Shown: positions 1 through 29,507 of the stretch, one piece after another | How the letters are laid out: every line of letters starts with the position of its first letter | Position numbering within the stretch: position 1 is the stretch's first letter | Source: a virus | DNA: 29,507 nt | IMG/VR virus record: IMGVR_UViG_3300042146_000078 | Coordinates: 1 to 29,507 of that record | Direction: 5' to 3' (one strand) | Translations under genes and position numbers: made by a program | Notes under the pieces: model-generated | Database searches by the model: none | Told to the model about the DNA's origin: nothing | What the model saw: only the letters and a program-made list of their open reading frames with translations

Positions 1-189
1 TCGACTGCTGTTCTGCCAGCCGCCTGGTACAACATCGACAATTGGGACAACGACGGTAAGCCGGAATCGACTCGTTACCGATGGCGATCGTCGATCCGCA
101 AGGCATTGGATGACCAGGTGAATGAGGCGCTTTCTGCTGCTCAGGAGTTGCTGGATGCGGAGGGCCTGATCGAAAGTTGCGCGGCGTAG
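1..189 (+). CDS. C-terminal part of an unrecognised phage protein (5' end outside window)
   Basis: An open frame runs from base 1 to a TAG at 187-189 and gives 62 residues. The visible part begins STAVLPAAWYNIDNWDND, has a basic middle (RYRWRSSIRK) and ends in a probable amphipathic helix (DDQVNEALSAAQELLDAEG). It lies upstream of the holin, where lambda-like phages usually keep late regulators and nin-type genes, so a regulatory or recombination role is possible. I do not recognise the family and the start is not in the window. A terminator-like hairpin follows about 80 bases downstream. Confidence 0.55.
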   Translation, partial: STAVLPAAWYNIDNWDNDGKPESTRYRWRSSIRKALDDQVNEALSAAQELLDAEGLIESCAA

Positions 190-271
190 CAAATAGCCAT
201 TGCATTGAGTGAGAAAGTGAGAGAGCATTTGCTCATCCTGTCGATCTTGCGCGTTGAGGTTGCACAGTAAG

Positions 272-295
272 GCCCGGCATGAAGTCGGGCTTTTT
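272..295 (+). terminator. Intrinsic terminator-like hairpin upstream of the small secreted protein
   Basis: GCCCGGC (272-278) pairs with GTCGGGC (284-290) through seven pairs including one G-U, around a 5-base loop, followed by TTTTT. The U-run ends about 14 bases before the ribosome binding site of the gene at 314, the arrangement seen before several other genes here. Confidence 0.6.
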
Positions 296-313
296 CATGT
301 GAGGCAAAGGAAG

Positions 314-577
314 ATGCGAATTTTCTTACTTCTCGGACTGTTGCTCTCGCCGTTGGCACTTGCCGACACGATTGAGCCCTCGCATGACTGTAATCAGCCA
401 GACGTTCCCTACGAATTTCAAAATCAATACGAGCGCGATCAGTTCCGGGCGGATGTGGATGAATACAAAACCTGCATAACTGACTTCGTAGAGGAGCAGC
501 AGGATGCCATTCGAAAACACAACTCAGCGGCCGATGACGCTATTGAAGAGTGGAACTCGTTTGCTCGATCGACATAA
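314..577 (+). CDS. Small exported protein of unknown function (87 aa)
   Basis: The protein begins MRIFLLLGLLLSPLALADT, a clear signal peptide with probable cleavage after LALA-D near residue 18. The mature part is about 69 residues, acidic and polar, with two cysteines (CNQP and KTCITD) that could form a disulfide in the periplasm. The start at 314 is chosen because AAAGGA lies just upstream and because an in-frame ATG at 254 would put a charged stretch ahead of the signal sequence and run through the terminator hairpin. It sits between two terminators and reads as a stand-alone accessory gene. I do not know its function; envelope modification in the lysogen is one possibility. Confidence 0.7.
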   Translation: MRIFLLLGLLLSPLALADTIEPSHDCNQPDVPYEFQNQYERDQFRADVDEYKTCITDFVEEQQDAIRKHNSAADDAIEEWNSFARST

Positions 578-596
578 TCGTTGAACAATATTCTGA

Positions 597-621
597 GCCT
601 CGCCAAGTGCGGGGCTTTTTT
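597..621 (+). terminator. Intrinsic terminator after the small secreted protein
   Basis: GCCTCGC (597-603) pairs with GCGGGGC (609-615) around the loop CAAGT and is followed by TTTTTT. The stem has seven pairs, one of them T-G. It lies 20 bases after the stop at 577. Confidence 0.75.
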
Positions 622-836
622 ATGCCTCAAATTCACCTGTAGCCAGGGCAATCCTTGGGAAGGCCTGGACGTCGATAGCCGGATAGTGCGACGTACGGAA
701 TCAACACCGGCAGCCCGCGCACCTTGGCCGTACATGCTCCAGGGCGGCGCGAGACTGGATCCGCGAGATCGATGCAATGGGGCGTCGACGCTGGGACGGT
801 CCTTGGCGGACGGAGGGGAAAGACCCTCGCACCCAT
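622..836. other. 215-base stretch without a convincing gene
   Basis: This lies between the terminator at 597-621 and the hicB stop at 837. Short frames exist on both strands, but none has a plausible start with a ribosome binding site or a recognisable protein. It may be remnant sequence or the 3' untranslated region of the leftward hicAB transcript. I see no hairpin that would clearly end hicAB transcription. Confidence 0.4.
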
Positions 837-1262
837 TCAGGCTGCCTCGACAGATACCGAAAGACGCTTGCCGAGAGCAGCCAAAGCATTTTCCAGTTGT
901 TCCATTTTCGATGTGTGCAGGAAGTCGACCAGACGATCGCCCTGGGCCTGGTGCACACCGAGTAACCGACACAAATCTGCCTTGCGCATATCCCGCTCCA
1001 TCATGGTGTTCCACAGCGCGATCTTCGCCACGGTTACCGCTGGCAAGTAAACAACGTGTTCACCGTCCAGTGGTGCAGATGCTGTCGGAATGGCGCGACG
1101 CTCGTCGACATAGAGTGAAAGAGTAGATTCGATCGCGTCCAGGGCTTCGCTGATAGCGTGCTCTCGGTCATCGCCATAGCTGTTTAGTTGCGGCAGGTCT
1201 CGGCAGAAGACGGCGACACCTGGTCCATCATCTTCTTCAAAGCGGATTGCATAGTCGTACAT
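837..1262 (-). CDS. hicB: HicB-type antitoxin (141 aa)
   Basis: This is the antitoxin of a type II HicAB pair. It would bind and neutralise the HicA ribonuclease and repress its own operon. The N-terminal half (MYDYAIRF... about residues 1-60) is the partially degraded RNase-H-like HicB fold with the usual GVAVFCRDLP and EALDAIES segments. The C-terminal part (about residues 80-130, KADLCRLLGVHQAQGDRLVDF) is a helix-turn-helix-like DNA-binding region. The start at 1262 is preceded by GAGGAGTGACC, a good ribosome site; an upstream in-frame ATG at 1292 lacks one. It lies 51 bases downstream of hicA in the same leftward operon, opposite to the phage late genes, so it is probably expressed in the lysogen. 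Confidence 0.92.
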   Translation of the reverse strand: MYDYAIRFEEDDGPGVAVFCRDLPQLNSYGDDREHAISEALDAIESTLSLYVDERRAIPTASAPLDGEHVVYLPAVTVAKIALWNTMMERDMRKADLCRLLGVHQAQGDRLVDFLHTSKMEQLENALAALGKRLSVSVEAA

Positions 1263-1313
1263 GGTCACTCCTCGGAGGTGATGGTCCAGCATTCAGATGT
1301 GGTGAAGGGGCTC

Positions 1314-1493
1314 TCAGAGCCCCAGTTGTTTAATGATCGCCTTGCGGGTCGGTTCTGGCATTTCCTTGCTACCGTGATCCGCGAAGGTTGTCCTGTTGCC
1401 GTTTGGGGCGGTGACTTTGAAGTGGCTTCCTTTGCCTGCTTCGAAGGTCACCCCTTGGGCCTTCAACCATCGTCTGAACTCGCTGAACTTCAT
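1314..1493 (-). CDS. hicA: HicA-type mRNA interferase toxin (59 aa)
   Basis: HicA toxins are small double-stranded-RNA-binding-fold ribonucleases that cleave mRNA when not bound by HicB. The sequence shows the family pattern: MKFSEFRRWLKAQG, then GKGSHFKV with the catalytic histidine at about residue 24, then ADHGSKEMPEPTRKAIIKQL. Its 59 residues are normal for the family. The start at 1493 is preceded by GAGGTG. An in-frame ATG at 1523 is rejected because it overlaps the predicted -10 box at 1522-1527. It is first in a leftward hicA-hicB operon. Likely roles, by analogy with other prophage pairs, are stabilising the prophage or defending the host against other phages; that is inference. Confidence 0.93.
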   Translation of the reverse strand: MKFSEFRRWLKAQGVTFEAGKGSHFKVTAPNGNRTTFADHGSKEMPEPTRKAIIKQLGL

Positions 1494-1521
1494 CACCTCG
1501 CCTCGTTGTTTGGATGAGTCC

Positions 1522-1549
1522 ATTCTACAACACTTTTGTGTTAATACAA
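1522..1549 (-). promoter_or_regulatory. Predicted sigma-70 promoter of hicAB
   Basis: Read on the minus strand, TTGTAT (plus positions 1544-1549) and TAGAAT (1522-1527) are separated by 16 bases. The start of transcription would be near 1515, giving a leader of about 20 bases before hicA at 1493. The spacer is occupied by a perfect palindrome described in the next entry. Confidence 0.55.
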
Positions 1550-1561
1550 CATTTTTGTTTT
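1527..1561. promoter_or_regulatory. Two palindromic operator candidates for HicB autoregulation
   Basis: AACACTTTTGTGTT at 1529-1542 is a palindrome with 5-base arms. AACATTTTTGTT at 1548-1559 is a related palindrome with 4-base arms. The two repeat the pattern ACAACAnTTTTGT with a 19-base period, so they would lie on nearly the same helical face. The first sits exactly between the -35 and -10 boxes of the hicAB promoter and the second abuts the -35. Binding by HicB or the HicAB complex would block the polymerase. Confidence 0.55.
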
Positions 1562-1573
1562 ATTTGGTCTAGC

Positions 1574-1602
1574 GCCTCGACATTGGTCGGGGCTTTCGTT
1601 TT
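1574..1602 (+). terminator. Intrinsic terminator-like hairpin before the holin
   Basis: GCCTCGAC (1574-1581) and GTCGGGGC (1586-1593) form an eight-pair stem with one T-G pair around the loop ATTG, followed by TTTCGTTTT. It would affect rightward transcription entering the holin gene. Confidence 0.6.
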
Positions 1603-1686
1603 CGGCTCCACCACACCCATTGCTCCGAGCTGGGAGTGCTGCTGGGGCCGGATCTACTTCGCTCCCCGAAAGGGAGGGACATCCGG

Positions 1687-2022
1687 ATGCCAAACATGCC
1701 AGACAAACCAGAAACCTGGCTCATCGTGCTTGCATGGCTGAGTCAGCATTCACCGACTCTTTATGCTGCTGGTCTTTCTGCCCTAATGGCCGGCATCAGG
1801 ATCATCTACGGAGGGGGGACTCGTCGTCAGGCATTGCTCGAAGCGGCGATTTGCACACTGATCACCATTGGGTTGATCCCGGTCCTCGAATACTTCGGTC
1901 TACCTCAAAACCTTGCGACAGCCGCCGGTGTGTTCATTGGCTTCCTGGGAGTAAAGAAGCTGGCCGACATTGCAGATCGGATTGCCGAGATCAGATTCCC
2001 CACCCGTGGGGCTGGTCAGTAG
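1687..2022 (+). CDS. Phage holin, lambda-type class (111 aa)
   Basis: Holins accumulate in the inner membrane and form holes at a set time, releasing or activating the endolysin. The protein has three predicted transmembrane segments at about residues 25-41, 50-70 and 75-90. It also has the family features AWLSQHSPTLYAAGL, YGGGTRRQALLEAA and GLPQNLAT...GFLGV, and a charged C-terminal tail (ADRIAEIRF). The start at 1687 is supported by AGGGAGGG at 1671-1678, 8 bases upstream; a second ATG at 1696 could give the dual-start arrangement known for lambda S but I cannot tell. It heads a run of small genes before the terminase and is about 26 kb from the SleB endolysin at 27948. Confidence 0.88.
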   Translation: MPNMPDKPETWLIVLAWLSQHSPTLYAAGLSALMAGIRIIYGGGTRRQALLEAAICTLITIGLIPVLEYFGLPQNLATAAGVFIGFLGVKKLADIADRIAEIRFPTRGAGQ

Positions 2023-2075
2023 TCCGCGACACGTTTCGCGAATCAGAAAATTGTGTCGCGACACTGGAGTTCAGC

Positions 2076-2267
2076 ATGACCAACGTCACCCGCCTGCATC
2101 ACGCATTGCCGCTGAGCCCGGCCATCAACAAGGCAGTCACCGATCTGGACAGCGCCCTCGCCAAAGCGATTGATGCTGCCAAGGCTGCCGGCCTGCCTCA
2201 GGGCTTAGTCGTATCTCTCCTGCACGGGCACGCCCAGGTGCAGACCAACATCATGGTGAGCCAATGA
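2076..2267 (+). CDS. Conserved-looking small phage protein of unknown function (63 aa)
   Basis: GGAG lies 7 bases before the ATG. The protein begins MTNVTRLHHALPLSPAINKA, followed by a probable amphipathic helix (TDLDSALAKAIDAAKAAG) and a more hydrophobic segment (LVVSLLHGHA). It has no signal peptide and is probably cytoplasmic. The helix-then-GLPQGLVVSLLHGHA layout resembles small proteins found near holins in pseudomonad phages, but I cannot name a family. Its stop overlaps the start of the next gene by ATGA, so the two are translationally coupled. Confidence 0.7.
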   Translation: MTNVTRLHHALPLSPAINKAVTDLDSALAKAIDAAKAAGLPQGLVVSLLHGHAQVQTNIMVSQ

Positions 2268-2452
2268 CTGCGGACATCCACGAAATTGCTGATCATCGAC
2301 CGCACCTGATGGTCGTGGCGAGTGACGGCACTCACGTCATCCCCCATGCGTTGGTGCGCTCAGTGATCGCCGGTGACAAGCCTTCAATCATCCTGACCGA
2401 GCCAGTGCTGCGCCGGATCATTGAAGAGTGGCTCCAGAAGGTGACGGCATGA
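2264..2452 (+). CDS. Small phage protein of unknown function (62 aa)
   Basis: The gene overlaps the previous stop by ATGA (2264-2267), and its own stop overlaps the next start by ATGA, placing it in the middle of a coupled three-gene set. The protein (MTADIHEIADHRPHLMVVA...) has an alternating hydrophobic pattern (HLMVVASDGTHVIP) and a final helix (EPVLRRIIEEWLQK). It has no cysteine, signal peptide or membrane segment. I do not recognise it. The coupling suggests a role expressed with the holin or packaging genes. Confidence 0.68.
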   Translation: MTADIHEIADHRPHLMVVASDGTHVIPHALVRSVIAGDKPSIILTEPVLRRIIEEWLQKVTA

Positions 2453-2703
2453 CAGCCAAACTCGTTGAGTTCAAGCGTGAGGGTTGGCGTGACGCCGCCA
2501 AGACTCTGCGCAAGATTGCTGATGATCTCGATGCCGGTGAGCATCCGGATTGTACTGTTGGTGCTCTATCCATGATCGGCCCAAAAGGCGAGGTCACAGT
2601 GTTCGGGTTGGGGCCAAAGTGCGGCGACCTGCAGTGCTTGGCTGCTATGCGCCTGGGTGAGCAGAAGCTGATTGATGTGCTGCTGGATGGCGGGGAAGGG
2701 TAG
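2449..2703 (+). CDS. Small phage protein of unknown function (84 aa)
   Basis: The start at 2449 overlaps the stop of the previous gene (ATGA) and is preferred over an in-frame ATG at 2428 inside that gene. The protein starts MTAKLVEFKREGWRDAAKTL, has a helical first half (KTLRKIADDLDAGE) and a glycine-rich second half (SMIGPKGEVTVFGLGPKCG). It contains three cysteines, two of them close together in CGDLQC. The layout KTLRKIADDLDAGEHPD followed by a V-x-G-L-G-P stretch is familiar from pseudomonad phages, but I cannot assign a function. Confidence 0.7.
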   Translation: MTAKLVEFKREGWRDAAKTLRKIADDLDAGEHPDCTVGALSMIGPKGEVTVFGLGPKCGDLQCLAAMRLGEQKLIDVLLDGGEG

Positions 2704-2705
2704 GT

Positions 2706-2727
2706 GTGCCGCAGGTGAGTGCGGCAC
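2706..2727. other. Perfect 7-bp hairpin between convergent genes
   Basis: GTGCCGC (2706-2712) and GCGGCAC (2721-2727) can pair around an 8-base loop. No T-run follows on either strand, so it is at best a weak terminator. It lies between the rightward gene ending at 2703 and the leftward gene ending at 2735. Confidence 0.35.
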
Positions 2728-2734
2728 GGATGGA

Positions 2735-2929
2735 TCACTTAACTTTCAGTGCTGCCTGGATCTGGTCGGCATAGCCCGAGAGCCTTCCTAGTTCCGTATC
2801 CAAGTGGTTCCCGTTTGGAGATGTAGCCCCGATTCGGACCGAGATGAGTTCAAGTGCTGCGTTGACTGCTAGTACGCGTTTGTCGGAGTCGGAGCCATTT
2901 TCGTACTTCACGTAGTCCAAAATTGCCAT
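2735..2929 (-). CDS. Leftward small accessory gene, unknown function (64 aa)
   Basis: The protein reads MAILDYVKYENGSDSDKRVLAVNAALELISVRIG... and ends in LSGYADQIQAALKVK. It is helical and soluble-looking, with no signal peptide or membrane segment. The start at 2929 is chosen because AGGAG lies 6 bases upstream, whereas the in-frame ATG at 3007 overlaps the terminase start and lies upstream of the predicted promoter. It points against the late genes, between the holin group and the terminase, and has its own promoter. This is the pattern of a lysogen-expressed accessory gene. I do not recognise the family. Confidence 0.72.
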   Translation of the reverse strand: MAILDYVKYENGSDSDKRVLAVNAALELISVRIGATSPNGNHLDTELGRLSGYADQIQAALKVK

Positions 2930-2960
2930 GTTGCTCTCCTTGCTGGTGAGTTGATCGCTA

Positions 2961-2989
2961 CCAATACCGGCAACAGGCCATTGTTTCAA
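2961..2989 (-). promoter_or_regulatory. Predicted sigma-70 promoter of the leftward 64-aa gene
   Basis: On the minus strand TTGAAA (plus 2984-2989) and TATTGG (plus 2961-2966) are spaced by 17 bases. The -35 matches consensus at five of six positions and the -10 at three. Transcription would start near 2954, 25 bases before the start codon. The site lies just upstream of the terminase small subunit gene. Confidence 0.45.
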
Positions 2990-3005
2990 GCCTCTGAGAA
3001 TCCCC

Positions 3006-3614
3006 ATGACAACAAAGCAACCCGACTGGGAGGCGATCGAACGAGCCTACCGGGCCGGATTGCTTTCCATCCGTGAGATCGCATCAGCCCAAGGCATCAC
3101 CCACGGCGCAATCAACAAGCGTGCTAAACGGGATGGGTGGGAGCGAGACCTCAAGGCAAAGATCAAGGCCAAGGCCGACGCACTGGTATCCAAGCGCACG
3201 GTATCCACTCAGGTATCCACCAAAACAGCGGATACCGAGCGGGAGATCATCGAGGTCAACGCCGAGGTAATTGCAAGCATCCGCATGGCTCACCGTGGCG
3301 ACATTTCCCGGGGCCGTCGCCTCACGAACAAGTTGCTGGATGAGCTCGAAGGTTTGACCGATAACCGGCACCTGTTCGAAGAACTGGGCGAGCTGATGCG
3401 CTCCGAGGACGACAACGGGCAGGACAAACGCAACGATCTGTACCAGAAAATCATCGATCTACCAGGTCGCTCCAAGACGATGAAGGAAATGGCCGAGACG
3501 CTGAAGACCCTGATCTCCCTGGAGCGCCAAGCCTACGACCTCGACACCAAAACTGCCGGCAACGATGCCGATGAGCTCTCGAAGCTGATGGACGATCTAT
3601 CGAAGGAAGCCTGA
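3006..3614 (+). CDS. Terminase small subunit (202 aa)
   Basis: This subunit recognises the packaging site on the phage DNA and delivers it to the large subunit. The N-terminus (about residues 8-45) is a helix-turn-helix: IERAYRAGLLSIREIASAQGITHGAINKRAKRDGW. This is followed by a basic linker (KAKIKAKADALVSKR) and a long helical region suited to oligomerisation and contact with the large subunit. It sits one base upstream of the large subunit gene. The ribosome site is weak (GAGAA). Length and architecture are normal for small terminases that begin with this HTH type. Confidence 0.88.
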   Translation: MTTKQPDWEAIERAYRAGLLSIREIASAQGITHGAINKRAKRDGWERDLKAKIKAKADALVSKRTVSTQVSTKTADTEREIIEVNAEVIASIRMAHRGDISRGRRLTNKLLDELEGLTDNRHLFEELGELMRSEDDNGQDKRNDLYQKIIDLPGRSKTMKEMAETLKTLISLERQAYDLDTKTAGNDADELSKLMDDLSKEA

Positions 3615-3615
3615 C

Positions 3616-5103
3616 ATGAAGCCCGAGCACTTGAAGCTGCTCCGGGATAAGCGATGGCGCCTGAACAACCTCTACTTCATCACCGACAAGCAGGGGAAGA
3701 AAGTCCGGTTTCGAATGACGGACGAGCAGATCGAATACTTCGACGGGATGCACACCCGGAACATCATCCTGAAGGCTCGTCAGCTCGGCTTCACCACCGA
3801 GTGCTGCATCATCCAGCTGGACGCGGCTCTGTTTGAGTCGGCCAAGTGCGCACTGATCGCCCACACCCTGAACGACGCCAAGCGCCTGTTCCGGGAGAAG
3901 GTGAAGTACGCCTACGACAACCTGCCGAAAGAGATTCGTGCAGCCAACCCCGCAAGCAACGACGCCGCCAGCGAGCTGGTGTTCAGCAAGGGCGGCTCGA
4001 TATACGTTTCTACGTCCTTCCGGGGCGGCACACTGCGTTATCTGCATGTGTCCGAGTTCGGGAAGATCTGCGCCAAGTTTCCGCACAAGGCCCGGGAAAT
4101 TGTCACTGGCGCCTTCGAGGCCGTGGCCACCGACTGCTTCGTCACGATCGAATCAACGGCTGAAGGGCGGGCGGGGTACTTCTTCGATTACTCGCAGAGC
4201 GCCGAGAAACAACAGCTTTCCGGCGCACCCTTGGGCCTACTGGATTGGAAGTTCTTTTTCTTCTCCTGGTGGAAGAACAAGGCTTACTGGCTTGATCCCA
4301 CCGATGCGGTCGTTCCGCAGCGCCTGACCGACTACTTCAACGAGTTGGCCGCCAAGCACGGCATCGCCACGAATCCCGGTCAGTGCGCCTGGTACGCAGC
4401 AAAGGAAAAGACGCTCGGCTCGGACATGAAGCGGGAATACCCGTCGATACCGTCCGAAGCCTTCCAGCAGTCGATCGAAGGCGCGTATTACGCCCAGCAG
4501 TTCACCAAGCTCTACGCCAGTCAGCGTGTAGGTGTGCTGCCGAGCAACAGTCATCTTCCGGTGATGACTTTCTGGGACATCGGCGTCGGAGACTCCACGG
4601 CGATCTGGTTCGTGCGTCAGGTCGGCGAAGAGTTTCACATCATCGACTACTACGAGAACTCGGGAGAAGGCCTGCGGCATTACATGAAGGTGCTCAAGGA
4701 CAAGGGTTACACCTATTCCGAGCATTGGGGGCCGCACGACATTGATAACCGTGAGTTCGGCAGTGATGCAAAGACCCGGCGTGAACTCGCCCGCGAGGGC
4801 TACGAGATCGACGGGCAGAAATACTGCATGACGTTTCAAGTCGTTCCCAAACTCGGCGTCAACGACGGTATTGAGCAGGCTCGCGAGATCCTGCCCAAGT
4901 GCGCATTCGACGAATCCAAATGCGAGGAAGGGATCGCCTGCCTTGAGAACTATCGCAAGGAGTGGGACGACAAACGCGGTTGCTGGAAAGACAAACCGCT
5001 TCACGACTGGACGTCTCACGGCTCCGACGGATTCCGGTACTTCGCTGTCGCCAAGAGCGCAAGGAAGCCGGTTAAATCAATCAAAATGGGATTCGCACGC
5101 TAA
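3616..5103 (+). CDS. Terminase large subunit (495 aa)
   Basis: This is the ATP-driven DNA packaging motor and headful or cos nuclease. The ATPase domain shows a Walker A-like KARQLGFTT at residues 53-61, a Walker B-like strand LRYLHVSEFGK at 140-150 with probable catalytic E147, and the coupling motif TIESTAEG at 178-184. The C-terminal RNase-H-like nuclease domain starts near residue 316, with MTFWDIGVGDST (D321), HIIDYYE (D344) and a final acidic/histidine cluster near DWTSHGSDGFRYFAVA. The gene follows the small subunit by one base, and its TAA overlaps the portal start (TAATG). Whether packaging is by cos or pac cannot be read from this window. Confidence 0.95.
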   Translation: MKPEHLKLLRDKRWRLNNLYFITDKQGKKVRFRMTDEQIEYFDGMHTRNIILKARQLGFTTECCIIQLDAALFESAKCALIAHTLNDAKRLFREKVKYAYDNLPKEIRAANPASNDAASELVFSKGGSIYVSTSFRGGTLRYLHVSEFGKICAKFPHKAREIVTGAFEAVATDCFVTIESTAEGRAGYFFDYSQSAEKQQLSGAPLGLLDWKFFFFSWWKNKAYWLDPTDAVVPQRLTDYFNELAAKHGIATNPGQCAWYAAKEKTLGSDMKREYPSIPSEAFQQSIEGAYYAQQFTKLYASQRVGVLPSNSHLPVMTFWDIGVGDSTAIWFVRQVGEEFHIIDYYENSGEGLRHYMKVLKDKGYTYSEHWGPHDIDNREFGSDAKTRRELAREGYEIDGQKYCMTFQVVPKLGVNDGIEQAREILPKCAFDESKCEEGIACLENYRKEWDDKRGCWKDKPLHDWTSHGSDGFRYFAVAKSARKPVKSIKMGFAR

Positions 5104-6563
5104 TGGCAGACGTCACCTATACCCGCCCGGAATACGACGCGGCACAGTCCCGTTGGCGGCTGGTGCGCGATGTGTGCAAGGGCTCCGAAACAGTCAAAGC
5201 CCGAGGCGACGTTTATCTGCCGAAGCCGAATCCGCACGATATCAGCCAGGAGAACATTGAGCGGTACAAGGGCTACAAGCAGCGCGCCGTGTTCTACAAC
5301 GCCACCGGCCGGACGAAACACAGTCTGGTCGGCGCAGTGTTCCGCACCTGGCCAACACTGACCGTTCCGGGCGCTCTCGACTATGTGTCGAAGGACATCG
5401 ACGGGCAGGGCGTGAGCGTTTACCAGCAATCGCAATCGGTGATCGGACACCTGCTCGAAGTTGGTCGTCACGGGTTGCTGGTGGATTACGCCGCCGTGAA
5501 GGCTGGTACTGTGAGCAAGGCTGACGAGCAGGCGGGTCGAGCCCGTGCGAGCATTGCCAGCTACACGGCCGAGTCCATCAGGAACTGGAAAACGCGCAAG
5601 TTCGGTGGTCAGCATCTGCTGAGCCTGGTCGTCTTGCGCGAGGAAGTGGACATCGATACCGATGACGGCTTCGGTAGTGAAAAGGTTGTGCAATATCGAG
5701 TGCTGCGACTGGACGAAGCCGGCATCTACACGCAGGAAGTCTGGCAAGAGGGCAGCAGCGAAACATCAATGATCACCGCGCCTTTCACGCCGTTGAATGG
5801 AGTTGGTCAACCGTGGAAACTGATCCCGTTCCAGTTCCTCGGCAGCGAGAACAACGACACCAGCATCGACGATTCGCCGCTGTACGACATGGCAGTGCTC
5901 AACATCGGTCATTACTGCAATAGCGCGGACTATGAAGATTCGGTGTGGTTCTCTGGTCAGCCGCAATTCTGGATTTCCGGTCTCGATGAGGCTTGGCGCG
6001 ATCACCTAGAAGCGAACGGCATTTATGTGGGCTCGCGGGCTCCGCTGACGCTTCCTGCCAATGGTTCGTGTGGCTTTGCTCAGCCTGAGCCGAACACGCT
6101 CGTCAAAGAGGCTATGGACGCCAAGAAAGAGGACATGGTGTCGCTCGGCGCCCGATTAATCGAGCGAGGCAGCGCGGTGAAAACTGCAACCCAGGCTGAC
6201 AACGACAGCGCCGCCGAACATAGCGTCCTTTCGCTGATCGTCAGTAACGTCAGCGAGGCTTACAGCCAGTGCCTGGTCTGGATGGCGGAGTTCGTGAATG
6301 CGACGGGCGAGACGCTCTACAAGCTCAATCAGGACTTCAGCCAGATCACTCTGGACGCAACGATCCTGGCAGCGCTGTTCAACGCAGTGCAAGGCGGCAA
6401 GCTGCCGGCGGGCGACTTCTGGCAGTACCTGCGCGATCGAGGTGTGATTGATCCCGAGAAGACAGACGACCAGATCCGCGACGAACTGGAAACCGAGCAC
6501 CCCGGTCCCGACCTGGACGACGATGAGGTAATCCCGAATGGCGGCCAACCAGGCAATCCTTGA
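5103..6563 (+). CDS. Portal protein, DUF4055 type (486 aa)
   Basis: The portal forms the dodecameric ring at the capsid vertex through which DNA enters and leaves and to which the tail attaches. The protein shows the DUF4055 pattern: an N-terminal EYDAAQSRWRLVRDVCKG...YLPKPNPHD segment, YKQRAVFYNATGRTKHSLVGAVF, then LLEVGRHGLLVDYAA, and a later PLYDMAVLNIGHYCNSADYEDSVWFSGQPQ region. The tail is acidic (DPEKTDDQIRDELETEHPGPDLDDDE). Its position between the large terminase and a Mu F-like head protein supports the call. It overlaps the terminase stop by one base, and its 3' end overlaps the next gene by 26 bases. Confidence 0.92.
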   Translation: MADVTYTRPEYDAAQSRWRLVRDVCKGSETVKARGDVYLPKPNPHDISQENIERYKGYKQRAVFYNATGRTKHSLVGAVFRTWPTLTVPGALDYVSKDIDGQGVSVYQQSQSVIGHLLEVGRHGLLVDYAAVKAGTVSKADEQAGRARASIASYTAESIRNWKTRKFGGQHLLSLVVLREEVDIDTDDGFGSEKVVQYRVLRLDEAGIYTQEVWQEGSSETSMITAPFTPLNGVGQPWKLIPFQFLGSENNDTSIDDSPLYDMAVLNIGHYCNSADYEDSVWFSGQPQFWISGLDEAWRDHLEANGIYVGSRAPLTLPANGSCGFAQPEPNTLVKEAMDAKKEDMVSLGARLIERGSAVKTATQADNDSAAEHSVLSLIVSNVSEAYSQCLVWMAEFVNATGETLYKLNQDFSQITLDATILAALFNAVQGGKLPAGDFWQYLRDRGVIDPEKTDDQIRDELETEHPGPDLDDDEVIPNGGQPGNP

Positions 6564-7623
6564 TGCCACAATCCGGCATGCCGTATTCCTCGAGCAATTG
6601 AAGTCGGGGGAGGTCGCCAAGTTCGGGCCTTTCCTCAAGGAAATTGACCGCTCGATCCGTGAGCGACTGACCCGGGCCGACCTGACGGATTACACCGTCG
6701 CCCGACTGGAGCGGCTGCTGAACGAGGTCGACAGCCTGCTGCTGGGAATCTTCAACCGGTATAGCGAGAAGCTGAACCTCGACCTGATCGACATCGCCAA
6801 CTATGAGGCTGAGTTTGAAGCGACAAGCCTGAGCCGGGCGGCGCCGGTTGGCGTGTCATTCGATGCCGCTGTGCCGGGCGCTGCTGCGATCCGGGCAGCT
6901 ATCCTCACTAACCCGCTCAGCGTGCGCGGCGCGGATGGCGGAAAGCTGCTTGAGTCGTTCATTGAGGACTTCACCACCACTGAGCGGCAACGACTCACTG
7001 GTGCGATCCGGCAGGGCTTCTTCGAGGGGCAGACGAACTTCCAGATCATCAAGAACATTCGCGGCACCAAGGCGCTCCAGTGCAACGACGGCATACTCGC
7101 CACGATCAACCGCAACGCCGGTGCCATTGTGCGGACGGCAGTGCAGTACGTCTCCGCCCAAGCGCGGATGGAGACGCTGAAGGAAAACAGCGACATAGTT
7201 CAGCAGATCGAGATTGTCGCCACCCTGGACAGCAAGACGACCGTGCAGTGCAGGTCACTGGATGGTCGCCGGTTTCCACTCGATTCCGGGCCAAGGCCGC
7301 CGTTCCATATCAATTGCAGGACAACGTTCGTGCCTGTGACCCGGTTCAGCGCCTTGTTCTCCAAGGATGCCACGCGCGCATCCATCGGCGCTGGCGGTGC
7401 ACAGCAGGTGAGGGCAGACCTGAGCTATTACGACTGGCTCAAGCAGCAGCCGGCGGCGTTTCAGGACAAGGCTATTGGCCCGGTCCGCGCCAAGCTGTTC
7501 CGCGAAGGCGGACTGACGGTCGAACGATTCTCCGAGCTGCAGCTTGATCGAAACTTTGCACCTCTGACGCTTGTGCAGATGAAGGCTCTTGAGCCGCTAG
7601 CGTTTGAAAAAGCTAGGTTGTGA
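6538..7623 (+). CDS. Head morphogenesis protein, Mu F / SPP1 gp7 type (361 aa)
   Basis: This is a minor head protein, present in a few copies inside or on the procapsid near the portal. The diagnostic motif lies at about residues 236-262: C238, then SLDGRRFPLDSGPRPPFHINC with C260, then RTTFVPV. It is preceded by a helical region (RNAGAIVRTAVQYVSAQARMETLKEN). The start at 6538 lies inside the portal gene, a common coupling. The C-terminal 90 residues (YYDWLKQQPAAFQDKAIGPVRAKLF...) are also typical of the family in pseudomonad phages. The next gene is on the opposite strand with only two bases between the stops. Confidence 0.92.
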   Translation: MAANQAILDATIRHAVFLEQLKSGEVAKFGPFLKEIDRSIRERLTRADLTDYTVARLERLLNEVDSLLLGIFNRYSEKLNLDLIDIANYEAEFEATSLSRAAPVGVSFDAAVPGAAAIRAAILTNPLSVRGADGGKLLESFIEDFTTTERQRLTGAIRQGFFEGQTNFQIIKNIRGTKALQCNDGILATINRNAGAIVRTAVQYVSAQARMETLKENSDIVQQIEIVATLDSKTTVQCRSLDGRRFPLDSGPRPPFHINCRTTFVPVTRFSALFSKDATRASIGAGGAQQVRADLSYYDWLKQQPAAFQDKAIGPVRAKLFREGGLTVERFSELQLDRNFAPLTLVQMKALEPLAFEKARL

Positions 7624-7625
7624 CC

Positions 7626-8144
7626 TCAGCAGCCGACGCGATCTATTTCGAACTGCCTCATTTGATCGAAATACGCTTGGTGCCAAGGGATGATTTCAGC
7701 CTGAAACTCGCTAATGTTTTTGGCATTTTCAGCAGCATCATCCGTCGGCATTGAAATTTTCATAATTCGCCCGATTAGGTGCATCGTTTTAACGGCAAGA
7801 AAAGGAGGTGCGTTTGCGATTAATGATTGGCCGGCAACAACAACTGCATCGTAGTGGTTGGCCAGAGCCTCTGATGTCGGATTTGGATGAGCGGGATAGG
7901 CGGTCAGTTTTGCTATCGAAGTGAGCAGCGTTTCTGCTCGTGCTCGTAGTTTGTCCTCCTGATCGTCAATCCTCTTTACACAGCTAAGCTTCATCGTCTG
8001 GTTGGTCGAAGCCTGGCTGGAGTAGGTGGTGATTCCAACGCCGACAGTAGCTGATAGTGCAGCGATAATTGCCGCCTGAACTGTGACATCAATTCTCGTC
8101 CAGCCAGTTGATTCTGCTTTTCCAACAAGCCTGGGTAGCTTCAT
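7626..8144 (-). CDS. Leftward membrane-anchored accessory protein, unknown function (172 aa)
   Basis: The protein has a short basic N-terminus, then one hydrophobic segment at about residues 22-42 (VTVQAAIIAALSATVGVGITT). A long, mainly helical region follows, probably periplasmic, with a KLSCVKRIDDQEDKLRARAETLLTS stretch and a final cysteine. The start at 8144 is chosen because AAGGA lies 8 bases upstream; ATGs at 8162 and further up have no such site. It converges tail to tail with the head gene (two bases between stops) and points against the late operon, so it is probably an accessory gene expressed in the lysogen. Family unknown. A role at the membrane, such as blocking superinfection, is only a guess. 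Confidence 0.72.
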   Translation of the reverse strand: MKLPRLVGKAESTGWTRIDVTVQAAIIAALSATVGVGITTYSSQASTNQTMKLSCVKRIDDQEDKLRARAETLLTSIAKLTAYPAHPNPTSEALANHYDAVVVAGQSLIANAPPFLAVKTMHLIGRIMKISMPTDDAAENAKNISEFQAEIIPWHQAYFDQMRQFEIDRVGC

Positions 8145-8249
8145 TGGGTGATCCTTTTCCATATTTAGTCGATTTGCGGCGTTCGAAGCGCGCAGCATCC
8201 TACAGCGATTCCGCAAAAAACAGGTCCGCTGTGGCAGGTTTTTATGCTT

Positions 8250-8283
8250 GCAGGCAGGGCCTGTACCCTCGTCTCCCGGAGAC
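8250..8283 (+). repeat. Double-hairpin leader, copy A (no coding start follows)
   Basis: Two small stem-loops stand side by side. Hairpin 1 is 8250-8255 with 8259-8264 around AGG; hairpin 2 is GTCTC 8271-8275 with GAGAC 8279-8283 around CCG. The 34-35 base element closely matches the leader of the scaffold gene at 8632-8664, with the stems kept and the loops and linker changed. No ATG with an open frame follows at the expected distance. This looks like a duplicate left beside the inserted accessory block. Confidence 0.6.
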
Positions 8284-8306
8284 AGCGTCAAGCTGTCGCG
8301 TGACCG

Positions 8307-8335
8307 TTGACTGAGGATGGGGATCTGCATATACA
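8307..8335 (+). promoter_or_regulatory. Strong sigma-70 promoter candidate for the acidic 52-aa gene
   Basis: TTGACT (8307-8312) and TATACA (8330-8335) are separated by exactly 17 bases. The boxes match consensus at five and four of six positions. Transcription would start near 8342, giving a leader of about 26 bases to the ATG at 8368. It is the best-looking rightward promoter I found in the window. Confidence 0.6.
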
Positions 8336-8367
8336 GTCCGTTCTTTCTATTATTGTTTCGGTAAGTC

Positions 8368-8526
8368 ATGAGCGAAGAACGAGATATCCCCGAGCCAGAG
8401 CACGATCACCTGCTCGATCATGAATTCCATGATGACGAGTCATGGGTTGAAGACGACGCTCAAGCAGCTTTTGACGAAGAAGACGATGACGTTGATTTTC
8501 TTGATCAGATAGATCAGGAGGAATGA
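8368..8526 (+). CDS. Very acidic small protein, possible DNA mimic (52 aa)
   Basis: Translation from 8368 gives MSEERDIPEPEHDHLLDHEF and then a D/E-rich tract ending FLDQIDQEE, 52 residues with stop TGA at 8524-8526. By my count 25 residues are Asp or Glu; there is one Arg and no Lys. The ribosome site is weak (GGTAAG). The gene has its own promoter (8307-8335) and an intrinsic terminator (8554-8580), so it is a complete transcription unit between the head genes and the scaffold gene. Such charge is known from DNA-mimicking phage proteins such as Ocr and some anti-CRISPR or anti-silencer proteins. That is an analogy, not a match, and an acidic structural or chaperone role is also possible. 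Confidence 0.6.
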   Translation: MSEERDIPEPEHDHLLDHEFHDDESWVEDDAQAAFDEEDDDVDFLDQIDQEE

Positions 8527-8553
8527 CCCGAAGGGTCTATGTGTTTCGAATCA

Positions 8554-8580
8554 AGCCCTGGCATCCGCCGGGGCTTTTTT
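8554..8580 (+). terminator. Intrinsic terminator of the acidic-protein unit
   Basis: AGCCCTGG (8554-8561) pairs with CCGGGGCT (8568-8575) around a 6-base loop, eight pairs with one T-G, followed by TTTTTT. It lies 28 bases after the stop of the 52-aa gene. Confidence 0.8.
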
Positions 8581-8600
8581 ATGCGCGAGATTCACTCAAG

Positions 8601-8624
8601 GCTCTGTCATTGACGGGGCTTTTT
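8601..8624 (+). terminator. Second tandem terminator before the scaffold leader
   Basis: GCTCTGTC (8601-8608) and GACGGGGC (8612-8619) form eight pairs, two of them T-G, around ATT and are followed by TTTTT. With the hairpin at 8554-8580 it makes a tandem terminator directly upstream of the scaffold leader. Confidence 0.65.
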
Positions 8625-8631
8625 CATATCT

Positions 8632-8664
8632 GCGGGCAGGGCCTGCAAATCGTCTCTGGGAGAC
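8632..8664 (+). promoter_or_regulatory. Double-hairpin leader of the scaffold gene, copy B, sequestering the ribosome site
   Basis: Hairpin 1 pairs 8632-8637 with 8641-8646 (loop AGG). Hairpin 2 pairs GTCTC 8652-8656 with GAGAC 8660-8664 (loop TGG). The Shine-Dalgarno sequence GGGAG (8658-8662) lies in the loop and 3' arm of hairpin 2, followed by AAAAAA and the ATG at 8671. Folding would partly hide the ribosome site, which could limit or time scaffold synthesis. Copy A at 8250-8283 keeps both stems. Confidence 0.5.
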
Positions 8665-8670
8665 AAAAAA

Positions 8671-9390
8671 ATGGGTTTGAAATATCAGCTGGACACTCTG
8701 GATGGTCTCGATGACTCCGCGAAAGCGCTTTATGTCGAGAAGGACGGCAAGTTCACCCTCGGCATTGAAGGTTTGCCGCAGCCAGAGGACGTCTCAGGCC
8801 TGAAGTCGAAGGTTGAAGAGCTGCTCGGCGAGAAGAAAGCCGCCGAGAAGGCTCGCAAGGATGCAGAGGATCAGGCTCGACTGGAGCGCGAAGAAGCTGC
8901 CCGCAAATCGGGCAACGTCGAAGAGCTCGAGAAGTCCTGGTCTGAAAAGTACAACCGCCGCGAAGCTGAACTGAACGGTTCGCTGGAACAGGAACGCGCA
9001 ACGCTGAGCGGGCAGATCCGGGATCTGACTGTCGGCCGTACCGCTACTGACATCGCGTCTGCCCTGGCAATCCCAGGTAGCGCAGAAGCCCTGCTGCCCC
9101 ACATTGAGCGCCGTCTGAGTGTCGAGCAGCGTGACGGGAAGCCTGTGGTTGTCGTGCTCGATAAGCAGGGCAAGCTCTCGGCATCTTCGCTGGACGAGCT
9201 GAAAGCAGAATTTGCAAACAACACCGCCTTCGCACCGTTGATCGCGGGTAGCAAGGCATCTGGCGGCGGGGCCGGAGGTGCTGGAAATGGCGGTGGGGCC
9301 GCTCTGAAACGCTCTGAAATGACGTCTGTGGCCAAGCGTGAGTTCATCACCGCTAACGGTCAGGACGCTTACCTGAAATTGCCCAAATAA
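8671..9390 (+). CDS. Capsid scaffolding protein (239 aa)
   Basis: Scaffolds fill the procapsid and guide coat assembly before leaving. The protein starts MGLKYQLDTLDGLDDSAKALY, continues with a long charged coiled-coil region at about residues 45-115 (VEELLGEKKAAEKARKDAED and onward), a compact domain (about 120-190), a glycine-rich linker near 198-210 (GGGAGGAGNGGG) and a C-terminal helix (KRSEMTSVAKREFI) of the kind that binds coat protein. Its place directly before the major capsid gene agrees. The start at 8671 has GGGAG 8 bases upstream, inside a hairpin. Confidence 0.88.
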   Translation: MGLKYQLDTLDGLDDSAKALYVEKDGKFTLGIEGLPQPEDVSGLKSKVEELLGEKKAAEKARKDAEDQARLEREEAARKSGNVEELEKSWSEKYNRREAELNGSLEQERATLSGQIRDLTVGRTATDIASALAIPGSAEALLPHIERRLSVEQRDGKPVVVVLDKQGKLSASSLDELKAEFANNTAFAPLIAGSKASGGGAGGAGNGGGAALKRSEMTSVAKREFITANGQDAYLKLPK

Positions 9391-9401
9391 TGGAGTAACC
9401 C

Positions 9402-10349
9402 ATGGCGACTACCGTCACCTCGGACATGATCGTTTACAACGACCTTGCCCAAACCGCTTATCTGGAGCGCATCCAGGATGTCATCGATGTCTTCAATGCC
9501 TCTTCTAATGGTGCGCTGATTCTCGATAACGAACTGATCGAAGGCGACCTGCGCAAGCGTTCGTTCTACAAACTCGGCGGCGCCATTGCTCACCGCGATG
9601 TGAACTCCGTCGCTGCCGTTGCCGGCCAGAAGATCGGCTCCGGCGAGATGGTCGGCGTAAAAGTACCCTTCAAGTACGGTCCGTACGAAACCACTGAAGA
9701 GGCCTTCAAACGCCGCGCTCGCTCGCCGGAAGAGTTCTCCGAGTTGGTGGGTCAGGACTACGCCGATGCTGTGCTGGAAGGTTACATCCAGTACGCCATG
9801 GCAGCGTTGAAGGCAGCCATCGGCGCCAACGCAAATATGGTGGCTACGGCCAGCTTTGCCACTGACGGCAAGAAGGCGCTGACCAAGGGCATGCGCAAGT
9901 TTGGTGACCGCTTCGGTCGCATCGCATTGTGGACCATGGATTCGGCGACCTACTTCGATATGGTCGATCAGGCCATCACCGAGAAGGTCTACGAAGAAGC
10001 CGGCGTGGTCATCTACGGTGGCCAACCGGGCACCATGGGCAAGCCTGTCCTGGTGTCGGACACTATCCCTGCGGAAACCATCTTCGGCCTGCAGGCGGGT
10101 GCGATCAAAATCACTGAGTCCCAGGCTCCAGGCTTCCGTTCGTACAACATCGACAACCAGGAAAACTTGGCGATGGGCTTCCGTGCCGAAGGCACCTTCA
10201 ACCTGGATCTGCTGGGCTACAGCTGGAAGGACTCCACCGGTGGTGTTAACCCGAACCTGGCTGCAATCGGTGCAGGTGCCAACTGGACCAAATACGCTAC
10301 CAGCGACAAGGTTACTGCCGGCGTCTTGATCGACCTGTCTGCTCCTTAA
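9402..10349 (+). CDS. Major capsid protein (315 aa)
   Basis: This is the main shell subunit, assigned from position after the scaffold, length and a typical coat-like sequence (EGDLRKRSFYKLGGAIAHRD, then GVKVPFKYGPYETTEEAFKRRA, then GGQPGTMGKPVLVSDTIP and GLQAGAIKITESQAPGF). These segments fit an HK97-fold coat with an N-terminal arm, a peripheral domain and a C-terminal axial domain. GGAG lies 8 bases before the start. There is no terminator between scaffold and capsid. A hairpin follows the stop at 10366. I cannot say whether subunits crosslink or whether a decoration protein is used. Confidence 0.9.
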   Translation: MATTVTSDMIVYNDLAQTAYLERIQDVIDVFNASSNGALILDNELIEGDLRKRSFYKLGGAIAHRDVNSVAAVAGQKIGSGEMVGVKVPFKYGPYETTEEAFKRRARSPEEFSELVGQDYADAVLEGYIQYAMAALKAAIGANANMVATASFATDGKKALTKGMRKFGDRFGRIALWTMDSATYFDMVDQAITEKVYEEAGVVIYGGQPGTMGKPVLVSDTIPAETIFGLQAGAIKITESQAPGFRSYNIDNQENLAMGFRAEGTFNLDLLGYSWKDSTGGVNPNLAAIGAGANWTKYATSDKVTAGVLIDLSAP

Positions 10350-10365
10350 TCGGCTTACTCGTAAC

Positions 10366-10387
10366 GGGCGACCATCAGTGGTCGCCC
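10366..10387 (+). other. Perfect 8-bp hairpin between capsid gene and next gene
   Basis: GGGCGACC (10366-10373) and GGTCGCCC (10380-10387) pair perfectly around ATCAGT. No T-run follows; instead the ribosome site CTGGAG begins at once and the next ATG is at 10399. It could protect the abundant capsid mRNA end or modulate translation of the next gene. Confidence 0.55.
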
Positions 10388-10398
10388 TGGAGATATTC

Positions 10399-10971
10399 AT
10401 GGAACTCATCTATTCCGCTCAGAAGTCGGATTTTGATCCGCAAAAGCGCTACCGAAACCCAGAGCACTTCGAACGACCAGAAGCCGGCGTGACCAGCGTG
10501 CTGGTGATTGGCGACTGGCCGAACGTGGTTGATGCCTACGAGAATGTCGGTGTCGAAGTGACGCTGAAGGTGGCGGCGCCGCGCCAGGTGCTGGTTGTTG
10601 GCGCCATTGATAACAAGGCTGAACTGGAAGAGCTGATCGGCAAGCTGCGCATCGAGAGCGATACGGTCCGTGCAGTCATTGATGGGCTCGATGCGGGCGA
10701 GATTGAAAAACCCGAAGCCGGTGAGCTCGCAATCCGCCTGTTTCATGCACTTGATGGCATTCGCCTGCAAATGGTTGAACTGGCCGGTGCGCGCGACGAC
10801 CTCGCAGTGGAAAACGAGACGCTGCGCAATGAGCTCGCCGAGCTGAATACGAGCGAAGGCGTCGAAGTCGAAGCCCTGAAGGCTAAACTCGACGCTGCTG
10901 GCGTGACCTACCGCGCCAATGCATCGAAAGAGTCCTTGGAAAAGCTCGTCGCTGATCTGCCCAAGGCGTGA
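10399..10971 (+). CDS. Head-associated protein with C-terminal HeH/LEM-like domain (190 aa)
   Basis: The gene follows the capsid gene, where siphophages often encode a small head protein with a DNA-binding tail. The last 30 or so residues (EALKAKLDAAGVTYRANASKESLEKLVADL) fit the helix-extension-helix pattern of HeH/LEM and SAP-like domains, which bind DNA. The middle is a coiled-coil-like stretch (RDDLAVENETLRNELAEL). The start at 10399 has GGAG 6 bases upstream and is preferred over an ATG at 10378 that lies within the hairpin. The exact role, whether decoration, DNA organisation or head completion, is not shown by the sequence. Confidence 0.75.
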   Translation: MELIYSAQKSDFDPQKRYRNPEHFERPEAGVTSVLVIGDWPNVVDAYENVGVEVTLKVAAPRQVLVVGAIDNKAELEELIGKLRIESDTVRAVIDGLDAGEIEKPEAGELAIRLFHALDGIRLQMVELAGARDDLAVENETLRNELAELNTSEGVEVEALKAKLDAAGVTYRANASKESLEKLVADLPKA

Positions 10972-10977
10972 TACTGC

Positions 10978-10999
10978 GGCTGCCGATAATTCGGTGGCC
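10978..10999 (+). other. 9-bp intergenic hairpin
   Basis: GGCTGCCGA (10978-10986) pairs with TCGGTGGCC (10991-10999), nine pairs with two G-U, around TAAT. No T-run follows. With 10366-10387 it brackets the HeH-domain gene, suggesting RNA processing or stability elements rather than terminators. Confidence 0.5.
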
Positions 11000-11032
11000 A
11001 ATCATTCAAAGCTCATTCCAGCGAGTTGATCC

Positions 11033-11536
11033 ATGACACTCATCATCGAGGACGGCACCGGCAAGCCAGACGCCGAAAGCTACGCGAGCGCCGAGGACCT
11101 GGTCATGTACGCCGGCAAGTTCGGTGTGACCATCCCGGCGGAAGTGCCTGCGCAAGAAGCGCTGCTGCGCCGTGCCGCCTTGGCGATGGATGGCATGAAC
11201 TGGAAGGGGCGTAAGATGGACGGCGATCAGGCTTTGTCCTGGCCGCGCCGGGGTGTCGAGCTGGATCAGCAGATCAAGCCCGACAACTACCTGCCGGCGC
11301 GCATCCAGTACGGCCAGATGGCCTTGGCCGCTGAGATTCACACCGATGACATCGACCCGATCGACAAGCGCAAAGGTGCGGTGACGCTGGAGCGTGTCGA
11401 AGGCGCAGTAACTCGCGAGTACGCGACGATTCCCAACACCAGCGGACGACTGTTGCCGGCGGCGCCGGATAGGCCGAGCGCCACGCAGTTCGCTGATTAC
11501 CTTCAGCGCAGAGGGTTGTTCGCTGTAAGGGCTTAG
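11033..11536 (+). CDS. Head completion / head-tail connector protein, DnaT-like family (167 aa)
   Basis: The protein begins MTLIIEDGTGKPDAESYASAEDL, with helices around EALLRRAALAMDGMNWKGRKMDGDQALSWPRRGVEL and a final LLPAAPDRPSATQFADYL. Proteins of this type are often annotated as DnaT-like ssDNA-binding proteins, but in this position (after the head genes and before the neck genes) they are best read as the adaptor that docks on the portal. Its stop overlaps the stop of a convergent accessory gene by four bases (11533-11536). Confidence 0.8.
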   Translation: MTLIIEDGTGKPDAESYASAEDLVMYAGKFGVTIPAEVPAQEALLRRAALAMDGMNWKGRKMDGDQALSWPRRGVELDQQIKPDNYLPARIQYGQMALAAEIHTDDIDPIDKRKGAVTLERVEGAVTREYATIPNTSGRLLPAAPDRPSATQFADYLQRRGLFAVRA

Positions 11537-11907
11537 TCGGGATATTGCTCTTCCAGCTGAGAAAGTAGATGCCCAATGTCGGTATTGATGCCGTAGACGC
11601 AGGAGAACCATTCTTGCGTTGCTGGATCGGCGTTAATACTCACCAGGATGTTGGCTGACGCTGTGCTTACGGCTGGCTCGAAGTAAAACTCCTCGCATTC
11701 GCTGCGGGCTCGTTTTTCGCCATCGACAGTGCCGGTTTTGGCGTATCGCTTTATTTCTTCCTTGAGCAATCTGAAACGCTGCTGCAATTCATCCTTCTCT
11801 AGGCGATTGAGTCTGGGCTTGTGCAGTTCCATTAACTCGTTGGCCTGGCTGCAGAAACTGCGCATCTTGCCTATCACTTCGCGGGCATGCTGCTCTTCTT
11901 TCGTCAT
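11533..11907 (-). CDS. Leftward accessory protein, unknown function (124 aa)
   Basis: The protein starts MTKEEQHAREVIGKMRSFCS and is helical and charged for its first 75 residues (NELMELHKPRLNRLEKDELQQRFRLLKEEIKRYAK). A mixed region follows (EEFYFEPAVSTASANILVSINADPATQEWFSCVYGINTDIGHLLSQLEEQ). There is no signal peptide or membrane segment. The start at 11907 is chosen for AGGAAG 7 bases upstream; the ATG at 11925 lacks a site. It interrupts the head-tail connector genes on the opposite strand. I do not recognise it. By position it is a lysogen-type accessory gene, and a clear promoter was not found. Confidence 0.72.
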   Translation of the reverse strand: MTKEEQHAREVIGKMRSFCSQANELMELHKPRLNRLEKDELQQRFRLLKEEIKRYAKTGTVDGEKRARSECEEFYFEPAVSTASANILVSINADPATQEWFSCVYGINTDIGHLLSQLEEQYPD

Positions 11908-11987
11908 TGTGACTTCCTGTTCCATAAACCGTGTTCTTGGGGTGACGATACTAACCGCCCCACTTGACCCATGCATACGGAGCCACC

Positions 11988-12356
11988 ATGGCCTTCTACG
12001 ACGAAATGGCCGTAATGGCTCTGGAGATGATTACAGAGTTCGGTCAACCCGTGAGCATTCGAGTGATCACCGTCGGCGAGTACGATCCGGAAACCGGGAC
12101 CGCACAGCAAGACATCATCACCGAGCAGGCCGCCCAAGGCATCCTGCTGGACTTCACCGGTAAAGAGTTTCAGAACAACAGCCTGATCAAGCAGGGCGAC
12201 AAGAAGCTCAAGATCGCCGCGCAGGGGCTGGCATGGGTGCCTGACCTGCTAAATAAGGTCATTGTTCAGGGCCGCTCCTGGTCAATCGTCCCGCCGTTAA
12301 AAGAGATCAACCCGGCTGGCACACCGATTTTGTATGAGCTGCAGGTGAGATCATGA
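11988..12356 (+). CDS. Head-tail joining / head closure protein (122 aa)
   Basis: The protein begins MAFYDEMAVMALEMITEFGQ and continues VSIRVITVGEYDPETGTAQQDIITEQAAQGILLDF. This beta-rich layout is typical of small stopper or head-closure proteins that sit between connector and tail (lambda gpFII / SPP1 gp16-like). GGAG lies 6 bases before the start at 11988. The end overlaps the next gene by ATGA. The call depends mainly on position and fold impression. Confidence 0.72.
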   Translation: MAFYDEMAVMALEMITEFGQPVSIRVITVGEYDPETGTAQQDIITEQAAQGILLDFTGKEFQNNSLIKQGDKKLKIAAQGLAWVPDLLNKVIVQGRSWSIVPPLKEINPAGTPILYELQVRS

Positions 12357-12949
12357 GCCGTGCCGGCTCCGGCCAGTCCGGAAGTTTCGCGCTGAGCCTC
12401 GCCGAGTTTGCGGCCCAGGCCACGGAAGCTATCGACGCCAGCTTGCGCGAGATCATCATCGAGGTCGGTAGCAGCGTTATCCGCATGTCACCCGTGGGCA
12501 ATCCCGAGATATGGGCACAGAACACCGTGGCCCGCGAGTACAACAAGGCCGTCGACGATCACAACAGCAACCTGCGCAGTGACACGGCCAACCTGACAAA
12601 GGCGGGACGCCTAAAGCCTGGCCGGAAGCTGAACGACGGCATGGACATTGTTACGCCAGAGGGCTATGTCGGCGGGCGGTTCAGGGCCAACTGGCACCTT
12701 TCGATTGATGTCGTCGAGAACGTCACTTTCGATGAGGTTGACCCAGGCGGACAAGAGACAATCGCCGCTTTGGTCTCGGCTGTCAGCGACTTCACCGCCG
12801 GACAGACAGCCTACCTCATCAACAACCTGCCGTACGCCATCCCGCTCGAGTTCGGACATTCGACTCAGGCGCCGGGTGGCATGGTCCGCATCACCGTGGC
12901 CCGCTTCCAGCAGATCGTGCAGGAGGCCATCAGGAACAACCAGAAATGA
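12353..12949 (+). CDS. Tail completion protein, HK97 gp10 / lambda Z-like (198 aa)
   Basis: This minor tail protein caps the tail end that joins the head. It shows the usual features: LREIIIEVGSSVIRMSPVGNPE near residues 31-52, then YVGGRFRANWHLSIDVVEN, and near the end AYLINNLPYAIPLEFGHSTQAPGGMVRITVARFQ. The pattern 'GRFRANW...NNLPYA..LEFG.S.QAP.GM' is characteristic of the HK97 gp10 group. It overlaps both neighbours by ATGA, and the next gene is the tail terminator. Confidence 0.87.
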   Translation: MSRAGSGQSGSFALSLAEFAAQATEAIDASLREIIIEVGSSVIRMSPVGNPEIWAQNTVAREYNKAVDDHNSNLRSDTANLTKAGRLKPGRKLNDGMDIVTPEGYVGGRFRANWHLSIDVVENVTFDEVDPGGQETIAALVSAVSDFTAGQTAYLINNLPYAIPLEFGHSTQAPGGMVRITVARFQQIVQEAIRNNQK

Positions 12950-13362
12950 GCCACAACATCATCGCCTCGATCTATGAGGCCAAGCTGATCAACTGGGCTA
13001 AGGCTTTGCCGGTACCGCTGAAGGTCGTCGTCGAGAACGAGGCCTACACACCAGTCAACGACGACACTTACCTGAAGGCGTTTACGCTGCCGGCGGATAC
13101 CGCCAGCAACACACTCGGCGGCGACCACAAGCTGTACACCGGTGTGTTTCAGGTCAACATCGTGACGCCTTCGGGCAAATACCGCGGCGCCGCTGGCGCA
13201 CTGGCTGATCAGATCGCCGCGCTGTTCCCGCTGTATGAGCGCAACACGAAGGGCGCGCTGACGGTGGTGACGATGACGCCAGTCGATCCCGGTCCGGGCA
13301 TTCCGGACGACACCACTTACACGGTGCCGGTCTCATTCCTTTATCGAGCTGACACCAACTAG
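12946..13362 (+). CDS. Tail terminator protein, DUF4128 type (138 aa)
   Basis: Tail terminators (lambda gpU role) stop tube polymerisation and form the interface to the head. The protein (MSHNIIASIYEAKLINWAKA...) has the DUF4128 pattern: an N-terminal helix, a beta stretch LYTGVFQVNIVTPSGKYRGAAGALADQIAALFP, and a final TYTVPVSFLYRAD strand. It overlaps the previous gene by ATGA. A terminator hairpin separates it from the tail tube gene. Confidence 0.85.
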   Translation: MSHNIIASIYEAKLINWAKALPVPLKVVVENEAYTPVNDDTYLKAFTLPADTASNTLGGDHKLYTGVFQVNIVTPSGKYRGAAGALADQIAALFPLYERNTKGALTVVTMTPVDPGPGIPDDTTYTVPVSFLYRADTN

Positions 13363-13385
13363 ATCCGCCCGTTGGGCAAACCCAG

Positions 13386-13407
13386 AACCCGCCATTGAGC
13401 GGGTTTT
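13386..13407 (+). terminator. Terminator-like hairpin before the tail tube gene
   Basis: AACCCGC (13386-13392) and GCGGGTT (13399-13405) pair perfectly around CATTGA, followed by a short TTTTG. The next ribosome site, AGAGGA, is about 15 bases downstream. The short U-tract makes it a weaker terminator. Confidence 0.6.
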
Positions 13408-13432
13408 GTCATTTCTGCAAAGAGGAAAACCC

Positions 13433-14080
13433 ATGAGCGTCAAGATTCCCAACGGCACCACCTTCGAGATTGCAGCCACCCTGAGTGCCCCGAAAGCGTT
13501 CACCGCCATCAGTAATGCCAGCCCCGCAGTGCTCACCGCTGCCGCCCATGGCTTGGCCGACGGTGATGTGATCGTGATCGATTCCGCCTGGGCGAAGCTG
13601 AACGGTCGGCCGGCTCGCGTTATCGATTCGGATACCGGCGATTTCGCTGCGGAAGGCATCGATACCACCAGCGTGAAGAACTACCCGGCAGGCTCTGGTG
13701 CGGGCACCGTCCGTGAGGCTTCCGGCTGGACGCAGATCTCGCAAATCACTGAGCCGACCGCAAATGGCGGCGAGCAGCAGTTCCTGACTTACGGCTTCCT
13801 CGAAGACGACGATGACCGTCAACTGCCGACCAATAAGTCGGCCAGCAGCATGACGCTGCCAGTCGCTGATGATCCGGCGCAGGCCTATGTCTCGATCGTC
13901 GAGACAGCAGACGAGGACAAGGAGCCACGCCTGATCCGTGCAAACCTGCCGGGTGGCGCGACCATTTACTACTACGCCTATGTGTCGATCACTGCGACTC
14001 CGACACTGAGTCGCAACAACATCATGACGCGGACCATCACCTTGTCGTTCGCCTCCCGCCCAACCCGCTACAACGCCTAA
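13433..14080 (+). CDS. Major tail tube protein (215 aa)
   Basis: This is the subunit of the tail tube, called from position between tail terminator and G/GT chaperones and from its sequence. It has an insert ASPAVLTAAAHGLADGDVIVIDSAWAKLNG, a pattern found in many Pseudomonas tail tube proteins, then QFLTYGFLEDDDDRQLPT and a C-terminal beta-rich IYYYAYVSITATPTLSRNN...TLSFASRPTRY. The start at 13433 follows AGAGGA; an ATG at 13406 has no site. Length is normal for the family. Confidence 0.87.
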   Translation: MSVKIPNGTTFEIAATLSAPKAFTAISNASPAVLTAAAHGLADGDVIVIDSAWAKLNGRPARVIDSDTGDFAAEGIDTTSVKNYPAGSGAGTVREASGWTQISQITEPTANGGEQQFLTYGFLEDDDDRQLPTNKSASSMTLPVADDPAQAYVSIVETADEDKEPRLIRANLPGGATIYYYAYVSITATPTLSRNNIMTRTITLSFASRPTRYNA

Positions 14081-14089
14081 GGGGTTCCC

Positions 14090-14473
14090 ATGGCAAAGTT
14101 TTCCATCGCGCCCAAGCCGACGTTCACCGTCGATGTGGCCATCCCACAGGTCGGTGGTAAGCCGGCCATGGTGCCGTTCACCTTCAAGTACCGCGACCGC
14201 ACCGCGCTGGCGGAACTGTTCGATTCCTGGAAAGAAAAAGCAGAAGTCATCGGAGAACGCTTCAAGGGGACTGAGCCGACCCTCACTGAGGTTACCGCGG
14301 CAGAGGTCGAGCAAGGGGTCGACCAGATCAAGGACCTGGTGGTGTCCTGGGGCTTTGGCGACAAGCTCAACGATGAGTCGATCACCGCGCTGGTGAAGAG
14401 CTGTATCGGTGTGTCGGATGCCGTCGTGAAGGCCTACAGCGAGGCATTCGGCAAGGCCCGCCTGGGAAACTGA
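14090..14473 (+). CDS. Tail assembly chaperone, G-like product (127 aa)
   Basis: This is the short form of the tail assembly chaperone pair that coats the tape measure protein during tail assembly. The protein starts MAKFSIAPKPTFTVDVAIPQ, contains VPFTFKYRDRTALAELFDSWKEKAE and ends KAYSEAFGKARLGN. AAGGGG lies 8 bases before the start. The stop TGA at 14471-14473 directly follows the slippery heptamer GGGAAAC, so part of translation continues in the -1 frame into the next entry. Position immediately before the tape measure gene is the classic G/T location. Confidence 0.9.
   Translation: MAKFSIAPKPTFTVDVAIPQVGGKPAMVPFTFKYRDRTALAELFDSWKEKAEVIGERFKGTEPTLTEVTAAEVEQGVDQIKDLVVSWGFGDKLNDESITALVKSCIGVSDAVVKAYSEAFGKARLGN
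14464..14470 (+). promoter_or_regulatory. Programmed -1 ribosomal frameshift site GGGAAAC
   Basis: In the zero frame the bases read G GGA AAC TGA, a canonical X-XXY-YYZ heptamer that re-pairs as GGG AAA after a one-base slip. The lambda G/GT site is GGGAAAG, differing only at the last base. The zero frame stops at once (TGA). The -1 frame opens as CTG ATC GCC GCG and runs 107 residues to 14793. I saw no obvious strong stimulatory stem-loop just downstream. Confidence 0.88.
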
Positions 14474-14793
14474 TCGCCGCGGCCCGTGCGCTGTATGAGT
14501 CCGAAGGATCTGCCGAGCAGATGGCTATGTTCGGCTTCTCTCCGGAGGACTACGACGAAACCGTTGAAGTTTGGCCGGACAACTGGCCGTCATTCCTCGT
14601 CATGGATTCGATGGGGACTCAGTGGCGCACAGGTGCATGCGGCGCGACCGGCCTCGACTACGGCGTTTTGCCCAACGTGATGAAGCTCGTCGGCATACCG
14701 GCGAAGGACCGTCCCGGCGTGTTCCAGGACATCCGCGTTATGGAGTCGGAAGCCATCGCGGTTATGGCCGAAGCCCGCGACAACAGCCCGTGA
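14470..14793 (+). CDS. T part of the G-T fusion chaperone, DUF1799-like, made by -1 frameshift
   Basis: The -1 frame reads LIAAARALYESEGSAEQMAM and then FGFSPEDYDETVEVWPDNWP, a DUF1799-type chaperone sequence. It continues without stop to TGA at 14791-14793. Joined to 127 residues of the upstream frame it gives a fusion of about 234 residues. An internal ATG at 14521 is not a good start: it has no clear ribosome site, and beginning there would drop the conserved AARALYESEGSAEQ part. The fusion would bind the tape measure and recruit tube subunits, as gpGT does in lambda. The stop lies inside a small hairpin (14786-14801). Confidence 0.88.
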   Translation: MIAAARALYESEGSAEQMAMFGFSPEDYDETVEVWPDNWPSFLVMDSMGTQWRTGACGATGLDYGVLPNVMKLVGIPAKDRPGVFQDIRVMESEAIAVMAEARDNSP

Positions 14794-14820
14794 AGACGGG
14801 CACTTATTCAAGGTGAGTCG

Positions 14821-17814
14821 ATGAATATTGCAGAACTCGGCATCAAGGTCGATTCGGCTGATGCCGCCAACGCTGCGACAGACCTCGACAAGTTGACCAA
14901 GGCTGGTGATCGCGCTGAACAGTCCGCCGTCGGCCTGATGAAAGAGATGGAGGCGCTGGAGAAATCGCTGTCGAAAGGCGCGACCTCCACGCAGGAACTG
15001 GCCAAACAACGTGACAGCCTGGCGAAGCTGACCCAGACTGGTGCCTATGGTGAAGCTGAATTCACCAAGATCACCGCGCAGCTGGATAAGCAACAGGTGG
15101 CACTGGCAAAGTCGACGCTGGATGAACAGAAGGCCCTCAACAGCCTGCTGGGTGCGATCGACCCGGCCCGGGCGGCCATGGCCAAGCTGGACACCCAAGT
15201 TGAGCAACTTGGAAAACACCTCGACGCCGGTCGCATCAGCCAGGATCAGTACAACTCGGCGCTGAGCAAGATCGATAAGGATTACGCCAAGCTCGAAAAG
15301 ACCGCCACCGGTTTCGATAAACTTCGCCTCGGTACCCGCCAGGCGCAAGAGAACGTCGTGCAGTTGGGGAATGCCCTGTCCTCGGGTGACTGGGGTAGCG
15401 GTGTTCGTGCGGTCGCTCAGTTGGGTGCCGGGGCTGGCGAGGGTGCCGCTGGGCTGCTCGCCATCCTTGCGCCGCTCGCGTTGGCCACCGCCGCGGTGGG
15501 CGGACTGGCATACGCCTTCTACAAGGGCAGCGAAGAGCAAGACAGCTACAACAAATCGCTGATCCTCACCGGCAACTACGCCGGTATTAGTTCTGCGCAA
15601 CTGGGGGAGATGGCGCGGCAAGTGAGCGCAACTGTCGGCACGACCGGACAGGCTGCTGAGGTTCTGGCTCTTTTGGCTGGCAACGGCAAGATCGCGGGCG
15701 AGAGTTTCACCGGCATCACCCAGGCTGCTGTGTCTATGCAGGAAGCGACCGGTAAGGCTGTCAGCGAAACCGTCGCCGAGTTCTCGAAGCTGGCTGACGA
15801 CCCTGTAAAGGCTTCCGCTGCACTGAACGAGCAATACCACTACCTTACTGCCTCGGTTTATTCACAAATCGCTGCCCTTGAAGAGCAAGGCGATCATGCG
15901 GGCGCTGTGAAGCTTGCGACCGAGCAATATGCGGATGCGATCAATGAGCGCACGCCGAAGATTCTCGAAAACCTGAGCTTCTGGGAAAAGGGTTACAACG
16001 CTGTTGCACGCGCCGCGGACAATCTGAAGAACATCGGCCGGCCAGATATTGGTGCAGACATCGAGCAGGCGCGCCGCAATTTGGCGTCGGCCCAAGCCGG
16101 CAACATCGGTTTGTTCCAGAACAAGCAGGAGATGATCGACCTCTATACCAATCAGCTCAACATGCTGGAGGACCAGAGGGACGTCGAGGCCGATATCGCC
16201 AAATGGCAAGGTGAGCAGGCGAAAGCCCAAGGCGCTGCGGTTATTGCGATGGGTAAAGTTGACGCTCTCACCAAATCGTCATTGACCAACGAGCAAAAGC
16301 GCACCGATGCTCTGAAGGAATACAAGCAGCAGCTCGACGATATTCGCAAGGTGGCACCGAACGACCCGCGCCTGAGCCAAGCGGCCATCGACAAGAACCT
16401 GGCGAACATCAACGACAAGTTCAAGGATCCAAAGGTCGCCACAGGCAGTGTCGACACCACTGGCTTCAACAACGCAAAGAACGCCTTGGCCGAAACCCTG
16501 GCCTACTACAAAAATGCCGACAAGGAGCTGGAGGCATCCCAGCGCGCCGGCGTGATCAGTCAGGCCAGCTACACCGAACAGCGCATCAGCCTATTGAAGC
16601 AGCAGGCCGACGAAGTTGCTCAGGGCTATCAGGCGGAGATCGATGCGCTCGAAGCGGCAAAGGCCAAGAAGGGCACGACCGGCGCTCAAGTCATCCAGAT
16701 CGATCAAAAGATTGCCGATGCCCGAACCGCCATGGTCAAGGCGCAGCAGGACAGCGACAGCGAACTGGCAATCATCGCGACCAACGAAGAAGGCCGGCTG
16801 CGCAAGCAGACGTTAGCGGTCAATACGTACACCAGCGCTCTCCAACAACAGGTCGACACCCTTCGGCAGCAGGGATTGCGCGCGGCGTCCAGCCTCGGTC
16901 AGGGTGACCGGCAGCGAGGGCTGGCGGAACAGCAGAACGGAATCGATGACCGCTTCAACCAGCAGCGCCTGGAGTTGGCCAACCAGTACGGCGACGGCTC
17001 GCGCGGCATGAGCCTGGACGAGTACAACGCCAAACTGAAGGCGTTGAAAGCGACTCAGCAGGATCTGCATGACACTGTGCAGGCCAATTACGACGATATG
17101 ACCGCCGCCCAGGGCGACTGGAGTGCTGGCGCATCGTCAGCGTGGCAGAACTACCTGGAATCGGCGCGAGATGTTGCCGGCCAGACCAAAAGCCTGTTCA
17201 CCAATGCCTTCAGCTCGATGGAAGACTCCATCGTCAACTTCGCCATGACCGGCAAGCTGTCGTTTGCTGATTTCTCGAAATCGGTACTGGCGGATATGGC
17301 TCGGATCGCCACTCGGCAAGGCAGTTCGGCATTGCTAGGCAGTTTGGTGGGTGCAGCGACCAGCTATTTTGTGGGCAGCGGCACTTCAAGCGCACCTACT
17401 TCAGCGGGGTCTACTCAAGCGGGCTACAGCAATGTCGACTTCTCCGGATACAGGGCGGCTGGCGGGCCTGTCGCGCCGAACTCTTTGTACGAGGTCAATG
17501 AGCTTGGGCCAGAACTCTACAACGAGGGTGGAAAGTCCTTCCTCATGACCGGGGCGAATGGCGGCAGTGTTACTCCGCTTACATCGGGGGCCAACGTTGC
17601 CGCGATGAACAGTGGAGGCGGTCAGGGGGGAATCACCATCAGTGCGCCGGTCAACGTCGTCACCCAGGGTCGAAGTTCTGAAGGGATGCAACTCGATCAG
17701 CAGGCGCTGACGCAGAACCTTCAAACGCAGATGAAGGCCGCAGCCGAAAAAGCCGTAGCCGAATCGTGGCGCGCGGGTGGCATCAGCTTCCGTAACGCAA
17801 ATGGGAGGGCCTGA
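14821..17814 (+). CDS. Tail tape measure protein, lambda family (997 aa)
   Basis: The tape measure sets tail length and is ejected into the host envelope at infection. The protein starts MNIAELGIKVDSADAANAATDLDKLTKAGD and then has long coiled-coil helices. A hydrophobic segment lies near residues 200-232 (GAAGLLAILAPLALATAAVGG), followed by a conserved central region with QVSATVGTTGQAAEVLALLAGNGKI and WEKGYNAVARAADNL. The lambda-type C-terminal domain is at about residues 775-850 (WQNYLESARDVAGQTKSLFTNAFSSMEDSIVNFAMTGKLSF). A Gly/Ser-rich tail follows. At roughly 1 residue per 1.5 angstrom, 997 residues predict a tail near 150 nm. Its stop overlaps the next start as TGATG. Confidence 0.95.
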   Translation: MNIAELGIKVDSADAANAATDLDKLTKAGDRAEQSAVGLMKEMEALEKSLSKGATSTQELAKQRDSLAKLTQTGAYGEAEFTKITAQLDKQQVALAKSTLDEQKALNSLLGAIDPARAAMAKLDTQVEQLGKHLDAGRISQDQYNSALSKIDKDYAKLEKTATGFDKLRLGTRQAQENVVQLGNALSSGDWGSGVRAVAQLGAGAGEGAAGLLAILAPLALATAAVGGLAYAFYKGSEEQDSYNKSLILTGNYAGISSAQLGEMARQVSATVGTTGQAAEVLALLAGNGKIAGESFTGITQAAVSMQEATGKAVSETVAEFSKLADDPVKASAALNEQYHYLTASVYSQIAALEEQGDHAGAVKLATEQYADAINERTPKILENLSFWEKGYNAVARAADNLKNIGRPDIGADIEQARRNLASAQAGNIGLFQNKQEMIDLYTNQLNMLEDQRDVEADIAKWQGEQAKAQGAAVIAMGKVDALTKSSLTNEQKRTDALKEYKQQLDDIRKVAPNDPRLSQAAIDKNLANINDKFKDPKVATGSVDTTGFNNAKNALAETLAYYKNADKELEASQRAGVISQASYTEQRISLLKQQADEVAQGYQAEIDALEAAKAKKGTTGAQVIQIDQKIADARTAMVKAQQDSDSELAIIATNEEGRLRKQTLAVNTYTSALQQQVDTLRQQGLRAASSLGQGDRQRGLAEQQNGIDDRFNQQRLELANQYGDGSRGMSLDEYNAKLKALKATQQDLHDTVQANYDDMTAAQGDWSAGASSAWQNYLESARDVAGQTKSLFTNAFSSMEDSIVNFAMTGKLSFADFSKSVLADMARIATRQGSSALLGSLVGAATSYFVGSGTSSAPTSAGSTQAGYSNVDFSGYRAAGGPVAPNSLYEVNELGPELYNEGGKSFLMTGANGGSVTPLTSGANVAAMNSGGGQGGITISAPVNVVTQGRSSEGMQLDQQALTQNLQTQMKAAAEKAVAESWRAGGISFRNANGRA

Positions 17815-18152
17815 TGGCAATCGAAACATTTACCTGGCCAACAGAGCGCGGTAGTTCGCCCGAGATTACTTACAGGGTGCGCACCGCGCAGTTTGGTGAC
17901 GGCTACAAGCAGGAAGCTGGAGATGGGCCAAACAACAAGGAGGATTCCTACCCGATTGCCTTCACCGGGCAGAACGCCAAAGTGCTGGAGATCATGGACT
18001 TTCTCGACCGGCATGCCGGGGCCAAGGCTTTCGCCTGGACAACTCCGCTTGGCCAGCTCGGCTTATTCACCTGCAAAAATCCCGTGCCTACCCCGGTGGG
18101 CGGTGGTGTTTTCAAACTCACGGCCACGTTCGAACGAGCCTTCCAACCATAA
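17814..18152 (+). CDS. Minor tail protein M-like, distal tail (112 aa)
   Basis: The protein (MAIETFTWPTERGSSPEITYRVRTAQFGDGYKQEAGDG...) has the hallmark of the lambda M family: RTAQFGDGYKQ, a central LEIMDFLDRHAGAKAFAWTTPLG and a final FKLTATFERAFQP. It builds the tail tip at the lower end of the tube. It overlaps the tape measure stop by one base and is followed by L and K homologues, the lambda order. Confidence 0.93.
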   Translation: MAIETFTWPTERGSSPEITYRVRTAQFGDGYKQEAGDGPNNKEDSYPIAFTGQNAKVLEIMDFLDRHAGAKAFAWTTPLGQLGLFTCKNPVPTPVGGGVFKLTATFERAFQP

Positions 18153-18161
18153 GGGGCAGCT

Positions 18162-18911
18162 ATGCCACTGATCAGTGACATCCAGGTGCTTGAGCCTGGC
18201 AGTGAAGTGCTGCTCTTTGAGTTGGACGGCACGGATTACGGCGCGGACATTTTACGCTTCCATGGGCACGCGATCCCGCACACGCCGGCCGAGATCATCG
18301 CTGCGGGCGGCAATGCGGATCTGTTGCCGGCCAAGGCCATCTGGTGGCAGGGCGAGGAGTACAGCGCCTGGCCGATGCAGATCGATGGTATCGAGTCGAA
18401 TGGCGACGGCACAGCCGTGCGGCCGACGTTGTCTGTCGGCAACGTCAACGGGCGCATCACCGCGCTCTGCCTGGCGTTCGCCGACCTGCTCGAGTTCAAG
18501 CTGACGATGCGCCACACGTTGGGCACGTATCTGGACGCGGTGAACTTCCCGGCCGGCAACCCGACGGCAGATCCAACGCAAGAGACGATCGAGGTCTGGT
18601 ACATCGACCAGAAGACCAACGAGGACGGTGAGACGGTCAGTTGGGAGTTGGCCAGCCCGGGTGATGTTGGCGGTGAGTCCATTGGCCGACAGGCCACAAC
18701 GTTGTGCCACTGGTGTCTCACTGGCGGCTACCGGGGGCCGAACTGTGGTTACACCGGCGGCTACGTCACGAAGGATGGCGTGCCGACTGACAATCCTGAA
18801 CTGGACGAGTGTGACGCCACGCTGGGCCGGGGCTGCATCCCGCGCTTCGGTGAGGGTAACCCGCTGCCGTTCGGTGGTTTCCCCGCCGTTTCCCTGATTG
18901 CCCGGAGCTGA
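18162..18911 (+). CDS. Minor tail protein L-like with iron-sulfur type cysteine cluster (249 aa)
   Basis: This is a tail tip protein of the lambda L family. The C-terminal domain carries cysteines C182, C185, C195, C217 and C225 in LCHWCLTGGYRGPNCGYTGG and LDECDATLGRGC. C185, C195, C217 and C225 match in spacing the four cysteines that hold a 4Fe-4S cluster in lambda gpL; I take the cluster as likely but not shown. The N-terminal domain is MPLISDIQVLEPGSEVLLFELDGTDYGADILRF. AAGGGG precedes the start. L is followed by K two bases later. Confidence 0.93.
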   Translation: MPLISDIQVLEPGSEVLLFELDGTDYGADILRFHGHAIPHTPAEIIAAGGNADLLPAKAIWWQGEEYSAWPMQIDGIESNGDGTAVRPTLSVGNVNGRITALCLAFADLLEFKLTMRHTLGTYLDAVNFPAGNPTADPTQETIEVWYIDQKTNEDGETVSWELASPGDVGGESIGRQATTLCHWCLTGGYRGPNCGYTGGYVTKDGVPTDNPELDECDATLGRGCIPRFGEGNPLPFGGFPAVSLIARS

Positions 18912-18913
18912 CT

Positions 18914-19681
18914 ATGCGCAAGCACATCTTGAGCGCGATCCAGGCGCACGCCGCTGCCGAGTACCCGAAAGAGTGCTGCGGGCTGCTGCTGGCGGTCGGA
19001 CGCAAACAGCAGTACTACCCGTGCCGCAACGTCTCCACCGAGCCGAACGAGGAATTCCGAATCGATCCGGAGGAATACGCCGGGGCTGAGGACATCGGCG
19101 AAGTGATCGGCGTGGTTCATTCACATCCAGACGCGACCAGTCGGCCATCGCCGCGCGACCTGGCCATGTGCGAGGCGACGACGCTGCCGTGGCACATCTT
19201 GAGCTGGCCGGAGGGCGACCTGCGCACGGTTATACCGTCCGGCGAGGTCCCTCTGTTGAAACGACCATTTGTGCACGGTGCTTGGGATTGTTGGCAGGTC
19301 TGCGCCGACTGGTACAAGCGGGAGTGGGGGCTGGGGTTCGAAGCCTTCAAGCGTGCCGATGGCTGGTGGGAGAGCAAGGATAACGCGAGCCTGTACGAAG
19401 CGAACTACGAGTCCGCCGGTTTCTACAAAGTTGACCAGCCGCAGCGTGGTGACATGATCGTGATGGAGGTGGGGCGGACGGTTCACCCGAACCATGCCGG
19501 GATATTCCTTGGCAACGATCCGGCACTACCCGGCGAGGACGCGGCGACTTTCGGCCCGGGGCCATTCCTGTTGCATCACCTCTACGGCCGACCTTCTGAA
19601 GTCATCGTGTTCGGCGGACCGTGGTTCGACCGGACGCGTCTAATTCTCAGGCACAAAGATGCACAACTATCCGTTGCGTGA
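18914..19681 (+). CDS. Tail assembly protein K-like: JAMM (Mov34) plus NlpC/P60 domains (255 aa)
   Basis: The protein acts in tail tip assembly and may carry peptidase and peptidoglycan hydrolase activities. The N-terminal domain has the JAMM zinc motif E20 with H69-S-H71, S79 and D82 (HSHPDATSRPSPRD). The C-terminal domain has the NlpC/P60 triad pattern: C126 in VHGAWDCWQVC, H194 in HPNHAGIFLG, and a third polar residue near H221-H222. The motif residues needed for both domains are present. GGAG precedes the start. The next lambda gene, I, is delayed by two accessory genes. Confidence 0.93.
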   Translation: MRKHILSAIQAHAAAEYPKECCGLLLAVGRKQQYYPCRNVSTEPNEEFRIDPEEYAGAEDIGEVIGVVHSHPDATSRPSPRDLAMCEATTLPWHILSWPEGDLRTVIPSGEVPLLKRPFVHGAWDCWQVCADWYKREWGLGFEAFKRADGWWESKDNASLYEANYESAGFYKVDQPQRGDMIVMEVGRTVHPNHAGIFLGNDPALPGEDAATFGPGPFLLHHLYGRPSEVIVFGGPWFDRTRLILRHKDAQLSVA

Positions 19682-19780
19682 AGGCAGGAGGCTACTACGG
19701 AAGGTTAGTTCACATTACTGTGCATTCATCCACGTTGGATGACTGATTAGCCCGCACTAACAATAACAGGGAGGTTCCAA

Positions 19781-20194
19781 ATGATACCGAAGCTACTCGT
19801 GAGTATTGGGATTGTCTTCTACGCCGTCGTTGTACCGGTGTTAGAGCTCAATGAGACCCATGTTTTTAACCAGGCTTGGGAGCCCCACGCTCGGCTACAT
19901 GAGGTTTGGCAACTGTTTACCAATACTGCAATTGGTGCATTTAGCCTTTGGCTTGTATGGCTCAAGGGCAACCTCCGCCTCTCCAGTCTTCTTACATTGT
20001 TTGTTACTGGCGGGTTCTTGATGGCTTACTGGCTTCGAGAGTCTTACGGTGGATCGATGATCCTCACAGATGGCTCAGAGAAAATGATTCTGGGGGTGAA
20101 CTTAGGCCTTCTTGCATACACCCTTGCAATTTTGTTGGCTGGTGTCGCAGTTGTAATCGATCTGCGAAAACGAGCGGCGCGAGTCTCAATCTGA
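19781..20194 (+). CDS. Four-helix membrane protein inserted between K and I (137 aa)
   Basis: Four hydrophobic segments are seen at about residues 4-22, 46-61, 68-86 and 103-127, with a basic C-terminus (DLRKRAARVSI) that should be cytoplasmic. The loop after helix 1 holds H27, N30, W33, P35-H36-A37 and H40, a cluster that could bind a ligand or metal. GGGAGG lies 7 bases before the start. The gap from 19682 holds a hairpin (19726-19742, TCATCCA/TGGATGA). It is not a lambda tail gene and reads as an accessory gene; I cannot name the family with confidence. Superinfection exclusion is a reasonable guess given its location and topology. Confidence 0.75.
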   Translation: MIPKLLVSIGIVFYAVVVPVLELNETHVFNQAWEPHARLHEVWQLFTNTAIGAFSLWLVWLKGNLRLSSLLTLFVTGGFLMAYWLRESYGGSMILTDGSEKMILGVNLGLLAYTLAILLAGVAVVIDLRKRAARVSI

Positions 20195-20218
20195 GCTAAG
20201 GAAGGGGGGCGCGACATT

Positions 20219-20234
20219 CCGGCCGAAAGGCCGG
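20219..20234. other. GC-rich hairpin with GAAA tetraloop
   Basis: CCGGCC (20219-20224) and GGCCGG (20229-20234) close a GAAA tetraloop, a very stable RNA hairpin. It lies 24 bases after the stop of the membrane protein. The following CTCGCCCGTCGGGTTTATG has only a short T-run, so it is a weak terminator or an mRNA-end protector. The rest of the gap to 20388 holds a weak promoter-like pair, TTGGTT 20335-20340 and TACATT 20356-20361, with a poor 15-base spacing. Confidence 0.5.
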
Positions 20235-20388
20235 CTCGCCCGTCGGGTTTATGTATCTGACGGACGGGAAGGTCGGCGAAGTGCCAACCATTCCAGCAAG
20301 CTTTGAGTAACGATCCGTCAACAGGTCGAGCTTTTTGGTTTCCATTACCAAGTGCTACATTCCCCGTCTTTCCACAGGAGTGACCTGC

Positions 20389-20733
20389 ATGAAATTGATC
20401 GTAGGAGCGTTGGCGGTTGCGCTGCTGGCCGGGTGTGTATCCCCAGGAGATCTGCAAAGGGGCGATCTGAGCCTAAAGGCAATCACCGCGAAAGACCCTA
20501 AGCGTTATGCACTCTGCGTATTCCCCAAATGGCAGGACGCGCGTAGCGACTCCTCGATGTCGGAAACGGAAAACGGGTACCGACTACTTGTTGCTAGCAA
20601 CAACATGACGGATGAATTGCTGGACATCCGTAAATCGTCGAAGGGGAGCACGGTTACGCTCTATCAGCGAATGGCATGGTCGCCTGGCTATGGTCGAAGC
20701 GAGATGAAGCAGGCGATAAACGACTGCCTCTAA
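20389..20733 (+). CDS. Phage-encoded lipoprotein, unknown function (114 aa)
   Basis: The protein begins MKLIVGALAVALLAGCVSPG, a lipoprotein signal with lipobox LAGC and lipidated C16. The residue after the cysteine is valine, so the outer membrane is the expected destination. The mature part (about 99 residues) includes two more cysteines (YALCVFPKWQDAR and the C-terminal NDCL) that could pair. AGGAG lies 9 bases before the start at 20389; an ATG at 20335 has no site. Phage lipoproteins in this tail region, such as Cor and similar morons, can block receptors against superinfection; that is analogy only. A terminator follows at 20747. Confidence 0.8.
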   Translation: MKLIVGALAVALLAGCVSPGDLQRGDLSLKAITAKDPKRYALCVFPKWQDARSDSSMSETENGYRLLVASNNMTDELLDIRKSSKGSTVTLYQRMAWSPGYGRSEMKQAINDCL

Positions 20734-20746
20734 TCATCATCGAGTG

Positions 20747-20769
20747 AGCCGCCTACGGGCGGCTTTTTT
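20747..20769 (+). terminator. Intrinsic terminator before gene I
   Basis: AGCCGCC (20747-20753) and GGCGGCT (20758-20764) pair perfectly around TACG, with TTTTTT at 20764-20769. The ribosome site TGGAGA of the next gene begins 6 bases later. Confidence 0.8.
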
Positions 20770-20785
20770 ATGTCTGGAGAAATAC

Positions 20786-21376
20786 GTGACAGCAACCGCA
20801 TGCGCCAATCAATCGATGACAACCATTTTGCTGTCTGGTCCGCTGATCAAACTGTTCGGGCGCGAGCACTACAGGGATCTTGGCAGTAAATCGGTGAATG
20901 AAGCATTCAAGGCTCTGAAATGCACCCTTGAAGGGTTTGAGTCGGCTATAAAAGACCTTGAGCGCCGCGGCATGCGCTTTGCGATCTTCCGTAATAGGAA
21001 GAATGTGGCGGAGAAGGACTTCGTGCTTGGTGGCACGCAGGAGATCCGAATTGTTCCGGTGATTTCCGGAAGCAAACGCGCTGGTGCTCTTCAAACGATC
21101 ATTGGAACCATTCTGATCGCAGCTTCTTTTATTCCCGGGTTTCAGGCTTTGCTGCCGGTTGGTGTTGCGATGGTCGCAGGCGGAGTTATCCAAATGCTCA
21201 GCCCTCAGGCATCGGGCCTAAAGCAAAGCTCATCCCCCGAAAACGCTCCCTCCTACGCCTTCGGCAGTGCCAAGAACACCACGGCCAGCGGTAACCCTGT
21301 ACCGATCTGCATCGGCGAGCGCCGGTGGGGCGGGATGATCATCTCAGCCTCGATCGTGGCCGAAGACAAAACGTAA
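20786..21376 (+). CDS. Tail assembly protein I-like, GTG start (196 aa)
   Basis: The protein belongs to the lambda I family, which works with J and K at the tail tip. It shows MTTILLSGPLIKLFGREHYRDLGSKSVNEAFKAL, then a glycine- and alanine-rich hydrophobic stretch (GALQTIIGTILIAASFIPGFQALLPVGVAMVAGGVIQML) and a final NPVPICIGERRWGGMIISASI. The start is taken as GTG at 20786 because TGGAGA lies 7 bases before it. The ATG at 20816 (MTTILL) has no ribosome site, and an ATG at 20744 sits upstream of the terminator stem. This gives 10 extra residues compared with starting at MTTILL. Confidence 0.85.
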   Translation: MTATACANQSMTTILLSGPLIKLFGREHYRDLGSKSVNEAFKALKCTLEGFESAIKDLERRGMRFAIFRNRKNVAEKDFVLGGTQEIRIVPVISGSKRAGALQTIIGTILIAASFIPGFQALLPVGVAMVAGGVIQMLSPQASGLKQSSSPENAPSYAFGSAKNTTASGNPVPICIGERRWGGMIISASIVAEDKT

Positions 21377-21395
21377 TCAGGACAGCAGCACACAG

Positions 21396-21418
21396 ACCGC
21401 CCAAGAGGCGGTTTTTTT
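21396..21418 (+). terminator. Intrinsic terminator between I and J
   Basis: ACCGCC (21396-21401) and GGCGGT (21407-21412) pair perfectly around CAAGA, followed by a run of seven T. The ribosome site CTGGAGG of J starts 5 bases after the run. Confidence 0.8.
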
Positions 21419-21434
21419 ATGACTGGAGGAACGC

Positions 21435-24400
21435 ATGGGCGCAGCCGCACAGATCGATATCCATGGCGAGAAAGGTGGCAGCAGCAAGCCAAAGTCGCCG
21501 ACCGAAGCTAGCGACAGCCTGCGCTCGACCAACCTGGCCAAGCTTCTCATTGCCGTGGGCGAGGGCGAGTTCGACGGTACTCCGACCGATTACGACATCT
21601 ATCTGGACAATACGCCGATCCGCGATGCCAGCAGCAACTACAACTTTCCCAACGTGAAGTGGGACTGGCGGCCGGGCTCGGTGGATCAGACCTACATCCC
21701 GGGCATTCCGTCCGTGGAGAACGAAACCTCGCTGAATATTGAGCTGCGCGGCGACGCGCCGTGGGTTCGCTCGATCAGCAACACGCAACTGTCGGCCGTG
21801 CGTTTGCGTTTTGCGTGGCCGGCCCTACAGCGGCAGGATGACCAGGGCAACGTGGGCGGCTATCGCATTGAGTACGCCATCGACGTGGCCACCGACGGCG
21901 GCGCCTACCAGCAGGTACTGGTGGATGCCGTCGACGGTAAGACCACCACACGTTACGAGCGCTCGCGCCGGATCGATTTGCCCGACGCCACCACCGGCTG
22001 GCAGATCCGCGTGCGCCGGCTGACCCCAAACCAGAACAGCAACAAGATCGCCGACACTATGCTGATCGCCGGCTACACCGAGGTGATCGACGCCAAGCTG
22101 CGCTACCCGAACACCGCGCTGCTCTACATCGAGTTCGACGCCGAGCAGTTCACCAACATCCCGGCCGTGACCGTGAAGTGCAAGGCGCGGCGTTGGATGG
22201 TGCCGAGCAACTATGACCCGGTTGCCCGCACCTACGCTGGCACTTGGGATGGCACCATGAAGTCGGCCTGGACCAACAACCCGGCCTGGATCACCTATGG
22301 CGTATGCACCGAGGACCGCTTTGGCCTGGGCAAGCGCATCAAGCCGTGGATGGTCGACAAGTGGGAGCTGTACCGGATTTCTCAGTACTGCGACCAGCTG
22401 GTGCCGAATGGCCTGGACGGTACCGAGCCGCGTTTTCTCTGCGACATGAACTTGCAGGGCAAGGCCGATGCCTGGTCTCTGCTGCGCGATATCGCCGGTA
22501 TCTACCGAGGCATGACCTACTGGGCGCAGGGCCAGTTGGTCATGCAGGCCGACATGCCGCGCGCCCAGGACTTCGACTACGTCTTCACCCGGGCCAACGT
22601 CATCGACGGCAAGTTCTCCTATGGCAGTGCGTCGGCGAAAACCCGCTACACCCGGGCGCTGGTCAGCTACGACAACCCGGCGAACAACTACGACACCGAC
22701 GTCATTCCATTCGCCGACCTGGATTTTCAGCGTCGTTATGGCGACCGGCCGACTGAACTGAGCGCGATCGGTTGCACCCGTGCGTCCGAGGCCCAGCGCC
22801 GTGGCAAGTGGGCGATCCTCAGCAACAACCAGGACCGAACCGTGTCGTTCAAGACCGGCATGGAGGGCGTGATTCCGCTGCCGGGCCACATCATCCCGGT
22901 GGCTGACTCACTGCTGGCCGGGCGGGAGGTGGGTGGACGCATCTCGGCAGTAGCCGGCCGTGTGGTGACGCTCGACCGTGACACCCAGGCCAAGGCCGGC
23001 GATCGCCTGATCATCAACTTGCCCGGTGGGCGTGCCGAAGGCCGTACCGTGCAGAGCGTGAGCGGTCGTGCGGTGACCGTGACCACCAGCTACAGCGAGC
23101 CACCGTTGCCGCAACTGCAATGGGCACTGGATGCCGATGACCTGGCGATCCCGCTGTATCGCGTCCTGCGGACCAAACGCACGGCCGAAGGTGACTACGA
23201 GATCAGCGCGCTGCAGTTCGAACCAGGCAAGTTTGCCTTCATCGACACCGGTGCCCGCCTCGAGGAGCGGCCGATCAGCGTCATTCCGATCACGGTGGTA
23301 CCGGCGCCGGAGAGCGTCACCCTCACCGCAAGCTCGGTAGTCTCCCAAGGCATCGCCGTCGCCACCATGACGATCACCTGGCCGGCGGTGCCCGGTGCGG
23401 TCGGCTATGACGTGGAGTGGCGTAAGGACAGCGGCAACTGGGTCAAAGTGCAGCGCACCGGGATGACCAGCGTCGACGTGGTTGGCATTTATGCTGGTGA
23501 CTACGTGGCGCGGGTGCGGGCGGTGAGTGCCTTCGACATCTCGTCGATCTGGCGCAACTCGATCCTGACCAACCTCAAGGGCAAGGAGGGCTTGCCGCCG
23601 GCGGTGTCGTTCCTGACGGCCACCTCGCTGCTGTTCGGCATTGGCCTCAAGTGGGGTTTCCCAGCTGGAGCCGAGGACACCCAACGCACGGAAATCTGGT
23701 ATGGCTCGGCCAACAACTTGGGAGCGGCCACCAAGCTGGCCGATTTGGCCTACCCGCAAAGCGATTACTCGATGCAGAGCCTGCTGGCCGGCGCGACGTT
23801 CTTCTTCTGGGCGCGCCTGGTAGATCGGACCGGCAACATCGGCCCGTACTATCCAGTGGTAAACGGCGTGATGGGGCAGGCCAGTTCTGAAGCCGGCCCT
23901 ATCCTGGACATGCTCGCCGGCCAGATTGGCGAGTCCGAGCTTGGCCAGCATCTGCTTGATGAGATCGACAAGATCTCCGGCGACGGTCCCGAATCTGTCA
24001 ATGGTCGAATTGAAGCGGCCAAGGATGAGCTTGAGGGACTGATCAGTCAAATCACAGACGCCCTGGAATACGTCCCGGCGAACAGCTACCTGAAAGATGA
24101 CAACGTGCGTAGCGGCCAGCGCCTGTACACGGCAATTCAGGCCGTACCCGCGAACGCAGGCGGGGCCAATGCGCCGCCTAACCCGGTCTACTGGCTCGAC
24201 ATCGGCGGCATCGTGTCGACGGTCAACGCCCAGGCTGTGCAGATCCAAAAAAACACGACTGACATCACCGAAGTGGACGGCAAGATCACGGCGACATCGA
24301 CTTCCCTGCAATCACTGCAGGCGTCGTACCGAGATGAGGATGGGGAAGGGGACTTGGCCGGGGCCCTGAATGAGTGGGATAGCGCCGCGAGGTTTGCGGA

Positions 24401-25388
24401 GGAAGTGCGAACCAGCGCTACAGAAAGAGAGGCAACGGCCATCCGCCTGACCACACTCGATGCGCAGGTTGCAGGCAATAAAGCCGGGATCAGCACCTTG
24501 GAAACGGTGGTGGCCACTGACCGCGCTGCAACAGCGAGCCGCCTGGATTTGTTGAGTGCATCGGTCGGTGGCAATACTGCGGCCATCGGTACCGAATCCC
24601 AAGCCAGGACGACAGCGGATGAGGCGCTGGGGGTCAGGATCGGAACGGTTGAAGTCGATGTCGACGATAACGCGGCGAAGATCCAGGACGTGCAGGAAGC
24701 TCTGGTGACAACCGACGCGGCGGTGGCTTCGATGCGGACAACCGTAGAGGCCGTTTACACGGCCGGGCGGGATGACGACGCGGAAGGCGATCTGGCCGGA
24801 GCGCTGGAGGCGTGGGGATCTACGGCGAAGTTTGCCGAGGAAACCCGCGTCAGGGCTGACGGTGATACAGCCCAGGCGCGACGCTCGGAACAGCTGGAAG
24901 TGTCGATTGGCAGCACGAACGCTGCGGTGCAGACGGTCAGTCAGGCGGTGGTAGCGCTTGATGGCAAGGCCAGCACGATGTGGTCGGTAAAAATGCAGCT
25001 GAATAGCCAGGGCCAATACGTTGCGGCGGGCATCGGGTTGGGCATTGAGAACGGCCCAGCGGGATTGCAAAGCAAGTTCCTGGTGAGCGCGGATCTTTTT
25101 GCTGTGATTAACGGCGTCAACGGTACGTTGTCCTCACCGTTTGCTGTCACTGGCGGGCAAGTGTTCATGAATTCGGCCTTCATCCAGAACGGCACCATCA
25201 CCAACGCCAAGATTGGTCAGGTCATTCAATCTGACGACTACGTTGTTAATACGAGTGGTTGGGTCATCAACAAGAATGGCGGTTTTGAAATGAACGGCAC
25301 CTATGGCGGGGGGAGGATGCAGCTCACAAGTACCGCCTTGAAGTTTTACCACCCTAATGGGGTACTGGGTATTGACTTGAGCCTATAG
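21435..25388 (+). CDS. Central tail fibre / host specificity protein J-like (1317 aa)
   Basis: This protein forms the tail tip fibre that contacts the host and probably helps DNA pass the envelope. The N-terminal 600 residues carry the conserved J core (TEASDSLRSTNLAKLLIAVGEGEFDG, VKCKARRWMVPSNYDPVARTYAGTWDG, ITYGVCTEDRFGLGKRI, GIYRGMTYWAQGQLV). A fibronectin III-like domain lies at about 617-710 and a second beta domain at about 720-820. A long helical, repeated region runs to about 1175, then a DUF1983-like region at about 1184-1255 (SVKMQLNSQGQYVAAGIGLGIE, FAVTGGQVFMNSAFIQNGTITNAKIG), and a 60-residue tail that likely varies between phages. The start has GGAGG 7 bases upstream. The next gene begins 2 bases after the stop. 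Confidence 0.95.
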   Translation: MGAAAQIDIHGEKGGSSKPKSPTEASDSLRSTNLAKLLIAVGEGEFDGTPTDYDIYLDNTPIRDASSNYNFPNVKWDWRPGSVDQTYIPGIPSVENETSLNIELRGDAPWVRSISNTQLSAVRLRFAWPALQRQDDQGNVGGYRIEYAIDVATDGGAYQQVLVDAVDGKTTTRYERSRRIDLPDATTGWQIRVRRLTPNQNSNKIADTMLIAGYTEVIDAKLRYPNTALLYIEFDAEQFTNIPAVTVKCKARRWMVPSNYDPVARTYAGTWDGTMKSAWTNNPAWITYGVCTEDRFGLGKRIKPWMVDKWELYRISQYCDQLVPNGLDGTEPRFLCDMNLQGKADAWSLLRDIAGIYRGMTYWAQGQLVMQADMPRAQDFDYVFTRANVIDGKFSYGSASAKTRYTRALVSYDNPANNYDTDVIPFADLDFQRRYGDRPTELSAIGCTRASEAQRRGKWAILSNNQDRTVSFKTGMEGVIPLPGHIIPVADSLLAGREVGGRISAVAGRVVTLDRDTQAKAGDRLIINLPGGRAEGRTVQSVSGRAVTVTTSYSEPPLPQLQWALDADDLAIPLYRVLRTKRTAEGDYEISALQFEPGKFAFIDTGARLEERPISVIPITVVPAPESVTLTASSVVSQGIAVATMTITWPAVPGAVGYDVEWRKDSGNWVKVQRTGMTSVDVVGIYAGDYVARVRAVSAFDISSIWRNSILTNLKGKEGLPPAVSFLTATSLLFGIGLKWGFPAGAEDTQRTEIWYGSANNLGAATKLADLAYPQSDYSMQSLLAGATFFFWARLVDRTGNIGPYYPVVNGVMGQASSEAGPILDMLAGQIGESELGQHLLDEIDKISGDGPESVNGRIEAAKDELEGLISQITDALEYVPANSYLKDDNVRSGQRLYTAIQAVPANAGGANAPPNPVYWLDIGGIVSTVNAQAVQIQKNTTDITEVDGKITATSTSLQSLQASYRDEDGEGDLAGALNEWDSAARFAEEVRTSATEREATAIRLTTLDAQVAGNKAGISTLETVVATDRAATASRLDLLSASVGGNTAAIGTESQARTTADEALGVRIGTVEVDVDDNAAKIQDVQEALVTTDAAVASMRTTVEAVYTAGRDDDAEGDLAGALEAWGSTAKFAEETRVRADGDTAQARRSEQLEVSIGSTNAAVQTVSQAVVALDGKASTMWSVKMQLNSQGQYVAAGIGLGIENGPAGLQSKFLVSADLFAVINGVNGTLSSPFAVTGGQVFMNSAFIQNGTITNAKIGQVIQSDDYVVNTSGWVINKNGGFEMNGTYGGGRMQLTSTALKFYHPNGVLGIDLSL
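24327..24884 (+). repeat. Internal duplication within J
   Basis: Residues 965-1004 (YRDEDGEGDLAGALNEWDSA...) and about 1111-1150 (GRDDDAEGDLAGALEAWGST...) share EGDLAGAL-x-x-W-x-S-x-A-x-FAEE. The copies are 146 codons (438 bases) apart. At the DNA level they are diverged, so the duplication is old or selected. Both precede heptad-like stretches, suggesting repeated stalk modules. Confidence 0.65.
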
Positions 25389-25390
25389 CG

Positions 25391-25690
25391 ATGACGGGAC
25401 TTACAATCAAAAATGCGGCTGGCCAAGTAATGGTCGATATGACCATGTTTATCAGTCAAACCCAAGGGGCAGTCGATACAGGTGGGGTGGGTGGTAGTGT
25501 GACCATTCCAGCCCCTCCGGCGGGTAAAACGCAGTACTACATTATTGTGCCGCTGGTTACTACGGGAGTTACCGGGAAATTGCCCGGTGTAACACTTTCA
25601 GGTAGCACATTGTCATGGGCATATTCCTACGCAACTAACGGGTGGGGGTTCTTTTCAGCGAACACCAGAATTTATTACGGGTACTATTAA
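25391..25690 (+). CDS. Small tail tip protein of unknown function (99 aa)
   Basis: The protein reads MTGLTIKNAAGQVMVDMTMF and later PAPPAGKTQYYIIVPLVTT...GSTLSWAYSYATNGWGFFSANTRIYYGYY. It is beta-rich with many aromatic residues at the C-terminus. Proteins of this kind follow J in pseudomonad lambda-like phages and probably belong to the tail tip or receptor-binding complex. Its stop overlaps the next start (TAATG). The base composition of this and the next gene is visibly more AT-rich than the J core. Confidence 0.75.
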   Translation: MTGLTIKNAAGQVMVDMTMFISQTQGAVDTGGVGGSVTIPAPPAGKTQYYIIVPLVTTGVTGKLPGVTLSGSTLSWAYSYATNGWGFFSANTRIYYGYY

Positions 25691-26553
25691 TGCCGCAATT
25701 AATAGTTAAGAAACCAGACGGTAGCTTATTGTTTGACACAGGCAAAATCACCTATGGATTGGTTAAGAGTGGGTACCTTGCTTACAGTTCGTCTTGGACG
25801 CGCAGACTTCTCAAGTCGACCCAGCTCGACCCCACAGACGGTGCCAATTGGACAGCTTCAACATCAGTCAATGCTCCAACGAATTATGATCAGGTGTGGA
25901 GCTTCACCGTAACCAATGCTAAGTCGCCGATCATATTTTTGGTCGGGTCAGGTTGTCTGAATGGCTCTACAACGTCAGGAACCAGCATTACCTATCATTT
26001 CTCCAATGCAAGTGCGAGCACTAAGTTCTACTGCTTCGATTTGATGGCCGATAATATTGTGGGTTCACCGTATTTGAAGACTTACGATGCAAATGGTGTT
26101 CTCACGTTCAACTCACTTCAGCCACCACTGAACATTGCCGGTACATACCAGCCACCGGCCCCAACAGCGCCGTCTGGTGCTTATGGTGTTCAAACGGCCT
26201 ACACGGGCGGGGTCTTCGCCGGTCGTCAAGATGATGACAACGTTAACAGCAGTAAGCAGGACTGTCGTTTCGATGTCGCATTAACAGCGGGTGTTGAGTA
26301 CGCAGCATATCTGCCATGGTCAAGGGCGGCATCAACTGTTGATAGTCAAGGGACAACCCCCATTGCCTATTCTGTTATTGAAGGCGCATATGGGCGAGTT
26401 GGCGGTATTAGTTTTTTGTTCGGTGCATCAGCAGGTACAACTCTAACAACAGGTGTAGCACCAAGGCCGGTTGGTTGGTACAACGTGCCGACTGACCGCT
26501 ACCCAGTTGCTCTTTACATAACAACAGCAAATCTACCATTCCCCTTCGGATAA
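25690..26553 (+). CDS. Tail tip protein, likely receptor-interacting (287 aa)
   Basis: The protein starts MPQLIVKKPDGSLLFDTGKI, with TYGLVKSGYLAYSSSWTRR next. It is beta-rich and ends in PRPVGWYNVPTDRYPVALYITTANLPFPFG. The opening pattern resembles tail proteins downstream of J in Pseudomonas phages. The start at 25690 overlaps the previous stop by one base and has no strong ribosome site, so it is probably coupled. The coding sequence is AT-richer than its neighbours, with codons such as AAT, TTA and ACA, consistent with a module exchanged between phages for host range. Function is inferred from position. Confidence 0.78.
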   Translation: MPQLIVKKPDGSLLFDTGKITYGLVKSGYLAYSSSWTRRLLKSTQLDPTDGANWTASTSVNAPTNYDQVWSFTVTNAKSPIIFLVGSGCLNGSTTSGTSITYHFSNASASTKFYCFDLMADNIVGSPYLKTYDANGVLTFNSLQPPLNIAGTYQPPAPTAPSGAYGVQTAYTGGVFAGRQDDDNVNSSKQDCRFDVALTAGVEYAAYLPWSRAASTVDSQGTTPIAYSVIEGAYGRVGGISFLFGASAGTTLTTGVAPRPVGWYNVPTDRYPVALYITTANLPFPFG

Positions 26554-26562
26554 GGAACAACT

Positions 26563-27342
26563 ATGCCCTGGTACAGATCAGGAACAGTCGCGGTCACCAG
26601 CGGCAGCACCACCGTGACCGGCACCAGCACGGCTTTCGCCGCCAACTCTCGCGTGGGTGACGCTTTTCAAGGCCCAGATGGGCGCTGGTACGAAGTCACG
26701 AACATTGCCAGCACTACGGTGCTTTCGATTCTTCCCGCCTATCAAGGTGCTACTGCCTCTGGCGGGGCGTATGCCCTGGCACCGATGCAGGGTTACGTGA
26801 AAGAGTCCGCCGACCGCCTGCGGCAATTGGTCGATCAATGGGGCGCGACCTTGGCCGGACTCGGTACGGTCTCTGTAGAGAACGTAGTGCCCGTGGCAAA
26901 AGGCGGGACGGGTGGCACTACTGCGGCTTTGGCCCGTGCCGGCTTGGGCCTTGGTGCCGCTGCTGTCGCTGCCATTGTTGGAACTGTCTCGCAAACCGGT
27001 GGTGTACCTACCGGCGCCATTGTTGAAAAGGTGGTGAACGCGAACGGCGAGGCCACGAAATTTGCAGACGGCCGGCTGATTTGTATTGGGTCGATTGCGG
27101 ACTTCGCAGTTGCCGCCGGCGCCGTCGCGACTGTTTCGCCACTGGGCACGTTCCCGGTTCTGTTTGCTGACACCGCGTATGTCTTTCAGGCCTTTGGCAG
27201 CCCTAATACGAGTAATGATGTTTACGGGTACATCAGAACGAACTCAAAGGCGAATTGGTCTGCCACTGCGATCTTCCGTAACGGTCCGGTCGCGCAAACA
27301 ATTGGCAGTGGCCAGTATGTAGCAATCGGGAGGTGGTTCTGA
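26563..27342 (+). CDS. Tail fibre protein (259 aa)
   Basis: The N-terminus MPWYRSGTVAVTSGSTTVTGTSTAFAANSRVGDAFQGPDGRWYEVTNIAS is a standard tail fibre attachment domain in Pseudomonas phages. Next come a helical segment (VKESADRLRQLVDQWGATLAGLG) and a VENVVPVAKGGTGGTTAALARAGLGLGAAA collar typical of fibres. The last 90 residues are a beta-rich tip ending GQYVAIGRWF. AAGGA lies 8 bases before the start. The stop overlaps the next gene as TGATG. Confidence 0.88.
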   Translation: MPWYRSGTVAVTSGSTTVTGTSTAFAANSRVGDAFQGPDGRWYEVTNIASTTVLSILPAYQGATASGGAYALAPMQGYVKESADRLRQLVDQWGATLAGLGTVSVENVVPVAKGGTGGTTAALARAGLGLGAAAVAAIVGTVSQTGGVPTGAIVEKVVNANGEATKFADGRLICIGSIADFAVAAGAVATVSPLGTFPVLFADTAYVFQAFGSPNTSNDVYGYIRTNSKANWSATAIFRNGPVAQTIGSGQYVAIGRWF

Positions 27343-27632
27343 TGATCATCAAGCTTTCACCGCAGGGCGGCCGGGTGCCGCTTTCAATTAAAAAACTCGG
27401 CGATGTACTGACCATCAACGGGGAATCTTTCGACTTTCGTGAACTGCCAGAGGGTGCGGTTCTGCCCTGGTCGGCAGTTCAATGCCAGCACCTGGTGGGA
27501 GATGTGACTCGCCGCAATGGTGATCTCATCATCGCCCTAGGGATTCCTTGCGACGCGGATTCAAGTTTCGCGGTTCGCTTCCCCAGTGACATCGTTAATC
27601 CCCCCGATGGTGATGTGAGGCTTCCAGAATGA
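27342..27632 (+). CDS. Fibre-associated protein of unknown function (96 aa)
   Basis: The protein (MIIKLSPQGGRVPLSIKKLG...GESFDFRELPEGAVLPWSAVQCQHLVGDVTRRNGDLIIAL) is beta-rich and soluble. Genes like this follow the tail fibre in pseudomonad prophages and are usually left as hypothetical tail proteins. The start at 27342 overlaps the fibre stop by one base (TGATG), and AGGTGG lies upstream. An ATG at 27333 is a less likely start. Its stop overlaps the next ATG (ATGA). Confidence 0.72.
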   Translation: MIIKLSPQGGRVPLSIKKLGDVLTINGESFDFRELPEGAVLPWSAVQCQHLVGDVTRRNGDLIIALGIPCDADSSFAVRFPSDIVNPPDGDVRLPE

Positions 27633-27889
27633 ACATCGACTTTAGCCAAATGGTCACCGCTGAGCAGCAGTTGGAAGAACGCAAGAATGCCCAGCTTGAA
27701 GCTGTGCTCAATGCGCGCCGGTCCGCCTACCTTGCCGAGTCAGACCCGTTGCGGTTGGAGGCTGACTACGACGCACTCTCCCAGGGTCTGGAGCCTGACT
27801 ACACCGCGTGGCTTGCCTCAGTGGCCGCCATCAAAGCCCGCTACCCGCTGCCGGTGAGTGCCGAAGCGTCCGAGATCAACGAAGCCTAA
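27629..27889 (+). CDS. Probable tail fibre assembly or chaperone-like protein (86 aa)
   Basis: The protein starts MNIDFSQMVTAEQQLEERKNAQLEAVLNARRSAYLAESDPLRLEADYDALSQG. It is almost entirely helical, like small tail fibre assembly proteins that help fibres fold or attach. The final EPDYTAWLASVAAIKARYPLP fits that group. It overlaps the previous gene by ATGA. A terminator follows. The assembly role is inferred from helical content and position. Confidence 0.7.
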   Translation: MNIDFSQMVTAEQQLEERKNAQLEAVLNARRSAYLAESDPLRLEADYDALSQGLEPDYTAWLASVAAIKARYPLPVSAEASEINEA

Positions 27890-27909
27890 GCGCTTAGCGC
27901 AAACCGAGG

Positions 27910-27932
27910 CCCGCCAAGTGCGGGATTTTTTT
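27910..27932 (+). terminator. Intrinsic terminator before the endolysin
   Basis: CCCGC (27910-27914) and GCGGG (27920-27924) pair around CAAGT, followed by A and seven T. The loop sequence CAAGT and part of the stem match the terminator at 597-621. The ribosome site CCGGAG of the endolysin starts 2 bases after the T-run. Confidence 0.72.
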
Positions 27933-27947
27933 GCCCGGAGAAAAGTA

Positions 27948-28373
27948 ATGACCGTATCCGAGAAAGACCGCGACATCTTCGCCCGCACGTTGTGGGGCGA
28001 GGCCCGCGGCGAATCCCTGGCTGGCCAGATCGCCGTGGCCTGGACCATCCGCAACCGGGTGAACGACGGCAAGGACAAGTCGTGGTGGGGGGAGGGCTAT
28101 GCCGGCGTGTGCCAGAAGCCCTACCAGTTCAGCTGCTGGAACAGGAACGACCCGAACTTTGCCTACCTGAGTGGCGCGAAGCAGATTCCCTTTCGCGAGC
28201 TAGCGCAGGCGAGGGTTGCCGCTGACCAGGTGATCGACGGCAAAGTGACGGATCCCACCGGCGGTGCCACACACTACTACGCGACCACCATGCCGAAGCC
28301 ACCGGCTTGGGTGAAAGGCGCCAAGGAGACGTTAAGGCTTGGCCATCACGTGTTCTTCAAGGATGTGCCATGA
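27948..28373 (+). CDS. Endolysin, SleB-type cell wall hydrolase (141 aa)
   Basis: SleB (Hydrolase_2) enzymes cut the glycan strands of peptidoglycan; here the protein would lyse the host at the end of infection. The motif TLWGEARGES with probable catalytic E18 is followed by AVAWTIRNRVNDGKDKSWWGEG and CQKPYQFSCWNRNDPN, then DPTGGATHYY and the C-terminal HHVFFKD. There is no signal peptide, so it needs the holin at 1687. GGAG lies 9 bases before the start at 27948. The 3' end overlaps Rz by ATGA. Confidence 0.9.
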   Translation: MTVSEKDRDIFARTLWGEARGESLAGQIAVAWTIRNRVNDGKDKSWWGEGYAGVCQKPYQFSCWNRNDPNFAYLSGAKQIPFRELAQARVAADQVIDGKVTDPTGGATHYYATTMPKPPAWVKGAKETLRLGHHVFFKDVP

Positions 28374-28888
28374 ATCCGATCCTGCTCCGATTCCTTCCTT
28401 ATATAGCAGCGGTGCTGCTGGTGGCTGGCGCCCTGTTCGGCGCCTATCACCACGGCGTGACCGTCACGGATGCCAAGTGGATATCTGCCTGGCACGAACG
28501 TGATGCGGACGACAAGGCTGTGGCGCTGGAAAACGAAAGCCGCGAACGCGCCAGGGAACAGGCCTACCAACAATCAATCAACAAGGCGGTTCAAGATGGG
28601 CAACGCATCATCGATCAAGCGACAGCTGATGCTGCTGCCGGTCGCGCTTCTGCTGACGGGTTGCGCGGGGCAGCCGACAAGCTTGCCGCTCGACTCGCAG
28701 CCAGTGAAGCCAGCGGCAATTCCTGCACTGCAGCCGCAAGCAAGGCAGCTGCCCGCGCCGCCGCTGTGCTTGCCGACGTGTTCAAGCGCGCTGACCAGCG
28801 AGCGGGCGACCTGGCAGCAATTGCTGACCAAGCCCGAGCCCGGGGAGTGACTTGCGAACAGGCGTACAAATCAATTGAGGAAAATTAG
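28370..28888 (+). CDS. Rz: Inner membrane spanin subunit, Rz-like (DUF2514 type) (172 aa)
   Basis: The i-spanin is anchored in the inner membrane and spans the periplasm to fuse with the outer membrane after the wall is cut. Residues about 8-25 form the membrane anchor (FLPYIAAVLLVAGALFGA). A long periplasmic helix follows, rich in Ala, Glu, Gln and Asp (DKAVALENESRERAREQAYQQSINKAVQDGQ). C-terminal cysteines are present (NSCTAA and VTCEQAY). The start at 28370 overlaps the endolysin stop by ATGA. The Rz1 gene lies wholly inside this gene in another frame, confirming the pair. Confidence 0.9.
   Translation: MNPILLRFLPYIAAVLLVAGALFGAYHHGVTVTDAKWISAWHERDADDKAVALENESRERAREQAYQQSINKAVQDGQRIIDQATADAAAGRASADGLRGAADKLAARLAASEASGNSCTAAASKAAARAAAVLADVFKRADQRAGDLAAIADQARARGVTCEQAYKSIEEN
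28596..28850 (+). CDS. Rz1: Outer membrane lipoprotein spanin, Rz1-like, nested in Rz (84 aa)
   Basis: The nested frame (+1 relative to Rz) encodes MGNASSIKRQLMLLPVALLL followed by TGCAGQ. The lipobox LTGC puts the lipidated cysteine at residue 23. The mature part is rich in proline (LPLDSQPVKPAAIPALQPQARQLPAPPLC), the mark of o-spanins that pair with Rz through the C-terminus. The start at 28596 follows AAGGCGG; frame entries further upstream lack a signal sequence at their start. The gene ends 38 bases before the Rz stop, so it is fully embedded, as in lambda. Confidence 0.9.
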   Translation: MGNASSIKRQLMLLPVALLLTGCAGQPTSLPLDSQPVKPAAIPALQPQARQLPAPPLCLPTCSSALTSERATWQQLLTKPEPGE

Positions 28889-28909
28889 TGGAGTGACGGC
28901 TAATTAGTA

Positions 28910-29266
28910 TCATTGAGATGCTGCTGTTTCAGAGGGCGCCAGACATACGAGATCCCTAACTCCCTCAATCCACTCTCCACGACGAACCACAAACCACGGC
29001 GCATCTGGTTCATCTTCGATTATCTCGTCGCTTTTGGAGCCTGTCCCGATGTAGCGATATTGTGGTTTAGAGCAGTCATATTGATGCTTGATGTATCTTG
29101 TGAAGAAGGGGCCAGTCCTCTTGATAATTACAGTCCTTGTAGCTCCTTCAGAGGTAGCAGCATCGATGGTGTACTTGCCGTCATCGATCGGGGGGCCTTC
29201 AATCTGCTGCACCGTCGCTTGGGCATGCAGACAGAAAAGGGATAAAACTAACGGAATGGTTTTCAA
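28910..29266 (-). CDS. Leftward exported protein with TTG start, unknown function (118 aa)
   Basis: Beginning at TTG 29266 gives MKTIPLVLSLFCLHAQA, a clear signal peptide (cleavage near AQA-T), then an acidic soluble domain of about 100 residues with ITVIIKRTGPF-type strands (TRTVIIKRTGPFFTRYIKHQYDCS) and two mature cysteines. TTG is preferred because AAGGAGG lies 7 bases upstream on the minus strand; the in-frame ATG at 29365 is 33 codons upstream with no ribosome site. It faces the lysis genes, 21 bases from the Rz stop. I do not recognise the family. Export suggests an envelope role in the lysogen. Confidence 0.75.
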   Translation of the reverse strand: MKTIPLVLSLFCLHAQATVQQIEGPPIDDGKYTIDAATSEGATRTVIIKRTGPFFTRYIKHQYDCSKPQYRYIGTGSKSDEIIEDEPDAPWFVVRRGEWIEGVRDLVCLAPSETAASQ

Positions 29267-29507
29267 GGTCACCCCTCCTTGAATTGGCAATGTGCACCTG
29301 CATTCCTCACATGTAAAAGTGGAGGCGACCAGCAACGTATCACAGCATTGTAGATTTTCGAGCATGCCTCTTGTCGGTTTCTCCCGGAGCCTGGGTTTTC
29401 ATGTGCGAGTTGTTACTTCTGGTCGATTTTTCCTATCACGAAGGGCAGCAACCGACCCAAAGCGGACATCTACACGCTCGGATTGGATAAGCTATCGTCC
29501 ACCGCAC
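29267..29507. other. Right end of the window without a recognised gene
   Basis: No gene with a credible start is visible in these 241 bases. At 29390-29403 a short CCCGG/CTGGG hairpin is followed by TTTT. The last 70 bases have no feature I recognise; they could be the prophage end or host DNA, but I see no tRNA, no repeat of the left end and no integrase, so an attachment site cannot be called. Confidence 0.35.

Follow-up and report, generated by a model that had tools for sequence, protein, structure and literature searches.

A Pseudomonas phage probably carries a chromosomal mini-gene for a hyperacidic protein as a moron among its head genes

A promoter-driven mini-gene between head genes

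The window, i.e., the whole stretch of viral DNA analysed here (29,507 nucleotides), contains among its head genes a small promoter-driven gene for a hyperacidic protein of 52 residues. Probably this gene is a moron: a phage copy of a chromosomal Pseudomonas mini-gene with its own promoter, placed at the variable site next to the head scaffold gene, where terminators of the phage would end its transcript. As judged from comparison of the sequences, the phage has gained a conserved bacterial gene and not a weapon of its own.

The elements described by the sequence-only reading, namely a promoter (TTGACT-17-TATACA), an open reading frame of 52 codons (25 Asp/Glu, one Arg, no Lys) and an intrinsic terminator, are all present by direct reading within positions 8307–8580. 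Their layout as a transcription unit thus stands. Its self-contained origin does not, since the terminators belong to the phage site and also occur in phages devoid of the gene. Likewise, the terminator noted after the ORF (8553–8580) is present, but it is the first of two in tandem.

The head–scaffold site of the phage

The window represents the structural region of a tailed phage, with genes for the terminase, the portal (at 5103), the major capsid protein (at 9402), the tape measure (at 14821) and the central tail fibre (at 21435). The site is bordered to the left by a Mu F-like head morphogenesis gene (6538–7623, + strand; PF04233, phrog_241) and to the right by the head scaffold gene (8671–9390, + strand; phrog_206). 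In relatives fetched via the capsid protein (68 loci), the gap between these two genes measures anything between 46 bp and about 1 kb, and its cargo differs and lies on either strand; in several relatives without cargo the gap amounts to 46–124 bp. At the gap corresponding to window positions 7623–8671, some 45 relatives among L004–L067 hold different genes, or only a terminator and leader. In many relatives, a terminator is followed by a fixed two-hairpin leader 5' of the scaffold gene.

Hence, the acidic gene separates two genes that are direct neighbours in related phages, where it is absent or replaced. It has its own promoter (by sequence, in 61 of 68 loci) and two tandem terminators downstream, the latter contributed by the insertion site. 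The base composition is atypical: G+C drops from 0.60 to about 0.50 across the site, as compared to 0.58–0.62 in the flanking genes. With this variable site, promoter, terminator and lowered G+C content, the earlier designation as moron is, as regards layout, borne out for a real, promoter-driven small gene at an accessory site among head genes.

A second cargo gene shares the same hypervariable site (7626–8162, − strand). Its product, for which no match was found in Pfam, PHROG or PADLOC, appears to span the membrane once near its N-terminus and contains a motif resembling SCVKRxDxQE; similar-looking proteins occur at this site in L014, L020, L029 and L066. Cargo at this site of Pseudomonas phage PseuP_222 (L185, 3141–3746) is annotated as 'pilin, transmembrane domain'. 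Three further phages (L075, L079 and L088) share the site and the scaffold leader, with a very different major capsid protein (28–30 % identity); capsid genes seem to have been swapped next to the cargo site.

Promoter and 5' leader

The −35 hexamer TTGACT (8307–8312) and the −10 hexamer TATACA (8330–8335) on the + strand are spaced by 17 nt, and 32 nt follow before the ATG at 8368. Within one sequence alone such signals are weak. A consensus promoter scan did not list TTGACT-17-TATACA, because its rule calls for a T as the final base of the −10 hexamer; in this region it yielded no promoter excess over shuffles, and terminator-like sites in the 3-kb region (3 vs. 3.3 in shuffles) were no more frequent. 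Therefore, comparison across loci was needed. The pattern TTGA[C/T]N-17-TATA[C/T]A is found 20–45 nt 5' of the ATG in 61 of the 68 family loci (exceptions include L075, L085, L100 and L112), as compared to 0.0 in shuffled upstream regions. Among the distant chromosomal copies, pairwise identity amounts to 91 % in the −35 and 94 % in the −10 hexamer, as against 43 % in the spacer and 36 % in the 40 bases upstream. Judged by this footprinting across loci, the sigma70-type promoter (8307–8335) is real, and it is co-inherited with the acidic gene.

The 5' leader (8336–8367, + strand) contains a weak Shine-Dalgarno sequence (CGGTAAGTC) in the clade of copies starting with MSEERD or MNEERD, to which the window belongs, whereas many chromosomal copies possess AGGAG. 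Within the clade, the 24 nt following the −10 hexamer share 78 % pairwise identity, i.e., the leader is kept. In the upstream regions of L111–L135, the −10 region of many chromosomal copies has the nearly palindromic sequence GCCTATACAGGC, a candidate operator.

Selection on the encoded protein

The ORF (8368–8526, + strand) has its start fixed at the ATG at 8368, since an in-frame TAA is located two codons upstream. Besides its 25 acidic residues and single Arg, the protein contains 4 His and carries a net charge of about −24. Orthologues are present in phages as well as chromosomes, with a family length of 44–69 residues. Frequent stops or frameshifts in homologous loci, or a Ka/Ks ratio near 1, would have spoken against the sequence-only reading. 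The alignments show neither: stops or frameshifts are not frequent, indels are in frame (e.g., length changes of −1 and +9 residues in L003 and L008, both of which carry the acidic gene), and third codon positions are far more variable than first and second ones. The dN/dS ratio is 0.080 in the MSEERD/MNEERD clade (27 different copies) and 0.121 in 41 more distant chromosomal copies, where dS is saturated. On this comparative evidence, the ORF is a genuine gene under selection at the level of the protein.

This pattern also bears on the notion that the transcript mainly acts as a small RNA to which the ORF is secondary. A short promoter–terminator transcript (predicted) and a 5' leader kept within the clade would agree with such a role. 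The low dN/dS ratio, the variability of third positions and the in-frame indels speak for the protein, most chromosomal copies lack a terminator directly 3' of the ORF, and a search of Rfam retrieved solely a sub-threshold match to sX6 (19.5 bits vs. a gathering score of 40). A small RNA is thus very improbable. The sX6 match, which spans the ORF end and the terminator, was taken as chance.

Conservation centres on the core motif EPEH[DE]HLLDxEF, which corresponds to window residues 9–20 (EPEHDHLLDHEF). Residues 9–12, 14–17, 19 and 20 (EPEH-HLLD-EF) are invariant in an alignment of 24 sequences with identities down to 42 %; position 13 is D, once E, and position 18 is occupied by H, P or R. 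The 68-locus family set was gathered using this core motif, so that part of the invariance within that set follows from the way of collecting it. Independent evidence comes from the hits of a profile search, since those fetched, down to an E-value of about 5e-5, all keep the core, a few of them with H18 replaced by P or R, or D13 by E. A text search for the core motif found it in no paper of the library searched.

The motif could also be read as a set of metal ligands (HxH plus carboxylates: E9, E11, H12, H14, D17 and E19) of a metal-binding or buffering peptide produced from host and phage copies. Neither H12 and H14 nor the acidic residues around them vary in any aligned copy, but L15, L16, F20 and P10, for which a plain chelator has no need, are equally invariant; moreover, there is no conserved Cys, and no metal genes were seen in the neighbourhoods inspected. 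Such a function appears improbable.

Searches of Pfam, NCBIfam, PHROGs, PADLOC and PDB sequences yielded no meaningful match to the acidic protein. AlphaFold2 modelling with 24 homologues resulted in a low-confidence model (pLDDT 67, pTM 0.18), in which the N-terminal motif is extended and the tail forms two helices. With this model as query, a weak basis for the proposed comparison with known folds, Foldseek detected no structural neighbour in PDB.

Distribution in Pseudomonas chromosomes

Searches with a small alignment retrieved 15 viral and 18 Pseudomonas loci carrying the family; the genome scan employed peptide patterns from the N-terminal half of the protein. By profile search, the family is present in 82 of 399 sampled genomes of the host genus (about one fifth; genus taken from the genome of L088) and in none of 294 sampled genomes of the order, apart from the query genome itself. 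One genome has two copies, one of them in a prophage and the other chromosomal. In about a dozen chromosomal loci from many species, the gene has the same neighbours in the order adhP, acidic gene, DoxX, PAS kinase, KaiC-like ATPase and response regulator. Beside the MSEERD-type chromosomal copies lie, among others, genes for LysR regulators and transporters as well as a type VI secretion gene. All these neighbours, including adhP (alcohol dehydrogenase), the DoxX-type membrane protein and the PAS histidine kinase, were named by reading sequences and not by family search. The deepest sequence diversity of the family is chromosomal. A phage-only family was ruled out on account of the chromosomal copies across Pseudomonas genomes; according to these comparisons the family is a conserved, promoter-linked chromosomal gene of Pseudomonas.

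Composite origin of the unit

Which parts of the unit came from the host and which from the phage can be read from two sets of loci. The scarless MSEERD copies (L089, L091, L092, L095, L097, L098 and L099) match the window only from 8294–8301 to 8526–8530 (86–88 % identity), whereas two phages without the acidic gene (L010 and L012) match only 8553–8671 (85–87 % identity), i.e., both terminators and the scaffold leader. A terminator soon 3' of the ORF is present in 15 of 27 MSEERD copies, which are phage or phage-scarred, vs. 4 of 41 other chromosomal copies. Since scarless copies share promoter to stop codon and the gene-less phages share terminators and leader, the unit is, by this alignment evidence, composite: a host promoter–gene cassette of 230 bp (8299–8530, + strand), the segment common to chromosomal copies without phage scar, was placed before the phage's own terminators. 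The terminators were accordingly rejected as part of the acidic gene and are assigned to the insertion site, as they are found in the gene-less L010 and L012.

The first terminator (8553–8580, + strand) consists of a stem of 10 pairs, 7 of them G-C (8553–8576), and a T tail to 8580. The second (8598–8624, + strand), recognized by direct reading, is formed by GCTCTGTC-ATT-GACGGGGC with further pairs (stem 8598–8622) and a T run; a script search located it at the same position in relatives with other cargo. Immediately 5' of the scaffold gene, both terminators (8553–8624) are located within the late structural operon, and one of them is found also in phages that have no cargo. Transcription of the late genes must therefore pass through them, which suggests antitermination.

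The leader of the scaffold gene (8621–8665, + strand) comprises the hairpins GCGGGC-AGG-GCCTGC and GTCTC-TGG-GAGAC and is retained 5' of that gene in many relatives, irrespective of which cargo they carry. Within 8630–8665, the second of the two small hairpins contains a GGAG ribosome-binding site. Terminator tail and leader recur in diverged form, again with two small hairpins, at 8239–8284 (+ strand); the leader block is thus found twice in the window, as direct repeats (D1 and D3) with a spacing of 381–382 and 80–88 % identity. Remnants of a second leader also occur in several other phages carrying the acidic gene. The scaffold leader with its hairpins may serve in translational control and as a platform for recombination.

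Traffic between phage and chromosome

A tree built from promoter and ORF intermingles phage copies with chromosomal ones and requires at least five changes of place. With just 6 of its 25 inner branches well supported, this tree leaves the direction and number of transfers unsure. Four chromosomal copies (L090, L093, L094 and L096) keep scars of the phage terminator, leader or head genes, and those of L090, L093 and L096 point to transfer also from phage to chromosome. L096 represents a decayed prophage in which the head gene is cut and the scaffold gene is reduced to its C-terminus, with the acidic ORF intact.

From these four scarred copies one may also argue that the gene was originally phage cargo and that all chromosomal copies are relics of prophages. 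This is unlikely, given the common non-phage neighbourhood of about a dozen chromosomal loci, the deepest family diversity on the chromosome and the fact that scarless copies cease matching at the promoter and the stop codon. Uptake of a chromosomal gene by the phage is therefore the preferred reading.

Comparison with DNA mimics and known phage proteins

The charge of the protein had led to the proposal of a counter-defence DNA mimic, in which 24 net negative charges would imitate DNA and block restriction, CRISPR or an MvaT-type nucleoid protein. Phage proteins that mimic DNA (T7 Ocr, T4 Arn and some anti-CRISPRs) are folded and mostly larger. The acidic protein resembles them in its high negative charge, and its gene resides at an accessory site of the phage; unlike them, it carries a linear motif that is conserved and has orthologues on chromosomes, and its low-confidence model, a weak query, gave no structural neighbour. 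A conserved chromosomal gene with such a motif, sharing common neighbours in many species, argues against an anti-restriction or anti-CRISPR mimic, as does conservation centred on 12 residues and not on charge alone. Furthermore, tblastn of the 52 residues against 50,697 phage records (among which the LUZ24 record may or may not be included) gave no match at E<=10, and no PADLOC or PHROG family applies; tblastn against a plasmid collection matched nothing either. The proposal thus found no support, and a mimic is unlikely.

In case of MvaT, a known inhibitor of 46 aa, LUZ24 gp4 from the phage early region, folds as an antiparallel coiled coil and exposes a positive surface (PMC8501957). The acidic protein is likewise a Pseudomonas phage protein of similar size, but the phage records searched gave no sequence match that would relate it to gp4, its 25 acidic and one basic residues (net about −24) are the opposite of a positively exposed surface, and it has no confidently modelled fold. 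An MvaT-directed mimic is hence disfavoured.

Small late-region morons that act on the host have a good precedent in pid of Salmonella phage P22, which encodes 86 aa and acts on a host operon in P22 (PMC3573128). Pid is described as an ORFan, whereas the acidic gene has a conserved chromosomal counterpart, a host promoter and terminators of the phage site. As a genetic arrangement the moron is familiar, and the novelty lies in the protein family.

Possible role in the lysogen

According to the preferred reading, a Pseudomonas phage would have taken up the host promoter–gene cassette at its variable cargo site, where the site's own terminators would end the cassette transcript. Host polymerase may read the cassette promoter in the lysogen independently of the silent late phage genes, and the lysogen would thereby gain extra dosage of the host small protein. 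With less certainty, the protein may be largely extended, with EPEHDHLLDHEF as a short binding motif for one specific host partner and the acidic tail possibly strengthening electrostatic contact to a basic partner. One may tentatively speculate, at somewhat less than even chances, that this undescribed Pseudomonas family of regulatory mini-proteins, with its invariant EPEH[DE]HLLDxEF and hard-wired promoter, has a central component of the host as its binding partner, and that the cassette is time and again taken up by phages and deposited anew, so that its dosage in lysogens is reset.

The locus illustrates how a phage cargo site lends its terminators to a bare host promoter–gene cassette. 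The chromosomal copy opens the family to a simple knock-out test, and the 12-residue motif offers a target for mutation and pull-down. The finding adds a new hyperacidic, promoter-linked protein family, as yet represented by no Pfam, NCBIfam or PHROG model and present in roughly one fifth of the species sampled from the host genus.
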